Source of the DNA: an uncultured bacterium
GTDB lineage: Bacteria > Krumholzibacteriota > Krumholzibacteriia > LZORAL124-64-63
Direction: 5' to 3'
DNA: 64,000 nt
NCBI GenBank assembly: GCA_903912525.1
Contig: CAIWHK010000018.1
Coordinates: forward strand, 1 to 64,000
The notes under the pieces were generated by a model, which worked only from the letters and a program-made list of their open reading frames with translations, was not told where the DNA came from and made no database searches. The position numbers and the translations under genes were made by a program. Each line of letters begins with the position of its first letter. Position 1 is the stretch's first letter. Positions 1 through 64,000 of the stretch are shown here, piece after piece.

Positions 1-241
1 CGCCACTCAGGCCGGTGCCGGCGCCGCGCATGACCACCGGCACGCCGGCGGCGGCGCACAACGCGACAACGGCGCCGAGATCCTCCTCCCGGGCCGGCAA
101 AGCCACCGCCAGGGGCGCACCCCAGGCCAGGTGCGAGGCGTCGCGCGCGTACACCGAAAGCGCCGCCGCACCGGTGAGCAGGCCGGACGACCCGAGCAGC
201 GCGCGCAGTCCCGCCAGCAGTCGATCGCACGCGTCAGGCAT
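1..241 (-). CDS. FAD-linked oxidase, GlcD/D-lactate dehydrogenase type (3' end outside window)
   Basis: Only the first 80 codons lie in the window. The start ATG at 241 begins MPDACDRLLAGL. The product contains YARDASHL, a hallmark near the N-terminus of GlcD-type 2-hydroxyacid dehydrogenases, and then RGAGTGLSG, the pyrophosphate loop of the FAD_binding_4 (PCMH) fold. Family members oxidise glycolate, D-lactate or 2-hydroxyglutarate and commonly pass electrons to ETF or a quinone-linked Fe-S partner. The start overlaps the stop of the upstream lipoamide-dehydrogenase-like gene by 8 bp, so the two are probably translationally coupled. The divergent etfBA operon and the EtfD-like gene fit the same electron route. 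The substrate cannot be told from this fragment. Confidence 0.8.
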   Translation of the reverse strand, partial: MPDACDRLLAGLRALLGSSGLLTGAAALSVYARDASHLAWGAPLAVALPAREEDLGAVVALCAAAGVPVVMRGAGTGLSG

Positions 242-1385
242 CAGGACCGGTCTCCTTCGTGGCGGACACGAAGGCCGCCACCAATCGGTTGCGCATCAGT
301 GGTTCGGCTTCGGACCGCCCGTCCTGCTCGCGACCGGACGGGTCGGGAAGGCCCTCGAGCAGCGCCGTGGCCGCATCCGCCAGCGCGTCGGCGCCCTCGC
401 CGGCAGCATGCACGCCGAGCACGGCACCCGTGTCCGCATCGCGCACGCAGGCCACCCATGCGCGCGCATCGCCGGCCTGCCCGCAGGCGACGCGGAATCC
501 GCGCTCGCGAGCGCCGGCCGCCGTCAGCCCTGCCGTCAATGCCGCTGCGTCGCCGGCAACGGCGATGACGCGCGGCAACAGGTGGAAGCGCACCGGCGCT
601 GTCGGTAGCCCCGCCGCGCATGATGCCATCACCACTGCCTGCCTGGCCAGCGCCGCGGGCGTCAACGGGAGCGCGAGGGCCGCGCCCAGCGCATACAGGC
701 CGGGCTCGGCGGTTTCCAGGCGGCTATCCACCTGCAGGAAGCCGAGGCGATCGGCCAGGGCGCGCGTCCTTTCGAGCCCGACGCCCGCAACGTCAGGCCG
801 CAGCCCCAGCGCCGGGACGGCGACATCGGCCGTCTCGCTGCGGTCGCCGGCTGCCCCGCGCGCGCGCAGGCGTATCTCCACTCCCTCGCCCCGGGCGGCC
901 AGCGCCACGGCCCGGCAACGGCACAGGACCGTCACGCCGCGCGCAGCCAGCGCTGACGCCACGTGCGCGGCCACCTGGTCGTCCCATCCGGGCAGGATGC
1001 TGTCCCCCGCCTCGACGAGCATCACACGGGGGGCGCGCATCACCCAATGCAGGGCAGCCTCGACGCCGCTGTGGCCACCGCCGACGACCACCACCGCCTC
1101 CGGGGCCCTGCCGTCCGATCCAGCCGAGGGCGCCTGCGATGCCGGCCACCAGGCCGGAAGCAGCGGGCGCGCGCGCGGCGCCAGCACGCAGAGACCCGGC
1201 CCGCCGCCGCGCACCGCAACGCCGGTGGCGACCGGCACGCCCATCGCTGCGGCCATCCGGGCCACTTCGGCGGCGCCGGGGCCACCACCCACCACCAGCA
1301 GGGGCCCGGCGGCGCGCAGGGTGTCGAAGGCAGGCAAGGCGGCAGACAAGGCAGCAGGCCTCCGCGGGAACAAGCCCGCCGGCAC
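234..1385 (-). CDS. degenerate dihydrolipoamide dehydrogenase-like flavoprotein
   Basis: About 383 aa from a GTG start at 1385 preceded by GGGGGTGAG; the start is uncertain. It resembles pyridine-nucleotide disulfide oxidoreductases. A first Rossmann motif VVGGGPGAAE is near residue 31, an NAD-binding motif VVVVGGGHSG near 98, and a dimerisation-like domain follows with a TAEPGLYALG segment. The family is normally about 460 aa. Here only some 70 residues separate the two Rossmann motifs instead of about 170, so the part of the FAD domain with the CxxxxC redox disulfide is absent. The FAD-binding GD after YAxG reads GA, and the C-terminal HPT motif is missing. Ordinary lipoamide chemistry is unlikely. 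The gene overlaps the GlcD-like gene downstream by 8 bp and faces away from etfBA. Confidence 0.7.
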   Translation of the reverse strand: MPAGLFPRRPAALSAALPAFDTLRAAGPLLVVGGGPGAAEVARMAAAMGVPVATGVAVRGGGPGLCVLAPRARPLLPAWWPASQAPSAGSDGRAPEAVVVVGGGHSGVEAALHWVMRAPRVMLVEAGDSILPGWDDQVAAHVASALAARGVTVLCRCRAVALAARGEGVEIRLRARGAAGDRSETADVAVPALGLRPDVAGVGLERTRALADRLGFLQVDSRLETAEPGLYALGAALALPLTPAALARQAVVMASCAAGLPTAPVRFHLLPRVIAVAGDAAALTAGLTAAGARERGFRVACGQAGDARAWVACVRDADTGAVLGVHAAGEGADALADAATALLEGLPDPSGREQDGRSEAEPLMRNRLVAAFVSATKETGPDA

Positions 1386-1473
1386 GGCCTCACCCCCACG
1401 GTGCGGCCCAGGTCGCCATGATCGCGCAGCTGCGGCTACGGCACCAGTGCGCGTTGGGGTGCCGGGGGCTGCG

Positions 1474-1502
1474 TTGACTCGTCCGGGAGCGACACCTATT
1501 AT
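1474..1502 (+). promoter_or_regulatory. sigma70-type promoter of etfBA
   Basis: TTGACT at 1474-1479, a 17-bp spacer and TATTAT at 1497-1502. This is close to consensus and stands out in GC-rich DNA. Transcription would begin near 1509, giving a leader of about 57 nt before the etfB start. Confidence 0.75.
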
Positions 1503-1565
1503 GGCCCAAACGCCGCTGCCGCGGGGCGGACCGCGCCCTCGGGATGCCGTCTTTCGGGAGGAAAC

Positions 1566-2342
1566 ATGAAGATTGCCGTCTGTGTGAAACAGGTGCCGGA
1601 CTCCGAGACCCGGATCAATCTGGCCGCCCCGGCCGCGAAACTGGACCAGACCGGGTTCACGCGCGTCCTGAACCCCTACGATGCCTACGCGGTCGAAGAA
1701 GCCGTCAGGATCAAGGAAGCGCGCGGCGGCGAGATCACCGCCATCACCGTGGGCCCCGAAACGGTGCGCGAGACGTTGAAAAAGGACTGCCTGGCTGTCG
1801 GTTGCGACAAGGCGATCATCATCAACGACCCGCTGCTGGCCGGCGCCGACGACGCGGCCATCGCCGACGTGCTCTGCGCGGCGCTGAAGAAGGACAACTA
1901 CGACCTGATCCTTTTCGGCATCAAGGCCATCGACGACGATAGCGGCCAGGTCGGCATCCTCGTCGCCGAGAAGCTGGGCCTGCCCCACGTCTCGACCATC
2001 ACCAAACTGGAATTGGGCGAGGGCACGCTGACGGCACACCGCGAGATCGAGGGCGGCAAGGAGATCGTCGACTGCCCTCTGCCGGCCGTGCTGACCTGCC
2101 AGAAGGGCCTGAACGAGCCCCGCCTGCCGAGCCTGCCGAACATCATGAAGGCCGGCATGAAGCCGATGCAGATCGTCACCTGCGCGGACCTCGGCGTGAC
2201 GCCGCCGGCCGCCCTGGTCGAGATCCGCCAGTACAGTCCCCCGCCGGCGCGCGGCACCTGCCGCCTGATCACCGGCGACGATGCGGCCGCTGCCGCGCGC
2301 GAGCTCGCGCGCGTGCTGAATGAAGAAGCCAAGGTTATCTAA
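1566..2342 (+). CDS. etfB: electron transfer flavoprotein beta subunit
   Basis: A 258-aa protein beginning MKIAVCVKQVPDSE, the standard N-terminus of ETF beta (FixA), with AVEEAVRIKE and the AMP-binding segment VGILVAEKLGLP. A strong ribosome site (GGGAGGAAAC) precedes the ATG. ETF beta binds AMP and pairs with ETF alpha to form a soluble FAD heterodimer. It collects electrons from acyl-CoA or hydroxyacid dehydrogenases and delivers them to a membrane quinone reductase. etfA follows after 18 bp under the same promoter. The flanking GlcD-like oxidase and the EtfD-like protein about 5 kb away are plausible donor and acceptor. Length and motifs are normal for the family. Confidence 0.95.
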   Translation: MKIAVCVKQVPDSETRINLAAPAAKLDQTGFTRVLNPYDAYAVEEAVRIKEARGGEITAITVGPETVRETLKKDCLAVGCDKAIIINDPLLAGADDAAIADVLCAALKKDNYDLILFGIKAIDDDSGQVGILVAEKLGLPHVSTITKLELGEGTLTAHREIEGGKEIVDCPLPAVLTCQKGLNEPRLPSLPNIMKAGMKPMQIVTCADLGVTPPAALVEIRQYSPPPARGTCRLITGDDAAAAARELARVLNEEAKVI

Positions 2343-2360
2343 CCAGCGGGGGAATCTGAC

Positions 2361-3335
2361 ATGCCGAACATTGCGGTTTTCATCGAACAGCGCGACGGCG
2401 CGTTCAAGAAGGTGGCCTGGCAGATGATCAGCCAGGCCCGCAAACTGGCCGACGCGAACGGCGGCGAAGTCTGGGGCGTACTGCTGGGCGGCGACAGCGC
2501 CGAGGCCGCAGCCAAGGCCGGTGCGCACGGCGCGCACAAGGTATTCGCGGCCGACGGCAGCTTCGTGACCTACGACAGCGAGCGGTACGGCACGGCGCTG
2601 GCCGCGTTCTGCCGCGCGCAGAAACCCGACCTCGTGCTCGTGGGCGCCACGTCCATGGGCCGCGACCTGGGCCCGACGGCGGCGGCCAAGCTGGGCTGCG
2701 CGTGCATCAGCGACGCGGTCGGCCTGGCGTTCGCAGGCGGCGCCTGGGACGTGCGGCGCCCCGTGTTCGCCGGCAAGTGCTTCGTCGACGTGGTGCCGAA
2801 GACGGCGCCGGCGATCGTCGCGATCCGCCCCAACGCGTTCGTGGCGCAGGAGTGCGGCGGCGCGGCGGCAGCCGTGGCGTCGTTCGACGCGGGCCAGGCG
2901 GGCGTGACGCCGAAGGCCGTCGTGCGCGAGGTCGTCGGTTCGGCCGGCGGTCGCGTGGAACTGACCGAGGCGGACATCGTCGTCTCGGGCGGTCGCGGCA
3001 TCAAGGGTCCGGAAAACTACGCGATGATCGAGGAACTGGCCGGCGCGCTGAACGCAGCGGCCGGCGCCAGCCGCGCCGTCGTCGACGCGGGCTGGGTCGA
3101 CTACTCGCACCAGGTTGGCCAGACGGGCAAGACCGTGGGCCCGAACCTGTACGTCGCCTGCGGCATCAGCGGCGCGATCCAGCATCTGGCCGGCATGAGC
3201 AGCAGCAAGTGCATCGTCGCGATCAACAAGGACGCGGCAGCCCCCATCTTCAAGGTGGCGGATTTCGGCATCGTCGGCGACCTCTTCGAGGTCGTGCCGG
3301 AACTGACGAAGGCCGTGCGGGCGATCCGCAGCTGA
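2361..3335 (+). CDS. etfA: electron transfer flavoprotein alpha subunit
   Basis: A 324-aa protein. The N-terminal domain begins [13 protein letters not shown], and the C-terminal FAD domain carries [14 protein letters not shown] (about 207-220) and the diagnostic [20 protein letters not shown] (251-270) followed by GAIQH. Later [19 protein letters not shown] completes the FAD site. The subunit binds the redox-active FAD of the ETF heterodimer. GGGGGAATC provides the ribosome site. It is the second gene of the etfBA operon and is followed by a strong intrinsic terminator. Nothing suggests a bifurcating ETF beyond the usual fold, and that cannot be decided here. Confidence 0.95.
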
Positions 3336-3361
3336 TCACGTAGGCGCAGTGACAGGATAGA

Positions 3362-3400
3362 CGAAGGCCGCGCCTGCAGGAGGCGCGGCCTTCGATTTTT
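3362..3400 (+). terminator. intrinsic terminator after etfA
   Basis: A 13-bp perfect stem (3362-3374 with 3382-3394), a 7-nt loop and ATTTTT on the plus strand. It separates etfBA from the convergent gene whose stop is at 3417. Confidence 0.9.
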
Positions 3401-3416
3401 CACGCGCGGTTGCGGG

Positions 3417-4019
3417 CTACTTCGCCTGCGTGGACAGGCTTGTGCGCATATCGCCATTGACCGGCTGCGCGCCGAACCACACCGACCACAGCGCCTCGAC
3501 GAACGCCGGGTTCGCGATCGTCCCCTTCACTTCGCCGTTCAGTTCGGTCGCCATGCCCTTGCCCGGCAGGTACGTGAACTTGATGACGTCGCCAGACTTG
3601 GCATCCCGGTCGAAGTACGCCTCGAACGCCTTCATGTCGTCGGCGAACGCAGCCATGTCCGGATAGTTCTTCTCGATGACCTCGCGAAAGGCGCCGATGA
3701 GCTTCTCGCGCGAGAAGCTGCGGCGCAGGTCCATGCGCAGGTGCTTGGGCGCGTCCAGCTTCCAGATCGCCGCCGCGCGGTCGTCGCCGAGGTCGGACCC
3801 TCCGGCCACATACGAAGCGATGGTGTAGATGTCGACCTTCATCACGGTCTTCTCGCGAAGGGCAGTACCGGTGACGTTCAGGACCTGGTCGCCGGCATCG
3901 GTGGCCAACGTGATCTGGTCGGGGTATTCGGTCCCGGTCTTGGATTCGACGATGGCTGCGGCCTGGACCGCCACGATCAGAACGGTCGCCAGCACGGCGA
4001 GCGCGAGTCGTTGACGCAT
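3417..4019 (-). CDS. exported chalcone isomerase-like protein
   Basis: A 200-aa protein from an ATG at 4019 with GGAGA upstream. The first ~23 residues ([20 protein letters not shown]) form a signal peptide. The rest resembles the bacterial chalcone-isomerase-like family: [20 protein letters not shown], then [18 protein letters not shown], and FTYLPGKG near the end. Bacterial members are periplasmic, fatty-acid-binding-like folds, mostly of unknown role; plant-type isomerase activity is not implied. It is a single gene with its own probable promoter, facing the etfBA terminator. The family match is moderately strong and the function unknown. Confidence 0.8.
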
Positions 4020-4090
4020 ATTCCGGTCTCCTTCGCTGGTGTCGAGGGACATCACAACGGCGGTCGACGGGGAGCCGGCGCCGGTCGCCC

Positions 4091-4119
4091 AGACTATCGC
4101 CCCCTGCCCCGGGCGACAA
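4091..4119 (-). promoter_or_regulatory. probable promoter of the chalcone isomerase-like gene
   Basis: On the minus strand TTGTCG (4119-4114), a 17-bp spacer and TAGTCT (4096-4091), about 72 bp upstream of the start codon. It is identified by eye only. Confidence 0.45.
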
Positions 4120-4256
4120 GCGAAAGCGACAGGCGCAAAACGGCACGCGACCTGCAAAGGTTCCCCAGCCGCCGGAGGGATCCGCGGCCGGAAACCGCCT
4201 GCCGATCGCCGGCAGGACAACTGTTTGTGCCGCAATGCACTGGAAAGACGGCCGAA

Positions 4257-5522
4257 GTGAACCTCGACGCCCGCCGGGATACGGATACCCCGCCGCTGCT
4301 GGCCCTGGCCATGATCGTCCGCGACGGTGGCCAGTTTCTGGACTCCCTGCTCGGGGCCGCCCGCGCCCACGTGGATGAAATCGTCGTCGTGGACACCGGC
4401 AGCCGCGATGGCAGCCCCGACGTAGCCCGGCGCCACGGCGCCCGGGTGCTGGACTTCCCCTGGTGCGACGACTTCGCGGCGGCCCGCAACGTTTCCCTCG
4501 AGGCCTGCCGCGCCGGGTGGATCCTCTGCCTGGATGCCGACGAGCAGATGGCCCCCGGCGACTGGGCGGCGATCCGCCGCACGGCCGCCTCCTGGAGCGC
4601 GCGCGAGGGCGGCGCCGGCCTCATCGTCACCCGGAACTACATCGCGCAGCCCTGGAGCCGCCGCGGCTGGCAGCCGGTGCCGGCCGACGATCTCCATGCG
4701 CTGCCCGCCTACCCGGGCGGCGTCGCCGCCGGCTTCGTGCCCACGGCCAAGGTGCGCCTGTTCCCCAACCGGGCCCAGGTGCGCTTCCGCGGGCGATTGC
4801 ATGAGACCGTCGAGGCAAGCCTGGCGGAACTGGGAGCACCCGTGACGCCGCTGCCGGAAATCGTCCACCACTTCGGCATGCTGCAGGAAGACCCGGCGAA
4901 GGCCGTCCGCTACCTGGCGCTCGCGCGCCGCAAGGCGGATGAGCAGCCTCACGATGCCATGGCGTGGCGCGAGTTGTCAGACTGTGCACTGGCGACCGGG
5001 GACCATGCCCTGGCGCTGGCCGCGACCGAACACGCGCTGGCCCTGAAGCCCGACGACGCCGACGCGCGATTGTCCGCCGGCTGGATGCTGAAGGAAGCCG
5101 GCGCCCTGGCCCGGGCCGAGGCCCACCTGCTGGCGGTGTCCCGCTGCGCCGACGCGACCGACACCCAGTTGGGGCAAGCCTGTCACCTGCGCGCGCAGTT
5201 GGCGATCCTCGACGGCCGGTGCGAGGCCGCGGGCCCACTGCTCAACGCCGCACTGAGGCTGGCTCCCGGCGACGGGCACATCCACAACACGCTCGGCGTC
5301 TGGCACCTGACCAGCGGACGCGGCGAACCCGCGCGCGCCGAACTCGAGCGCGCCGCCACGCTGCTGCCGCACCTGGCCAGCCCTTGCCTGAACCTGGCCC
5401 GCATGTACGAGGCGGCCGGTCACCCCGACCTGGCGGCGCGCCAGTACGAGCGCGCGATGCGTCGCGACCCGGCGCAGGCCGTCGCCGTCGAAGCGCTCGC
5501 CCGCCTGCAGGCCCACGCCTGA
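4257..5522 (+). CDS. family 2 glycosyltransferase with TPR tail
   Basis: About 421 aa from a GTG at 4257 (GGAAAG upstream). The in-frame ATG at 4311 lies inside the first beta strand and is too late. The N-terminal half is a GT-A domain: LALAMIVRDG, then EIVVVDTGSRDGS, and the metal-binding LCLDADE. The C-terminal half, from about residue 220, is a run of TPR units with the HALALKPDDADARLSAGWML pattern. Such GT2-TPR proteins transfer sugars from nucleotide donors to glycans or proteins in the cytosol; neither acceptor nor sugar can be read from the sequence. It is flanked by a divergent gene upstream and a strong terminator downstream, so it is probably monocistronic. Confidence 0.85.
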   Translation: MNLDARRDTDTPPLLALAMIVRDGGQFLDSLLGAARAHVDEIVVVDTGSRDGSPDVARRHGARVLDFPWCDDFAAARNVSLEACRAGWILCLDADEQMAPGDWAAIRRTAASWSAREGGAGLIVTRNYIAQPWSRRGWQPVPADDLHALPAYPGGVAAGFVPTAKVRLFPNRAQVRFRGRLHETVEASLAELGAPVTPLPEIVHHFGMLQEDPAKAVRYLALARRKADEQPHDAMAWRELSDCALATGDHALALAATEHALALKPDDADARLSAGWMLKEAGALARAEAHLLAVSRCADATDTQLGQACHLRAQLAILDGRCEAAGPLLNAALRLAPGDGHIHNTLGVWHLTSGRGEPARAELERAATLLPHLASPCLNLARMYEAAGHPDLAARQYERAMRRDPAQAVAVEALARLQAHA

Positions 5523-5550
5523 ACCGCAAACGCGCCCGACCCGAAAGAAA

Positions 5551-5583
5551 AGGCCGCCCGATCCCCTGGATCGGCGGCCTTTT
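5551..5583. terminator. bidirectional terminator
   Basis: A GC-rich stem of about 13 bp (AGGCCGCC..GATCC with GGATCGGCGGCCT, one bulged C) has TTTT on the plus side and an A-rich GAAAGAAAA flank that is T-rich on the minus strand. It lies between the convergent GT2-TPR and TPR genes. Confidence 0.85.
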
Positions 5584-5615
5584 GCGACTTCCCGTCATGT
5601 CGATGCGGCCTGCGG

Positions 5616-6491
5616 CTACTGGTTCAACTTCCGCCAGACGCCCGACATGTCCATCCCGCCGGCCTCGGCGATCTGCGCATGGCGACGCGCCTGGTCCTGG
5701 TCACCCAGGTAACTGCACGCCGTGCCCAGCCAGGCATGGGCCACCAGGTTGCCGCCATCGATTTCCAGCGCGCGCCTGCAGGCATCGGCGGCCGACGCGA
5801 ACTGCCCGAAGCGGCAGTACAGGCGTCCCTGACGCGCCCACGCCTCGGCCGAGGTCGCGTCCAGGCTGATCACCTGTCCGTAGGTCGTGAAGGCCTCGCG
5901 CGGCTTGTCCTGGTCCTCGAAAACCTGCCCGAGGGAAAGCCAGAGCTGCGGTTCGCCGGGCGTGGCGTCGATGAACGCCAGGCAGCGCTCGCGAGCCTCG
6001 ACACTGCGCCCTGACTTCGCCAGGACCGCAACCAGGTTCACGCGCGCCTGCGTCAGGCCGGGCGCCAGCTTCAGGGCGGTCTCATAACTGTCGAGCGCCG
6101 ACTGCGGCCAGTCGAGGTCGCGGTAGATGTCCCCGATGCACAAATGCGCCGCCGGAGAGTCCGGCAGCAGGACCAGCGCCTCACGGGCGGCGGCCTCGGC
6201 CCGCGTCAGCTTGCCGAGCTTGAGATACACGTCGGCCAGCGCCAGCAGGGCCTGTCCCGGCGCATCGACGCGATGGCATCCCGCCTCGAGGACGGCGGCG
6301 GCTTCCTGCAACTCGCCCGCCGACGTCAGCCATGTCGCATAGGCCAGGCAGGCGTCGACATCACCAGGGGCGGCGGCCACGAGGGCCTCGCCCGTCTGGC
6401 GCGAGGTGACGGCTGCGGGCGCGGCAAGGGCCGGCATCCCGGCCAGGAACAGGCAGGCACAGCCTGCACACAGGGCGGCAATTCTGGTCAT
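5616..6491 (-). CDS. exported TPR protein
   Basis: A 291-aa protein from the ATG at 6491, chosen because GAGGAA lies 7 nt upstream and because MTRIAALCAGCACLFLAGMP is a clear signal peptide. The mature part consists of tandem TPR helices: YLKLGKLTRAEAAAREALVL, then LDSYETALKLAPGLTQARVN, and WARQGRLYCRFGQFASAADA. It is predicted to be periplasmic or membrane-attached and to act as a protein-interaction scaffold. No catalytic domain is visible. It stands alone between two convergent or divergent neighbours, and no specific function can be assigned. Confidence 0.8.
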   Translation of the reverse strand: MTRIAALCAGCACLFLAGMPALAAPAAVTSRQTGEALVAAAPGDVDACLAYATWLTSAGELQEAAAVLEAGCHRVDAPGQALLALADVYLKLGKLTRAEAAAREALVLLPDSPAAHLCIGDIYRDLDWPQSALDSYETALKLAPGLTQARVNLVAVLAKSGRSVEARERCLAFIDATPGEPQLWLSLGQVFEDQDKPREAFTTYGQVISLDATSAEAWARQGRLYCRFGQFASAADACRRALEIDGGNLVAHAWLGTACSYLGDQDQARRHAQIAEAGGMDMSGVWRKLNQ

Positions 6492-6592
6492 GTGGCATTC
6501 CTCTGATTCGGGCAAACGGACGGGCCGCCGCGACTCGCGGCGGCCGGGACCCGGACCGTTATCAAGATTGATGCCAACGGTATTGAATGTGC

Positions 6593-7711
6593 TCAGTCGG
6601 CCAGGCGCTGCCGGACTTCGGCCACGGCGCGATCGGCATCGGTCACGATTTCCTGGAGGATCTCGCGCAACGGCTGCACCCGGGTGACCAGGCCGACCGA
6701 CTGGCCCGCCATCAGCGAGCCGTGCTCGACGTCACCGTCAATGGCCGCGCGGCGCAGCGAGCCGACCCAGTACTCCTCGACCTTGAACTGCGCGTCCTGC
6801 CGGTTGACGGTGCCGTCGCGGAGCTTGTCGAGCAGTTCGAGCTGCAGGTCGCCGAAGTGCTCCATCGCGTGGTTGTTGAGGGCGCGCACCGACACGACCG
6901 GCAGCTTGGCGCTGTACTGGGGCGTGGAGACAGCCTCGCGCGAGCGGGCCCTGATGAACACGTCCTTGAATCGCGCGTGCGCGGTGCACTCCTCGGCCAT
7001 CACGAAGCGCGTGCCCATCTGCGCGCCCGCGGCGCCCATCAGCACGAGGTGCGCCACCATCTTGCCGGTGGCGATGCCGCCCGCAACGAAGATGGGCGTG
7101 GTCGGGAAGTTGAACAGGATCTCCTGCAAAAGCACGACCGTCGAGACATGGCCGATGTGGCCGCCCGCCTCGCTGCCCTCGAGGATCAGCGCATCGGCGC
7201 CGTAGTCGATCATGCGTTCGGCGATGCTGCCGGTCGAGGCGAAGCACATGACCTTGGCGCCGCTGTCCTTGGCCTTCTTCACCTCGGACGCGCGCGGGAT
7301 CGAACCGGCGAAGACGATGTGGCCGACCTTGCGCTCGCAGAGGATGTCCAGGTGCGCCAGGTAGTTCGGCGCGATCGTGATGACGTTCCCGGCAAATGGC
7401 CGCGACGTCTTCTGGCGCGTTTCGTCGACGTACTGCGCGAACAGCTCCGGCGGCATGTTCCCGGCCGCGAGCACGCCGAACGCCCCCAGGTTGCTCATCA
7501 GCGAGACCAGCTGCGGATCCGAGATCCACGTCATGGCGCCGCACAGGATGGGCAGGTCGCTGCCCAGGAACGCCTTGCCGCGGCCCCAGATGCGGTCGAG
7601 GGCGGGCGTGGACGGGACGGGGGTCGGCGGGACTGGGTTCGACGGAACTGGGTTCGACGGAACTGGGTTCGACGGAACTGGGTTCGGCGGAACTGGGGTC
7701 GGCGGAGTCAT
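6593..7711 (-). CDS. nitronate monooxygenase / FabK-like FMN protein
   Basis: A 372-aa protein from the ATG at 7711 with AAGGAA 5-8 nt upstream. After a proline-rich leader come LPILCGAMTWIS, the ADALILEGSEAGGHIGH signature of the 2-nitropropane dioxygenase family, IFVAGGIATGKM and GAAGAQMGTRF, which build the FMN-binding TIM barrel. Members oxidise alkyl nitronates or act as enoyl-ACP reductase II; this one could be either. Residues 3-21 are a pentapeptide repeat (NPVPS) encoded by a 15-bp tandem repeat, unusual for this cytosolic family. The gene has its own probable promoter. Confidence 0.88.
   Translation of the reverse strand: MTPPTPVPPNPVPSNPVPSNPVPSNPVPPTPVPSTPALDRIWGRGKAFLGSDLPILCGAMTWISDPQLVSLMSNLGAFGVLAAGNMPPELFAQYVDETRQKTSRPFAGNVITIAPNYLAHLDILCERKVGHIVFAGSIPRASEVKKAKDSGAKVMCFASTGSIAERMIDYGADALILEGSEAGGHIGHVSTVVLLQEILFNFPTTPIFVAGGIATGKMVAHLVLMGAAGAQMGTRFVMAEECTAHARFKDVFIRARSREAVSTPQYSAKLPVVSVRALNNHAMEHFGDLQLELLDKLRDGTVNRQDAQFKVEEYWVGSLRRAAIDGDVEHGSLMAGQSVGLVTRVQPLREILQEIVTDADRAVAEVRQRLAD
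7622..7709 (-). repeat. 15-bp tandem repeat encoding (NPVPS)n
   Basis: Five to six copies of a 15-bp unit (plus-strand GGGTTCGACGGAACT). Units 7635-7649, 7650-7664 and 7665-7679 are identical; 7680-7694 has one change, and the outer units are more diverged. The period is a multiple of three, so copy-number change would lengthen the N-terminal linker without a frameshift. Confidence 0.9.
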
Positions 7712-7756
7712 GGGGTTCCTTTCCAGCGGACAGCAAGGACCGACAAACGCTGTCCG

Positions 7757-7784
7757 GTATAACAGAAACACGGCGGATCCGCAA
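7757..7784 (-). promoter_or_regulatory. probable promoter of the nitronate monooxygenase gene
   Basis: On the minus strand TTGCGG (7784-7779), a 16-bp spacer and TTATAC (7762-7757), about 46 bp upstream of the start codon. Confidence 0.5.
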
Positions 7785-7822
7785 TGGCGGACGCCCGGGA
7801 CGGCCGGCGGCGCCGGTTCGCG

Positions 7823-9832
7823 TCAGTCGAGCCGCTCGAGCAGCACCTCGGCGATGTCCCGTGCGCGCAGGCTGTCGCTGCGGTCGGTTTCCTTGATCGC
7901 GTCGCCGAGCATCGTCAGGCAGAACGGGCACGCGCTGCACACCTCGGCGGCGCCGGTCGCGGCCGCCTCCTCGATGCGGTTGTGATTGATGCGCGTGCCG
8001 AGGTGCTCTTCCATGAACATGCGGCCGCCGCCGGCGCCGCAGCAGAAGCCCTCGCGCCGGTTGCGCGGCATCTCTGTGATCGACAGGCCGGGCACGGCAG
8101 CGAGCACCTCGCGGGGCGCTTCGTACTGGCCGTTATGGCGGCCCAGGTAGCATGAATCATGGTAGGTCACATTGAGGTCGGCGCCGGCCTTGGGCTTCAG
8201 CCGGCCTTCCTTCACCAGTTCGGTCAGCAGCTGGCTGTGGTGGATGACCTCGACGCCCTCGAGCCCGAAGTCGGGGTACTCGTTGGCGATCGTGTTGAAG
8301 CAGTGCGGGCACGCCGTGACGACCTTGCGCACGTTGTAGCGCTTGAACGCCTCGATGTTGATCGGCGCCTGCATCTGGAAGAGGTACTCGTGCCCGACGC
8401 GGCGCGCCGGGTCGCCGCAGCAGCCTTCCTCGTTGCCGAGCACGGCGTAGTCGACGCCCGCTCGATCGAGCAACTGTACGAGCGCGCGCATGACGTCCTG
8501 GTTGCGGCCGTCGAAGCTGCCCGCGCAGCCGACGAACAGCAGGTACGCGGCCGAGCCCTTGTCCCGCATCCGCGGCACCGGCAGGTCGCCGATCCAGTCC
8601 TCGCGCGCCGCGCTGCTGACATTCCAGGGATTGCTGTTGTTCTCCAGCCCGCGCAGCGCGTTCTGCAGCGCGGCCGGCACCTTCGCCTCCATCATCACGA
8701 GGTGGCGGCGCTGGTCGATGATGTTCGGGATGTGGTCGATCATGACCGGGCAGCTGCTGACGCACCAACCGCAGGTCGTGCAGGCCCAGATGGCCTCCTC
8801 GTCGTTGACCTGGCCAATGAGCGCCGGGCGCTGGAACGCCTCGATCGCTGCGGCGGCCTCCGCCTGCCGCCCCTGGGCCTTCAGCTTGCCCACGTGTACG
8901 AGATGCGATTCCATCGCCAGCGCGTGGTCCCGTTCATTGGTGATGATCTCGCGCGGGTGCAGCGGCTTTCCGGTCAGGTCGGCCGGGCACATGTCGTTGC
9001 AGCGCCCGCATTCGGTACAGGTGTACATGTCGAGGATGCGCCGCCACGAGAAGTCCTCGAGCCTGCCCACGCCGAACGTCTCGCGTCCCTCGAATTCGAT
9101 CTTCTCCAGCGCACCCGTCGACGACAAGCGGCGCAGGTACACGGCCGGCAACGCAGTCAATACATGGAAGTGCTTGCCGAAGGGCAGGAAGTTCAGGAAC
9201 GCCATCAGCAGCAGGATGTGCGACCAGAACCAGAAGTGCAGCCACGCCGTCGTCGAGGCCGTCGTGCCGCCGGCGAACAGCCCGGCGCCAGCGGCGGACA
9301 GCCAGGCGTAGTTCCGCTCCGGATCGGCCGGGTCCAGCGAGAACAGCGCGGCGTCGGCCAGGATGTCGGTGACCATCAGCGAGGCGATCCAGACCAGGAT
9401 CAGGACGCCTTCGGCGTTCAGGTGCAGGCGGCGCGGGCGGATGACCAGGCGGCGCCAGATGCCCCAGCCGAGCGCGACCAGCACGATGGCCTCGAACGTG
9501 TCCTTGACCGCCGCGTACGCCAGGCCGAGCCCGCCGCCGAGCAGCGGCAGGTGGAAGTCGGCGTCGAACCCGCGGCCCACCAGCGTGCAGGTGCGCGTGA
9601 AGACGACGATGAAGCCGATGAAGATGGCGACGTGCATCCAACCGGCGCCGCGCTCGAGCAGCAGGCGCTGCTGGCCGAACCCCAGCACAAGCAGCGAACG
9701 CAGGCGGGCCGGGAAGTTCCCGGTGCGGTCGTCCGCCGCCCCGGCGCGCAGCAACCAGTAACGGTCGGCCATCGTGCCGATGAACATGGAGAACGAGCAG
9801 AAGAGCAGGACGGACATCGCGACGGCGTTCAC
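7823..9832 (-). CDS. membrane heterodisulfide reductase-like Fe-S oxidoreductase (EtfD type)
   Basis: About 669 aa from a GTG at 9832 (an ATG at 9817 is the alternative). The N-terminal ~260 residues hold about five membrane helices related to the NarI-like cytochrome b domain. Two ferredoxin-type clusters follow, CTECGRCNDMCP and CTTCGWCVSSCP, and then two CCG domains (VLGNEEGCCGDPARR and GFCCGAGGG with paired cysteines). This architecture matches the membrane HdrD/GlpC-like proteins that take electrons from ETF and reduce menaquinone, such as mycobacterial EtfD. The nearby etfBA and GlcD-like genes support that role, but pairing with this ETF is inference. Confidence 0.88.
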   Translation of the reverse strand: MNAVAMSVLLFCSFSMFIGTMADRYWLLRAGAADDRTGNFPARLRSLLVLGFGQQRLLLERGAGWMHVAIFIGFIVVFTRTCTLVGRGFDADFHLPLLGGGLGLAYAAVKDTFEAIVLVALGWGIWRRLVIRPRRLHLNAEGVLILVWIASLMVTDILADAALFSLDPADPERNYAWLSAAGAGLFAGGTTASTTAWLHFWFWSHILLLMAFLNFLPFGKHFHVLTALPAVYLRRLSSTGALEKIEFEGRETFGVGRLEDFSWRRILDMYTCTECGRCNDMCPADLTGKPLHPREIITNERDHALAMESHLVHVGKLKAQGRQAEAAAAIEAFQRPALIGQVNDEEAIWACTTCGWCVSSCPVMIDHIPNIIDQRRHLVMMEAKVPAALQNALRGLENNSNPWNVSSAAREDWIGDLPVPRMRDKGSAAYLLFVGCAGSFDGRNQDVMRALVQLLDRAGVDYAVLGNEEGCCGDPARRVGHEYLFQMQAPINIEAFKRYNVRKVVTACPHCFNTIANEYPDFGLEGVEVIHHSQLLTELVKEGRLKPKAGADLNVTYHDSCYLGRHNGQYEAPREVLAAVPGLSITEMPRNRREGFCCGAGGGRMFMEEHLGTRINHNRIEEAAATGAAEVCSACPFCLTMLGDAIKETDRSDSLRARDIAEVLLERLD

Positions 9833-10062
9833 GGCAAACCCCCGGCGGCGGCGCACCGGCCCGACGGGCCGGCGGCACGGTTGGCGATCCTTCGCCCCCC
9901 GAAGATAACCCCACGGCGGGCAGGACAAAAGCGGGGAATGCCCGCGGCGTCACCGGTTTACAACGCGCCGCGGCGGGGTTAACCTGCGGGGGGCCCCGGC
10001 CCCGTGAGAATCAGTGCCATCGTTCCCGGCAACCCAGGACCTCCAGCCCCAAGGTACGCACC

Positions 10063-10497
10063 ATGGAATCCCGCCCCGAGCCCACGAACCCGACCGACGA
10101 CGTCGTCTGCCGGGTGCTCACGGACATGCGCCGGGTCGCGGTGGTGGGCCTGTCGGCGCGCCCGGACCGCGCCAGCTACGGCGTCACCCGGTTCATGGTC
10201 GGCCTCGGGCTGGACGTGGTCGGCGTCAACCCCGCGCTGGACGAGGACGTGCTGGGCCTGGCCATCTTCAAGGAACTGACCGACGTCACCGGCAAGGTGG
10301 ACGTCGTGGACGTCTTCCGGCGCAGCGACGCGGTCCCCGAACTGGTGGACCAGGCGATCGCGATCGGCGCCGGGGCGATCTGGCTGCAGGAGGGCGTCGC
10401 CCACGAGGAAGCCGCGGCCAGGGCGCGCGCAGCGGGTCTGGTCGTCATCCAGGACCGCTGCCTCTACAAGGAATGGCTGCGGCTGTGCAACGGGTAG
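10063..10497 (+). CDS. CoA-binding domain protein (YccU type)
   Basis: A 144-aa single-domain protein with the CoA_binding Rossmann fold: RRVAVVGLSARPDRASYGVT near residue 24, VVGVNPALDEDVLG, and VDVVDVFRR. The length is typical. AAGG lies about 10 nt before the ATG. Members bind CoA or a nucleotide in vitro, and their physiological role is generally unknown. It is the first gene of a plus-strand run: the sugar-nucleotide reductase starts 4 nt after its stop, so co-transcription is likely although no functional link is obvious. Confidence 0.9.
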   Translation: MESRPEPTNPTDDVVCRVLTDMRRVAVVGLSARPDRASYGVTRFMVGLGLDVVGVNPALDEDVLGLAIFKELTDVTGKVDVVDVFRRSDAVPELVDQAIAIGAGAIWLQEGVAHEEAAARARAAGLVVIQDRCLYKEWLRLCNG

Positions 10498-10501
10498 ACG
10501 C

Positions 10502-11554
10502 GTGAACGAACGCCAACCTGACGACGACCGGAAGAACGGCGGCCGCGACCTCGTCACCGGGGCCCTTGGCTTCGCCGGCCTGCACCTGGTGCGCGCCCTG
10601 CTGCAGGACGGTCACGAGGTGACCGGGTTCGGCAGGCAGCCGGACGGTTCACCGCCGCCGGCGACGGCGGGCGAATTTGCCCGGGGACCGGGCGACAGCG
10701 GCCCCGAGGTGACCTATGCGGGCCCCGGCGGCTCCTTCTGCTACCGCACCGGCTCGGTGGACGACGCAGGTGCGATCCGCGAGGTCCTGGCGGCGGCGCG
10801 GCCCCGGGTGATCTACCACCTGGCAGCACAGAGTTCGGCGGCCGCCTCCTTCGACGCCCCCGCCGAGACGCTGTCGGCCAACCTTCTCGGAACGCTGAAC
10901 GTCCTGGAAGCCGTGCGGGCCCTGCCCGCGGGCGAGCGCCCGGTCATCATCGCGGTCGGCTCGGCCGAGGAATACGGGCCGCAGTCAGGTGTTGCGCTCC
11001 TGGACGAGGAAGCCCCGCTGGCCCCGGTTTCGCCCTATGCCGTGAGCAAGGCCGCGCAGACGCTCCTGTGCCGACAGTACCAACGCGCATACGGCCTCCC
11101 CGTAGTTGTGGCGCGCCCGTTCAGCCATACCGGGCCCGGCCAGCACCCCCGGTTCGCCTTCCCTTCCTTTGCCCGGCAGATCGCGGCCGCCGAAGCCGGG
11201 CAGGGACCGGCCGAGATCGTGACCGGCGACCTGTCCCCGGTACGCGACTTCCTGGACGTACGCGACGTGGTGCGCGCCTACCGCCTGCTGGCCGACCGGG
11301 GCCGGCCCGGCGAGGTCTATAACATCTGCTCCGGAACGGCGTTGACGATGGCCGAGGGACTGCGGATATTGGTGTCCGCCGCCACCGTGGCCATCACCGT
11401 GCGGCGCGATCCGTCGCGGGACCGACCCGCGGACACGCCGCGACTGGTCGGCGACAACCGCAAGCTGCGCAACGGGACAGGATGGGTCCCCGAGCGCGAC
11501 GCGGCCTCCGCCCTGCTCGACCTGCTTGCCGAGGCCCGAAAGGAATTCTCATGA
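10502..11554 (+). CDS. GDP-4-keto-6-deoxy-D-mannose reductase-like epimerase/dehydratase
   Basis: A 350-aa extended SDR protein from a GTG at 10502. It carries the NAD(P) motif VTGALGFAGLHL and the catalytic YAVSK with an upstream Ser in VGSAEEYG. The segment RPFSHTGPGQ is characteristic of the Rmd branch, as is the later RDFLDVRDVVRAY and the YNICSG near the C-terminus. Rmd enzymes reduce GDP-4-dehydro-6-deoxymannose to GDP-rhamnose for surface polysaccharide. No GDP-mannose 4,6-dehydratase is in the window, so substrate assignment is by family resemblance. Its stop overlaps the ugd start (ATGA). Confidence 0.82.
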   Translation: MNERQPDDDRKNGGRDLVTGALGFAGLHLVRALLQDGHEVTGFGRQPDGSPPPATAGEFARGPGDSGPEVTYAGPGGSFCYRTGSVDDAGAIREVLAAARPRVIYHLAAQSSAAASFDAPAETLSANLLGTLNVLEAVRALPAGERPVIIAVGSAEEYGPQSGVALLDEEAPLAPVSPYAVSKAAQTLLCRQYQRAYGLPVVVARPFSHTGPGQHPRFAFPSFARQIAAAEAGQGPAEIVTGDLSPVRDFLDVRDVVRAYRLLADRGRPGEVYNICSGTALTMAEGLRILVSAATVAITVRRDPSRDRPADTPRLVGDNRKLRNGTGWVPERDAASALLDLLAEARKEFS

Positions 11555-12876
11555 TCCGCATCTGCATGGTTGGCACCGGCTACGTCGGCCTGGTCTCGGG
11601 CGCGTGCATGGCCGATTTCGGCAACACCGTCACCTGCGTCGACATCAACCGCGAGCGCATCGAGAAGCTCGAGCGCGGCGAGATCCCGTTCTACGAGCCG
11701 GGACTCGATCGCCTGGTGCTCAAGAACGTCAAGGAAGGCCGCCTGCTGTTCTCCACCAGCCTCGAAGAGGGCATGCGGGACGCCGAGGTGGTCTTCATCG
11801 CGGTGCAGACGCCCATGTCCGAGAGCGGCGAGGCCGACCTGCAGTACGTCATGAAGGTCGGCGAGCAGATCGGCGACCTGCTGGAAGGCTACAAGGTCGT
11901 CGTTACCAAGAGCACGGTGCCCGTCGGCACCAGTCGCGCCCTGCGCAAGGTCATCGCCGCCCGCGTCAGGCCCGGCGCCACCTTCGACATGGCCAGCAAT
12001 CCGGAGTTCCTGCGCGAGGGTTCGAGCATCGAGGACTTCATGCGTCCGGACCGCGTCGTGATCGGCGTCGACACCCAGCGCGCCGAGGAACTGCTGCGCG
12101 CCATCTACCGCCCGCTGTACCTGCTCGACACGCCGGTGGTCAAGACAGGCATCGAGACGTCCGAACTGATCAAGTACGCGGCCAACAGCTTCCTGGCCGT
12201 GAAGATTTCGTTCATCAACGAGGTCGCGCGGCTGGCCGAACGCGTCGGCGCCGACATCTTCGACATCTCCAAGGGACTGGGACTGGACAAGCGCATCGGC
12301 TCGAAGTTCCTGCATCCGGGCCTCGGCTTCGGCGGCAGTTGCCTGCCGAAGGACACCAACGCCCTGGTCCACATCGCGAGCGAGGCCGGCGACGACATGA
12401 CCATCGTGCGCGCGGCGATCGCCGTGAACGCCGGCATCCCGGCCCGCGCCGTGGCCAAGGCCGAGGCGCTCGCCGGAGACCTGACCGGCCGCACCATCGC
12501 GCTGCTGGGCCTGGCCTTCAAGCCGAACACGGACGACATCCGGTCGGCAGCCAGCCTCGAGATGGTCAAGCTGCTGCAGGCACGCGGCTGCCGCCTGCAG
12601 GCGCACGACCCCGCCGCCATGGACAACTTCAAGATGGTCCACCCCGAGCTCAACTACTGCCAGTCGGCCTACGAGACCTGCCAGGGCGCGGACGTGTGCA
12701 TCCTGGTCACCGAGTGGAACGAGTACCGGCAGCTCGACTTCGAGCGCCTGGCGTCCATCATGACCGGGAATGTGTTCCTGGACTGCCGCAACGTGTATGA
12801 TCTGCCGACTCTTGAGAAGCACGGCTTCAAGTACGATTGCTTCGGGCGGGCCAACCACCGCTCGGCGGGCGCCTGA
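11551..12876 (+). CDS. ugd: UDP-glucose 6-dehydrogenase
   Basis: A 441-aa protein starting MIRICMVGTGYVGLVSGACM, the NAD-binding motif of UDP-glucose/GDP-mannose dehydrogenases. The catalytic Cys is about residue 264 in GFGGSCLPKDTNAL, and the UDP-binding C-terminal domain has GLAFKPNTDDIRSAAS. It oxidises UDP-glucose twice to UDP-glucuronate, a precursor of acidic polysaccharides. AAAGGAA precedes the ATG, which overlaps the preceding stop by 4 bp. UDP-glucose could come from the UDP-sugar pyrophosphorylase at 51192-52580. Confidence 0.95.
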   Translation: MIRICMVGTGYVGLVSGACMADFGNTVTCVDINRERIEKLERGEIPFYEPGLDRLVLKNVKEGRLLFSTSLEEGMRDAEVVFIAVQTPMSESGEADLQYVMKVGEQIGDLLEGYKVVVTKSTVPVGTSRALRKVIAARVRPGATFDMASNPEFLREGSSIEDFMRPDRVVIGVDTQRAEELLRAIYRPLYLLDTPVVKTGIETSELIKYAANSFLAVKISFINEVARLAERVGADIFDISKGLGLDKRIGSKFLHPGLGFGGSCLPKDTNALVHIASEAGDDMTIVRAAIAVNAGIPARAVAKAEALAGDLTGRTIALLGLAFKPNTDDIRSAASLEMVKLLQARGCRLQAHDPAAMDNFKMVHPELNYCQSAYETCQGADVCILVTEWNEYRQLDFERLASIMTGNVFLDCRNVYDLPTLEKHGFKYDCFGRANHRSAGA

Positions 12877-12931
12877 CCGGCGCCCGCTCCATCCAACCGA
12901 CCGGCCCCTGGGCCAGACGAGACGGGAATCC

Positions 12932-14068
12932 ATGAACGATCCGCAACGTCGCGTGGGACGCTACGACCTGGTCACGCCCATGCTCCCGTGCAAGGACGAG
13001 ATCGTCGGCAAGTTCGAGAAGCTGCTCGTGTCCGGCCGCTACATCCTGGCCGACGAGGTCCGCCTGCTCGAGGAGGAACTGGCCGCGGCCTGCGGCGTCG
13101 CCGACTGCGTCGGTGTCGCTTCCGGGTCGTCGGCGCTGTTCGTGGCGCTGGCGATGGCCGGTGTCCGGCCGGGCGACGAGGTCATCACCACGCCGTACAC
13201 ATTCGACGCGACGATGGAAGCGATCATCCTGCTCGACGCGGTGCCGGTGTTCGTGGACATCAAGTCCACCGACCTGAACATCGACCCGGCCCGCATCGAG
13301 GACGCCATCACGCCGCGCACCCGCGCGATCATGCCGGTGCCCATCTTCGGCGCCCCCTGCGACATGGACGCGATCAACGAGATCGCGACGCGGCGGGGGC
13401 TCGAAGTGGTCATGGACAACGCGCAGGCGTTCGGCACCATCTACCGCGGCCGGCAGATCTCCTCGTGCGGGCGCATGGCGACGCTGAGCTTCTACCCGAC
13501 CAAGAACCTGCCCGGGATCGGTGACGGCGGCGCCGTCTGTTGCCGCGACAAGGCGGACGCCGAGCTCATCCGGCGCCTGCGCGCCCATCAGGTCGTGCGC
13601 GCCAACGGCCACCTCTATACCGGCTGGAACAGCCGGCTCGACGAGGTGCAGGCGATGGTCATCCGCATCCGCCTGGCCCGCTTCGCCGAGGAGCAGCACG
13701 ACCGCGACCAGGTCGCCGCCATCTACGACAGCTACATCCCGGCCGAGTGCCGCGTGCAACTGGACGACGGCGGCCACGCGATGCGCATGACCTACCACCA
13801 GTACTGGGTGCGCAGCGCCGACCGCGACGGCCTGCGCCGCGCGCTCGACAAGGCCGGCATCGACGTCGGGATCTACTACGACCCGCCGCTGCACCGGCAC
13901 GAACTGGCCGTCTACTGCCGCGCCGCGGGCGACCTGCCCGAGGCCGAACGTGCCGGGCGCGAGATCATCGCCCTGCCTATCCACGCGGCCCTGCCCTTCG
14001 CGGACGCACACCGCGTCGGGGAAGTCGTGCGCGGGTTCATGTCGACCGGAAAGGCCGCCGGTGCGTGA
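12932..14068 (+). CDS. DegT/DnrJ/EryC1 family sugar aminotransferase
   Basis: A 378-aa PLP enzyme of the nucleotide-sugar aminotransferase family. It has VASGSSALFVALAMAGVRPG and DEVITTPYTFDAT for cofactor phosphate binding, VVMDNAQAFGTIYRG, and the PLP lysine at about residue 191 in SFYPTKNLPGIGDGGA. Family members transaminate or epimerise keto-sugars on UDP, GDP or dTDP carriers for LPS O-antigen or exopolysaccharide. It sits 55 bp after ugd, which suggests a 4-keto or 3-keto uronic acid derivative as substrate, though that is inference. Its stop is overlapped by the next gene's GTG. Confidence 0.9.
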   Translation: MNDPQRRVGRYDLVTPMLPCKDEIVGKFEKLLVSGRYILADEVRLLEEELAAACGVADCVGVASGSSALFVALAMAGVRPGDEVITTPYTFDATMEAIILLDAVPVFVDIKSTDLNIDPARIEDAITPRTRAIMPVPIFGAPCDMDAINEIATRRGLEVVMDNAQAFGTIYRGRQISSCGRMATLSFYPTKNLPGIGDGGAVCCRDKADAELIRRLRAHQVVRANGHLYTGWNSRLDEVQAMVIRIRLARFAEEQHDRDQVAAIYDSYIPAECRVQLDDGGHAMRMTYHQYWVRSADRDGLRRALDKAGIDVGIYYDPPLHRHELAVYCRAAGDLPEAERAGREIIALPIHAALPFADAHRVGEVVRGFMSTGKAAGA

Positions 14069-15206
14069 GCCACAGGCATCCCCGTCGACGTCCCTGACGT
14101 TCGCCGCGCTGGCCTCGCCGCTGGCGCGCAACCAGGCACAGGCGATCATCGACCGGCTGCAACTGCGCTCGCCGCGCCTGGCCTGCAGCCTGGACCTGTT
14201 CGATTCGCCGCAGCCAGAGGCCCAGCGCGCAAAGGAGGCGTTCATCTCGACCAGTCGCGTCGAGATCAAGTTCCTCCTGACGGCGCTGCGCGAGAAGCGC
14301 ACGCGGTTGATCGTGCTTGAGGCGTCCGACCTGCTGTCGCTGCCCGAGACCGACGCTGTCATCGCCTGCGTGCCCGACCGTGGCGCGCCGTTCGACGCGT
14401 TCCTCAATCGCGGCGGCTTCATCATGGACGAGATGGAATCCGGCCGGCGCGTGGGCGTGCTGTCCCATCGCGTGCGGGCGCAGCTTCAGTCGCTGTGGCC
14501 CGACCTTCGCTTCGAGATCCTGCGCGGCGGCGTGGACAGTGCGATGGAGACACACCTGCGGCGCAGCGAGATCGACGGCCTGGTGCTGCCGTCGTCGGTG
14601 ACCGAGCACCTCGGCATCCAGGGCATCGTGGCGGAGATCTTCGCGCCCGAGTTCGTACTGCCGGGGCCCGGCCAGGGCACGCTGGTCGTGCTGGCGCGGC
14701 CGGACGACGAGGAAGCGCGCGACCTGCTCGCACCGTTGCATTCGGAGGACTCGGCCCTCGAACTGGCCGCCGAGACCGCCTTCCATCGCCGCATGCTGCC
14801 GGACCAGGACCTTCCGGTCGGGGCGCTGGCGCGCGTCAGCAGCGACGGCATCGCCATCCTCGGCGGCACGGGCGCGGGCAAGCACCGCTTCTCGGTGTCA
14901 GGCACGCTGGCGGAAGCCGGGCTGGTGGGCGACGGGCTCGCGCAGCAGATCCTCAGCCACAGCGATACCTTCACCGACCTGCTCGAGGGCGACTTCCCCG
15001 ATGGCCTGCCCGAGGAGAAGGACGAGGACGCGACGCTGCTGGGCAACCTGAAGGACGAGGATGACGAGGAAGCCGGCGCCGACCCCGACCTCGACGCATT
15101 CGAGGACCTCGAGGACCTGCGCCGGTTCGAGGACCTGGCAGGCCTGGGCGATGACGACCCTGCCGGCGAGGACGATGATCCCGACACCTACGAGGAAGAC
15201 CACTGA
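14061..15206 (+). CDS. hydroxymethylbilane synthase-like protein lacking the cofactor cysteine
   Basis: A 381-aa protein from a GTG at 14061, with GGAAAGG about 6 nt upstream and an 8-bp overlap with the aminotransferase. Residues 12-260 align throughout with HemC: ASPLARNQAQAIIDRL (SPLAxxQA), RRVGVLSHRVRAQL for the GTSSLRRQ region, WPDLRFEILRGG for the RGN loop, and LPGPGQGTL. Critical features are changed. The dipyrromethane-anchoring Cys is Gln249 (PDQDLPVGA for GGCQVPIG), RGN is RGG and TRL is gone, although the catalytic Asp survives at about residue 90. The last ~75 residues are an acidic Asp/Glu-rich tail absent from HemC. It is probably not a working porphobilinogen deaminase and may bind anionic ligands. 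Confidence 0.7.
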   Translation: MREPQASPSTSLTFAALASPLARNQAQAIIDRLQLRSPRLACSLDLFDSPQPEAQRAKEAFISTSRVEIKFLLTALREKRTRLIVLEASDLLSLPETDAVIACVPDRGAPFDAFLNRGGFIMDEMESGRRVGVLSHRVRAQLQSLWPDLRFEILRGGVDSAMETHLRRSEIDGLVLPSSVTEHLGIQGIVAEIFAPEFVLPGPGQGTLVVLARPDDEEARDLLAPLHSEDSALELAAETAFHRRMLPDQDLPVGALARVSSDGIAILGGTGAGKHRFSVSGTLAEAGLVGDGLAQQILSHSDTFTDLLEGDFPDGLPEEKDEDATLLGNLKDEDDEEAGADPDLDAFEDLEDLRRFEDLAGLGDDDPAGEDDDPDTYEEDH

Positions 15207-16114
15207 CCGAGCGCCGCGGCGACCCGCGCCGCGGCGAACGGATCCCGCATCTGCGCGGTGCCGACCTGCACCGCGACCGCCCCGAGCGCGAAGAACTTGA
15301 GCGCATCCTCGACCGTGGCGATGCCCCCCACGCCTACGACCGGCACGCCCGTGCCACGGACAATCTGGTCCACTTTGGCCAGCGCGATCGGCAGGATGGC
15401 CGCGCCCGAGTAGCCGCCGAAGCGTCGCGGCAGGTACGGCTGCCCCGTCCGCAGGTCCACGTCCAGCCCCACCACGGTATTGATCGCACTGACGGCGTCG
15501 ACGCCCGCGTCGCGCGCCGCGACGGCCAGTTGCGCGATGTCGGCGGTATTGGGCGTCAGCTTGGCCAGCAACGCGCGGTCGGGCAGGTCTGCGCGCGCGG
15601 CGGCCACACAGCGTGCGACCGTCGCCGGCGAACTGCCGAAGTCGTGGCCGCCCTCGGCCACGTTGGGGCAACTGAGGTTCAGCTCCACGCCGTGCCAATG
15701 CCTGAATCCGGAGGCGGCATCATGCAACCGGCGCACCATCGGGCCAAAGTCCTCGGGCGTCGTCGCCGCCAGGCTGACGATGGTGGGCACGCCGCGCGCC
15801 TCCAGTTCGGGAAGCACGGTCGTCAGGAACGCGTCGAAGCCCACGTTCTCCAGCCCGATGCTGTTGAGCGCGCCGCACGGCGTCTCGACGAGCCTGGGCA
15901 TGGGATTGCCCTCGCGCGGCAGCGGCGTGACGGTCTTCGTGACGACCGCCCCGAGCCCCGCGTACGGCGAGGCACAGTCGGCCGCGGTGAAGTCGTGGGC
16001 CGCCAGCCCGTAGCCGAAGCAACCCGAGGCCGTCCACACGCGGCCGGGAAGCATACGCGGCCCCAGCCGGAACGGCGCCGTCGCGTCGGAGCGCCACCAG
16101 TCGGGTCGCTTCAT
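15188..16114 (-). CDS. pyrD: dihydroorotate dehydrogenase catalytic subunit (class 1B)
   Basis: A 308-aa protein from the ATG at 16114, which overlaps the pyrK stop (ATGA). FMN barrel motifs are clear: VWTASGCFGYGLAAHDFTA, NSIGLENVGFDAF, the substrate-binding ELNLSCPNVAEGGHDFG with the class 1 catalytic Cys (in SCPN), KLTPNT, SAINTV and VVGVGGIATVEDALKF. It oxidises dihydroorotate to orotate. With PyrK it forms the NAD-linked class 1B heterotetramer. It is the last gene of the pyr operon, and its 3' end overlaps the convergent HemC-like gene by 19 bp. Confidence 0.93.
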   Translation of the reverse strand: MKRPDWWRSDATAPFRLGPRMLPGRVWTASGCFGYGLAAHDFTAADCASPYAGLGAVVTKTVTPLPREGNPMPRLVETPCGALNSIGLENVGFDAFLTTVLPELEARGVPTIVSLAATTPEDFGPMVRRLHDAASGFRHWHGVELNLSCPNVAEGGHDFGSSPATVARCVAAARADLPDRALLAKLTPNTADIAQLAVAARDAGVDAVSAINTVVGLDVDLRTGQPYLPRRFGGYSGAAILPIALAKVDQIVRGTGVPVVGVGGIATVEDALKFFALGAVAVQVGTAQMRDPFAAARVAAALGQWSSS

Positions 16115-16971
16115 GCGCACCCGCCTTTCGCGCCGGTTGGGCCATCGCCACAAGTCGGCAGGTCGCTGCCAACCAAACCCGGCAGCCTCTCCGCATCGAA
16201 AACGGGGCCGTCCTGGCAACAGGTTGCGTTGCGCTCATGCCCGCCGTCGGCCACGCGAACGACGCACCCCTTGCACACCCCGTAACCGCAACCCATGTGT
16301 TCCTCGAGCGAGACCCAGCAACGCCAGCCCCTGCGGCGCGCCAGTGCAGCAGCCGCCCGCAGCAGCGGCCACGGGCCGCAGGCAAGCGTCACCACGCGCG
16401 GGCCGTCAGGTAGTTCGGCGTCGTCCGCAACGAGCGACGTGACCACGCCGGATGCCGCGCGGTGGCCAGCCGCCAGGCCCGCCGGGTCGTCCACCGAGAC
16501 GCGCCAGGTGTCCCCCAGCAGGCCCCAGGGCACTTCCCCGGCATGTCGCGCCCCGAAGCAGGCCGCATCCCCGGGTTGTCCCCAGCGACGCCACCACGCG
16601 AATACCGGCGGCAGTCCGACGCCCCCACCCAGGAGCACCGTGACCTGCCCTTCGGCCGGAGCCGGGAACGGCTCGCCCAGCGGGCCGAGGACCGACACTG
16701 GGCTGCCCGGCCCGAGCGCCGCCAGGGCAGCCGTGCCACGGCCGACCACGCGGTACAGCAAGGCCACCGTATCGCCGTCGCCGGCCAGAATCGAGAACGG
16801 ACGGCTGAAGGTCCAGGCCCTGGGACCGGGTTCGTTGATCATCACGAACTGCCCGGGCAGGAAAGCGAAAGGAACGTCCAGCACGACGTCCAGGCGGTGG
16901 AAGGCCGACGACACGAGTTCGTTCGCAATCACCTTGCCGAAGGCGGCCACGGCGGCGGGCCGGCCGGTCAC
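16111..16971 (-). CDS. pyrK: dihydroorotate dehydrogenase electron transfer subunit
   Basis: A 286-aa protein from a GTG at 16971 that overlaps the upstream stop (GTGA). An FAD domain has FSRPFSILAG (RxFS motif), an NAD-binding half has VTVLLGGGVGLPPVFAW, and a C-terminal [2Fe-2S] site uses CGYGVCKGCVV followed by a later Cys in NATCCQDGPVF. It passes electrons from PyrD's FMN to NAD+. The order pyrK-pyrD is standard, but here the pair follows a TPR lipoprotein gene rather than pyrC directly. Confidence 0.93.
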   Translation of the reverse strand: MTGRPAAVAAFGKVIANELVSSAFHRLDVVLDVPFAFLPGQFVMINEPGPRAWTFSRPFSILAGDGDTVALLYRVVGRGTAALAALGPGSPVSVLGPLGEPFPAPAEGQVTVLLGGGVGLPPVFAWWRRWGQPGDAACFGARHAGEVPWGLLGDTWRVSVDDPAGLAAGHRAASGVVTSLVADDAELPDGPRVVTLACGPWPLLRAAAALARRRGWRCWVSLEEHMGCGYGVCKGCVVRVADGGHERNATCCQDGPVFDAERLPGLVGSDLPTCGDGPTGAKGGCA

Positions 16972-18845
16972 GGGCGCGGTCCGGGCGCGGGCGTGCGCAG
17001 GCGATCCCAGTTCTCGTCGCGATTCTTCTTGGGTTTGGGCTTCTCTTCCGGCGCCACCGGCTTGTCGGGCGACGCCGACGCATCCGTGGCGCCCCCGGGC
17101 ACCGGCGCCGCGGCGGCGGGCTCGCCGGCGGCGGTCTCCGGCGACATCCCGACCGCCGGCTGTGCGGCGCCCGGTTGCAACTCGGTCGTCACCGTCTCGC
17201 CGGCAGCCGGAACGGTCGGCGTCGCAGCCTGGCGGAGCCCCACCGGGATGATGACTTCCGGCGGAGGGAACTGGAGGTTGGAGCGGCGGGAGAGGTACAC
17301 CATGCGCCGCCGGGCCGCCATTCCCCGTTCCTTGGGTGCCTCGTCGGCGGCGACAGCGACTTCGGTGACCTTCTCGAGCGCGGCCTTTTCCTCGGGCGAC
17401 AGCTTGGCGAAATTCCGGCGTTGCACTTCCTCGCGTTCGGCCAGCAGGAAGTCGAGCAGGCTCCCACCTCCACCGGGCGCCGCCAGTTCCCGCGCCTGGG
17501 CCGAACGCGGGTAGCGCGTCTGGAGTTCGGCCGCGGCCGCGGCCGCCGAATCGGGCCGATCCAGGTGTTGCCCATAGGTGATCCACAGGCCGTACAGCGC
17601 GCTTGCCGCGAGCAACGAGTCGGCGGTCGAATCGGTGGCCGCCTCGCGGTACAGGGCCGCCGCCATCGCGGGGCGTTCGAACCCGAACAACATGGCATTG
17701 GCTTCGAGCAGCTTCAGGCGCGGCACGCGTTCGCCCTTCGACTCGGTCAGCGCCAGCTCGGCCGCCAGGTAGTCCCGCAACTGGTCGTTGAGGAGCTTCG
17801 TGCGGTCCGGATCCTCGAGGTCCTTGAGCTGCGACAGCGCGATCTTGAACTGCGTGTGGGCCTCTTCGTAATCGTGCTGTTCCAGATAGCGGTAACCGAG
17901 CATGTCGGCCGCCAGACCCTTGACCTTGGGCGTCTGCCACTCGACCGGCATCGCCTGCAGGAGCGCCGCGGCATCGTCGGCTTTTCCGCGGGTCACGAGC
18001 AGCTCGGCCTCGGCCAGGGCCAGTTCCCCCTCGGCCTTGTAGAACGCCGCCGGCTGGTGCAGGCCGCCCAGCACCTCGTTCGCCTTGTCCAGCGTTCCCG
18101 CCCGCGTGAGAACGCGGCCGCGCAGCAGTTCGGCCCGGAACTTCATTTCACCCGGCGCGGCCTTGGCCAGCATCCCGGTAAGTGTGGTATCGGCGTCCTG
18201 GTAGCGTTCCAGTTCCCACTGGCACTCCGCCAGCTTGAGCCCGACGCGATCCCGGTCGTGCGCCTTGTCGCCCAGGTCGAGGTACTGGCGATAGGCGGCG
18301 GCGGCCGCTTGCCAGTCCTCCATCGCCACGAAGTTGTCCCCCGAGACGCGGTTGATCTCGGCCTCCCACCGGCTGTTCGGGAAAGCGCGCTCCAACTGGC
18401 TGAGGTAGTCCTGGCTGCGGTCCAGCGCCCCGAGCAGGAGGTAGTTGAGGGCCTGCAGGTACAGCGACTCCTCCAGGTACTCCGTCGCCGGGAAATTCTG
18501 GAACAGCAGGTCGAACTGGTGGATCGACATGCGGTAGGACTCAAGGCGGAAATACGCCTTCGCCCGCAGGAACAGCGCGTCGTCCGACAGCTTGTGACCG
18601 GGATATTCGTCGAGGACCTTTTGCGCCTTGGCGACAGCCATCTCGTAATCGGCCTTCTGCTGGCCGACCGGCTTGGGCGGGTCCTGGTTCTTGCGGATGG
18701 CGTCGTCGCGCACGCGCTCGGCGTTGTCGAAGGCGCGCTTGGCGTTGAAATAGGTGTTGTACTTGGCGCAGCCGGCGAAAACCATCAGCAGCATGGCCGC
18801 CAGGATCCAGGGCGCCGCTGCACGCACATATCGACCGACACGCAC
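16968..18845 (-). CDS. TPR-repeat outer-membrane lipoprotein within the pyr operon
   Basis: About 625 aa from a GTG at 18845 (GGGGA upstream); other GTGs at 18860 and 18827 are possible. The N-terminus is a lipoprotein signal with lipobox LLMVFAGC, Cys about residue 26. The next ~430 residues are TPR-like helices resembling BamD/YbgF/Tol-Pal-type repeats: AQKVLDEYPGHKLSDDALFL, IHQFDLLFQNFPATEYLEES, and AAAYRQYLDLGDKAHDRDRV. The last ~90 residues are Pro/Ala/Lys-rich and probably disordered. The stop overlaps the pyrK start, so translation is coupled, although no biosynthetic role is apparent. The 224-bp gap to pyrC may hold a separate promoter. Confidence 0.8.
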   Translation of the reverse strand: MRVGRYVRAAAPWILAAMLLMVFAGCAKYNTYFNAKRAFDNAERVRDDAIRKNQDPPKPVGQQKADYEMAVAKAQKVLDEYPGHKLSDDALFLRAKAYFRLESYRMSIHQFDLLFQNFPATEYLEESLYLQALNYLLLGALDRSQDYLSQLERAFPNSRWEAEINRVSGDNFVAMEDWQAAAAAYRQYLDLGDKAHDRDRVGLKLAECQWELERYQDADTTLTGMLAKAAPGEMKFRAELLRGRVLTRAGTLDKANEVLGGLHQPAAFYKAEGELALAEAELLVTRGKADDAAALLQAMPVEWQTPKVKGLAADMLGYRYLEQHDYEEAHTQFKIALSQLKDLEDPDRTKLLNDQLRDYLAAELALTESKGERVPRLKLLEANAMLFGFERPAMAAALYREAATDSTADSLLAASALYGLWITYGQHLDRPDSAAAAAAELQTRYPRSAQARELAAPGGGGSLLDFLLAEREEVQRRNFAKLSPEEKAALEKVTEVAVAADEAPKERGMAARRRMVYLSRRSNLQFPPPEVIIPVGLRQAATPTVPAAGETVTTELQPGAAQPAVGMSPETAAGEPAAAAPVPGGATDASASPDKPVAPEEKPKPKKNRDENWDRLRTPAPGPRP

Positions 18846-19069
18846 GCCATCGATCCCCACGCGGGGACATGACGTCGCCTGAAGGTGACGGCCCCGGCCT
18901 GCGGCGGGCCCGGCCCGGCGACCTGAATTTGCGGCGGATGTGTCCTGATCAATCACGCAAACCCCTGGCCCGCAGGCCGTTGTCCCCCGACGACCGGACG
19001 AACCGGATCCCGGCAGCGTCCCCCGGCGCCCGTGCCGACTGGCAGTATTGCAAATCCCGCACCCGTCGG

Positions 19070-20395
19070 CTAGCTCGCCCCTGCCCCATCCTCGTCGCGC
19101 CAGGTCAGGCGCCCGCGCAGGAACGTCGCCACGGCGCGGCCGGTGAGCGTCTCGCCCAGGTACGGCGAGTTCGCACTGCGCGAACGGAAGGCCCGCGCCG
19201 CGACGGTCCACGGCCGCTCAGGGTCGATCAGGACGAAATCGGCCTCGGCCCCTTCCTCGAGCCGGCCCGCGGGCAGGTTCAGGGCGCGCGCCGGACGTTC
19301 GCTCAGGCAGGCGACCAGTTGCCCGAGATCCAGCAGGCCGGTCCGGACAAGGTACGTGATTCCGACCGCCAGCGCGGTCTCGAGCCCGACCACGCCGAAC
19401 GGCGCCTGGTCGAACTGGAATTCCTTCTCGGTGGCCGTATGCGGCGCGTGGTCCGTGGCGATGGCGTCGATCGTGCCGTCGGCCAGGCCCTCGGCGATCG
19501 CGGCCAGGTCATCGGCCTCGCGCAGCGGAGGGTTCGTCTTGAACAGCGGCGACCAGTCGCGGCAGCGCGCATGGTCCAGGCTGAAGTGGTGCGGCGTTGC
19601 GGCAGCCGTGACGCGCACGCCCTCGTCCTTGGCCCGTCGAATGATCGCGACCGCGCCCTTGGTCGAGACATGGGCGACATGCAGGTGGCCCTTCGCGGCA
19701 CGGGCCAGCTCGATGTCCCGGAAGAGCGCCGCGTCCTCGGCGGCGCGCGACATCCCGGCCAGCCCCAGCCGCGTGGCCCAGTAGCCGCCGTGCATCACGC
19801 CGCGCCCGGAAATGGTCTGGTCCTCGGGATGGGTGATGATCGGCACGCCCAGCATCCCGGCGTACTTGAGCGCGTTGCCGAGCAGGTTGCCGTTGGCCAC
19901 GGGATTCAGGTCGTCGGTGAAGCCCACGGCGCCGGCGGCCACCATGTCGCCGAATTCGGTCATGGCCTCGCCGCGCCGGCCCGGGCTGATCGCGCCGGTC
20001 GGGAAGATGCGGCACAGGCCGGCTTCGCGGCCGCGATCGATCATGTAACGGACCATGCCCGAGTTGTCGACGGCCGGGTCGGTGTCCGGCATCGTCACCA
20101 CGGCCGTGTAGCCGCCCGCCGCAGCCGCACGGCTGCCGGTGGCGACGGTCTCCTTCTCCTCGTTGCCGGGCTCGCGAAAATGCACCGAGAGGTCGACCAG
20201 CCCCGGCGCGCAGACCATGCCGCCGGCGTCGAGCACGGGAATGCCCTCGTGCGACGGCGAGCCGGCGCCCAGGGCCTCGATGCGGCCCTTGCGCACGTGC
20301 AGGAAGCCGCGCCCCTTCGCCAGGGTTCCCCCGCGGCACAGCATCACGTTGGTCACCACGAACTCGGCGGGGATCCGGTCCCAGCTCCACTCCAT
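19070..20395 (-). CDS. pyrC: dihydroorotase, class I, with one metal histidine replaced
   Basis: A 441-aa amidohydrolase from an ATG at 20395 with AGAGGATC upstream. Most active-site motifs are intact: FTDD (Asp161/162), ITHPED (His189), VAHVSTKG (His242), TPHH, KTNPPLR and the catalytic ATDHAPH (Asp315). The first metal motif normally reads DxHVHLREPG but here is DLSVHFREPG, so Ser70 replaces a zinc-binding His; the codon is TCG. MPNT also reads MPDT. The enzyme would normally cyclise carbamoyl aspartate to dihydroorotate. The substitution may leave a mononuclear or weakened site. It sits in the expected position after pyrB. Confidence 0.88.
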   Translation of the reverse strand: MEWSWDRIPAEFVVTNVMLCRGGTLAKGRGFLHVRKGRIEALGAGSPSHEGIPVLDAGGMVCAPGLVDLSVHFREPGNEEKETVATGSRAAAAGGYTAVVTMPDTDPAVDNSGMVRYMIDRGREAGLCRIFPTGAISPGRRGEAMTEFGDMVAAGAVGFTDDLNPVANGNLLGNALKYAGMLGVPIITHPEDQTISGRGVMHGGYWATRLGLAGMSRAAEDAALFRDIELARAAKGHLHVAHVSTKGAVAIIRRAKDEGVRVTAAATPHHFSLDHARCRDWSPLFKTNPPLREADDLAAIAEGLADGTIDAIATDHAPHTATEKEFQFDQAPFGVVGLETALAVGITYLVRTGLLDLGQLVACLSERPARALNLPAGRLEEGAEADFVLIDPERPWTVAARAFRSRSANSPYLGETLTGRAVATFLRGRLTWRDEDGAGAS

Positions 20396-20423
20396 GTCGA
20401 TCCTCTTTCGCCGGCAGCGCCGG

Positions 20424-21377
20424 TCAGGCCTGGGCTGCGGCCGGGGCCAGCGCCCCGGGATCGCCGCCGGACAGCAGGTAGATCAGGGCCATGCGCACAG
20501 CCACGCCGTTGGCCACCTGGTCGAGGATCACCTGGCGCGGGCCATCGGCCACTTCGCTGGCGATCTCCACGTCGCGGTTCATCGGGCCCGGGTGCATGAT
20601 GAACGCCTCGGGCTTCAGCTTCTTCACCACGTCGGTGCTGATGCCGTACATGCGGTGGTACTCGCGGTTGCTCGGGAACGAGCGACTCGCGTGCCGCTCC
20701 AGCTGGATGCGCAGCACGTTCAGCACGTCGGCATCCGCCACCGCGCGCATCAGGTCGTACTCGACCCGCACACCCATCCGGTCAAGACCCGACGGCACCA
20801 TCGTCGGCGGCCCGCAGACCGTCACCTCGGCGCCCAGCTTCGTCAGGCCCCAGATGTTCGAGCGCGCGACGCGACTGTGCGTGATGTCGCCGATGATCGT
20901 CACCTTGCGCCCGCGCAGGTCGCCCAGCCGCTGGCGCATCGTCATGATGTCCAGCAGGCCCTGCGTCGGGTGTTCGTGCGGGCCGTCGCCGGCGTTGATG
21001 ACCGAGCACGCCAGCACGTTCGCCAGGTAGCGCGCAGCGCCCGCCGAGCTGTGCCTGATCACCAGCATGTCGATCTTCATCGCCGCGAGGTTCTCGGCGG
21101 TGTCGCGCAGGGTCTCGCCCTTGGACAGGCTGCTGGTGGCGGTGCTGAAGTTGACGATATCGGCCGACAGGCGTTTTTCGGCCAGTTCGAAGCTGATGCG
21201 GGTGCGAGTGCTGGGCTCGTGGAAGAAATTGACGACGGTGCGGCCCCGCATGATGGGCACGCTGCGCACCGGTCGGTCGAAGACGGCGCGAAACCGCGAG
21301 GCGATGTCGATCACGCCGAGGATTTCCTCGGCCGTCAGATCCTCCAGGCCAAGGACATCCTTGCTGCGCAGGATCAT
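20424..21377 (-). CDS. pyrB: aspartate carbamoyltransferase catalytic subunit
   Basis: A 317-aa protein with the carbamoyl-phosphate motif [16 protein letters not shown], the [13 protein letters not shown] motif, [18 protein letters not shown] and the aspartate-side [11 protein letters not shown]. It carries out the first committed step of pyrimidine synthesis. No pyrI gene is adjacent, consistent with the PyrR-regulated type found with PyrC. Its ATG overlaps the pyrR stop (ATGA), and pyrC follows 28 bp after its stop. Confidence 0.95.
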
Positions 21378-21925
21378 GCCTCGCCTACCTCCCCGACAAT
21401 GACCTCGAGCTTGCCGTCGAATTCCTCGACCTTGACCTTGATGATCTCTCGCTGCGACGTCGGCACGTTCTTGCCCACGAAGTCGGGGCGGATCGGCAAC
21501 TCGCGATGCCCGCGGTCGATCAGCACGGCCAGACGGATGGCCTGCGGGCGCCCCCAGTCCATGATCACGTCGAGCGCGGCGCGCACGGTGCGGCCGGTGT
21601 ACAGCACGTCGTCGACCAGGATGATGATCTTCTCGTTCACGTCGAAGGGCATCTCGGTGGACGAGACCTTCGGTGACGGCCCGAGCCGGCTCAGGTCGTC
21701 GCGATAGAAGGTGATGTCGAGCGCTCCCTGCGGCACGTCGATGTTCTCGACCCGGCGGAGCGCCTCGGCCAGCATGCGGGCCAGCGAAACGCCGCGCCGC
21801 TGCACGCCCAGCAGCACCAGGTTGTCGACACCCTTGTTCGCCTCGATGATCTCGTGCGCCATGCGTTCAAGCGCGCGGTTCATCTCCTTGGCGTTCATGA
21901 TCACGGCTTTTTCGGTGAAGTTCAT
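21374..21925 (-). CDS. pyrR: bifunctional pyr operon regulator / uracil phosphoribosyltransferase
   Basis: A 183-aa protein from the ATG at 21925, with AGAGGGA upstream. It has the PRPP-binding motif [19 protein letters not shown] and the PyrR-typical [30 protein letters not shown], and [20 protein letters not shown]. PyrR senses UMP and UTP and binds pyr leader RNA to favour termination; many members are also uracil phosphoribosyltransferases. It is the first gene of pyrR-B-C-lipoprotein-K-D. The terminator 39-68 nt upstream of its start fits autogenous attenuation. Confidence 0.93.
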
Positions 21926-22058
21926 GCGCGTCCCTCTGGCTGGCTGGCGAAAAAGAGCGTGCCCAAAAAAAATGCGTGCCCTGATGGTCACGCAGCCCCG
22001 GGCGAGTGCTCCCGGCGGGTCGGTTTGGTGTCATCGCACGTCGTTCCTGGCGTGGACC
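21926..22058 (-). promoter_or_regulatory. pyr operon leader, candidate PyrR attenuator
   Basis: A leader of roughly 130 nt runs between the probable start of transcription and pyrR. It ends in a terminator hairpin and then a second copy of GGGCACGC followed by a T-run, so alternative pairings are possible. A canonical PyrR binding loop could not be recognised by eye. Confidence 0.5.
21965..21993 (-). terminator. intrinsic terminator in the pyrR leader
   Basis: On the minus strand GCGTG-ACC...GGG-CACGC (21993-21974) is followed by A and eight T residues (21973-21965). It lies 39 nt upstream of the pyrR start and inside the transcript, as an attenuator would. Confidence 0.75.
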
Positions 22059-22064
22059 GCGGGG

Positions 22065-22094
22065 AATGTAGCAGTGCAGCGGCAGACCCAGCAA
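22065..22094 (-). promoter_or_regulatory. probable pyr operon promoter
   Basis: On the minus strand TTGCTG (22094-22089), an 18-bp spacer and TACATT (22070-22065). It would start a leader of about 130 nt before pyrR. The assignment is by eye and tentative. Confidence 0.4.
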
Positions 22095-22229
22095 GGGGTT
22101 TCTCCGCCGGCGGCGACCCTTCCCCGTTGAGAGGTGTTTTCAATTGATTTTTTGACTCCAAATCGGCAAGATTCTTGCGAACCCCTGTTCTTCGGTCGGA
22201 GTTGTCGTCATTCCAGGGAGGAAACATCC

Positions 22230-22613
22230 ATGACGAGGAAGAACCTGCTGGTCGCGAGCCTGTCACTTTGCCTGCTGACCTATGCGGCCGGCACGGCCCA
22301 GGCCACCAGCGGCATCAAGAACAACTGGAAGTCCCGCTACACCACGGCCTGCGCCACGCTGCGCACTGCGGCGGACCATTGCCTGATCTGCCACACCGTG
22401 CCCGACAATGGTGCCGACATCGACAACCTGAACGGGTATGGCCTCCTGCTGATGAACAACAACCGGAACTTCGCGGCGGCGGAGTCGGCGGATTCCGACA
22501 CCGACGGCCGCACGAACCTGCAGGAAATCATGACCGATTGCACGAATCCCGGCGACGCCACGTCCCCCACGGACGAAGCGACCTGGGGCACGATGAAGTC
22601 GATCTACCGCTGA
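22230..22613 (+). CDS. small exported monoheme c-type cytochrome
   Basis: A 127-aa protein with a strong ribosome site (GGGAGGAAAC). Residues 1-25 form a signal peptide ending around AQA. A single heme-attachment motif CLICH is at 51-55 (DHCLICHTVPDNG). Downstream, DSDTDGRTNLQEI is a calcium-binding, thrombospondin type 3-like loop often found in such cytochromes. It is probably a periplasmic electron carrier or a heme-domain protein associated with the cell surface. It is divergent from pyrR and convergent with the ABC ATPase gene. Confidence 0.8.
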   Translation: MTRKNLLVASLSLCLLTYAAGTAQATSGIKNNWKSRYTTACATLRTAADHCLICHTVPDNGADIDNLNGYGLLLMNNNRNFAAAESADSDTDGRTNLQEIMTDCTNPGDATSPTDEATWGTMKSIYR

Positions 22614-22636
22614 CCGGAGCCGCGACGACGGGCGGG

Positions 22637-23983
22637 TTACGGCGAGCCCAGGCCGGCCGGTCCCAACCGACGGACATCGCAGCCGATCGCCGCGAGGAAG
22701 CGGCGGTCGTGTGACGCGACGACGGCGGTCGTGCCGGCCGGCAGGTCGCGCAGCAGCGCAGCCACCAGTTCACGACCCGGCCCGTCCAGGGCCACGGTGG
22801 GCTCGTCCACCAGCAGCAGCGGCCGCCCCGAGCGGAGCACCAGGCCGAGGGCCAGGCGCCGCTTCTGGCCACTGCTGAGGTCACGGGGGTGTCTCTCCTG
22901 GAGGTCGGCCGGCAGGCCCATCGCCGCCAGGAAGGCGGCGGCGTCACTGCCGCGGAGCGCCGGGTCGACGGCCAGTTCCTGGCGCACCGACGAACGGCTG
23001 AACAGGTACTCCGGGAACTGCGGGGCCAGCAGCGCCCGCCCGTGGTCGAGGTCGAGGGCGCCCCGTCCATAGAGGCGCCGTCCGCCCAGGCTGATCTCGC
23101 CCTTGTCGGGGCGACGCGCCCCGGCGCACGCCGCCAGCAGCGTGCTCTTGCCGCAGCCGTTCGGCCCCCACAGGCCCAGGCGGTCGCCCGCGGCCAGCGT
23201 CAGGTCCACGCCCGAGAACCCTTCCCCGCGGCCGAACAGACAGCCGACATCCCGCAGGGCCAGCACGGAATCCCCGCCGCCGGCCGGGCGCCCGGTCCGT
23301 GGGGCGTCCGGCAGCGCGCCGTCGGCGTCCCCCGGTCCGGACCCGAACAAGCGCGCCCACGCCGGCTCGGCCAGCACGCGCGCAGGCGGGCCCGCGGCTG
23401 CCACCCGCCCCTGGTCCAGGATGAGCAGTTCATCGGCGCGTCGCGCCTCGCGCGCGTCGCATGTGGCCGTCACCAGCGCGCCGCCGCTCTCGCGACGCCA
23501 GGCGTCGAGCCGGTCCAGCACCCACGCCGCCTGCCCGTCATCCTGCAATGCCGTCGGCTCATCGCACAGCAGGACGCGCGGCTGCTGCCCCAGCGCCACC
23601 GCCAGGGCCAGGCGCTGCTTCTGCCCCGCCGACAGCAGGCGCGGGTCGACGTCGAGCAGCCCTTCGAGTCCGAAGCCCTCCGGGACCGTAACCGGCCCGG
23701 GCGCGTGCCCGAGCGCGAGCTCCCCGGCAACCGTCGCGGCCACGAACTGGTCGTCGGGGTCCTGGGGCAACAGCGCGGAGCGGCAGGCCAGCGGTGATCC
23801 CGCCTGGGCCAGAAAGGTCAGCAGGGACGACTTGCCCGAGCCGTTGGCGCCCGCCACGGCGACCCAGGAACCCGGCCGCAGCACCAGGTCCAGCCCCGCC
23901 AGCAGGGGCAGCGCGTGTTCACCCCGCCGCTGGACAAGCGTCCAGTCGCGGAGGTCGAGCAGCGGTGCCCCTTCAGCCGGCAT
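22637..23983 (-). CDS. tandem ABC ATPase, ECF/cobalt-transporter type
   Basis: About 448 aa from the ATG at 23983, overlapping the dus stop by 11 bp. Two complete ATPase halves are fused. The first has Walker A GANGSGKSS, signature LSAGQKQRLAL and Walker B VLLCDEP. The second has GPNGCGKST, LSSGQKRRLAL and LLLVDEP, then the switch His in ASHDRR. This layout is typical of the A1-A2 ATPases of energy-coupling factor vitamin/metal importers. No T-component or S-component is in the window, so the substrate is unknown. The first copy's Q-loop region reads LLPQDPDDQF, as in ECF ATPases. Confidence 0.85.
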   Translation of the reverse strand: MPAEGAPLLDLRDWTLVQRRGEHALPLLAGLDLVLRPGSWVAVAGANGSGKSSLLTFLAQAGSPLACRSALLPQDPDDQFVAATVAGELALGHAPGPVTVPEGFGLEGLLDVDPRLLSAGQKQRLALAVALGQQPRVLLCDEPTALQDDGQAAWVLDRLDAWRRESGGALVTATCDAREARRADELLILDQGRVAAAGPPARVLAEPAWARLFGSGPGDADGALPDAPRTGRPAGGGDSVLALRDVGCLFGRGEGFSGVDLTLAAGDRLGLWGPNGCGKSTLLAACAGARRPDKGEISLGGRRLYGRGALDLDHGRALLAPQFPEYLFSRSSVRQELAVDPALRGSDAAAFLAAMGLPADLQERHPRDLSSGQKRRLALGLVLRSGRPLLLVDEPTVALDGPGRELVAALLRDLPAGTTAVVASHDRRFLAAIGCDVRRLGPAGLGSP

Positions 23984-25037
23984 CGGCGCCGGTCCCGTCG
24001 TCGAAGCCCGTCGCCACGCGCGGGTCGCCCAGTCCGCGCGGGTCGCCCAGTCCGCGCGCCTCATCCAGCAGCGCGATCATGCCGGCGCTGCCCTGGGCAT
24101 CGTAGAGCCGCTTGCGGAACGCGGCGGCGCCGGGATAGCCGCGGAAGCAGCGGCTGATGTGACCGCGCACGACCAGGCACCCGTGCCCTTCACCCCGTGC
24201 GGCGACCTCGCCACGGATGTGGTCGGCCGTCACGTCGCACAATTCGGCGAACGTCACCAGCGGCGCCGCCGAGCCTTCGTCGACGGCGCGCATCTCGGCA
24301 AAGATCCAGGGATTGCCCATCGCGCCGCGGCCGATCATCACGCCGTGGCACTGCGTATGTTCGACGAGCCGCCGGTAGCTGGCGCCGTCGACAACGTCGC
24401 CGTTGCCGATCACCGGGATGTCGAGCACTTCGACCAGGTGGGCGATGCGGTCCCAGTTGGCCTGACCCGTGAATTTCTGCGCGCGCGTGCGGCCGTGCAT
24501 CGTCACCCACGAACAGCCGCGCTCCTGCAGCAGCAGGCCGACCTCGTCGTAGTTGACCTTGTCCTCGTCCCAGCCGGTGCGGATCTTCGCGGTCACGGGC
24601 ACGGCGCTGTTGGCGATCACCGCGGAGATGATGCGGTCCAGCAGCGGCACGTCGGCCAGCAGCGCACTGCCGCCGCACTTCTGCACGACCTTCTTGACCG
24701 GACAGCCGAAGTTGATGTCCAGCACGTCCAGACGGCGGGTGCCCAGGAGCCGCGCAGCCTGCGCCATGTGTTCGGGGTCGGCGCCGAAGATCTGCACGCC
24801 GACCAGCCCCTCCTCGCCCTCGGTGTCGACCAGCTTCCAGGTGTTCTCGCCGCCGTAGGTCAGGCCGCTGGCCGAGGCGAACTCGCAGAAGCCCATGTCC
24901 GCGCCGAAACGGCGGCAGATGTCGCGAAAGGGGCGATCGGTGACCCCGGCCATCGGCGACAACAGTCGGCGCACGCCGCCCAGCCAGGGCAGGCGCGGGT
25001 CGAGCCGGGTCGGCTTGCGGGGTAGAGAGCGGTCCAT
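23973..25037 (-). CDS. dus: tRNA-dihydrouridine synthase
   Basis: A 354-aa protein from the ATG at 25037 with ACGAGG upstream. FMN/TIM-barrel motifs are LLSPMAGVTDRPFR, the catalytic Cys at about 112 in DINFGCPVKKV, GGSALL, TAKIRTGWD, VTMHGRTRAQKF, VIGNGDV and GRGAMGNPW. It reduces uridines in the tRNA D-loop using NADPH and resembles DusB most closely. The C-terminus carries a duplicated GLGDPR hexapeptide from an 18-bp repeat. It is co-directional and overlapping with the ABC ATPase gene. Confidence 0.93.
   Translation of the reverse strand: MDRSLPRKPTRLDPRLPWLGGVRRLLSPMAGVTDRPFRDICRRFGADMGFCEFASASGLTYGGENTWKLVDTEGEEGLVGVQIFGADPEHMAQAARLLGTRRLDVLDINFGCPVKKVVQKCGGSALLADVPLLDRIISAVIANSAVPVTAKIRTGWDEDKVNYDEVGLLLQERGCSWVTMHGRTRAQKFTGQANWDRIAHLVEVLDIPVIGNGDVVDGASYRRLVEHTQCHGVMIGRGAMGNPWIFAEMRAVDEGSAAPLVTFAELCDVTADHIRGEVAARGEGHGCLVVRGHISRCFRGYPGAAAFRKRLYDAQGSAGMIALLDEARGLGDPRGLGDPRVATGFDDGTGADAG
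24021..24056. repeat. 18-bp perfect tandem duplication
   Basis: CGGGTCGCCCAGTCCGCG occurs twice head to tail (24021-24038 and 24039-24056) inside the 3' end of dus. It encodes GLGDPR twice and keeps the frame. Confidence 0.95.
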
Positions 25038-25190
25038 GGGGCCTCGTGGGATCGGAAGCGGGACAGGGCGCCGGGGCGGCGCGTCGCGGACGGCGCAGCC
25101 GCCCGGCACCGGCCAAACTAACCCGCCGGGCGCGGCCCGGCAACGATGGCGCACCGACGCCGGGCCGCCGCGCCGCCCGGTCCATTGTCG

Positions 25191-25219
25191 TTGGCCCCGG
25201 CACCCCGGCGACCTATGAT
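25191..25219 (+). promoter_or_regulatory. promoter of the GT4-nitrilase pair
   Basis: TTGGCC (25191-25196), a 17-bp spacer and TATGAT (25214-25219). Transcription would start about 25 nt before the GT4 start codon. Confidence 0.55.
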
Positions 25220-25250
25220 GGGCGCAACCCGCAGCGAAAGGCCCCGCCCG

Positions 25251-26336
25251 ATGGTCCGGCTGTGTTTCGTCAATTCGCTGCGCACGTGGGGCGGCGCCGA
25301 GGTGTGGATGCTCGACACCGCCGTGGCGCTGGGCCGGCGCGGCGTGCCGGTGGGCATCATCGCCCAGCCGGGCAGCCCCCTGCTGGAGCGCGCGCGCGCG
25401 TCCGGCGTTGCCACGGCCGCCATCCCGGTCCGCTTCGACGGCGCCCCGTGGACCATCGCCGCCCTGGCGCTCCAGTTGCGCCGTTGGCGACCGGACGCCG
25501 TGATCGCCAACCTGACCAAGGACCTCAAGGCTGCCGCGGTCGCCGGCCGGCTGGCCGGCGTGCCCTGCCGCCTGGCCACGCGCGAGAGCGACTTCCCGCT
25601 GAAGTCGTCGCTGCACTACCGCTGGTACTTCGGTCGCGCCGCGACGGGCGTGCTCGTCAACTCCGAGGCGACGCGGCGCACCGTGCTCGAGAGCGCACCC
25701 TGGCTGGATCCCCGGCGCGTCCACCTGCTCTACAAGGGCATCGACCTCGTCCGCTTCCACCCCCGCGCGCAGGCGCCACGGGCCGGCACGCTCGGCTTCG
25801 CCGGGCAGCTGATCGAGCGCAAGGGATTGCCGGCGCTGATGGAAGCATGGGAACGGCTCGAGAGCGAACCGGCCAGCCCTGCGCGCCGCCTGCTGATCGC
25901 CGGCGAAGGCCCCCTGCGCCCGCGGCTCGAAGCCTGGCGCAGCGGGCTGGCGCGGCCCGAGGCGGTGCAACTGCTCGGCTTCGTCGAGGACCCGGTTCCC
26001 TTCTACCACGGGCTCGACGCACTGGTGCTGCCGTCGCTGGCCGAAGGCTTCGGATTGGTGGCCGCCGAGGCCGGCGCGTGCGGCGTTCCGGTCGTCGCCA
26101 CGAACGCGAGCAGCCTGCCGGAGATCGTCGACGATGGGCGCACCGGGTTGCTGGTCCCGGTCGACGACCCCGCAGCCCTGGCCGATGCGCTGGCGCGCGT
26201 GCTGGCCGACCACGACCTGGCCGCGCGGCTGGGAGCCGGCGCCGCCCGGCGCGTGGCGACGCGCTTCGACCGCGAGGCGACACTGGACCGTTTGCTGGCG
26301 CTGGCCCGCGCGCCGCGCGAGAGGACCACTGCATGA
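25251..26336 (+). CDS. family 4 glycosyltransferase
   Basis: About 361 aa from the ATG at 25251. It starts MVRLCFVNSLRTWGGAEVWM, the Gly-rich N-terminal loop of GT-B enzymes. The donor-binding domain has GTLGFAGQLIERKGLPALME, RLLIAGEGPLRPRLEAW, and LVLPSLAEGFGLVAAEAGAC with the EX7E glutamates. It transfers a sugar from a nucleotide donor, presumably to an envelope polysaccharide or lipid carrier; specificity is unknown. Its stop overlaps the nitrilase start (ATGA), so the pair forms a small operon. Confidence 0.9.
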   Translation: MVRLCFVNSLRTWGGAEVWMLDTAVALGRRGVPVGIIAQPGSPLLERARASGVATAAIPVRFDGAPWTIAALALQLRRWRPDAVIANLTKDLKAAAVAGRLAGVPCRLATRESDFPLKSSLHYRWYFGRAATGVLVNSEATRRTVLESAPWLDPRRVHLLYKGIDLVRFHPRAQAPRAGTLGFAGQLIERKGLPALMEAWERLESEPASPARRLLIAGEGPLRPRLEAWRSGLARPEAVQLLGFVEDPVPFYHGLDALVLPSLAEGFGLVAAEAGACGVPVVATNASSLPEIVDDGRTGLLVPVDDPAALADALARVLADHDLAARLGAGAARRVATRFDREATLDRLLALARAPRERTTA

Positions 26337-27157
26337 ACAGCCCGCGCAGCCTGACCGTCGCCGCCGTCCAGACTTCCCCCGTGTTCGGGCGGGTCGACGC
26401 CAACCTCGACGCCGCGCTCGCGCTGGTCCCCGGCGGGTGTGATCTCGCCGTCCTGCCCGAACTGTTCGCGTCCGGGTACCAGTTCCGGTCGCGTGCGGAG
26501 GCCGCCTCCTTCGCGGAGGACCTGGCTCCCGACGCAGCCAGCGGCCCCGTCACGACGCGCCTGGCGGCCCATGCGGCCGCCACCGGCACAACGCTCGTCG
26601 CCGGACTGGTCGAACGCGAAGGCGCGAACGAAGGACTGCGCCTGTTCAACAGCGCGCTGCTGGTCCGCCCCGACGGCACGCGTGACGTGTACCGCAAGGT
26701 CCACCTGTTCATGGACGAAAAGCTGCTCTTCGACCCGGGCGACCGGCCGTTCCCGGTCTTCGCGGCCTGCGGCACCAAGGTGGGCCTGATGATCTGCTTC
26801 GACTGGATCTTTCCCGAGGCTGCGCGCTCACTGGCGCTGGGCGGGGCCCGTGTCATCGCGCACCCCTGCAACCTGGTGCTGCCATGGTGCCAGGAGGCGA
26901 TGGTCACGCGGTGCCTGGAGAACGCGGTGCATGCCGTGACGGCGAACCGCGTCGGGTGCGAAAACCGCACCGGGAATGAACTCGCCTTCAGCGGGGGATC
27001 ACAGGTGGTGGCACCGCGCGGCGAGCGCCTCGCGCGCCTGCCTTCGACCGGCACCGGCGCGGCCGTGGCGCGTATCGCGCCCGGTGTACCGGGAACGCAG
27101 GTGACCCTGCGCAATGACCTGCTGGCGGACCGGCGTCCCGGACTCTACCGCGGCTGA
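26333..27157 (+). CDS. carbon-nitrogen hydrolase (nitrilase superfamily)
   Basis: A 274-aa protein with the full catalytic triad: Glu43 (VLPELFASGY), Lys122 (YRKVHLF) and Cys155 (LMICFDWIFPE). Length and motif spacing are those of omega-amidase or N-carbamoyl-type nitrilase members, which hydrolyse amide bonds of small metabolites. The exact substrate cannot be set. It is translationally coupled to the GT4 gene and overlaps the convergent glgC by 13 bp at its 3' end. Confidence 0.9.
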   Translation: MNSPRSLTVAAVQTSPVFGRVDANLDAALALVPGGCDLAVLPELFASGYQFRSRAEAASFAEDLAPDAASGPVTTRLAAHAAATGTTLVAGLVEREGANEGLRLFNSALLVRPDGTRDVYRKVHLFMDEKLLFDPGDRPFPVFAACGTKVGLMICFDWIFPEAARSLALGGARVIAHPCNLVLPWCQEAMVTRCLENAVHAVTANRVGCENRTGNELAFSGGSQVVAPRGERLARLPSTGTGAAVARIAPGVPGTQVTLRNDLLADRRPGLYRG

Positions 27158-28422
27158 ACCGGCGCCGGCTGCTCCTGCTGCAGTCCCGTCAGGTCGGCGT
27201 GCCGCGGGATCACGACCACACCCGAGGGTGAGACCGTGAACCGCGCCGCGTCCCAGGCCGGGTCGCAGCCGAGCCTCATGCCGTCCGGTACGATGACGCC
27301 TTTGTCGACGATGCAGCGCCTGACCTCGGCATGCCGGCCGATGCGCACGTCGTCCATCAGGATGCTCTCGGTGACGCGGCTGTACGAGCCCACGCGACAA
27401 CTGTGGCCGACGATGGAGCGCTCGACGCGCCCGCCCGAGATCATCGATCCGCTGCCGACGATGCTGTCCTCGACGATGCCGGGCAACCGACCGTCGGCGG
27501 CCACGCCGTGCACGGTCTTGCTGGGCGGCAGCGGCGGCTGCCAGGCGCGGAAGTTCCAGTCGGGATCGTAAAGGTCGAACTGCGGCTTGCGCCGCGTCAG
27601 TTCCATGTTCGCATCGTAGTAGCTGTCGAGGGTGCCGATGTCGCGCCAGTACCACGATTTCCCTGTGTCCGGGTCGCGGAACGGCAGCGCGTAGACCTCG
27701 CCGCGCGAAACCATCTCGGGGATGATGTTGCGCCCGAAGTCGTGGCGCGAGTCGACCTGCTTGACGTCGTGGCAGAGTTCGCGCACGAGGCTTTCGGTGT
27801 CGAAGACGTAGACGCCCATGTTGACCAGGCAATGGTCCGGGTCGCCGGGGATCGTCTTCGGGTCGGCCGGCTTCTCCTGGAAGCCGATGACCTTCCAGTT
27901 CTCGTCGACTTCGAGGATACCGAACTGGTCGGCCCCTTCCTTGGGGACGACGGCGGCGCACAGGCTCAACCGGGCGCCCTTCTCCTCGTGGAATTCAAGC
28001 AGCTTCGCGTAGTTCATGCGGTAGACATGGTCACCCGAGAGGATCAGCACGCGTTGCGGGCGGCGCTCCTCGAGCAGGTAGATGTTCTGGTACACCGCGT
28101 CGGCCGTACCCTGGTACCACTTCTGCCCTACGCGGTGCTGCGGCGGGATGCGGTAGAGGAATTCGTCGGCTTCGTAGCTGAAGATGTTCCAGCCGCGCTG
28201 CAGGTGCTGGTCCAGCGAGAACGACTTGTACTGCGTCAGGACGTAGATCTGCCGCAGGCCGCTGTTGACGCAGTTCGAAAGCGTGAAGTCGATGATCCGG
28301 TAGGCCCCGCCGAACGGCACCGCGGGCTTCGAGCGGTCGCGCGTCAGCGGATACAAACGTTCGCCCTGACCGCCGGCCAGGACCAGGCTCAGCGTGCCGC
28401 GAACCAGTTCTCTGTTGCTCAA
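27145..28422 (-). CDS. glgC: glucose-1-phosphate adenylyltransferase
   Basis: A 425-aa protein, probably from a TTG at 28422 with GGAAAG upstream. It has the nucleotidyltransferase motif LVLAGGQGERLYPLTRDRSK, RIIDFTLSNCVNSG, QYKSFSLDQHLQRGW, the substrate-binding FQEKPADPKT and a C-terminal left-handed beta helix (DSIVGSGSMISGGRVERSIV). It makes ADP-glucose for glycogen. It is the last gene in the minus-strand run that contains galT, glgA and a two-component system. Confidence 0.93.
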   Translation of the reverse strand: MSNRELVRGTLSLVLAGGQGERLYPLTRDRSKPAVPFGGAYRIIDFTLSNCVNSGLRQIYVLTQYKSFSLDQHLQRGWNIFSYEADEFLYRIPPQHRVGQKWYQGTADAVYQNIYLLEERRPQRVLILSGDHVYRMNYAKLLEFHEEKGARLSLCAAVVPKEGADQFGILEVDENWKVIGFQEKPADPKTIPGDPDHCLVNMGVYVFDTESLVRELCHDVKQVDSRHDFGRNIIPEMVSRGEVYALPFRDPDTGKSWYWRDIGTLDSYYDANMELTRRKPQFDLYDPDWNFRAWQPPLPPSKTVHGVAADGRLPGIVEDSIVGSGSMISGGRVERSIVGHSCRVGSYSRVTESILMDDVRIGRHAEVRRCIVDKGVIVPDGMRLGCDPAWDAARFTVSPSGVVVIPRHADLTGLQQEQPAPVQPR

Positions 28423-28467
28423 CCCGACTACTTTCCGGCGACGGGCGGCTGCCCGCCGCCATCACGC

Positions 28468-28839
28468 TCAGTTGCGATGGGCCAGTCGCTCGTCCAGGAG
28501 GTTCTTCACCGTGCTCAGCAGTTCAGTCACATCGGACGACTTCGTCACGTAGGCGTCGGCAGCCCACGTCAGGTAGTTGTCGCGGTAGCTGGAGAACGCG
28601 GTGTTGAGGACGACGGGGATGCTGTTGTTGCGCTCAAGAATGCGCTGCAGCGCCTCGATCCCGTCCATCCCCGCCATGCGGATGTCGAGGACGACCAGGT
28701 CGGGGTGCATCGTGTCGACGAACTCGAGTCCCTGCGCGGCATTGCTCGCGGTCATCGTCTCGAAGCCGGCGCGTCGCAGTTCGGTCTCATAGAGGAGCCT
28801 CAGATGGGGCTCGTCATCGACGATCAGGACCTTTGCCAT
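28468..28839 (-). CDS. single-domain response regulator
   Basis: A 123-aa CheY/Spo0F-like receiver from the ATG at 28839 with an AAAGGAGGG site. Acidic pocket Asp8/Asp9 (VLIVDDEPH), phospho-acceptor Asp52 (LVVLDIRM), Thr80 and Lys100 (YVTKSSD) are all present. There is no output domain, so it must act by protein interaction or in a phosphorelay. It lies 106 bp after the histidine kinase and 45 bp before glgC, so it is probably phosphorylated by that kinase. Confidence 0.92.
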   Translation of the reverse strand: MAKVLIVDDEPHLRLLYETELRRAGFETMTASNAAQGLEFVDTMHPDLVVLDIRMAGMDGIEALQRILERNNSIPVVLNTAFSSYRDNYLTWAADAYVTKSSDVTELLSTVKNLLDERLAHRN

Positions 28840-28945
28840 ATTCGCCCTCCTTTGCGAATCGGAAGCTCCAGTCGGGCGCTCCGTCCGCATTGTACCGCCG
28901 GCCACTGCAATCTGCCACTCATTTTGCCGTTCCCGCGGTTCCTGC

Positions 28946-30733
28946 CTAGCTGCGAGGCAAAGGCAGGATGAACCAGAATGTCGCTCCGCCCTCCGGGCGG
29001 TTGGCCGCCCCGGTGACCCCTCCGTGCGCCTTGATGATCTGCGCGCAGATGGTCAATCCCAGACCCGATCCGGTGGGCTTGGTCGAGAAGAACGGCGAGA
29101 ACAGCCGCTTACCGTCCGCATCTGCAAAACCCGGACCGGAATCGAGCACCTCCACCTTCAGGCCGCCTTCCAGGGCACTGGTCCGGACGATCACCTGGCC
29201 GCCGAGGGCCTGCGCCTGCAAGGCGTTCATCAGGTAGTTCTGCAGGACCTGCTGGACCTCGCCAGGATGGCATTCCAGGGCCAGTTCGCCGCAGCCGGGC
29301 TCGATCGTCAACTGCACGCCGGCGCCCTCGAGTTCGCCGCGGAACCGCTCGGCCGTCTCGTTGACCAGGACGTCGATCACGGTCTCCTGCCGGAGCATCT
29401 TGCGCGGGCGGATGAAATCCAGCAGGTCGTGGATGATTTCCTCCATGCGCGCGACCTCCTCGGAGATGATCGCGGCAAAGCGATGATTCGGGTCGGTTTC
29501 GTCCAGGTTCCGCATCAGGGTGCGGGCAAAGCCACCGATCCCGACCAGCGGGTTGCGCAACTCATGGGCCACGATGGCGGAGGTCTCGCCCATCACGCTC
29601 AGCCGCTCCATGCGCAGCAGCGTCTGCTGGTCCTCCTTCTGCTGGTGGTGGGCCCGGCGCAGGTCCACCAGCCTCTTTTCCAGCTCGCGGTACAGGCGGC
29701 TGTTCTCCACCGCGGCCGCGCTCTGGTTGGCGAACATCTGCAGGAACTCCAGGTCAAGGTCGCTGATCTCCTGCCCGCTGATGGCGTTGTCCGCGACGAT
29801 GACCCCGACCGGGCCGCTGCGGATGGTCAGCGGCGCCACCGCGAACTGACCGCCGCCCAGCCAGCCGCGCAGTTCGTCGGCGCCGGGAAAAGTCATGTCG
29901 CCGGTCACGCGCGCGACCCGGCGTTCGTGCATCGCGCGCACCAGGATGTGGTCGGTGCGGTCCAGCGAAACCACCATCTTCCGCACGATCTCGTTGACCG
30001 CGGCATTGGTGTTCTTGATGGACTGGTCGTAGCTGGTCATCATCTCGAACAGGTCGGCGGGGCGGTCGGCCAGGTCGTGCCAGATGCGCGCCGCCTCCTC
30101 GTGGTTGCTCGGGCCGATGGCAAGCTCGCCGCGCAGGATGGTGCCGGCGTCGTCGACCAGCAGCAGGAACGCGCGGTTGAAGCGCAGGCCCTGACCCGCC
30201 GTCACGCAGATCAGGATCGCCTGCTGCAGCTGGTCCAGCGTCAGGTGCGCACCGTAGAGGGCCTCGCTGACCTGGTTGAGCAGCGGCAGCTTGGCCTGGC
30301 GCGCGGCGCGGACCTGGTCGTCGTGTTCGCGCCGGCGGATGTCCTCGACGTGGAAGAAACAGTGGCGGCGGACGTCGTCGTCGGGCGCGGCGCCCGCACC
30401 CGTGCCCGGCAGGGGCTCTGCGTGGAAGCTCGAGCAGACGATCTCCACCGGAATCAACTCGCCGTTCACATTGCGCAACTGCGCCTGGCGACGGAGCCCG
30501 CCCTGGCAGCCGCCCAGCAGCGTGCACTGACCGACCGCGCCCTCGGGCAGGAACCAGTCGGCGCAGGCACTGCCGGTGATCACCTCGCGCGACACGCCTG
30601 CCAGTTCGGCAACGCCGGCGCTGGCCGCCGCCACGTGCCCGTCCACGTCGACCAGGATCATCGGCTGCCGCGAACCGCGGAAGCCCTCGGCGATCAGCGC
30701 CTCGCGCGCCGGATCGAGATTATCGCCCGCCAT
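28946..30733 (-). CDS. soluble PAS-GAF sensor histidine kinase
   Basis: About 595 aa. The ATG at 30733 is preferred over 30739 because the G-run at 30740-30746 then has proper spacing. An N-terminal PAS domain (PMILVDVDGHVAAASAGVAE) is followed by a GAF domain at roughly residues 170-350. The HisKA domain has the phosphorylated His in IVAHELRNPLVGIGGFA. The HATPase domain has NYLMNALQAQ (N box), DSGPGF (G1) and GSGLGLTI (G2). No membrane helix is seen, so it senses a cytosolic signal. Its start overlaps the end of glgA, which suggests co-translation with glycogen synthase. Confidence 0.92.
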   Translation of the reverse strand: MAGDNLDPAREALIAEGFRGSRQPMILVDVDGHVAAASAGVAELAGVSREVITGSACADWFLPEGAVGQCTLLGGCQGGLRRQAQLRNVNGELIPVEIVCSSFHAEPLPGTGAGAAPDDDVRRHCFFHVEDIRRREHDDQVRAARQAKLPLLNQVSEALYGAHLTLDQLQQAILICVTAGQGLRFNRAFLLLVDDAGTILRGELAIGPSNHEEAARIWHDLADRPADLFEMMTSYDQSIKNTNAAVNEIVRKMVVSLDRTDHILVRAMHERRVARVTGDMTFPGADELRGWLGGGQFAVAPLTIRSGPVGVIVADNAISGQEISDLDLEFLQMFANQSAAAVENSRLYRELEKRLVDLRRAHHQQKEDQQTLLRMERLSVMGETSAIVAHELRNPLVGIGGFARTLMRNLDETDPNHRFAAIISEEVARMEEIIHDLLDFIRPRKMLRQETVIDVLVNETAERFRGELEGAGVQLTIEPGCGELALECHPGEVQQVLQNYLMNALQAQALGGQVIVRTSALEGGLKVEVLDSGPGFADADGKRLFSPFFSTKPTGSGLGLTICAQIIKAHGGVTGAANRPEGGATFWFILPLPRS

Positions 30734-32198
30734 CGTCATCCCCCCCGGCGACCCCTGTCGCCGCCATGTAGAGCGCCTCATAGCCGGCCGCCGCGCGGTC
30801 CCAGTCGAACACGCGCCGCAGGCCGCGCGCCTGCAGGTCGCCCCACGCCTCTCGGTCTTCCCACAGGTGGCCGGCGCGCCGCAGCGCCGCCAGCAGCGCG
30901 TCAGGGCGCGCGTCGTCGAACACGAATCCGTCGCCGTCGGGCTCGGCCGCATCGATGACGGTGTCGGCCAGGCCGCCGGTCCGCCGGACCACCGGCGGCG
31001 CGCCGTAGCGCAGGGCGTACATCTGGCCCAGGCCGCAGGGCTCGAACACGCTCGGCATCAGGAAGGTGTCGCACCCCGCGTAGATGCGTCGCGCCAGAGC
31101 ATCGTCAAAGCCGCGCACGAACGCGACGCAGCCCGGCAGCGCGGCAGCGACTGCCGCGGCCTGCTGTTCCAGCGCGGCGTCGCCGGTGCCCAGCAGCGCG
31201 AATCCGAAGCCGTCGCCGGCCAGCCTCTCCATGAGCGGCAGGGCCAGGTCGAGTCCCTTCTGCGCCACCAGGCGGCCCACGAACCCGCACAACAGGCGGT
31301 CGGCCGGCAGGTCCAGCCCCAGTTCGCTGCGCAGGGCGACGCGGCAGGCCTCACGGCCCCCGGGGGCAGCAGCACTGAAGGCGGCGGGCAGGGCGCGATC
31401 GGAGCGCGGATTCCAGGCCTCGTAGTCCGCACCGTTGAGGATCCCCGAGTAGGCGGCGCCCCGGCCCGCGAGGACCCCCTCGAGCCCGCAGCCGAACGCC
31501 GGGTCGGTGATCGTCTCGCGCGCATAGGTCGGGCTGACCGTGTTCACTCGATCGGCCGCCAGGATGCCGGCCTTCATCAGGTTCACGTTGCCGTGGAACT
31601 CGAGCAGGCCCGGGAAGGCGGCCAGCGGGACCGGCAGCCCCAGGTCCGCGACCGCGCCGGGGGCGTGGATCTCCTGGTGCGCAAGGTTGTGAATGGTCAG
31701 CACGGTACCGGCCGGTCCCGGCAGGGCGGGCCCGTCGAACCACTGCCGGCGGTAGACCGGGGCCAGGGCCGCCTGCGCGTCGTGCGCATGGACGATGTCG
31801 ACCGGCCAGTCCAGGCAACCCGGCAGCAGAAGCGCCGCCTGCGCGAGCAGCCCGGCGCGCACGAGTGGCGATGACGAGGCCTGGCCCCCGTACGCGTAGA
31901 CGCCGCCGCCGAATACCGACGGTTCATCGACCAGGTAGACGCGCGGACCGCGGCCCGGCCTTGCGCGCTCGAGCAGTCGCACGGCCAGGAAACGCTGCCC
32001 CACGCGGATCGGGATCGGCGGACCGGGGCGGCGGCGGAAACCGGCGTCCGCGGCCGCAGCGGCATCGTAGCAGGGGAGCACGACGCGCACATCGTGCCCC
32101 CGCCGCGCCAGGGCGCCGGCCAGCCCCGCCACGGCGTCGGCCAGCCCGCCGACCTTGGCCAGCGGCGCGTACTCGGCTGCCACCATCAGGATGTTCAT
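30720..32198 (-). CDS. glgA: glycogen synthase
   Basis: A 492-aa GT5 enzyme starting MNILMVAAEYAPLAKVGGLA; the usual KTGGL reads KVGGL. Other motifs are LTIHNLAHQ, TVSPTYA, GILNGADYEAWNPRSD, LCGFVGRLVAQKGLDL and PSVFEPCGLGQMYALRYGA. It extends alpha-1,4-glucan from ADP-glucose. Its ATG overlaps the galT stop (ATGA), and its 3' end overlaps the histidine kinase start. The second half of the pathway, glgC, lies in the same run. Confidence 0.93.
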   Translation of the reverse strand: MNILMVAAEYAPLAKVGGLADAVAGLAGALARRGHDVRVVLPCYDAAAAADAGFRRRPGPPIPIRVGQRFLAVRLLERARPGRGPRVYLVDEPSVFGGGVYAYGGQASSSPLVRAGLLAQAALLLPGCLDWPVDIVHAHDAQAALAPVYRRQWFDGPALPGPAGTVLTIHNLAHQEIHAPGAVADLGLPVPLAAFPGLLEFHGNVNLMKAGILAADRVNTVSPTYARETITDPAFGCGLEGVLAGRGAAYSGILNGADYEAWNPRSDRALPAAFSAAAPGGREACRVALRSELGLDLPADRLLCGFVGRLVAQKGLDLALPLMERLAGDGFGFALLGTGDAALEQQAAAVAAALPGCVAFVRGFDDALARRIYAGCDTFLMPSVFEPCGLGQMYALRYGAPPVVRRTGGLADTVIDAAEPDGDGFVFDDARPDALLAALRRAGHLWEDREAWGDLQARGLRRVFDWDRAAAGYEALYMAATGVAGGDDDGGR

Positions 32199-33262
32199 GC
32201 TCCCCACTCCCCTGCGGCCCGCAGGTGCGCTGCCGCCGCCTCCGGTTCGACCGCGTTGATCGCATACCCCGTGCCCGCCTCGAAGCCGGCCAACCGGCTC
32301 AGGCGCGGCAGGATCTCGATGTGCCCGTGCCACTGGTCGACGGCCCGGTCGCCCAGGGCGTCCAGCGCCGGGTCGGCAAACATCCCATCGCTGCCGCGGC
32401 GCGGCGCCAGGTGGAAGACGAGGTTGAGCGAAAGGTCGCCATGGCGCCGCTGGAGCGCACGCAGGATCGTCCCGAGCATCCCGGCAAGCGACGCCGCGGC
32501 GGCAGGCTCAAGGTCCAGCGGCGAGGACCCGTGCCGCACGGGCACCAGCAGCACTTCCCACGGGAAACGACTGGCCCACGGCGTGACGGCGGTCCAGTGC
32601 TCATCGGCGCGCACCAGGCGCGCGCCCTCGCGCCGCTCGCGGTCCGCCAGGTCGCACAGCAGGCAACCGCCGCGGTCCCGGCGCCAGGCATCCAGGCGGG
32701 CCGACTTCTCGACAGTCAGCAACGGGATGCAGGGCGTACCGATGATCTGCAGGTGCGGGTGGGTAAGCGTTGCGCCCGCCTCGGGCCCGTGGTTGCAGAA
32801 AGGGGCGATGAACCGCACGCCGGGCTCAGCGGCGAACGATGCCACTCTTTGCCGCACGACGTCCAGTAGCGACACAAGCTCCGCAGCCGACAGGGTGGCC
32901 AGGCTGGCGTCGTGGTCCGGCGAATAGACGACCACCTCGTGCCGACCGTGGCCGGGGCTGCCGGCCAGCAGGTCGTCGGACGTCGCCGCCGGCGCGGCGC
33001 CCGCCGGGGCAGCGGTCACCGCCGGGTACATGTTGGGGAAGGCCCGCAGTCGCCAACCGGGGCTGTTCGGCGCAGCGCCCGCGGACCGCCCCAGCGCGAG
33101 CACCTCGGGGGTGGTATCACCCTCGTGCCCCGGGCAGAACGGGCAACGCCCCTCGGCCGCGCCGCCGCGCTGCAGCAGGGGAAATTCGTTGGGACGTCCC
33201 CCGCGGCCGGTGGCGATGATCACCCAACGGCCGGTCAGGGGGTCCTGGCGCAGCATCGACAC
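32195..33262 (-). CDS. galT: galactose-1-phosphate uridylyltransferase family protein
   Basis: A 355-aa HIT-superfamily protein, probably from a GTG at 33262 (GGAAGGA upstream), with an ATG at 33256 as alternative. It has a zinc-type CPFCPGHEGD, a second CxxC (CLLCD), and the nucleotidyl-acceptor THPHLQIIG, where GalT has HPHGQ. The C-terminal lobe has DQWHGHIEILPRL. GalT converts UDP-glucose plus galactose-1-phosphate to UDP-galactose; an ADP-glucose phosphorylase activity is possible given the glg neighbours. Confidence 0.85.
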   Translation of the reverse strand: MSMLRQDPLTGRWVIIATGRGGRPNEFPLLQRGGAAEGRCPFCPGHEGDTTPEVLALGRSAGAAPNSPGWRLRAFPNMYPAVTAAPAGAAPAATSDDLLAGSPGHGRHEVVVYSPDHDASLATLSAAELVSLLDVVRQRVASFAAEPGVRFIAPFCNHGPEAGATLTHPHLQIIGTPCIPLLTVEKSARLDAWRRDRGGCLLCDLADRERREGARLVRADEHWTAVTPWASRFPWEVLLVPVRHGSSPLDLEPAAAASLAGMLGTILRALQRRHGDLSLNLVFHLAPRRGSDGMFADPALDALGDRAVDQWHGHIEILPRLSRLAGFEAGTGYAINAVEPEAAAAHLRAAGEWGA

Positions 33263-33322
33263 GTACGGATCCTTCCGAAAAAAATCTCCTCGGTGCGGGA
33301 ACCATGGGCGCCCGCGACGCGT

Positions 33323-33351
33323 ATCCTACAACGAATCGGAGATTGAACCAA
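33323..33351 (-). promoter_or_regulatory. probable promoter of galT-glgA-kinase run
   Basis: On the minus strand TTGGTT (33351-33346), a 17-bp spacer and TAGGAT (33328-33323), about 60 bp upstream of the galT start. Confidence 0.45.
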
Positions 33352-33448
33352 CCGCGACCCCCCATCAGCGGACACCTCCTCCGAGGACATGGCGAGCGCA
33401 CGACGGACAGGCGGACAGAAAGCCGGGCGAAGTGGCGAGCGACACCCG

Positions 33449-33517
33449 GTGACGAGCAAGAGTGACGAGGCGACAGTTACGAGGCGACGGTGACGGAGCA
33501 AAGGTGACGGAGCAAGA
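33449..33517 (+). repeat. imperfect 14-bp tandem repeat
   Basis: Five head-to-tail units of the form GTGACGRGC(A/G)A(A/C)(A/G)N, the first 13 bp and the others 14 bp. They differ at a few positions and end 3 bp before the hairpin at 33521. The period is not a multiple of three, so this is not coding. Confidence 0.75.
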
Positions 33518-33520
33518 GAA

Positions 33521-33554
33521 GGCGGGCCTGTGGCGCAGGCCCGCCTCGCTTTTT
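33521..33554. terminator. strong hairpin with plus-strand T-run
   Basis: A 10-bp perfect stem GGCGGGCCTG/CAGGCCCGCC with a 5-nt loop, followed on the plus strand by TCGCTTTTT. On the minus strand it follows the deacetylase stop and has a weaker TTCTCTT tail. Confidence 0.8.
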
Positions 33555-33584
33555 GTCATCCCGGCCGGCCGGGGACGGACCACC

Positions 33585-34502
33585 TCAGGCCAGCCCACGG
33601 CCCGGCACGGGCCGCCGCACCGGCAGCCCGTCGCCGGCACACAGGTTCCGGGCGTGCTCACCAAGCGTGGCGAAGATCCCGTCGCCCAGGATCCGCTCCA
33701 GCTTCACCGGCATCGTGTCCTGCTGGCCCTGGCTGCGCAACCGCTGCCACGGCGCCAGCTTCGCCTCCGGGCGGAAATCGTCCATCTCCCACGGATGCAG
33801 GTAGACGATGGCCGGCACACCCTGCCGCCGCGCGCGCTCGCGCAGGAAGGCGAACGCCGGCCACGGCAGCAGGCGCAGGTAGCCACCCCCCGAGAACGGC
33901 AGGTTGACCCCGGCGCAGCGCCAGGTCGGCATGGGGATGACGAGCAGGTCGTCGGGCCCCGGTCCCAGGCGGAACGGCGTGCGCGGCGAGCGCGGCTGGC
34001 CGTAGCGCGGATGGCGCACCGGGAACAGCGAACAGTCGTAGCGGAATCCCAGGTCCTGCAGCACGGACAGGTAGTGGTGCACCGGCGGCGTCACGCTGAA
34101 GCTCGGCGCCCGGTAGCCCGCGGGCCGCTCGATGCCGGCGCGGGCCAGGGCGGCCAGCGCGCGCTCGACGTCCTCCCTGAACTCGGTGATGGTCAGGTGG
34201 AAGACCTCGGGGTGCCCGTAACTGTGGCAACCCACCTCGTGCCCCCGCCGCGCGATCTCGCGCACCAGGTCCGGGAAGCGCTCCGCCGTCCAACCGAGGA
34301 CGAAGAACGTCGCCTTCACGCCGTGTCGATCCAGAAGGTCGAGGCACCGATGGGTGCCCCGCTCCACGCGCAACTCCTGGTTGGCCCAGGTGGAAGGCGG
34401 CACGTGCGCCAGGTAATTGTGCCCGTGGAACCACTCCTCGACGTCGATCGTGATGATCGTCGGCGTCGGCGATGTCGCGTTTCCTGTCGCGCCGCGGGCC
34501 AT
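33585..34502 (-). CDS. polysaccharide deacetylase, XrtA/PEP-CTERM-associated type
   Basis: A 305-aa protein. The NodB fold is shown by TIITIDVEEWFHGHNY (metal Asp), KATFFVLGWTAERFP, HEVGCHSYGHPEVFHLT with the metal histidines, and GYRAPSFSVT. The C-terminal extension GVNLPFSGGGYLRLLP and YLHPWEMDD matches the DUF3473-containing deacetylases found with exosortase/exopolysaccharide clusters. It would remove N-acetyl groups from an exported glycan. The start overlaps the methyltransferase stop by one base (TGATG). No exosortase is in the window. Confidence 0.9.
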   Translation of the reverse strand: MARGATGNATSPTPTIITIDVEEWFHGHNYLAHVPPSTWANQELRVERGTHRCLDLLDRHGVKATFFVLGWTAERFPDLVREIARRGHEVGCHSYGHPEVFHLTITEFREDVERALAALARAGIERPAGYRAPSFSVTPPVHHYLSVLQDLGFRYDCSLFPVRHPRYGQPRSPRTPFRLGPGPDDLLVIPMPTWRCAGVNLPFSGGGYLRLLPWPAFAFLRERARRQGVPAIVYLHPWEMDDFRPEAKLAPWQRLRSQGQQDTMPVKLERILGDGIFATLGEHARNLCAGDGLPVRRPVPGRGLA

Positions 34503-35161
34503 CACGGCAACTCCCGCAGCCGCGCCACGCACGCGAACTGGAGCCAGCGCATGTCGGCCCAGCGTCCAAAGGTCAACACGTTCACCAGCCTGAACTTCAG
34601 CGACCCGGTCGGGTTGATGCCCTTGACGCGTTCGAGGGTGAATCCCGCGTCCCGGAACAGGCCCGCCAGGCTGCTGCGCGTGAAGAAGCGCAGGTGCGTG
34701 CGATCGAGGATCCCTTCGTCGACGTAGTCCCAGCGCCCGTGGACCGCCAGGCCGACGACGTTGAAGAAGTAGCGCACGTTCGGCAGCGAAGCCACCAGCG
34801 CCCCGCCGGGACGCAGCACGCGCCGGGCCTCGCGCAGCAGGAGCACGGGGTCGGCAAGGTGTTCCAGGACGTCGTTCATGACGACGCAGTCGAAGCGCGC
34901 CGCAGGCAGGTCGCGCAACCGCGCCACCGCGTCGCCGACCAGCACCTGGTCGCAGACGGTCCCGGCGCGCTCGGCAGCTTCGGCCGAGAGTTCCACGCCC
35001 CAGATCTCCAGGGTCCGGCCGCCCCGCGCCGCGCGCAGGGTCGCCGCGAACGCCCCGGCCCCGCAGCCGACGTCGAGCACCGCCACCGCGGCCGCCGGCA
35101 CGAACGGTTCCATTTCGCGCCGCGGGTGACCGTAGTAGGCGCTGCGATCCTCTTCCGCCAT
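34502..35161 (-). CDS. class I SAM-dependent methyltransferase
   Basis: A 219-aa protein from the ATG at 35161, chosen for its AGAGGAG site. Motif I is VAVLDVGCGAGAFAATLR, motif II is WGVELSAEAAERA, post-motif FDCVVMNDVLEHLADPVLLL and ALVASLPNVRYF. The C-terminal part (GILDRTHLRFFTRSSLAGLF) is typical of methyltransferases of glycan or lipid clusters. It is coupled with the downstream polysaccharide deacetylase, so a sugar or lipid-linked acceptor is likely. The exact substrate is unknown. Confidence 0.88.
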   Translation of the reverse strand: MAEEDRSAYYGHPRREMEPFVPAAAVAVLDVGCGAGAFAATLRAARGGRTLEIWGVELSAEAAERAGTVCDQVLVGDAVARLRDLPAARFDCVVMNDVLEHLADPVLLLREARRVLRPGGALVASLPNVRYFFNVVGLAVHGRWDYVDEGILDRTHLRFFTRSSLAGLFRDAGFTLERVKGINPTGSLKFRLVNVLTFGRWADMRWLQFACVARLRELP

Positions 35162-35323
35162 GTCTCCTCTTCCCTGCCCGTGTGTGGCCGCCGCATGGCG
35201 CGCCGGCAAGCCCCCCGATTGTCGGGACCCGGCGCAAGGCCGTCAACCTCGCAGCGACGGGCGCAATCCGCCAGAGCACCCCGGGGCGGCGTGATGACCG
35301 GTGGACTTCCCCGCAGGCGGGCC

Positions 35324-35329
35324 GATAAT
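35324..35329 (+). promoter_or_regulatory. -10-like element upstream of the M16 peptidase gene
   Basis: GATAAT stands alone in GC-rich DNA 42 bp before the ATG. Seventeen bases upstream is GTGGAC, a weak -35 match that recurs before the NadR-like gene. Confidence 0.3.
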
Positions 35330-35371
35330 GGGACACCCTTGCGCCACGCGCGCCAGCCCCGAAAGGACACC

Positions 35372-38071
35372 ATGAGCGAGCACGATTTTCCCGCCGCCGG
35401 ACTGCAGGCGCACCCCCTGGCCGAGGGCCTGCATACCGGCCGCCTGCCCAACGGCCTGCGCGTGGTGATCCGGCGCGACCCCCGCAGCGCGGTCGCTGTC
35501 TGCAACGTGTGGGTCGGCGTCGGTTCGAACCGCGAACCGGAGGCGCTGCGCGGCTGGTCCCACGGCATCGAACACATGCTGTTCAAGGGGACCGCGCGCC
35601 GCGGTGAGAGCGATTTCGCGCTGGAGGTGGCCGCGGCCGGCGGGTCGACCAACGCGGGCACCGGCTACGAGACGACGAACTACCACATCACCGCGCCGGC
35701 CGCCTCTCTGCCGACAGCCATCGACATCCTGGGCGATGCGCTGCTCCAGTCGACTTTCGACGCCGCCTCGCTGGACGCCGAACGCCAGGTGCTGGTCCAC
35801 GAGAACCACATGTACGACGACATCCCGTTCGGGTTCGGCGTCACCTGGCGCTGGGGCCTGGAACTCGCGTTCGACGAGAGCCCCTACCGCCACCCGATCG
35901 GCGGTCGCGACGAGAACCTGCTGCAGTGCCCGCGCGAACGGATCCTGCGCTTCTGGCGATCGGCCTACCACCCGGCCAACATGGTGGCGGCCGTGGTCGG
36001 CGACATCGACCCGCAGGACACCTTCGCACTGCTCGAAGCCGCATTCGGCAAGGCGGTGCCCGCGGACATGAACGATGGGGCCGAGGCCCAGGACCTGATC
36101 GTTCCGGAGCCCCCCCGCGAGCCGCGGCGACACGAACCCAGGCTGCGCGTGGAGACCGGCGACCTGCAGAAGGCCTACGCCAAGCTCGTCTTCACGGCAC
36201 CCGGCGAATCCTCGGGCTTCGAGCCGGTGCTGTCGGTCGTCAAGCGCGTGCTCAACGACGGGCGCACCTGCCGACTGTACCGGCGGCTGCAGGAGGAACT
36301 GAAGCTGGTCGACGACTACGCGGTGATGACCGAGACGGGCCCGCGCGAGGGCGTCATCCTGGTGGATCTCGAGACATCTGTCGATCGACTCGCGGCCGCA
36401 GTGCGCGAGTGCGCCCGCATCTTCGGCGATCTCGGTCGCGACGGCTGCACGCCGGACGAGATCGAGCGGGCCGTACGCCGCACGGCCCGCGGCCACCTCT
36501 TCGGCCTCGAGACGGTGCAGGGACAGGCCTCGTCGCTGGGACACCACGCCTTGTTCGACGACCTGGCCGGCGCGTTCGCTTTCCCGGCGCGGGTCGCCGC
36601 AGTCACCGCCGCCGACGTCACAGGCTACGCCCGCGACGTCTTCCGGCTGGGCAACCTGGCCTGCGTGCTCTACCTCCCCCGCGCGACGAACGTCGCCGAG
36701 GCCGGGCTGCCCCTCGATGCCGACGGCCTCGCCACGCTGTTGGACGGGGCGCTGCCCGGTGACGACTGCGCACCGGCCACGCCGCCCTACCGACCGGCGG
36801 CGCCGGCGGCCCGCAAGCGCGGCGCGCCGGCAGCGCACGCCCCGCGCTTCGAGTCGGAGACCCTGCCGGACGGCAGCTCGCTGCACTGCCGCATCGACCG
36901 CGCCGTGCCCGTGGCGGCACTGGCCATCGCCGTGCGCGGCGGCGCGGGCGGTGAGACGGCCGTCGACGCCGGGCTGGCCTCGCTCACCCACCAGGCCCTG
37001 CTGCGCGGCGCCGCCGGCCTCTCGGCCGAGCGGTTCCACGAGCTGGTGGAGGACGACGGCGCGTCGCTGGGAGCCATCGTCGACCGCGACTACGGCGGCC
37101 TCTACCTGACAGCCCTGGCCGACCGGCTGGAGCCCGCGCTCACGCGCCTGGTCGAGGCGATCACCGAGCCGACCTTCGCCCCGCTTGAATTGGAACAGGA
37201 GAAGCGGCTGGCCCGCGAGCAGATGGCCGCTGTCGCCGACAACCCACTGCAGTCGTCGATGCTGCGCCTGCGCGCGATGCTCTATGGCGACCACCCCTAC
37301 GGACGCCCGCTTCCGGGCACCGTCGAAAGCCTGGCCGTCATCAGCCGCGACCAGGTGGTTGCGCGCCATGCCGCGGCCTGGACCGCCGGCCGCCTGCAGG
37401 TGGTGGTTTCGGGCGACATCGACCCTGCCCATATCCGACGCGTCGTCACCGACCTTGCCGGGCGCCTGCCGCGCCCAGGAGCACTGCCGCCCCTGCCCGG
37501 CGCAATGCGGGACTTTGCGGGCGTCGAGAGCGAACGCCTCACCCGCGCCCAGAACCAGACCGTGGTGCTGCTGGGCTGGCCGGGACCGGTGGGCGACGAT
37601 GCGGACAGGGTGCCGCTGATGCTGATGCGGCAGGTGCTCAACGGGCAGAGCGGGCGGCTCTTCGAGAACCTGCGCAACCGGCAGTCGCTGTGCTACAACG
37701 CCGGTTTCGTCGGCACGTCGGGGTTCGGGCAGGGTCTCCTGGTGGGCTATGTGCTGACCGCGCCGGCGACCGCCGACCAGGCGCGCACGGCGCTGTGCAG
37801 CGAACTGACGGGGCTGGCGGAAGGCCTGGTCGGCGACGCCGAACTCGAGCGGGCGCGCACCGAACTCGCGGGAGGATTGCTGATCGCCGGACAGTCGAAT
37901 GCGGCGCGGGTCACCCGCGCCCAGCGCGACGTGATGTACGGGCGCAATGCCGACGACATGATCGACCTCGTCGACCGTATCACCGGCTGCACGGCGGCGG
38001 AGATCCGCGACGCGGCCGCGCGATACCTGCTTCCGGACCGCCATGCCGAGGTCACGCTCGGCCCCGCCTGA
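35372..38071 (+). CDS. two-unit M16 family zinc peptidase (insulinase/pitrilysin type)
   Basis: An 899-aa protein made of two M16 units. The first, catalytic unit has the inverted zinc motif HGIEH (His64, Glu67, His68) in GWSHGIEHMLFKGTARRG and the third ligand Glu144 in LVHENHMYDD. The second unit begins near residue 490 and lacks the zinc motif. It carries the substrate-binding Arg/Tyr region GRLFENLRNRQSLCYNAGF. No signal peptide is seen at the chosen start, so it may be cytosolic, or the start may lie slightly upstream. GAAAGGACACC precedes the ATG. Confidence 0.9.
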   Translation: MSEHDFPAAGLQAHPLAEGLHTGRLPNGLRVVIRRDPRSAVAVCNVWVGVGSNREPEALRGWSHGIEHMLFKGTARRGESDFALEVAAAGGSTNAGTGYETTNYHITAPAASLPTAIDILGDALLQSTFDAASLDAERQVLVHENHMYDDIPFGFGVTWRWGLELAFDESPYRHPIGGRDENLLQCPRERILRFWRSAYHPANMVAAVVGDIDPQDTFALLEAAFGKAVPADMNDGAEAQDLIVPEPPREPRRHEPRLRVETGDLQKAYAKLVFTAPGESSGFEPVLSVVKRVLNDGRTCRLYRRLQEELKLVDDYAVMTETGPREGVILVDLETSVDRLAAAVRECARIFGDLGRDGCTPDEIERAVRRTARGHLFGLETVQGQASSLGHHALFDDLAGAFAFPARVAAVTAADVTGYARDVFRLGNLACVLYLPRATNVAEAGLPLDADGLATLLDGALPGDDCAPATPPYRPAAPAARKRGAPAAHAPRFESETLPDGSSLHCRIDRAVPVAALAIAVRGGAGGETAVDAGLASLTHQALLRGAAGLSAERFHELVEDDGASLGAIVDRDYGGLYLTALADRLEPALTRLVEAITEPTFAPLELEQEKRLAREQMAAVADNPLQSSMLRLRAMLYGDHPYGRPLPGTVESLAVISRDQVVARHAAAWTAGRLQVVVSGDIDPAHIRRVVTDLAGRLPRPGALPPLPGAMRDFAGVESERLTRAQNQTVVLLGWPGPVGDDADRVPLMLMRQVLNGQSGRLFENLRNRQSLCYNAGFVGTSGFGQGLLVGYVLTAPATADQARTALCSELTGLAEGLVGDAELERARTELAGGLLIAGQSNAARVTRAQRDVMYGRNADDMIDLVDRITGCTAAEIRDAAARYLLPDRHAEVTLGPA

Positions 38072-38093
38072 GCGAGGGCGCGACAGGAGGACG

Positions 38094-38129
38094 AAGCGGC
38101 CCCGCCTTGCCGGCAGGGCCGCTTCTCTT
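38094..38129 (+). terminator. terminator after the M16 gene
   Basis: A 9-bp stem AAGCGGCCC/GGGCCGCTT (38094-38102 with 38116-38124) followed by CTCTT. It lies between the convergent M16 and cupin genes. Confidence 0.7.
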
Positions 38130-38148
38130 GCAGGAACGGGATCGCCGG

Positions 38149-38508
38149 TCAGCGATAGACGCTGTAACGGTTCGGCGCGTCGGACATGTCGATGAGGACC
38201 GTCGGCTTGCTGAAGCTCGCGCGGTGGTTCACGCCGTCGGGCACGGTGTACTGGTCGCCCGCCTGGTAGAGGTTGGTCTGGCCGTCGATCTCGATCGTCA
38301 TCTCGCCCATGATGACCAGCCCACGCTGTTCGCAGTGGGAGTGGTCGGGAAAGCTGACGCCCTCCTCGAACGTGAAGAACACCACCTGCTTCTGGTCGTC
38401 CTGCAGGCAGTAGCCCCGGGCGCCGGAAACCGGCAGCTCGACCAGGGGCAGGGAACGGATGGCTTCGGGAAGGAAATCGTCGGCGTTCCACGTCCGGGCG
38501 GTATCCAT
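38149..38508 (-). CDS. cupin-domain protein
   Basis: A 119-aa protein from the ATG at 38508 with an AAGGAGG site. It has cupin motif 1 (SFPDHSHCEQRGLVIMGEM) and motif 2 (QYTVPDGVNHRAS), with metal-binding histidines HSH and the later His in GVNH. Small single cupins of this type are putative metal-dependent isomerases, dioxygenases or sugar-binding sensors. It stands alone between convergent and co-directional neighbours, and no pathway can be assigned. Confidence 0.85.
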   Translation of the reverse strand: MDTARTWNADDFLPEAIRSLPLVELPVSGARGYCLQDDQKQVVFFTFEEGVSFPDHSHCEQRGLVIMGEMTIEIDGQTNLYQAGDQYTVPDGVNHRASFSKPTVLIDMSDAPNRYSVYR

Positions 38509-38628
38509 GCACGGGCCTCCTTGGGAATCGGCTGGGTTGGGCGCCCGGACCGGATGGTCCCGACGACCCGTATGGATCATCTTACCACAGGCGTCGGCCG
38601 CCGCAAGCAGGGCCCGGCGCCGGTCCCG

Positions 38629-39105
38629 TCACGGCGCGTAATCGGCGCCGCACAACGGCAAGGGCGCGTCGAGCGGGCCGCGCGTCACCTCGACCACGCG
38701 ACCGACCAGGCAGTCGTGGTCGCCGGCCGGAAAACGGCCCTCGATCGCACACAGGCAACTGGCCGCGCACGCGCGCATGACCGGCAGCCCGGGTCCCACC
38801 AGGTCGTGCGCAACCTGCGCCCATTTATCCACGTCGCGCCGGGACTTCAGGCCGAACAGGCGCGCCTCGGCGACCTGCCCCTCTCCCAGCAGCGAGACCG
38901 TGAAATGGGTGGATTCCTGCAGGAGATCCCAGGTACGGCGCTGGCGCCCGATGGCGACCATCAGCAGGGGCGGCTCCATCGACACGCGCGTCACCCACGA
39001 GGCCGTCAGCCCGCCGAGGACACCGCCTGCCGCAACGCCGACCACGGTGACGGGACCGGGGAACAGGCGAAGGATGCCGTCGCGCCGGGCAGCGGTCTCG
39101 TCCAT
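38629..39105 (-). CDS. flavin reductase-like domain protein
   Basis: A 158-aa protein with the FMN-binding split barrel: FPGPVTVVGVAAGGVLGGLT followed by ASWVTRVSMEPPLLMVAIGR, then STHFTVSLLGEGQVAEARLF. The family includes NAD(P)H:flavin oxidoreductases that feed two-component monooxygenases, and ferric-reductase-like or rubredoxin-coupled proteins. GAGGG precedes the ATG. It follows the EEP hydrolase gene by 14 bp, so the two are probably co-transcribed. No partner monooxygenase is next to it. Confidence 0.85.
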   Translation of the reverse strand: MDETAARRDGILRLFPGPVTVVGVAAGGVLGGLTASWVTRVSMEPPLLMVAIGRQRRTWDLLQESTHFTVSLLGEGQVAEARLFGLKSRRDVDKWAQVAHDLVGPGLPVMRACAASCLCAIEGRFPAGDHDCLVGRVVEVTRGPLDAPLPLCGADYAP

Positions 39106-39119
39106 GGGCCCTCGCAGGC

Positions 39120-40019
39120 TCAGCCGGCCAGTGCGAACTCGGCCAGCACGGGATAGTGGTCCGACGGCAGGGCCGCCTCGCGGTGCTCCATGTCGTCGTA
39201 GTCGACGCGGTCGATCGTCCGGATGGTCAGGCGCGGCCGGAAGAAAACGTAATCGATGCGTCGCGGCCCGAGCAAGCGGTGACCGACGCGATCGCGCAGG
39301 CCCAGCCCGCGGAACGTCCCTCCGCGCGCCTGGGCAGCGTCGGCGCCATCGTCGGCGTTCTCGTCAGCCTCGGCCTCGGCCCAGGCATCGTACAGCGAGG
39401 CATCATCCTCGTGCTCGGCCACCATCGCGCGGATCTCGCGCGAACCGGCGCCGGCATTGAAATCTCCGGTCAGGAAGACCGGTACCGTGGGCCCCAGCTC
39501 CTGCACCTTGCGGTTGATGTAGTCGCGCAACTGGCGCGCACTGCGGCGGCGGTGCCAGTGGTTCACGGCTTCCAGGTGCGTGGTGCCGAAGACGAACTGC
39601 CGCCCCGAGTCGATGAGCTCGAACGTGTGCCAGGTCACCAGGCGCGGCCGGGTGCCGAGGTGGTACTGGGACGCGGGCACCTCGGGCGTCGGCGACAGCC
39701 ACAGGACGTCGCCGGCAAGCTCCCCGGCCACCGGGCGCACGCGGTCGCGGCGGTAGAAGATGGCGCAGTACCAGTTGCCCTCGTCGTCGGCATGGCCGGG
39801 CCCCAGGTTGCCCTCGCCCACGAAGGCGTAGTCGGGCAGGAGCGCCGCCAGCTCGCGGAGCTGCTTGTAATTTGCCTCCTGGGTCCCCACCACATCGGGC
39901 TGCATGCGCTCGAAGATGCGCGCGATGTTCCGCTTGCGCAGGCGCCAGGGATGGCTGCGGCGCTTCTTGGTGGCGGTCAGGAGATTGAAGGTCATCACCC
40001 GCAAAGTGCTGTCTGACAA
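39120..40019 (-). CDS. endonuclease/exonuclease/phosphatase family hydrolase
   Basis: A 299-aa protein, most likely from a TTG at 40019 with GGAGAG 8 nt upstream; a GTG or ATG six to eight codons inside is the alternative. EEP motifs are VMTFNLLTATK, DVVGTQEANYKQL (metal Glu), TTHLEAVNHW, VFLTGDFNAGAGSREI and the catalytic SDHYPVLAEF. The family cleaves phosphodiester or phosphomonoester bonds in nucleic acids, lipids or inositols. With no signal peptide it is predicted to be cytosolic. Substrate unknown. Confidence 0.88.
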   Translation of the reverse strand: MSDSTLRVMTFNLLTATKKRRSHPWRLRKRNIARIFERMQPDVVGTQEANYKQLRELAALLPDYAFVGEGNLGPGHADDEGNWYCAIFYRRDRVRPVAGELAGDVLWLSPTPEVPASQYHLGTRPRLVTWHTFELIDSGRQFVFGTTHLEAVNHWHRRRSARQLRDYINRKVQELGPTVPVFLTGDFNAGAGSREIRAMVAEHEDDASLYDAWAEAEADENADDGADAAQARGGTFRGLGLRDRVGHRLLGPRRIDYVFFRPRLTIRTIDRVDYDDMEHREAALPSDHYPVLAEFALAG

Positions 40020-40219
40020 GGTGTTGCTCTCCAGTAACTAAAGGCCGGGACCGTCGTCGACACGTGCCAAGGGCCGCGACGGCGCCCATCGCGCCGGCTC
40101 GGGAACAGCGTTCCCGGCGGCGGACGACGATTCCTCGCAAATCCCGTTCCGTTCGGAAGGTTCCGGCGGTGGGGTCAGTCGGGGTGATAACGCCAAAGAT
40201 AGGCCGAAAAGGTCCCGGA

Positions 40220-40774
40220 TCAACCGAAAAGCCCCAACTGGGGCGGCTGCTGCGGCAGGTCCAGGGCGCCCAGAACCCTGCCGACCCAGCCGTCGCGGTC
40301 CTCGCGGGGCAGGCTGAAGACCGGCGTGCCGAACTCGGCCAGCAGCTGGTCCAGCGTGCGGTCGATCGCCATCTGGAAGTCGACCGAGACGTCGCGCGTG
40401 CCGTCGAAGGTCGGCGGGGCGACGACCGGCACCTTGACCAGCAGCCCGTAGGTGCCGAGCCAATGGCGAATAAACGGCTCCAGTTCGGGCCGGCGGCCCG
40501 CCGCTTGCACCATGTAGGCGTAGTTGTCCACCACCGCGCGATCGCACACGATCATGTCGTAGGAGTCGGCCAGTTCGATCTCGCGTGCGACCTGCGAATG
40601 CAGGATCCAGTTCTGCGCGGCGTCGGTGGTGTCGCGGTTGATGGGCAACGGGCAGGCGCGCGCTACTTCCTTGACGAGGTCGACGCTCAAGTCCAGCCGC
40701 TTGAGCGCCGCCGCCAGTTCGAAGCAGAGCGTCGTCTTGCCCACCCCGTGGGTGCCGATGAATGCGATCTTCAT
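40220..40774 (-). CDS. NadR/kinase-like P-loop ATPase
   Basis: A 184-aa protein starting MKIAFIGTHGVGKTTLCFEL, a Walker A motif of the AAA_28/NadR-kinase type, with DMIVCDRAVVDNYAYM as the Walker B-like strand. Related proteins phosphorylate nicotinamide riboside or small metabolites, or are simply annotated as ATP-binding. The length is that of the single kinase domain. No clear Shine-Dalgarno is present, and a -10-like GATAAT lies only about 10 nt upstream (40784-40789, with GTGGAC 16 bp before it), so the transcript may be nearly leaderless. Confidence 0.8.
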   Translation of the reverse strand: MKIAFIGTHGVGKTTLCFELAAALKRLDLSVDLVKEVARACPLPINRDTTDAAQNWILHSQVAREIELADSYDMIVCDRAVVDNYAYMVQAAGRRPELEPFIRHWLGTYGLLVKVPVVAPPTFDGTRDVSVDFQMAIDRTLDQLLAEFGTPVFSLPREDRDGWVGRVLGALDLPQQPPQLGLFG

Positions 40775-40834
40775 GGGCGCCACATTATCTCCCGAAAGCG
40801 TCCCTGTCCACCGTCGGCCGGGCGCGGTAACCAC

Positions 40835-40863
40835 TTGTCCGCGCGCGCCCCGGGGCGTTATCA
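40835..40863 (+). promoter_or_regulatory. promoter of the membrane protein-nptA operon
   Basis: TTGTCC (40835-40840), a 17-bp spacer and TTATCA (40858-40863). It lies about 60 bp upstream of the membrane-protein start. Confidence 0.5.
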
Positions 40864-40924
40864 TCAAGGATACGATTGTGAACGGGACCGGCCGCTGCGG
40901 CCGGGCGGGGGGCTTTGCGGGACG

Positions 40925-41632
40925 ATGCTGGCACACAACGGAAAACTGGACGACTGGCGCCTGGCCCAGGGCGGCTTCCGCGGCAGTAACCTTCTGCTGA
41001 CGGGCGCGGTGGCGCTGGCGCTCGGAGCGCTGCTGTCCCTGGCCGGGCTGAACGCAACCGGGGGCATCACGGCGTCGCGGGCCGCGGTCGTGACCGTGGG
41101 CTGGTCCGCATACATCCTCGGCCTGTTCCTCGTCGGAACCGGCTTCGGCTGGACCGCCACGGTCGGGGTCCTCCACCGCGCAGGCTTCGGGCTGGCCGCC
41201 CTCAACATCATCCAGGCCGTCTACCTGCTGTACGTCATCTACGGGCGGACGCCGCCCGCGCTCGACCCTGCCGTGCTGTCCGTCCTGCGCCTGGCTTCAC
41301 TGGCCGCCTTCGGCGTCATGGCGGCGCGAGCCATCGGACGCCGGCTTTCGGTGGCGCTGGTGATCGTCTCGGGCGCCGGTTGCCTCAAGGCCCTGGCGCG
41401 CGTAGCGCAGCCCACCGCAACGAGCAACCTGTTCCTGGATGCGGCGCTGGTCCTCTCCCTGGCTGTGACCCTGGCTTTTCTGGCGCGCCGCCTGCGTCGC
41501 CTTGAGGATGATTGGGCCCAGCACAACCGCGGCGACCGCCGCACCGATTTCTCGGAGTTCAACAACCCGCAGCACCATTGGAACCAGTCCGACGACCGTT
41601 CCGAGCTGTCCTGCGCAAGGTCGGTCCCGTGA
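40925..41632 (+). CDS. small multi-pass membrane protein
   Basis: A 235-aa protein from the ATG at 40925 with about six hydrophobic helices: LLLTGAVALALGALLSLAGL, VVTVGWSAYILGLFLVGTGF, and ALNIIQAVYLLYVIYG among others. A charged cytosolic tail (residues ~190-235) is rich in Arg, Asp and Gln. I recognise no family. Its stop overlaps the GTG start of the NptA-type transporter (GTGA), so the two are translated together and may form a complex. No soluble domain is visible. Confidence 0.75.
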   Translation: MLAHNGKLDDWRLAQGGFRGSNLLLTGAVALALGALLSLAGLNATGGITASRAAVVTVGWSAYILGLFLVGTGFGWTATVGVLHRAGFGLAALNIIQAVYLLYVIYGRTPPALDPAVLSVLRLASLAAFGVMAARAIGRRLSVALVIVSGAGCLKALARVAQPTATSNLFLDAALVLSLAVTLAFLARRLRRLEDDWAQHNRGDRRTDFSEFNNPQHHWNQSDDRSELSCARSVP

Positions 41633-43794
41633 ACAAGCAACTCCGTGTCCGCACGGCCTGGCTGGCTGCAGCGTGCGTCCTCCTGATCTCCGGGACGTCG
41701 CGCGCCGGCGATCCCCCGGTGCTGTCCTCGGCACTGCATACCGACACCACCGTGCCGGCGACGAAGGGCGAGCCGACCCTCGAGACCTTCCGCGACGCCG
41801 CGCGGGGCCGGGCCGCCGGAGGCGACAACCAGACCGCGCTGACCGGCCGCGCCCTGCCGGCCCCGCTGGTGGTCGTGGCCACCGGGCCGGACGGCAAGCC
41901 GCTGGTCGGCGCTTTGGTGCAGTTCCGCCTGGTAGCGCCGCAGGACCATGCCCTGGGCGAGGCCACCACCGGCACCGACGGCCGCGCGGCGTTCAACTTC
42001 GCCACGGGTGAATCCCCCGCGCCCTACACCGTGCTGGCACGGCTGCACGGCGAGGCCGGCATCGGGGCCGAGACCGTCTTCCACCTGCAGGTGCGGCGCC
42101 CGGCCTGGGCGATGTTCCTTCTGTTCGGCCTCTTCGGCGGCATGGGGCTGTTCCTGTACGGCATGACGATCATGAGCAACGCCCTGCAGCGCAGCGCGGG
42201 ACGGCGCCTCCGCACGATCCTCAGCGCCGTGACAGCCAACCGCTTCATCGGCCTGGCGGTCGGCGCCTTCGTGACGATGCTCATCCAGAGTTCAAGCGCA
42301 ACGACGGTGATGCTGGTCAGCTTCGTACAGGCGGGCCTGATCAGCTTCTCGCAGACGCTCGGCGTCATCCTCGGCGCCGACATCGGCACCACCATCACGG
42401 TGCAGTTGATCGCCTTCAACCTGACCGACTACGCGCTGCTGGTGGTGGCGATCGGCTTCACGATGCGGGTGCTGCCGCGTGGCGGCCGCCTCGTCAGCAT
42501 CGGCGAGATCCTGCTGGGGTGCGGCATCCTCTTCTTCGGCATGCAGGTCATGAGCGACGCCATGCACCCGCTGCGCTCCTACCAGCCGTTCCTGGACCAG
42601 GTGCTGCGACTGGAAAATCCCATCCTCAGCATCCTTCTCGGCACGGCGTTTTCCGCGGCGATCCACAGCAGCGCGGCGTTCATCGGCATCGTCATGGTAC
42701 TGGCCCAGCAGGGCCTGCTGTCGCTGGAAGCCGCCATCCCGCTGCTGCTCGGCGCCAACGTCGGCACGTGCATCACCGCGGTCATGGCTTCCCTGGGCAC
42801 TTCCCGGCCGGCGCGCCGGGTCGCCGCGGCGCATACCGGATTCAAGATCCTGGGCGTGCTGCTCCTGGTGGGCTGGATCCCGACGTTCGCAGCCCTCGTC
42901 CGCAGCATCTCACCGGGCCACGGGAACCTGGCCACCGACCCGGAGACCATGGCCCGCCTGCTGCCGCGCCAGATCGCCAACGCCCACACGATCTTCAACG
43001 TGGCCCTGGCCGTCATCTGCCTGCCGTTTACCGGTGTGGCCGCACGCCTGGTGACGCGACTGCTGCCGGACAAGCCCGAGTCCGAGAAGGAATGGACGCT
43101 GCGGGCGCGGCACCTGGACCAGGACATGGTGCGCGTGCCGGCCCTCGCGCTGAACCTGGCGAAGGTCGAGATCCTGAGCGTTGGCGACCGCGTGCGTTCG
43201 ATGGCCCAGGACTGCCTCAAGCCGTTCGTCGATCACGACCCCGCCCTGCTGGCGGACCTGCACCGCCGCGAGGAGGAGGTCGACGCGCTCGAGGAGCAGA
43301 TCACCGCCTACCTGGTGGAGATCGGCCGACAGAAGCTGAGCGGCGAGCAGCTGCGGGAAGTGTACCTGATGCTGCATGTGGTCAAGCAGTTCGAGCACAT
43401 CGCCGACGTCGTCGACAAGCAGATCACGCCGCTGGCCCTCAAGATGATCGACCGGGGCAGTGAATTCTCGGCCAGCGGTCGTGAGGAAGTGGCCACCTAC
43501 CACGTCAAGATGTGCAAGCAGATGAGCCGGGCGCTGGACACGTTCCTCGAGAACAGCCTCGAGAAGGCGCAGCACATGCGGAGCAAGCAGGCGAACTACC
43601 TGGCCCTGGAGGACGCCTATCGGCAGTCCCATTTCGAGCGCGTCCACGACGCCGTGGCCGAGTCGGTGGCCACGAGCGAGATCCACCTCGAACTGATGGA
43701 CTGCTTCCGCCAGATGAGCAGCGCCAGCACGAACATCGGGCGCGCCATCATGACGATGAACTCGGGCGGGATGGTGCCGGACCTGGACGACTGA
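41629..43794 (+). CDS. Na+/phosphate cotransporter, NptA type, with N-terminal Ig-like domain
   Basis: A 721-aa protein from a GTG at 41629. A signal peptide is followed by an Ig-like or carboxypeptidase-regulatory-like domain at about 70-155 (PLVVVATGPDGKPLVGALVQ). The transporter domain has the NaPi-II motif QSSSATT (220-226) and its inverted repeat IHSSAAFIGIV, with GANVGTCITAVMA. A C-terminal PhoU-like domain (from about 520) has helical bundles such as DRVRSMAQDCLKPFVDH. It imports phosphate with sodium. The extra N-terminal extracytoplasmic domain is unusual. It is coupled to the small membrane protein upstream. Confidence 0.88.
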   Translation: MNKQLRVRTAWLAAACVLLISGTSRAGDPPVLSSALHTDTTVPATKGEPTLETFRDAARGRAAGGDNQTALTGRALPAPLVVVATGPDGKPLVGALVQFRLVAPQDHALGEATTGTDGRAAFNFATGESPAPYTVLARLHGEAGIGAETVFHLQVRRPAWAMFLLFGLFGGMGLFLYGMTIMSNALQRSAGRRLRTILSAVTANRFIGLAVGAFVTMLIQSSSATTVMLVSFVQAGLISFSQTLGVILGADIGTTITVQLIAFNLTDYALLVVAIGFTMRVLPRGGRLVSIGEILLGCGILFFGMQVMSDAMHPLRSYQPFLDQVLRLENPILSILLGTAFSAAIHSSAAFIGIVMVLAQQGLLSLEAAIPLLLGANVGTCITAVMASLGTSRPARRVAAAHTGFKILGVLLLVGWIPTFAALVRSISPGHGNLATDPETMARLLPRQIANAHTIFNVALAVICLPFTGVAARLVTRLLPDKPESEKEWTLRARHLDQDMVRVPALALNLAKVEILSVGDRVRSMAQDCLKPFVDHDPALLADLHRREEEVDALEEQITAYLVEIGRQKLSGEQLREVYLMLHVVKQFEHIADVVDKQITPLALKMIDRGSEFSASGREEVATYHVKMCKQMSRALDTFLENSLEKAQHMRSKQANYLALEDAYRQSHFERVHDAVAESVATSEIHLELMDCFRQMSSASTNIGRAIMTMNSGGMVPDLDD

Positions 43795-43833
43795 CCCGCC
43801 CCGGTCCGCACCTTCCCGCCCGTGCACCCTTCA

Positions 43834-43861
43834 CCCGGCGGCACCTCATCACGCCGCCGGG
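43834..43861. terminator. hairpin between nptA-type and nitroreductase genes
   Basis: A perfect 9-bp stem CCCGGCGGC/GCCGCCGGG with a 10-nt loop lies between convergent genes. There is no T-run on either side, so termination there is likely but not certain. Confidence 0.5.
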
Positions 43862-43872
43862 ATCCATCCCGC

Positions 43873-44475
43873 CTAGAAGTGGTCGCGAACCACGACTTCA
43901 GACAGCGGCAGCTGGCCGCCCCGCTCCCGCGCCGCCTCGAGCGGCTTGCCGATCGTCACGGCCATCACGATGTCGTGCTCGGCCGGCAGCCGGATGATCC
44001 GGGCCACCGCCGCGAAATCGAACCCGATCATCGGACAGCTGTCGTAACCCATCGCCTGCGCCGCCAGCATGATCGTCTGGGCAGCCATGCTGCCGCTGCG
44101 CAGGTTCTCGTCGCGGCGCAGCTGCTCGTTACCGCCGTACGCGCCCTGGATGGCCGGCAGGATGTAGTCCCGGGCGGCCGGCGCCGCGTTCACCCAGTAG
44201 CGGGCCGGGTCCTTGCGATAGGCGTCGCGGTCACCGCAGACGACCACCAGCAGCGAGCAGTCGGTGAACTGCGCCTGGTTCCAGCCGGCCTGCCGCATCT
44301 GCGCCTTCGCTTCGGGGTCGGTGATGGCCACGAAGCGCCAGTTCTGGATGTTGAACGACGTCGGCGACAGGATCGCCGCCCCCAGCAACCGGTCGATCTC
44401 GGCCTGGGACATGACGTGGTTCGGGTCGAAGTGCTTGACCGACCGCCGCGCGGCGATGGCAGCAAAGGTATCCAT
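43873..44475 (-). CDS. nitroreductase family protein
   Basis: A 200-aa protein from the ATG at 44475 with GGAGGAAG upstream. FMN-binding motifs are AARRSVKHFDPNHVMSQAEI, LSPTSFNIQNWRFVAI, and MAAQTIMLAAQAMGYDSCPM followed by IGF. It belongs to the NfsB-like oxygen-insensitive nitroreductases, which use NAD(P)H to reduce quinones, nitro groups or other electrophiles. The ferredoxin-NADP reductase gene lies 85 bp upstream on the same strand. Confidence 0.9.
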   Translation of the reverse strand: MDTFAAIAARRSVKHFDPNHVMSQAEIDRLLGAAILSPTSFNIQNWRFVAITDPEAKAQMRQAGWNQAQFTDCSLLVVVCGDRDAYRKDPARYWVNAAPAARDYILPAIQGAYGGNEQLRRDENLRSGSMAAQTIMLAAQAMGYDSCPMIGFDFAAVARIIRLPAEHDIVMAVTIGKPLEAARERGGQLPLSEVVVRDHF

Positions 44476-44560
44476 ATCTTCCTCCGCGGTTGGAAATGGC
44501 GGCGGCGCGGTATCACCCGCCGCAGCCGCCGTCATCGATGCGGTCGCGCGACAGCGCCGC

Positions 44561-45388
44561 CTACCAGTACTTCTCGACGTGGATCTGCCCGGGTTCGTCC
44601 TTCGTGTGCTCACGGAAGCCGGAGGCTGTCAGGGCCGTCATCATGCTCTCGATCATGCGCGGCCCGCCGCACAGCAGCACATGGCAGCGCGACGGATCCG
44701 GCTGGCGGCCCCAGATCTGCCCGATGAGCCCGCGCTCCCACACATCCTGCACATAACCGGTGTGCCCGTTCCAGCGTGTCAGTTCCTCGTCCGGCCGGCT
44801 GATCACGGGAATGTAATGGAACGTCTTGCAGAACCGCTGCATGGTCGCCAGCTCGCCCCGGTAACCGAGGTCCCAGGTGTGGCGGGCGCCGAGCACGACG
44901 GTCGTGCGCGCCTCCGGGTGGCAGACGATCTCGCCGCGCATCATGCTCATGTACGGCGCCAGGCCGGTGCCGGTGGCGACCAGCACGAGATCGCTGCCTT
45001 CGGGCACCTGGTCGAGCGTGAAAGTGCCGCTGAATTTCTTCCCGAGGTGCACACGGTCACCCACCTTCAACGCGAACAGGCGCGGCGTCAGGCGCCCCGA
45101 ATGGACCAGGGTCACGTAGAATTCTATATAGCCCTTCTCGAGCGACGAGGAAGCGATCGAATAGGCGCGACGGATCAGGCGGTCCGGCGCGTCGCCGGTC
45201 TCGTCCTCAAGGTCGGACAGGGGCACGCGCTGCGCCGCCTGGGGCAGCCCGAGGACCGCGAACTGGCCGGCCTCGAAGTCGGGCAGGTCCCAGCCGTCGG
45301 GGCAGACCCGCATGATGATCAAGCCGGGCGCGACCTCGATGCGCTGCATGACAATGGCATTCAATTGGGGATGGGGCTGGACGGACAT
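44561..45388 (-). CDS. ferredoxin/flavodoxin-NADP+ reductase
   Basis: A 275-aa protein from the ATG at 45388 with GGGAGTG upstream. The FAD domain has RRAYSIASSS (RxYS) and the NADP domain has LVLVATGTGLAPYMSMMRGE, VVLGARHTWDLGYRGEL, and CHVLLCGGPRMIESM. The C-terminus HVEKYW resembles bacterial Fpr, where the terminal aromatic stacks on FAD. It moves electrons between NADPH and ferredoxin or flavodoxin. It is divergent from ovoA; the ferredoxin-dependent PorGDAB complex about 12 kb away is one possible partner. Confidence 0.9.
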   Translation of the reverse strand: MSVQPHPQLNAIVMQRIEVAPGLIIMRVCPDGWDLPDFEAGQFAVLGLPQAAQRVPLSDLEDETGDAPDRLIRRAYSIASSSLEKGYIEFYVTLVHSGRLTPRLFALKVGDRVHLGKKFSGTFTLDQVPEGSDLVLVATGTGLAPYMSMMRGEIVCHPEARTTVVLGARHTWDLGYRGELATMQRFCKTFHYIPVISRPDEELTRWNGHTGYVQDVWERGLIGQIWGRQPDPSRCHVLLCGGPRMIESMMTALTASGFREHTKDEPGQIHVEKYW

Positions 45389-45559
45389 GGGGTCACTCCC
45401 GTTCCTGGTTCCTGCGGCTCGCAAACGCCGTCATGGTCGATGCGATCGGCGGCTGCCGCAAGGTGCAATCGACATGGGCGCGCCGTCCGCTCATGCATTA
45501 TCTTTGCCCGCAAGCACATTTGGCAAGAGCGGGACGAGTCCCTCCAGGGGTGTACCAGC

Positions 45560-47677
45560 ATGCTGCAGCAGGCCAAGCCGTCCGTCCGCCTCGACGCGGC
45601 CCCGAACGAGACCGCCGAGGACAAGCGCGCCGAGATCCTGGGCGCCTTCCGTGACAGCTGGGAGACGTACGAGCGCCTGTTTGCGGTAATGGCCCGCGAT
45701 GAGGCCTACTACCGCCGCGCCGATCCGCTGCGGCACCCGCTCATCTTCTACCTGGGCCATACGGCGTGTTTCTTCGTCAACAAACTGACCTTGGCGGGGC
45801 TGGTCGACCGGCGCGTGAATCCGCGGTTCGAATCGATCTTCGCCATCGGCGTCGACGAAATGAGCTGGGACGACCTGGATGATCGCCTCTACGACTGGCC
45901 GCCGGTGGCCGAAGTCTTCGCGTACCGGAGCCAGGTCCGCGCGGTGATCGAGCAGGTCATCGCGACGCAGCCCCTGACCCTGCCGATCACCTGGGAAGAC
46001 CCGTTCTGGCCGGTCCTGATGGGCATCGAGCACGAGCGCATCCACCTCGAGACCAGTTCGGTGCTGATCCGCCAGCTGCCGCTGGACCTGGTGCGGCCGC
46101 GTCCGGACTGGCCGGTGTGCCCGGACCGCAGCCCGGCGCCGACGCCGGGCTGGACGGACGTGGCCGGCGGCCTGGTCACCCTGGGCAAGCCGCGCGACCA
46201 CCATCTCTACGGCTGGGACAACGAGTACGGGCGCGAGGACGTCGCCGTCTCCGCGTTCCGCGCGGGCACGCTGCTGGTCAGCCACGACGAGTTCCGCGCC
46301 TTCATGGACGACGGCGGCTACACGGACGAGCGCTGGTGGACCGCCGAGGGCTGGGCCTGGCGACAGTTCCGGCAGGCCACCCATCCCCTGTTCTGGGTGC
46401 CGCAAACGGACGGCGGCTGGAACCTGCGCTGCCTGGCCGAGGAGATCCCGCTGCCGGGCAACTGGCCGGTCGAGGTCAACCAGCTCGAGGCGAAGGCGTT
46501 CTGCAACTGGAAGGCCGCGCGCGAGGGCCGCCCGATCCGCCTGCCGACCGAGGCCGAATGGTATCGCCTGCTCGACCAGTCCGGACTGCCGGACCGCCTC
46601 GACTGGACGGGCGCGCCGGGCAACATCGACCTGGCGGGCTGGGCCTCCTCCACGCCCGTGGATGCGCACATGCACGCCGGCTTCGGCGACCTGCTCGGCA
46701 ACGTCTGGCAGTGGACCGAGACACCGATCAACGGCTTCACCGGCTTTGCCGTACATCCGCTGTACGACGACTTCTCGACGCCGACCTTCGACGGGAAGCA
46801 CAACCTGATCAAGGGCGGTTCGTGGATCTCGACCGGCAACGAGGCGACGCGCCACAGCCGGTACGCGTTCCGGCGACACTTCTTCCAGCACGCCGGCTTC
46901 CGCTACGTCGACTCGGAGCAAACGGTGATCGTACGCGACGACGTGTACGAGACCGACGAACTGGTCGCGCAATACTGCGAATTCCACTACGGGGAAACGC
47001 GCTTCGGCGTGCCCAACTTCGCCGTGCGCTGCGCGGAGATCTGCCGCGACCTGGTCGGGGGCAGCAGGCCGGCGAGGGCCCTGGACCTCGGCTGCGCCAC
47101 CGGAAGAGCCTCGTTCGAGCTGGCGCGGTTCTGCGACGAGGTGACGGGCATCGACTTCTCGGCCCGCTTCATCCGCGTCTGCCACCAGCTGCAGGAGAAC
47201 GGGCACATCCGCTACGCCATCCCGGACGAGGGCGAACTGGTGTCGTTCCGTGAGCAGTCGCTGGCCGCGCTCGATCTCGACGCCACGGCCGGCCGCATCG
47301 AGTTCCGGCAGGGCGACGCCCACAACCTTAAACCGCAGTTCACGGGCTACGACCTGGTGCTGGCGGCCAATCTCGTCGACCGGCTGTACGACCCGGCGCG
47401 ATTCCTGGCCGACATCACCGGGCGCGTGCGCGCCGGCGGCCTGCTGGTGATCCTGTCGCCGTACACGTGGCTGGACGAATTCACACCGCGCGACAAGTGG
47501 CTGGGCGGAAGAAAGGTCGACGGGGAGAACGTGACGACGCTGGCGGCGCTGCGGGCACATCTGGGCGGGACCTTCGAAGCGGTGGGCGAACCGATGGACG
47601 TGCCCTTCGTGATCCGGGAAACGCGACGCAAGCACCAGCACACGGTCAGCCAGCTGACCGCGTGGCGCCGTCGCTGA
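45560..47677 (+). CDS. ovoA: 5-histidylcysteine sulfoxide synthase/methyltransferase (ovothiol)
   Basis: A 705-aa protein with the two OvoA domains. The N-terminal DinB-like and FGE-sulfatase-like portions form the non-heme iron sulfoxide synthase. Iron ligands are His67 (LGHTACFF) and the HX3H pair His158/His162 (GIEHERIHLE). FGE motifs include GWDNEYGREDVAVSAF, LPTEAEWYRL and GNVWQWTETPINGF. The C-terminal methyltransferase begins near residue 510 (ALDLGCATGRASFELARF). OvoA joins cysteine to His C5 and later N-methylates the product to ovothiol A. A separate PLP lyase (OvoB) is needed for the middle step, and no clear ovoB is adjacent. Confidence 0.93.
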   Translation: MLQQAKPSVRLDAAPNETAEDKRAEILGAFRDSWETYERLFAVMARDEAYYRRADPLRHPLIFYLGHTACFFVNKLTLAGLVDRRVNPRFESIFAIGVDEMSWDDLDDRLYDWPPVAEVFAYRSQVRAVIEQVIATQPLTLPITWEDPFWPVLMGIEHERIHLETSSVLIRQLPLDLVRPRPDWPVCPDRSPAPTPGWTDVAGGLVTLGKPRDHHLYGWDNEYGREDVAVSAFRAGTLLVSHDEFRAFMDDGGYTDERWWTAEGWAWRQFRQATHPLFWVPQTDGGWNLRCLAEEIPLPGNWPVEVNQLEAKAFCNWKAAREGRPIRLPTEAEWYRLLDQSGLPDRLDWTGAPGNIDLAGWASSTPVDAHMHAGFGDLLGNVWQWTETPINGFTGFAVHPLYDDFSTPTFDGKHNLIKGGSWISTGNEATRHSRYAFRRHFFQHAGFRYVDSEQTVIVRDDVYETDELVAQYCEFHYGETRFGVPNFAVRCAEICRDLVGGSRPARALDLGCATGRASFELARFCDEVTGIDFSARFIRVCHQLQENGHIRYAIPDEGELVSFREQSLAALDLDATAGRIEFRQGDAHNLKPQFTGYDLVLAANLVDRLYDPARFLADITGRVRAGGLLVILSPYTWLDEFTPRDKWLGGRKVDGENVTTLAALRAHLGGTFEAVGEPMDVPFVIRETRRKHQHTVSQLTAWRRR

Positions 47678-47684
47678 GGGCCGT

Positions 47685-48257
47685 TCAGCGCCCGGGCGCC
47701 CTGAGCCGCCGGAACAGCCGCCCGAAGAAGACGTTCAGCGCATGGTTACGCGCCAGCGCGGGGAACATCTTGGCGCGCCGCGGGTCCTGGCGGGCCACCG
47801 AAGCCTTGAGGACCTTGTCCGTGCCGGCAAGCGAGCGGGCCCGGGCGAAGCAGCGGAACGCCTGGCGTCGGTCACCGGTCTCGATGAGCACGCGACCGAG
47901 CGCATATTGCGCGACCGGGTCGCCGGCATCCTGCTCCACGACCCCCCGCGCCAGCCTCTCGGCCGTCACGAGCTTTCCCCGCCCGGTGGCCAGGCAAACA
48001 GCCAGCAGGGAACGGCACCGTGGATCGCTCGGCATCTTGCCAAGGGCCAGGCGAAGCGTGAGCTCGGCCTCGCGGATCTTCCCGTCCTCCAGCTGGCGAC
48101 CGGCCCGCAGGCCCCACTCGCGGACCTGCTCGCGGTCGGCGCTGTCGCGATAGTCCGAGGGCGTGTCGACCTTCTCGGGGGACCAACGTGAGACTGGCGT
48201 CATGGCGTGGGGCGGGCTGTATCCTCCGGGCCTGTGCGGCCGGCGGCGCCACGCCAT
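47685..48257 (-). CDS. TPR-repeat protein
   Basis: About 190 aa from the ATG at 48257, chosen for the GGAG 8 nt upstream; an ATG at 48203 would give 172 aa. Residues from about 60 form TPR-like helices: EAELTLRLALGKMPSDPRC, AQYALGRVLIETGDRRQAFR and CFARARSLAG. The C-terminal ~50 residues are basic (HALNVFFGRLFRRLRAPGR). No signal peptide is present. It is convergent with ovoA and divergent from the RpfF-like gene. Function unknown. Confidence 0.7.
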   Translation of the reverse strand: MAWRRRPHRPGGYSPPHAMTPVSRWSPEKVDTPSDYRDSADREQVREWGLRAGRQLEDGKIREAELTLRLALGKMPSDPRCRSLLAVCLATGRGKLVTAERLARGVVEQDAGDPVAQYALGRVLIETGDRRQAFRCFARARSLAGTDKVLKASVARQDPRRAKMFPALARNHALNVFFGRLFRRLRAPGR

Positions 48258-48359
48258 CCTTTCCACTCCGGTTTTCGACCCCGATCCGGGGCAGTTGAGA
48301 CAAATGCCCGGCCGGCCTCAGGAAAATTCTAAAGAAAATACCTATAAAATTAGCATTGG

Positions 48360-48372
48360 CAATTGTTTACGG
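48360..48372 (+). promoter_or_regulatory. 13-bp element upstream of rpfF-like gene (copy 1)
   Basis: CAATTGTTTACGG, 77 bp before the start codon. The same 13 bp occurs in the same sense orientation upstream of the rpfC-like gene. It follows an AT-rich patch (48321-48356) that is exceptional in this genome. Confidence 0.7.
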
Positions 48373-48395
48373 CTCACGAAGACCGATGCTAGTCT
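48366..48395 (+). promoter_or_regulatory. promoter of the rpfF-like gene
   Basis: TTTACG (48366-48371), an 18-bp spacer, and TAGTCT (48390-48395) with an extended TG one base upstream. The AT-rich stretch upstream could act as an UP element. The -35 overlaps the shared 13-bp element. Confidence 0.5.
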
Positions 48396-48449
48396 CGCAC
48401 CGTACCCCGCCACGCGGCGCGGGCGTGACACGACACCGGGAGCCGGACA

Positions 48450-49355
48450 TTGAAGCAACCATTTGGACTTCCCAGGCTGTGGGGCCCCTACGAGCAACTG
48501 GCGGTCAGGTTCGACCCCCAGTTGCACGCACTGTGGTACCACCTGCGCCCGCGCGGAAGGCCCTGTTTCAACCTGGACCTCCTGGACGAACTGCGCCGGT
48601 TCCAGCACCGGGTCGAGCAGGTCAACCTGGGCCCCGGCTCCGACGGCGAGTCCCTGCCCATCCGGTACATGATCCTGGCCAGCGCCGTGCCCGGGGTGTT
48701 CAACCTGGGCGGTGACCTGCAGTTGTTTGCCGGGATGATCCGCCAGCGCGATCGCGAAGGACTGTTCCGCTACGCCAAGGCGTGCATCGACGTCCTGTAC
48801 CCCAACTGCATCAGCTTCGAGCAGCCGCTGACCACGATCACGCTGGTGCAGGGCGACGCACTGGGCGGCGGCTTCGAGGCTGCCATCTCCAGCAACGTGG
48901 TCATCGCCGAGGAAAGCGCGAAGTTCGGCCTGCCGGAGGTGCTCTTCAACCTGATCCCGGGCATGGGCGCCTACAGCTTCCTGATCCGACGACTGAGCCC
49001 CGACGTCGCCGAGCGCATCATCATGAGCGGCGAGTTGATGACCGCGCGCCGCATGGAGGAACTGGGCCTGGTCGACCTGGTCGTCGAGGACGGCCACGGC
49101 GAACAGGCCGTCGAGCACTTCATCCGCCGCCACCAGAAGCAGGGCAACGCGCACAACGCAATGAACCGCGTGCGCCAGGTGATCAACCCGGTCACCTACG
49201 AGGAATTGATCACGATCACGAAGATCTGGGTGGATACCGCGCTGCGGCTCAACGAGCGCGACCTGCGGATGATCGAGCACCTTGTGTCGGCGCAGAACCG
49301 GCGGCTGCAGCAGCACCGCGAGGAACCGCCCGCCGAGATGGAAGGGCAGGCCTGA
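48450..49355 (+). CDS. rpfF: RpfF-like DSF synthase (crotonase superfamily)
   Basis: A 301-aa protein from a TTG at 48450 with GGGAG 7 nt upstream. It follows the crotonase fold in the RpfF manner: VFNLGGDLQLFAGMIRQRD, LVQGDALGGGFEAAISS, FGLPEVLFNLIPGMGAYSF and ITKIWVDTALRLNERDLRMI. The two RpfF glutamates align with Glu143 (GGGFEAA) and Glu163 (GLPEVLF), close to the positions 141 and 161 known in Xanthomonas RpfF. Such enzymes make cis-2-unsaturated fatty acid signals (DSF) from 3-hydroxyacyl-ACP by combined dehydratase and thioesterase activity. The convergent RpfC-like sensor next to it supports the call. Confidence 0.88.
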   Translation: MKQPFGLPRLWGPYEQLAVRFDPQLHALWYHLRPRGRPCFNLDLLDELRRFQHRVEQVNLGPGSDGESLPIRYMILASAVPGVFNLGGDLQLFAGMIRQRDREGLFRYAKACIDVLYPNCISFEQPLTTITLVQGDALGGGFEAAISSNVVIAEESAKFGLPEVLFNLIPGMGAYSFLIRRLSPDVAERIIMSGELMTARRMEELGLVDLVVEDGHGEQAVEHFIRRHQKQGNAHNAMNRVRQVINPVTYEELITITKIWVDTALRLNERDLRMIEHLVSAQNRRLQQHREEPPAEMEGQA

Positions 49356-49359
49356 GTCC

Positions 49360-51060
<1,701 letters not shown>

Positions 51061-51134
51061 GACCCCGGGCGATGGTGTCGAACACAATACTGACCGTTAC
51101 CGTACGTTTTCGGCACGACCGGGCCCGGGCTTGA

Positions 51135-51147
51135 CCGTAAACAATTG
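51135..51147 (-). promoter_or_regulatory. 13-bp element upstream of rpfC-like gene (copy 2)
   Basis: Reads CAATTGTTTACGG on the minus strand, 74 or 77 bp before the rpfC start depending on which ATG is used. It is identical to the copy before rpfF. Confidence 0.7.
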
Positions 51148-51191
51148 GGAAAAATGATGAATACGCCGTCTCAATGGCTGGGAAAATCCGG

Positions 51192-52580
51192 TCAGCCGGC
51201 CCCGTCGCCGTCCAGTATGGCGCCGGCAGGCACCTCGCGGACGGTCCCGGCGGGCGCCTCGACCCGCACATCGCCCCGGATGACGACCCCCGCCCCGAAC
51301 CGCACGTCACCGCACACGACCAGGCGCCGGCAGTCCACCAGCGACGGCGGTCCGGCCGGAAAACGCCGTTCGAGGTCGTCGACGAAGCGGTAGAAGGCCG
51401 GGTCGAGATCGATCACCGGCGTGGGCAGGGTGCGGCGGGGGTTCGGCACGACCCTCTGGTCGGTCCCGAGCAGGAAGTTGTCCGAGCGCACGCTGAGCAG
51501 GTCGCTGGTGTGCTTGATCGGGGCGAAGCGGGTGCGCGGCACGCGCAGCGCGGCGGCGCCGGGGAACGTCTCGATGGCCGCACCCATGGCCGTCTCCAGC
51601 TGGTAGACGGCCGGCGAGGCGGGATCGCGCGGGTCCAGCGTCTTGCGGTTGCGGATCATCGGCAGGCGCATGATGCCGCCTTCGCGGCGCAGCAGGTCGT
51701 CCAGCGCGCACAGGTCCAGCCACAGCGTGTTCGTGTTGAAGTAGCGGTGGCGGGCGATGTCCTGGAACGCCGCCTCGTCCTGCGGCGGGCACTGCGCCAC
51801 CTCGCGCAGCAGCAGCTGGCCGTCGCGCCGGCGCGCGAGGTGGCCGCCCTTGCGGTCGGCCTCGGTGCGGTCGGCCACTTCCATGACCAGCGGCGCGGCG
51901 CTGCGCACCACATGGCCAAGGATGACCGGGTCGATGGTGGCGCCCAGGTTGTCGGCATTCGAGACGAAAGCCCAGCGGAAGCCGCCGGCCAGCAACCGTT
52001 CCAGCAGCCCGCTCGTCTGCAGCGCCGTGTAGAGATCGCCGTGGCCGGGCGGGCACCAGGCCAGGTCCGGATCGGCGGGCCATTCGGCGGGGCGCAGGTC
52101 ATCGGCACGCACCTTCGGCACCTTGTGCTGCAGGAAGTCGGGCGGCAGGCCGCGGTCGGGCAACATCTGCGCGGCCAGGCACGCCAGCGAGTCCTCGCGC
52201 GTGCTGAAACTGTTCATCAGCAGCAGCGGCACGTCCGCGACCTGCGCCTGGCGCGCGATGATGTCCAGGAACGTGAGGCCGTCCTTGATCGTCAGCAGCG
52301 ACTTCGCGCGCGCCAGCCCCATCCCCGTTCCCAGGCCGCCGTTGAGCTTCAGCATGACCGTCTGCGCCAGTGCCTCGCGCCCGGTTGCGGCCAGCGCGGT
52401 CTCGAGTGTGTCGGCATCCGGGACGTCGACAGCCGGCCGCAGGTCCGACTCCGGCAACAGGCCGGTGTGGCCGTCGGCCAGCTGCGCGTAGTAGTGTGCG
52501 AACGTGCGGATGGCGATCTCGGGCAGGCCCTCGCGGCGCATCAGCGTTTCGAAGGGGGCGAAGTCGGCGGTCTGGCTCAT
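51192..52580 (-). CDS. UTP-glucose-1-phosphate uridylyltransferase, eukaryotic-like UDPGP family
   Basis: A 462-aa protein from the ATG at 52580 with GGAG 7 nt upstream. It has the UDPGP family loop LNGGLGTGMGLARAKSLL, LLLMNSFSTREDS, PPGHGDLYTAL, AFVSNADNLGA and TLDPRDPASP, and then a short C-terminal beta-helix (GAGVVIRGDVRV). This is the LNGGLGT family shared with eukaryotic UGPases, not the GalU type. It makes UDP-glucose for Ugd, GalT and polysaccharide synthesis. It is divergent from the RlmG-like gene. Confidence 0.92.
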   Translation of the reverse strand: MSQTADFAPFETLMRREGLPEIAIRTFAHYYAQLADGHTGLLPESDLRPAVDVPDADTLETALAATGREALAQTVMLKLNGGLGTGMGLARAKSLLTIKDGLTFLDIIARQAQVADVPLLLMNSFSTREDSLACLAAQMLPDRGLPPDFLQHKVPKVRADDLRPAEWPADPDLAWCPPGHGDLYTALQTSGLLERLLAGGFRWAFVSNADNLGATIDPVILGHVVRSAAPLVMEVADRTEADRKGGHLARRRDGQLLLREVAQCPPQDEAAFQDIARHRYFNTNTLWLDLCALDDLLRREGGIMRLPMIRNRKTLDPRDPASPAVYQLETAMGAAIETFPGAAALRVPRTRFAPIKHTSDLLSVRSDNFLLGTDQRVVPNPRRTLPTPVIDLDPAFYRFVDDLERRFPAGPPSLVDCRRLVVCGDVRFGAGVVIRGDVRVEAPAGTVREVPAGAILDGDGAG

Positions 52581-52680
52581 CGGCACGCTCCGGTCCGGTT
52601 CCGGGTGGTTGGTTCCAGCCTATACGGATCGGCGGCAACTGGCGACGCTGAAGTGGCGCCCGCGAGGGCACGGAGGACCC

Positions 52681-53820
52681 ATGCCCTGGCAGGACCCCGA
52701 CGGACATGAACGGCTGCTCGACCGCTGGCCCGAACAGTCGCCCGACGGCCTGCAGGCCTGGGATGCGGCCGATGAGTACCTGCTGCAGCAGTGGCGCACG
52801 GCCGCACTGCCCGCGGGCGCACGCCTCCTTCTGGTCGACGACCACTGGGGCGCCCTGGCCGTGGCGCTGGCGGGCTGCCGGCCCGTGTCCTGGGGCGATT
52901 CCCACCTCGGCGCGCTGGCCCTGGCGGCCAACCTGCGCCGAAACGGGCTGCCGGCGGACGCGGCGCCGTTCATCCCCGGCACGGACGACCCGGGCGGGCC
53001 CTTCGACGCCGCCCTGCTGCGCCTGCCCAAGGCGCTCGAAGCGCTCCAGGACACCCTCAGGCGCCTGCGCCCGGCCCTGGGCCCCGGAGCCCTTGTCCTG
53101 GCCGGCGGGATGATCAAGCACACCCCTACGCGCGCCTGGCGCCTCCTGGAGCAGTACCTCGGGCCGACGCCGACGACCCCCGGCTGGAAGAAGGCCCGCG
53201 TTGGTGCAGCCACCTTCACGAACCCCGACCCCGGCCCCGCGCCGGCGGCCGGGACCTACGCCCTGCCCGCCGACGGGCTCGAGGTGCAGGGCGGTCCGGG
53301 CGTCTTCGGTGGCGGCCGCCTGGACGGCGGCGCGGCCCTCCTGCTGCGGCACGTGCCGACAACCGACGCGCCCCTGTCCGCGGCGGACCTGGGCTGCGGC
53401 GACGGCATCCTGGCCCTGGCGCTGGTGCGACGCTGCCCGCGGGCGACGGTGCTCGCGGTCGACGAGTCCTACCGCGCCGTCGCCTGCACGGCGGCAAACG
53501 TGGCGCGCAACTTCCCGGGCGGCGACGCGGCGGCGCGCGTGACCGTGCGCGTGGGCGACGGATTGAACGGAACCCCGCCCGGTTCGCTGGACCTGGTGCT
53601 GTGCAACCCCCCGTTCCACCAGGGCCACGCCGTCGCCGACAGCGCCGCCGGCCGCCTGTTCGAACAGGCGCGCGCGGCATTGCGCCCGGGCGGCCGCCTC
53701 CTTGTCGTCGGCAACCGGCACCTGGGCCACCACGCGAAGCTGGACCACCTGTTCGGCGGCCACGAACTTGTCGACGGCGATGGGCGCTTCGTGGTGCTGG
53801 CCGCCACCCGGCGCGACTGA
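52681..53820 (+). CDS. RlmG/RsmC-type rRNA guanine-N2 methyltransferase
   Basis: A 379-aa protein with GGAGG before the ATG. It has two tandem Rossmann-like domains, as RsmC and RlmG do. The first lacks SAM motifs. The second has AADLGCGDGILALAL (about 235-249), LAVDESYRAV and the catalytic NPPFHQG (309-315), followed by LVVGNRHLGHHAKL, which is typical of RlmG. It probably methylates a guanine N2 in 23S or 16S rRNA. The choice between RlmG and RsmC is tentative. Confidence 0.82.
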   Translation: MPWQDPDGHERLLDRWPEQSPDGLQAWDAADEYLLQQWRTAALPAGARLLLVDDHWGALAVALAGCRPVSWGDSHLGALALAANLRRNGLPADAAPFIPGTDDPGGPFDAALLRLPKALEALQDTLRRLRPALGPGALVLAGGMIKHTPTRAWRLLEQYLGPTPTTPGWKKARVGAATFTNPDPGPAPAAGTYALPADGLEVQGGPGVFGGGRLDGGAALLLRHVPTTDAPLSAADLGCGDGILALALVRRCPRATVLAVDESYRAVACTAANVARNFPGGDAAARVTVRVGDGLNGTPPGSLDLVLCNPPFHQGHAVADSAAGRLFEQARAALRPGGRLLVVGNRHLGHHAKLDHLFGGHELVDGDGRFVVLAATRRD

Positions 53821-53852
53821 GCGGCGACCGGCGCGGGAACCGGCAATGCGTA

Positions 53853-53882
53853 AGGCGCCGGGGGATCCGTCCCCCGGCGCCT
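53853..53882. terminator. bidirectional hairpin terminator
   Basis: A 13-bp perfect stem AGGCGCCGGGGGA/TCCCCCGGCGCCT with a 4-nt loop between the convergent RlmG-like and YceI genes. T-runs are weak. Confidence 0.6.
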
Positions 53883-53905
53883 GCTTCATCGTCCCGACCG
53901 GTTCG

Positions 53906-54502
53906 CTACTTCTTCAGCGTGCCCTCGACCTCGAGCGCGAACTCGACATCGTTGCCGATCATCAGGCCGCCGCCCTCCATGACCTGGCCGTAGCTGAGGC
54001 CGAAGTCCTGGCGATTCAGGACGCCCGTCGCCGAAAAGCCCACGCGCTGCCCGCCCCAGGGATCGGTCGCGGCGCCATTGAACGTCAGGGCCAGCGACAC
54101 GTCCTTGCTGACGCCGTGCATCGTGAACGTGCCCTTGAGCACACCCTCGGTCTTGCTGCTCATCACCAGGCTGCTCGACTTGAAGGTCATCGTCGGAAAC
54201 TGCGCGGCGTCGAAGAAGTCGCCGCTCAGCAGGTGCTCGTCGCGCTTCGCGTTGCCGGTGCTGATCGAAGCGACCTTGATCTCGGCGTTGACCGTCGACG
54301 CCGCCGGATCCGCCTGGTCGAAGGTGAAGGTGCCGCCGAAGTCGTCGAAAGTGCCCTTCACGTTGCTGATGGTCAGGTGCTTCACCTTGAAGCTGATGGC
54401 GCTGTGCGACGTGTCGATGTTGTACTCGGCGGCGACGGCGGGCAGCGCCGCCAGCGCCAGGACCGCCAGGACGACCGGCAGCATCTTCAGGTTCCTAGTC
54501 AT
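53906..54502 (-). CDS. YceI-family periplasmic lipid-binding protein
   Basis: A 198-aa protein from the ATG at 54502 (GGAGG 9 nt upstream). A signal peptide ends near AVAAEYNIDTSHSAISFKVK, the YceI start. The lipocalin-like barrel has SNVKGTFDDFGGTFTF, TGNAKRDEHLLSGDFFD, FPTMTFKSS, VSKDVSLALTFNG and FGLSYGQVMEGGGLMIGNDV. Members bind polyprenoids or fatty amides in the periplasm and are often induced by stress. Its start overlaps the stop of the MarR gene by 8 bp, so both are co-expressed. Confidence 0.93.
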   Translation of the reverse strand: MTRNLKMLPVVLAVLALAALPAVAAEYNIDTSHSAISFKVKHLTISNVKGTFDDFGGTFTFDQADPAASTVNAEIKVASISTGNAKRDEHLLSGDFFDAAQFPTMTFKSSSLVMSSKTEGVLKGTFTMHGVSKDVSLALTFNGAATDPWGGQRVGFSATGVLNRQDFGLSYGQVMEGGGLMIGNDVEFALEVEGTLKK

Positions 54503-54977
54503 CGTTCTCAACCTCCAGGAAAGGCTGCCTGGCTTTCACCAGCAACCGGTTCATTTCACGTATTTCCGCGCGGGTCAAATGGCCAAGGGATTCCGTGTGG
54601 ATGGCCCGCATGGGTTCGTCGAGTCCGGCCAGCAGCGACAGCCCCGTGGTGGTGATCGAGATCCGCACCACGCGACGGTCGGTGTCCGAGCGCAGGCGCG
54701 ACACCAGGCCGTCCTTCTCGAGGCGGTCCAGCAGGCGCGTCACGTCCGGCTCCCGCGTCACCATGCGCAGGCCGATCTGGCGGCAGGGAAGGCTGCCGTC
54801 GGGCTGCCCGCGCAGGATCCGCAGGATGTTGTACTGGGCCGGGCTCAGCCCGTGCGTCTTGAGGAACTGCAGCATCGGTCGGCTGAGAAGCCCCACCGTC
54901 CGCTGCAGGTTCAGGTTCAGTTCCTCTTCCGGCGAACTGAACTGCCGCGTCATGCGGAGTTCCTGCCTGAGCGTCAT
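54495..54977 (-). CDS. MarR-family transcriptional regulator
   Basis: A 160-aa protein from the ATG at 54977 with GGAGG 8 nt upstream. The winged helix is LSPAQYNILRILRGQPDGSL, then RQIGLRMVTREPDVTRLLDR with the recognition helix, and LEKDGLVSRLRSDTDRRVVR as the wing. MarR proteins repress divergent or own operons and are released by small ligands. It is followed by yceI in an overlapping arrangement. A strong promoter with nearby inverted repeats lies just upstream and may be autoregulated. Confidence 0.92.
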   Translation of the reverse strand: MTLRQELRMTRQFSSPEEELNLNLQRTVGLLSRPMLQFLKTHGLSPAQYNILRILRGQPDGSLPCRQIGLRMVTREPDVTRLLDRLEKDGLVSRLRSDTDRRVVRISITTTGLSLLAGLDEPMRAIHTESLGHLTRAEIREMNRLLVKARQPFLEVENDD

Positions 54978-55007
54978 CCTCGCCACCTCCGGCTCCAGTG
55001 TGATGCC

Positions 55008-55036
55008 ATTATACGTTCACTCGATATTTGTTGCAA
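55008..55036 (-). promoter_or_regulatory. strong promoter of marR-yceI
   Basis: On the minus strand TTGCAA (55036-55031), a 17-bp spacer and TATAAT (55013-55008). This is the best -10 in the window. Confidence 0.75.
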
Positions 55037-55052
55037 CAGTTATTTACAACTG
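55030..55052. promoter_or_regulatory. candidate MarR operator
   Basis: GTTGCAAC (55030-55037) is an 8-bp palindrome over the -35. Next to it CAGTT-6-AACTG (55037-55052) is an inverted repeat. Both suit a dimeric repressor, but the site is a guess from position. Confidence 0.4.
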
Positions 55053-55082
55053 CAGACACCGGGGACTGGCCGCCTGCCGGCC

Positions 55083-56228
55083 CTACAGTTCACGGCGCAG
55101 GGCCGCCACCAGCTTCTCGATGTCGGCCAACGAGTTGTAGGCCTGCAGGGAGACCCGCAGCCAGGCCCTGCCGCCATGAGAGGTGACCGGCACCTCGATC
55201 GCGTGGCGCTCGCGCAGCGCCGCGTTGAGCGCGTCCGGGTCTGACGGCGGCAGCGGCACGGCCACCATCTGCGCCAGCCACGGGTCCGGCCGGCACAGGG
55301 CGGGCAGGCCGGTCTCGGCGAGCAGCAGGTCGCGCGCCTCGCGGGCCAGCGCCCGGCAGCCGGCCGACACCCGCTCCCAGTCATGGTCGCGCCGGAAGGC
55401 CAGCGCCGCGGGCACGGCCAGGCAGGCGGACGGGTCCCGCGTCCCGGTCCAATCGTGCTCGTCGACGAAACGGCTCGGCCCGGGCTTCTCGGCGCGCCAC
55501 CCCCAGCTGACGACCAGCGGCTCCACCAGTTCCTGGCGGTCGCGACGCACGTGCAGGAACGCGGCGCCCTTGGGCGAGAGCAGCCACTTGTGGCAGTTGC
55601 CCGTGTAGAAGTCGGTCCCGAGCGCGTCGAGGTCGAGCGGCACCTGGCCGGGCGCGTGCGCGCCGTCGATGAAGGTGAGGATGTCGCGCTCGCGGGCGCG
55701 GCGCACCAGTTCGGCCACAGGCAGGACGACGCCGGTCGGCGAGGTGACGTGGCTGAGCATCAGCACGCGCGTGCGCGGCGTGACGCCGGCCCACACGGCA
55801 TCGATGACGTCGGCGGGATCGTCCAGCGGCAGCGGCAGCGCGCGGCGCACCAGGCGCGCGCCCGCCTTCTCGCAGACGAAGGTCCAGGTGCGTTCCATGG
55901 CGCCGTATTCCTGGTCGGTCGTCAGGACTTCGTCGCCCGCCCGCAGCCGCACCGAGCGCGCGATCACGTTGCCGCCCCAGGTCGCGTTCGGCACGAAGGC
56001 CAGGTCGTCGCGCTGCGCGCCCAGGAACGCCGCCAGGTCGGCGCGGGCGGCCGCCATGCGCGCCGGCAGCGTCCGGCCGGTGTGCAGGAAGTCGACCGGC
56101 TCGGCCTCCAGTTCGCGCTGAAGGCGCTGGTACTCGTCGAACACGGGCCGCGGGCAGGCGCCGAACGAGCCGTGGTTGAGGAACACCACGTCCGGTCGCA
56201 GCAGGAACAGGTCGCGCAGGTCCGCCAT
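55083..56228 (-). CDS. class V PLP-dependent enzyme, isopenicillin-N epimerase-like
   Basis: A 381-aa protein from the ATG at 56228 with AAGGAG upstream. Fold-type I motifs are VVFLNHGSFGACPRPV, FVPNATWGGNVIAR, SHVTSPTGVVLPV, ILTFIDGAHAPGQVP (Asp188) and the PLP lysine about 214 in GNCHKWLLSPKGAAFL. The family contains isopenicillin-N epimerase, cysteine desulfurase-like and EgtE-type C-S lyases. No beta-lactam genes are present. A sulfoxide lyase role next to the distant ovoA is possible but unproven. Confidence 0.85.
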   Translation of the reverse strand: MADLRDLFLLRPDVVFLNHGSFGACPRPVFDEYQRLQRELEAEPVDFLHTGRTLPARMAAARADLAAFLGAQRDDLAFVPNATWGGNVIARSVRLRAGDEVLTTDQEYGAMERTWTFVCEKAGARLVRRALPLPLDDPADVIDAVWAGVTPRTRVLMLSHVTSPTGVVLPVAELVRRARERDILTFIDGAHAPGQVPLDLDALGTDFYTGNCHKWLLSPKGAAFLHVRRDRQELVEPLVVSWGWRAEKPGPSRFVDEHDWTGTRDPSACLAVPAALAFRRDHDWERVSAGCRALAREARDLLLAETGLPALCRPDPWLAQMVAVPLPPSDPDALNAALRERHAIEVPVTSHGGRAWLRVSLQAYNSLADIEKLVAALRREL

Positions 56229-56315
56229 CACTACTCCTTGCGGGTCTTCGTCCAGGACCGTGGCCACGGTACCCTGCCCTCCCGCATCCGGCAACCCGAT
56301 CCCCGCGCCAAGGCA

Positions 56316-56344
56316 AAGGGCCCGGGTACACGCCCCGGGCCCTT
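56316..56344 (-). terminator. hairpin after the ferredoxin oxidoreductase operon
   Basis: A perfect 11-bp stem AAGGGCCCGGG/CCCGGGCCCTT with a 7-nt loop, 24 bp downstream of the beta-subunit stop. It has no proper T-run. Confidence 0.6.
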
Positions 56345-56367
56345 CGATCGCAGCTGTCGACGGGCCG

Positions 56368-57309
56368 CTACTCCGCGGTCATCGCCTCGAGCTTCAGCAG
56401 CTTCTTCCACTCGCTGTCCACATAAGCCTGGCTGGCCTCGAGCAGGTGCTCGTTGCCCGGCTTGAACAGGTGCTTGAACCGGCCCTGCTTCTTCATCCAC
56501 TCGGCCACCGGAGCGGGGTCCTTCGGCTTGTGGTTGATCGTGTAGACGCCGTTCTCGACCTCGAACAGCGGCCAGAAGTTGTTGTCGGCCGCTTCCTTCG
56601 CCAGCTCCATGCCGATGGCCGGGTCGAAGTGCCAGCCCACCGTGCACGGCATGAGGATGTTCAGGAACGCCGGTCCGTCCGCCGCGAGGGCCTTCTCCAC
56701 CTTGGTGGCCAGGTCCTTCCAGTGGTAGGGCGTGGTCTGGGCCACGTAGGGAATGTTGTGGGCCACGAGGATCTTGGTCAGGTCCTTGCGGTTCTGTTCC
56801 TTGCCCTGCTTGACCGAGCCGGCCGGCGCCGTCGAGGTGTGCGCGCCCAGGGGCGTCGCGCTCGAGCGCTGGATGCCGGTGTTCATGTACGCCTCGTTGT
56901 CGTAGCAGACGTACAGCATGTTGTGGCCGCGTTCCATGGCGCCGGACAGCGACTGCAGGCCGATGTCGTAGGTGCCGCCGTCGCCGCCGAACGCGATGAA
57001 GTTCATCTTCTCGCGCTGCACCGGCAGCTCGCCGTGCTTCTTCAGCGAACGGAACGCGGTCTCGACGCCGCTGATGGTCGCGGCGCAGTTCTCGAACGCG
57101 CTGTGGATGAACGAGGTCTTCCACGCCGTGTACGGGAAGATGGTCGTGATGACTTCCATGCACCCGGTGGCGCCGCCCATGACGGTGTCCTTGCCGGCGG
57201 TCAGCATGATCTGGCGCAGGATATTCGCGCCCGTGCAGCCCGCGCAGGCCCGGTGGCCCCCGGCCAGGAGGTCTTCGTTCTGGGTCAACTGCTTGAGATT
57301 GACAGCCAT
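56368..57309 (-). CDS. porB: 2-oxoacid:ferredoxin oxidoreductase, beta (TPP) subunit
   Basis: A 313-aa protein with GGHRACAGCTGANILRQI (cluster cysteines) and the TPP site FIAFGGDGGTYDIGLQSLSG, then YVCYDNEAYMNTGIQRSSAT. It resembles pyruvate:ferredoxin oxidoreductase PorB of the four-subunit type. The TPP-bound subunit decarboxylates the 2-oxoacid and passes electrons to its proximal cluster. AGGAGG lies upstream of the ATG. It is the last gene of porGDAB. Confidence 0.93.
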   Translation of the reverse strand: MAVNLKQLTQNEDLLAGGHRACAGCTGANILRQIMLTAGKDTVMGGATGCMEVITTIFPYTAWKTSFIHSAFENCAATISGVETAFRSLKKHGELPVQREKMNFIAFGGDGGTYDIGLQSLSGAMERGHNMLYVCYDNEAYMNTGIQRSSATPLGAHTSTAPAGSVKQGKEQNRKDLTKILVAHNIPYVAQTTPYHWKDLATKVEKALAADGPAFLNILMPCTVGWHFDPAIGMELAKEAADNNFWPLFEVENGVYTINHKPKDPAPVAEWMKKQGRFKHLFKPGNEHLLEASQAYVDSEWKKLLKLEAMTAE

Positions 57310-57324
57310 GTCGTGCCTCCTTTC

Positions 57325-58500
57325 CTAGAGCCTGACGCCCAACAGGTTGATGTCCGCGATCTCGCCGCCGGCGGCGACCTTCTTCAGGTTCTCGATGACC
57401 GTCGCGGCCTGGCGCAGGTCGAAGTCGCGACCGCCGAGGCCGTAGATGTAGCCGTGCACCGGCACCTGCTGGCCGTACATGGCCGAGCGCGTCTCGGTGA
57501 ACAGCGGGCCGCCCTGGCCGCCGAAGCTGGCCGAGCGGTCGAGTATGCAGACAGCCTTGCGGCCGCCCAGCACCTTCGCCAGGTAGGCGGCGGGGAACGG
57601 ACGGAACGTGCGCAGCTTCAGCAGGCCGACCTTGACGCCCTTCTCGCGGTACTCGTCGATGACGTCCTTGCAGGTGCCCGCGCTCGAGCCCAGCAACACC
57701 ATCACCATCTCGGCGTCGTCGAGCTTGTATTCCTCGGCGAAGCCGTAGCGGCGACCGGTCAGGTCGGCGAACTCGTCGCTCACCTGCTGGATGATCGCCG
57801 GCGCCTTCTCGTACGCGGCCAGCTGGCTGGTCTTGTGCTCGAAGTAGTAGTCGGTCAGGTCCAGCGGGCCGACGGTGATCGGCTTCTCGGGATTCAGCAG
57901 CGTGTACGCGGGATTGTACTTGCCGATGAACTTCCAGGCGGCGTCGTCCGGCAGCATGTACAGCGCGTCGGCCGTGTGGCTGATGATGAAGCCGTCGTAG
58001 TTCACCATGACCGGCAGGCGGACATCCATGTGCTCGGCAATGCGCCAGGCCATGATGCTGTTGTCGTACGACTCCTGCGCGTTCTCGCTGAACAGGTGGA
58101 GCCAGCCGGCGTCCCGGCCGCCCATCGAGTCGGAGTGGTCGCAATGGATGTTGATGTTGCCGCTCAGCGCGCGATTGACCATCGCCATGCAGATCGGCAG
58201 CCGCAGCGACGCGGCGATGTAGACGACCTCCCACATCAGCGCGAAGCCCGCGCTGCTGGTGGCCGTAAACGTGCGGGCGCCGGCGGCGGCGGACCCGATG
58301 GCCGCGCTCATCGCCGAGTGCTCGCTCTCGACCAGGATCATCTCGGTCGACGACTCGCCGTTGGCGACGAATTCCGCGTACTTGTGCATCATCTCCGTCT
58401 GCGGAGTGATGGGGAACGCTGCGGCGACATGAGGGCGGGCCTGCTTGAAGGCGTAGGCCACCGCTTCATTGCCGGACAGCGCGACGAGTTTCTGTTCCAT
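57325..58500 (-). CDS. porA: 2-oxoacid:ferredoxin oxidoreductase, alpha subunit
   Basis: A 391-aa protein from the ATG at 58500 with AGGAACCGAGG. It begins MEQKLVALSGNEAVAYAFKQ and has FPITPQTEMMHKYAEF, VESEHSAMSAAIGSAAAGAR, ATSSAGFALMWEVVYIAAS and LLKLRTFRPFPA, as in PorA. The alpha subunit forms the substrate and TPP-binding core with beta and determines specificity together with it. Pyruvate is the likely substrate. It is 26 bp after the delta gene. Confidence 0.93.
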   Translation of the reverse strand: MEQKLVALSGNEAVAYAFKQARPHVAAAFPITPQTEMMHKYAEFVANGESSTEMILVESEHSAMSAAIGSAAAGARTFTATSSAGFALMWEVVYIAASLRLPICMAMVNRALSGNINIHCDHSDSMGGRDAGWLHLFSENAQESYDNSIMAWRIAEHMDVRLPVMVNYDGFIISHTADALYMLPDDAAWKFIGKYNPAYTLLNPEKPITVGPLDLTDYYFEHKTSQLAAYEKAPAIIQQVSDEFADLTGRRYGFAEEYKLDDAEMVMVLLGSSAGTCKDVIDEYREKGVKVGLLKLRTFRPFPAAYLAKVLGGRKAVCILDRSASFGGQGGPLFTETRSAMYGQQVPVHGYIYGLGGRDFDLRQAATVIENLKKVAAGGEIADINLLGVRL

Positions 58501-58526
58501 GCCTCGGTTCCTTTCCGGCCTTCGCC

Positions 58527-58835
58527 TTATTTCTCTTCCCGGACCATGACGAGGGCAGCCTTGCCCTTCTTCGCGGGCGGGCACTCGTGGGCGCAGATGC
58601 CGCAGCCCTTGCAGTGGTCCAGGACGATGCCCTTCATGATGGGCTTGGGGCCGGACGCGTCGATCTCGATGGCGGTGTCCGGACAGTAGATCCAGCAGAA
58701 CATGCAGTGGATGCAGTTCTCCTCGACGAACCTCGGCACGAACGTGCGCCAGTCGCCGGTCTTGTACGTGGCGGAATTTCCCGCTTCGCGGATGATGCCG
58801 CCCTCGTGCAGGTCTTTCGTGCTGATCATGTTCAT
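58527..58835 (-). CDS. porD: 2-oxoacid:ferredoxin oxidoreductase, delta (2x[4Fe-4S]) subunit
   Basis: A 102-aa ferredoxin-like subunit from the ATG at 58835, overlapping the gamma stop (ATGA). It has two cluster motifs, CIHCMFCWIYCP and CKGCGICAHECP, so it carries two [4Fe-4S] clusters and links the core enzyme to ferredoxin. The length is typical of PorD. Confidence 0.93.
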   Translation of the reverse strand: MNMISTKDLHEGGIIREAGNSATYKTGDWRTFVPRFVEENCIHCMFCWIYCPDTAIEIDASGPKPIMKGIVLDHCKGCGICAHECPPAKKGKAALVMVREEK

Positions 58836-59413
58836 GCCGACACCAGCTCCTTGTTGGCGCGGTCGATCGCGGCCAGATTGCCGTCGATGACCACCTGCGA
58901 AAACTTGCTGCTCAACTGCTCGACCAGCGCGCCCTTGAGTTCGTCCAGGGAGAGCATGTCGTTGACGGCGAGCAACGCGCCGACCATCGGCATGTTCGGG
59001 ATCGGGCGGCCGATGGTCTCCAGCGCAATGCCGGTGGCGTCGACCGTGTGCACCTTGGCGCCCTTGACGCCGAGCTTCTTGCTCACCGTAGCCGGCGCAT
59101 CGGTGGTGTTGACCAGGAACACCGTGGTGTCCGAGGTCCCGGCCGTCACGCCCGCCTCCGGGCTGTCCAGCAGGCTCGAGTCCAGCACGATGACGATGCC
59201 GGGGTTCTCGATCATGCAATGCCGCCGGATGGGGACGTCGGAGATGCGGGTGAAGCCCCGCATGGGCGCACCGCGCCGTTCCGGACCGTACTCGGGAAAT
59301 CCCTGACCGTACTTGCCCTTGGTCAGGACAGCCTCGGCCAGGAACATGGCGGCGGTCTTGGCACCCTGGCCGCCGCGGGCGTGCCAGCGGATCTCGACCA
59401 TCTTACCTGACAT
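58832..59413 (-). CDS. porG: 2-oxoacid:ferredoxin oxidoreductase, gamma subunit
   Basis: A 193-aa protein from the ATG at 59413 with AAGGAGACAG. It has VEIRWHARGGQGAKTAAMFL (the PorG hallmark), FPEYGPERRGAPMRGFTRIS, and RPIPNMPMVGALLAVNDML. It belongs to the CoA-binding gamma subunits. It starts the porGDAB operon, which would oxidise pyruvate to acetyl-CoA and reduce ferredoxin, or run in reverse for CO2 fixation. The operon is divergent from aroB. Confidence 0.93.
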   Translation of the reverse strand: MSGKMVEIRWHARGGQGAKTAAMFLAEAVLTKGKYGQGFPEYGPERRGAPMRGFTRISDVPIRRHCMIENPGIVIVLDSSLLDSPEAGVTAGTSDTTVFLVNTTDAPATVSKKLGVKGAKVHTVDATGIALETIGRPIPNMPMVGALLAVNDMLSLDELKGALVEQLSSKFSQVVIDGNLAAIDRANKELVSA

Positions 59414-59518
59414 GCGCCTGTCTCCTTGTGGTGTGCATTCCTGTCGATCGGTGGCAGTGCGGCGGCTGCGATGGCATTCCATGCGCCGCCGTGGTAGATT
59501 CGGCCACCGGACGCGCGA

Positions 59519-59547
59519 AAGGTAGTGTCGCCGCCAGCGCGAGACAA
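59519..59547 (-). promoter_or_regulatory. probable promoter of porGDAB
   Basis: On the minus strand TTGTCT (59547-59542), a 17-bp spacer and TACCTT (59524-59519), about 106 bp before porG. Confidence 0.45.
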
Positions 59548-59628
59548 ACCAAAACGCCGTTGAATACGCTCGTTCCGAATTTGAGAATTAACATCAACAC
59601 AGCGACTTACGGCGACGACAGGCAGGCG

Positions 59629-60759
59629 ATGAACGACACCTCACGCATCATCGAGATGGTGCTCGGCGGGCAGCCGAGCCGCGTTGTGCTGGGGCCGCTC
59701 GCCGCACTCGAGCTGTCGCGGTTCATCCCCCAGCCGCCCCCTGTCTACCTGGTCGACGAGGCGGTCGCGCGCCTGCAACCCGCCTGGCTGGCGGCCCTGC
59801 AATCGGGCTGCGATCCCGACCGTTCCGGTACGCTGGTGCTGCCGGGCGGCGAGTCGGGCAAGCAGCTCGAACGGCTCGGCCACATCTATGCCTGGCTCGC
59901 CGAGCGGGGCGTGCCCCGCGACGGCACCGTTGTCGGCATCGGTGGTGGCGCCCTGCTGGACGTGGCGGGATTCGCAGCGGCCACCTGGCAGCGCGGGGTC
60001 GGCTGGGTCAGCGTGCCCACCACGCTGCTGGCGATGATCGACGCGGCGGTCGGCGGCAAGACCGGGATCAACGCCGCGGGCCTGAAGAACCAGGTCGGCG
60101 CCTTCCACCCCGCAGCCGGCGTCATGGTCGACTGCGGGTTCCTGGTTTCGCTGCCGCGCGCGGGGTGGCGTGACGGCCTGGCCGAGATGATCAAGGCCGC
60201 CGTGATCGGTGATACGGAACTGTTCAGCGCAATGGAAGCCGCGACCGATGGACTGCGCGGGCTGTTCGGCCCCGGCGCCGGCCCCGCGGACGAGGCGGTA
60301 GCCGGCGTACTGGGCGCCCTGCCGTGGCGCGACTGGGTGGCGAGCGCGGTCGCCGTCAAGGCCGACATCGTGCGCCGCGACTTCCACGAGCACGGCCCGC
60401 GGCGCGCCTTGAACCTCGGACATACGCTCGGCCATGCACTGGAAGCCTGGCGGGCCGGCACGCCGGATCCCCTTTCCCACGGACAGGCGGTGGCGATCGG
60501 GATGGCTGTCGTGTTCCGCATCGCCGTCGAGCGCGGCCAGTGCCCCTTGACGGTCGCGGTGCGCGTCAATGAACTGCTCGACGCCTGCGGTCTGCCCACC
60601 CGTTGCGCCGCGCCGCCGGTCAATGAACTTGAACGGCTGCTCGCGGCCGACAAGAAACGCCGTGACGGCCGCGTCCGCTGGGTACTGCCACGCGGCCTGC
60701 GCCAGCTGGACCTCGACGGCGACGTCGCAACCGCCGACCTGCTTCGGTGGCTCGACTGA
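59629..60759 (+). CDS. aroB: 3-dehydroquinate synthase
   Basis: A 376-aa protein. The NAD-binding core has VVGIGGGALLDVAGFAAATW, VSVPTTLLAMIDAAVGGKTG, and HPAAGVMVDCGFLVSLPRAG. Zinc ligands include Glu in GLAEMIKAAVIGD and histidines in NLGHTLGHALE and LSHGQAVAIGM. It converts DAHP to 3-dehydroquinate, the second step of the shikimate pathway. The ATG at 59629 is preferred over longer frames. It is monocistronic, with a terminator 25 bp after the stop. Confidence 0.93.
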   Translation: MNDTSRIIEMVLGGQPSRVVLGPLAALELSRFIPQPPPVYLVDEAVARLQPAWLAALQSGCDPDRSGTLVLPGGESGKQLERLGHIYAWLAERGVPRDGTVVGIGGGALLDVAGFAAATWQRGVGWVSVPTTLLAMIDAAVGGKTGINAAGLKNQVGAFHPAAGVMVDCGFLVSLPRAGWRDGLAEMIKAAVIGDTELFSAMEAATDGLRGLFGPGAGPADEAVAGVLGALPWRDWVASAVAVKADIVRRDFHEHGPRRALNLGHTLGHALEAWRAGTPDPLSHGQAVAIGMAVVFRIAVERGQCPLTVAVRVNELLDACGLPTRCAAPPVNELERLLAADKKRRDGRVRWVLPRGLRQLDLDGDVATADLLRWLD

Positions 60760-60783
60760 CCGGCGATCGCCTGCCGAAAACTG

Positions 60784-60823
60784 CGGCCCGCGTCCTCCCT
60801 GCCGGGATGGACGCGGGCCGTTT
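60784..60823 (+). terminator. terminator after aroB
   Basis: A 12-bp perfect stem CGGCCCGCGTCC/GGACGCGGGCCG (60784-60795 with 60809-60820) followed by TTTACG. It lies between the convergent aroB and peptidase genes. Confidence 0.7.
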
Positions 60824-60880
60824 ACGTTCGGATGCCGCGTGGCGGCGCCGGCTACCTGGCCGGGAGTTACGTGACCACAG

Positions 60881-63800
60881 CTATTTGGCCAGAACCAGCT
60901 TGGCCGACACGGTCGCAGCGCCATCGACCAGGCGCAGCAGGTAGACACCGGCGGCCGCGGAACGGCCCGCGTCATCGGCCCCATCCCACGTCGTCTCGTG
61001 GCGCCCGGCGGCCAGCGTGTCGTCGACCAGGTGCCGCACCAGGCGTCCCGCCAGGTCGTAGATCGCGATGCGCACGCGCCCGTCGCGAGGCACGTCGTAC
61101 GAGACCACCGTCCGCGGGTTGAACGGGTTGGGCCGGATGCCGGCCACCGCCAGCACCGACGGCAGCTGCGTCCCCGGGACCGCGGAGATCACCGCGTTCG
61201 CCGCAACGCGCTCGCTGAAACCGCCGGCGTGCCCGCCGTTGTCGACAGCCGACACGACGAAGTACCAGGGACCGGCGGGCGGCGTCTCGATCCACTGCGT
61301 GGCCGGGTGGTTGACCACCGACATCATCTTGTCGGCTGAGGGCACGAACGCCGCTGCCGTATCGCGGTAGACCACGTAGTGATGGATGTCCGCCACGACC
61401 GACGCGTCCCAGTGCAGCCGCACCTGGCCCCCGCCCAGCGCAACGACGGCAGCGCCGGTCACGGCCGCAGGCGCCACCTGGAGGGCGTCCGGCCCGCCGT
61501 GCACGCCGATATCGGCCCGGGAACCGTCCGGATCCAGGCAGGAGGCGTCGGGTTCGCCGCGGTCAAGGCAGGGCGAATGCTGGCCGAGGGCGCAGTCGCC
61601 CGGGGCCGCCGCCAGCAGGGGATCGCGGCTCAGGTCATGGAGGCCGGGGAGCGAGCCCGCTGTATAGTCGCCCCCGGTGTTGTTCCACAGGTTGTTCCAG
61701 TCGGCGACCATGCCGCTGCCTACGGCCGCCAGCCCGCCGCCGACGTTGCGCACGACAAGGTTGTTGCGGATCCTCATCGCGGTCGAGGTCATCGCCAGCA
61801 TGCCGCCCACCGAACCGCCCGTGTTCCCGTCGATCAGGCAGTTCTCGATCTCGCCGCCCAGGCCGAAGCCGACCAGGCCGCCGCCCAGGCTCGGCGCGCG
61901 GTTCGCGCGCAGGATCGAATTGCGGACATGCACGACCGTGCCGTCCAGTTCGCAGCCGCCGCCGTTGCCGAGCGCGGTGGTGTTGCGCTCAACCAGTACC
62001 CGGGCCAGGGTCAAGGTCCCGCCCGCGGCGCCCACCGCGCCACCACCGCTGCGCGCCCGGTTGCCCTGCAGGCTCACATCGGCCAGCGTCGCCGCACCGC
62101 CGCTCAGGTAAACGGCGCCGCCCCGGTAGCACGAACCGTTGCCGGTCAGTGAACCGCCGCTGATGTCGAGCTGCGCCGACTGGCCGTAGACCGCGGCGCC
62201 GAGGAATCCGTCGGTGCTGTCGGCGCAGGCGTTGCCGGTGAAGGTGCAGCCGACCACGGCGACCGTCGCGCCGATGGCGCTGATCGCGCCGCCGCGCGTC
62301 GCCCGGTTGCCGCTGAAGGTGCAGGATTCCACACGCGACTGGCCGCCGACCACGCAGATCGCGCCGCCGTAGCCGACGTTCGCGCCGAGCGAGGCGCGGT
62401 TGTTGCGGAACTCGCAGTTCGTGATCGTCGGCGAGGCGTCCTGGATAAAGACGGCGCCCCCGTGCTGGCCGGGCACCGGCGAGGACCCGTTGCCGCCATA
62501 GCAGCTCTCGAACACGAAGTTGTCGACCGACGAGAACGTCCCCGCGCCTTCGTTGAAGCGCAGCGCGGTGTTGCCGCACTGCACGCGGGTCGGGTAGCTT
62601 GCGCGGTCCTGGACCGTGAACGACGGGTTCCAGCTGCCGCGCAGGCGCACGGTCGAGCTGACGCTGATCCTCGACGTGTAATCGCCGCCGGCAACCAGGA
62701 CCGTATCCTGGCCGGAACAGGCGGCCACCGCATCGGCGATCGAATGCGCCGCCGTCGCAGGCGAAGTGTAAGGGGCCGTGTTGTTGCCCGCGGCGCTGAC
62801 ATAACGCGTGGCGTGGCCGACGATCTCCAGCGGGTGCGGCGCGAACCTGAACCCGTAGCGCGTGCCGTTCGACGAGCTGATCAGCATCCGCGCGGCAGTA
62901 GCCGAATGGTTGGGGACCAGCCAGTTGTAGGCACCGGTATTGGGGATGCCGGCGGCGATCACGGTATCGCTGCACTCCCCGTCCCAGCCCAGCCGCAGGT
63001 CGACCGTCGAAGTGCCGATGCCGGTGGTCGTCCAGGTCACGGGAACCACCGTACCGGCCGTCAGCGGCGTGGTCCCGAACTGCGGGGAAAACGTGAATGC
63101 CGTCGTCGGCGATGCACACGTCAGCTGGGTGACACTGTTGCCGGTCAGGGCCGCGCCGTACTGGATCCAGGCGTAGCCCGACTCGCCGAACCCGGGTCCC
63201 CAGCTGTTCTTGATCCGCCAGGCGCCGACGCCGCCGCACGCGCGGTCGTCGTAACCGACGATCAGGACCAGATGGTTCACCGTGCTGCCCGGCGCATCGA
63301 AACAACCGGTCACATAGGCCTGCAGGGCGTCGCTGCCGTCGATGCCGGTGCACACCGGGCCGTCCAACAGGGCGGTCTTGATCTGCGTCACGTCGTTCGC
63401 GATGTACCGCCAGCCCGAGATCCACCCGAATTTCAGGAACTGGTTCTGCAGGCACGGCGCTGCCGGGGGGTCGTTCGCCAGGTACGGGTGGCAATCCTCG
63501 AGGGCGGCGCCCGTCGTCTGGAAGATGTTGTAGGCGGCCGAGGCCCAGCCGCCGCCGCAGCCCGCGCCGTAGGTGTTGCACGAGACGACCTGCTGCTCGG
63601 AGAAGTCCAGCGATGCGCCGTACCTGATGAGCATGTGCGACTCGAGCTCCGCCGTCGCGGCGAAGGCCCAGCAACTCCCGCAGGTGCTCTGGTTACGCAC
63701 GGGCGTCACGCCGCCCTGGTCGACCCAGCTGAAGCTGGACGGCAGCGCCTTGTCGACGGGCAGGATGACCAGGTGCTTGTCGAGTTCCTGCTGGTAGCCC

Positions 63801-64000
63801 GGCGGCGGCACGAACCCGTTCAGCGACCGGCGCTGTTCGGCGGTCAGCGTCGATGTGAAGTGGTCGTCGACGCTGAAGGACCACCCGTTGTCCCGGATCT
63901 GGTCGCGCAGTGCGTCGATATCGACAGGGCCTGCAGCCAGGGCCGGCGCAAAGGCGCCGAGGGCCAGGATGAGCAGCAGGGCCGAAACAGGGAGGGCCAG
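60881..64000 (-). CDS. secreted papain-like peptidase with beta-helix and C-terminal sorting domain (5' end outside window)
   Basis: An open frame of at least 1039 codons that runs through the right edge; the start lies just beyond. It begins inside a signal peptide (ALLLILALGAFAPALA), then a short propeptide. The C1A peptidase has its triad: Cys in NQSTCGSCWAFAA, His in VNHLVLIVGYDD and Asn in RIKNSWGPGFGESGYAW. A right-handed beta-helix of repeated Gly/Asn-rich turns follows (YGGAICVVGGQSRVESCTFS), then a fibronectin-like region. The C-terminus is an FlgD-like Ig domain (RPNPFNPRTVVSYDV, VRIAIYDLAGRLVRHL, GVYLLRL), typical of C-terminal secretion signals in FCB-type lineages. Confidence 0.9.
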   Translation of the reverse strand: MALPVSALLLILALGAFAPALAAGPVDIDALRDQIRDNGWSFSVDDHFTSTLTAEQRRSLNGFVPPPGYQQELDKHLVILPVDKALPSSFSWVDQGGVTPVRNQSTCGSCWAFAATAELESHMLIRYGASLDFSEQQVVSCNTYGAGCGGGWASAAYNIFQTTGAALEDCHPYLANDPPAAPCLQNQFLKFGWISGWRYIANDVTQIKTALLDGPVCTGIDGSDALQAYVTGCFDAPGSTVNHLVLIVGYDDRACGGVGAWRIKNSWGPGFGESGYAWIQYGAALTGNSVTQLTCASPTTAFTFSPQFGTTPLTAGTVVPVTWTTTGIGTSTVDLRLGWDGECSDTVIAAGIPNTGAYNWLVPNHSATAARMLISSSNGTRYGFRFAPHPLEIVGHATRYVSAAGNNTAPYTSPATAAHSIADAVAACSGQDTVLVAGGDYTSRISVSSTVRLRGSWNPSFTVQDRASYPTRVQCGNTALRFNEGAGTFSSVDNFVFESCYGGNGSSPVPGQHGGAVFIQDASPTITNCEFRNNRASLGANVGYGGAICVVGGQSRVESCTFSGNRATRGGAISAIGATVAVVGCTFTGNACADSTDGFLGAAVYGQSAQLDISGGSLTGNGSCYRGGAVYLSGGAATLADVSLQGNRARSGGGAVGAAGGTLTLARVLVERNTTALGNGGGCELDGTVVHVRNSILRANRAPSLGGGLVGFGLGGEIENCLIDGNTGGSVGGMLAMTSTAMRIRNNLVVRNVGGGLAAVGSGMVADWNNLWNNTGGDYTAGSLPGLHDLSRDPLLAAAPGDCALGQHSPCLDRGEPDASCLDPDGSRADIGVHGGPDALQVAPAAVTGAAVVALGGGQVRLHWDASVVADIHHYVVYRDTAAAFVPSADKMMSVVNHPATQWIETPPAGPWYFVVSAVDNGGHAGGFSERVAANAVISAVPGTQLPSVLAVAGIRPNPFNPRTVVSYDVPRDGRVRIAIYDLAGRLVRHLVDDTLAAGRHETTWDGADDAGRSAAAGVYLLRLVDGAATVSAKLVLAK

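Follow-up and report, generated by a model that had tools for sequence, protein, structure and literature searches.

Organization of the glycogen locus

The window, that is the whole 64,000-nucleotide stretch of DNA analyzed here, is part of a 154 kb contig, and the closest named relatives of its assembly are for the most part Candidatus Krumholzibacteriia MAGs. The window carries on its minus strand five co-directional genes in the order galT-glgA-HK-RR-glgC, in which a histidine kinase (HK) and a receiver (RR) stand between the two glycogen genes glgA and glgC. The genes of the block are the following:

32195..33262, minus strand: galT-like galactose-1-phosphate uridylyltransferase gene, the first of the block, with a GTG start (Pfam GalP_UDP_transf)
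30720..32198, minus strand: glgA, ADP-glucose glycogen synthase (Pfam Glyco_transf_5; TIGR02095 450 bits, cut-off 328)
28946..30733, minus strand: HK, soluble histidine kinase of 595 aa (Pfam GAF, HisKA and HATPase_c, weak PAS_4)
28468..28839, minus strand: RR, single-domain receiver of 123 aa, TrrA type (Pfam Response_reg only)
27145..28422, minus strand: glgC, glucose-1-phosphate adenylyltransferase, with a TTG start (Pfam NTP_transferase; TIGR02091 467 bits, cut-off 425)

With an ADP-glucose type glgA and a glgC on the same strand and short gaps in between, the block is a predicted glycogen operon. The galT product scores below the NCBIfam cut-off of TIGR00209 (82.1 vs 102.1 bits). galT shares 4 nt with glgA, and glgA shares 14 nt with HK if HK starts with the ATG at 30733, or 20 nt if it starts with that at 30739. 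HK is separated from RR by 106 nt and RR from glgC by 45 nt. No HPt or DNA-binding protein was found by Pfam among the five genes, and no GlgB scores above the TIGR01515 cut-off in the genome itself.

The first-pass annotation had described a PAS-GAF histidine kinase overlapping the end of glgA, and this overlap is indeed seen between the kinase start at 30733 and the glgA end at 30720, although the PAS match is marginal. Its single-domain receiver between the kinase and glgC corresponds to RR (28839-28468 on the minus strand), and the lack of a DNA-binding domain that it had noted agrees with Response_reg being the only Pfam domain of RR.

Distribution of the block across the family

The arrangement was compared in 38 genomes of the Krumholzibacteriota family, with completeness between 65 and 100%. 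RR is present in 28 of these genomes, and in all 28 it immediately precedes glgC, in the same orientation and on the same contig, which excludes a chance placement of the pair. HK is present in 30 genomes and preceded by glgA in 28; in the other two (G003 and G030) the contigs are cut inside HK. The HK match reaches the contig end in G002 and G029, where no RR was found. Upstream of glgA, galT is present in 15 of 20 family loci, and contig ends cut two of the five misses. The block order is kept over 10 genera, with HK identity between genera falling as low as 52%. Two genomes, G034 and G077, have the block spread over two contigs.

In six genomes (G005, G008, G016, G018, G025 and G031) glgA is followed by glgC without HK or RR. 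As these six form one clade in the GlgC tree (98/93), a single gain or a single loss is enough to account for the absence of the pair, and the tree gives no direction for this event. An extra conserved gene precedes glgA in L242-L245, the four of these six loci that were viewed with their flanks; in the one locus tested (L243, from G005) it encodes a GH57 enzyme according to Pfam. None of glgA, HK, RR or glgC was detected at the thresholds used in G013 and G022. Most members of the family have HK and RR in their glycogen operon. The gene order whose conservation had been proposed as a check is thus largely kept, and the two-component pair reported inside the glycogen genes is stably embedded, with genomes that lack glgA-glgC lacking HK-RR as well.

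A second, divergent receiver copy, about 51% identical, lies on another contig of G024, with no glg gene within the 9.5 kb fetched around it. It falls inside the family receiver group, on a long and unsure branch.

Conservation of the kinase

HK is composed of a weak PAS match (residues 20-73), a GAF domain (about 166-345), a HisKA domain with H390 in the motif HELRNP, and a HATPase_c domain. Both HisKA and HATPase_c score over their Pfam cut-offs, as in an orthodox HisKA-type histidine kinase, and PAS_4 barely does so (23.9 vs 23.1 bits). No membrane segment was found by hydropathy, the largest 19-residue mean being 1.28, in line with the cytosolic signal that had been proposed. H390 and the key residues of the HATPase_c motifs, which we take to be the N, G1, F and G2 boxes, are invariant in 22 sequences, and the HELRNP box is presumably compatible with phosphatase action.

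Conservation is distributed unevenly along HK. Among 22 relatives, including one shortened sequence and one with masked bases, 1 of 131 positions is invariant in the N-terminal PAS part, 52 of 180 in GAF and 46 of 71 in the HisKA region. Due to its better conservation, the GAF domain is a better sensor candidate than the PAS part. A model of the whole kinase reached low overall confidence (pTM 0.41). Its fold matches added nothing beyond the kinase core.

Conservation of the receiver

RR carries the acidic pair, phospho-Asp, Thr and Lys of a single-domain response regulator and consists of the receiver domain alone; residues D8, D9, D52, T80, Y97 and K100 are kept in all 24 sequences compared. 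It is the slowest-evolving product of the block, with a mean identity between genera of 80%, followed by GlgC (73%), GlgA (61%) and HK (58%; 17 genomes, 125 pairs), and GalT reaches 48% (14 genomes, 84 pairs). The conservation of RR above that of the neighboring enzymes suggests that it may have several binding partners. High conservation alone is no proof of an enzyme target, since the ten receivers of the sister family f3, whose genes are not beside glg genes, share 73% identity with one another as well.

In the receiver tree, a long stem (100/100, 2.97 changes per column) leads to the group of family receivers. In RR, 18 positions are fixed in the family, 13 of which fall within helices 1 and 2 and the loop that follows D52. 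Helix 5 is variable, with 2 of 18 positions invariant, and the usual output face is thus conserved in part only.

Relationship to ThkA-TrrA and to homologues outside the family

Profile searches placed both proteins close to one crystallized complex. The best solved match of the HK profile (A2) is ThkA (3a0r_A, E 1e-57), and those of the RR profile are TrrA in 3a0r_B and in 3a0u (E about 3e-27); the RR model superimposes on 3a0u with a TM-score of 0.89, and the receivers are 41-42% identical. ThkA-TrrA (TM1359-TM1360) of Thermotoga maritima, PDB 3A0R, resembles the pair studied here in joining a histidine kinase with a single-domain receiver, and the two were crystallized together. HK and RR, encoded by adjacent genes and each closest to the corresponding chain among solved structures, are of the ThkA-TrrA type within that set. 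Because their closest solved relatives are the two chains of one complex, HK and RR are probably cognate partners, as the sequence matches strongly suggest. Spo0F and CheY-type receivers share with RR the receiver fold without an output domain.

In the Thermotogaceae contig L105, HK and RR homologues are adjacent, with an RR 45% identical to ours. The kinases of the Thermotoga group are longer than HK, with 943 aa in L084 and at least 877 in L105, and no glg genes were found in these two loci. Four Zixibacteria contigs (L043, L044, L045 and L056) also carry adjacent HK and RR genes in the same order as here (HK 29-39%, RR 37-41% identical). They differ from our block in that no glgA or glgC was found alongside in the 3.5 to 21 kb available per contig. 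The neighbors in L043, and likewise in L044, are genes for a sigma-70-family factor, a PilZ protein, an MCP-like protein and CsrA (Pfam).

For the sister family f3, an Arf/MglA-like GTPase gene is usually found next to the nearest receiver, and methylmalonyl-CoA mutase genes are usually found next to the nearest kinase (each assigned by Pfam in one locus). The HK homologues of sister families, about 30% identical, were rejected as orthologues of the same function, as they adjoin methylmalonyl-CoA mutase and MeaB genes.

The occurrence of the kinase and receiver away from glg genes in relatives had been named as the finding that would speak against a tie to glycogen, and the outcome is divided. 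Inside the family, a close RR always stands beside glgC, with the second copy of G024 located elsewhere in addition, whereas beyond the family the homologues have no glg genes nearby in the DNA examined, with a motility cluster and a GTPase locus among their settings. The HK-RR module is therefore not specific to glycogen by origin. Judged by sequence comparison, the pair is a general signaling module that was recruited into the glycogen operon of one family. To our knowledge, no role of the TrrA-type pair has been established in the organism in which it was crystallized.

The glgA-HK junction and promoter-like sites

A survey of the junction in 24 rows, which considered ATG starts only, showed that HK lies close behind glgA in most rows and overlaps it by an ATG in nine, from five genera; elsewhere there are gaps or no ATG in range. 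Co-translation was therefore rejected as the key feature of the locus. In G020, glgA and HK form one open frame, on a contig of low coverage (3.06) with masked bases; as it was found in this genome alone, a glgA-HK fusion was rejected as general evidence.

Two promoter-like sites were located on the minus strand:

33323..33351, minus strand: possible main promoter before galT, TTGGTT-17 nt-TAGGAT, read from the sequence
28889..28918, minus strand: internal sigma-70-like site in front of RR-glgC, GTGGCA-18 nt-TACAAT, lying 49 nt ahead of the start of RR

In a preset sigma-70 scan of 6.8 kb, the internal site was the only one on the minus strand, with two sites on both strands together against 0.3 expected. 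A related pattern, TGGCn-N17-19-TAnnnT, is found in 14 of the 24 HK-RR gaps, spread over 8 of 10 genera, where shuffling predicts 0.24; this pattern was picked after the gaps had been read, and the preset scan is independent of it. It was matched before RR in one of three further genomes. The pattern was found in none of four sets of control regions (22-24 genomes each), for which just 0.06-0.33 matches were expected, so that these zeros say little. For the site before galT, TTGnnn-N16-19-TAnnnT is present within 150 nt upstream in 5 of 8 family loci, a count taken without a shuffled control.

Taken together, these sites argue with moderate strength for a promoter belonging to RR-glgC, which probably has its own transcript besides a long one starting before galT. 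With 9 of 24 rows showing a glgA-HK overlap and 14 of 24 gaps holding a promoter-like site ahead of RR, RR appears tied to glgC rather than to glgA. Of the translational coupling of HK to glgA claimed at first, the usual position of HK close behind glgA stands, whereas the overlap is limited to a minority of rows and RR is grouped with glgC by the promoter-like site.

Candidate target of the receiver

To compare the possible partners of RR, partial correlations of protein distances were calculated over 19 genomes. With GlgA removed, RR correlates equally with GlgC and with HK (r 0.57 each); with HK removed, the correlation with GlgC is 0.32 (p 0.033) and that with GlgA is -0.01. The other pairs also stay positive (GlgC-HK 0.58, GlgC-GlgA 0.36, HK-GlgA 0.34), and the test is based on linked genes of the block, with no unlinked species tree as control. 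It weakly favors HK and GlgC over GlgA as partners of RR. An enzyme as the output of RR is plausible, and GlgC would be a better candidate than GlgA.

The reading we prefer is that of a cognate HK-RR pair in a glycogen operon, in which phosphorylated RR would act by contact, most likely on GlgC; as a whole, it is a tentative reading to which we give somewhat less than an even chance. The pair would have joined the glycogen operon at an early stage of one Krumholzibacteriota family, or else have been lost from one clade. The signal read by HK may be cytosolic, with the conserved GAF domain as the most likely sensor; HK would phosphorylate RR at D52, with phosphatase action also allowed by HELRNP. 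RR, probably co-produced with GlgC from the internal promoter, would most likely contact GlgC, whose reaction commits glucose-1-phosphate to storage, and thereby raise or lower the supply of ADP-glucose. Phosphotransfer, the identity of the signal and GlgC as target are points that we infer. Several observations speak against this reading: the family contrast with and without HK-RR represents one evolutionary event, the lacking clade differs otherwise too, in the gene before glgA and in giving no match to the MglA-like GTPase, and both the homologues outside the family and the second receiver of G024 show no tie to glg genes. In a bolder form, which we hold to be rather unlikely, phosphorylated RR would be an allosteric subunit of GlgC (ADP-glucose pyrophosphorylase), such that the kinase would control the flow into glycogen on a time scale of seconds, with no need for transcription, replacing or supplementing allostery by metabolites.

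Other targets of RR have to be weighed against GlgC. An action on GlgA is what the coupling argument implies, and the overlap of HK with glgA in this genus, its position close behind glgA in most rows and the single open frame in G020 would fit it; however, with the overlap limited to 9 of 24 rows, the fused frame restricted to one low-coverage contig and RR distances unrelated to GlgA once HK is removed, we consider this very unlikely. RR could instead report on storage, acting on a target outside glycogen metabolism such as cell polarity or motility, with co-expression merely tying its level to the glg genes. The sister-family receivers next to an Arf/MglA-like GTPase gene and the Zixibacteria pair among sigma-factor, PilZ and CsrA genes point in this direction, as does the occurrence of GTPase matches, which 29 of the 30 HK-bearing family genomes show and none of the 8 others. 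Against this stand the constant position of the close RR copy beside glgC (28/28) and the nature of the GTPase pattern, which is one clade contrast plus genus g11: none of the six glgA-glgC genomes that lack the pair matches the GTPase. Furthermore, the 1.5 kb flanks of the GTPase gene in 29 family loci yielded no close relative of RR and just one generic receiver (29% identical, L290), and in the three loci whose frames were read the GTPase gene adjoins a roadblock-like gene and recR. A link between RR and MglA was therefore not accepted, as the family GTPase lies elsewhere, and storage reporting is unlikely, if a serious contender.

The receiver could also transmit its phosphoryl group further, as a Spo0F-like intermediate of a phosphorelay or branched pathway that feeds or competes with a distant DNA-binding regulator of glg transcription or storage. 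Spo0F comes second to TrrA among the solved relatives of RR, these genomes hold many receivers and kinases, and RR has no output domain, but neither an HPt nor a DNA-binding protein is encoded among the five genes, and a relay predicts neither the promoter-like site before RR-glgC nor the match of RR and GlgC distances; we judge it distinctly unlikely. Spo0F and CheY-type receivers are known to serve in the sporulation relay and in chemotaxis, and are not known to control storage enzymes. Finally, HK-RR might be a passenger with no functional tie to glycogen, as homologues elsewhere have no glg neighbors in the DNA examined. This is hardly credible in view of an order kept over 10 genera despite the divergence of HK, and of an RR more conserved than the enzymes.

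Bacterial GlgC is controlled by sugar phosphates and nucleotides, and the glg genes are regulated by transcription and CsrA. Contact between RR and GlgC, if true, would give a straightforward, testable example of a two-component system whose output acts on a central metabolic enzyme, in which a carbon store may be adjusted by a direct protein signal instead of via DNA, and would place a TrrA-type pair in a clear metabolic context. No description of a kinase-receiver pair in a glg operon was found in the portions of the open-licence literature available to us, including parts of PMC3591346, PMC6599016 and PMC10936416. Classical bacterial glg operons share glgA and glgC of the standard families with the block described here, to which the two-component pair is peculiar.

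Co-occurrence of an MglA-like GTPase with the kinase among family genomes

Within the Krumholzibacteriota family of the window, the MglA-like GTPase is present in 29 of the 30 family genomes that carry the soluble histidine kinase and in none of the 8 that do not (0/8). At three loci read as examples (L294, L295 and L301), the GTPase gene is adjoined by a roadblock-like gene and by recR.

Further arrangements of the receiver, kinase and glg genes

Two additional loci were recorded among the compared genomes:

G024:C6:20312-20662 (L241): another receiver of the single-domain type found in the block, a divergent second copy, in one family genome
G042:C17:92446-95122 (L250), minus strand: adjacent glgC and second glgA match, glgC first, in another family (f5)

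The second receiver in genome G024 sits apart from the glg genes. In genome G020, one open frame spans both glgA and the kinase gene (contig C28, L022:1-3162, plus strand, same record as locus L039); its 1,054 codons are those of the L022 stretch, with a few 5' glgA codons of the frame falling outside it. This frame is a possible GlgA-kinase fusion, seen in one genome and on a low-coverage contig with some masked bases.

Polymer enzymes and the glgC gene

Across the whole genome of the window (G000), no GlgB branching enzyme scored above the TIGR01515 cut-off, GH57 matches were weak only (at most 38 bits, above the Pfam cut-off), and a phosphorylase match was found. The polymer may be unbranched, or another enzyme may do the branching.

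In the window, glgC starts with TTG (28422, minus strand). The aligned first codon is TTG in 17 of 24 family rows; such a start is unusual and is kept across several genera. At its other end, glgC meets a neighboring gene:

27145-27157, plus versus minus strand, tail to tail: 13-nt overlap of a plus-strand gene end with the glgC 3' end

By eye, this plus-strand gene looks nitrilase-like.
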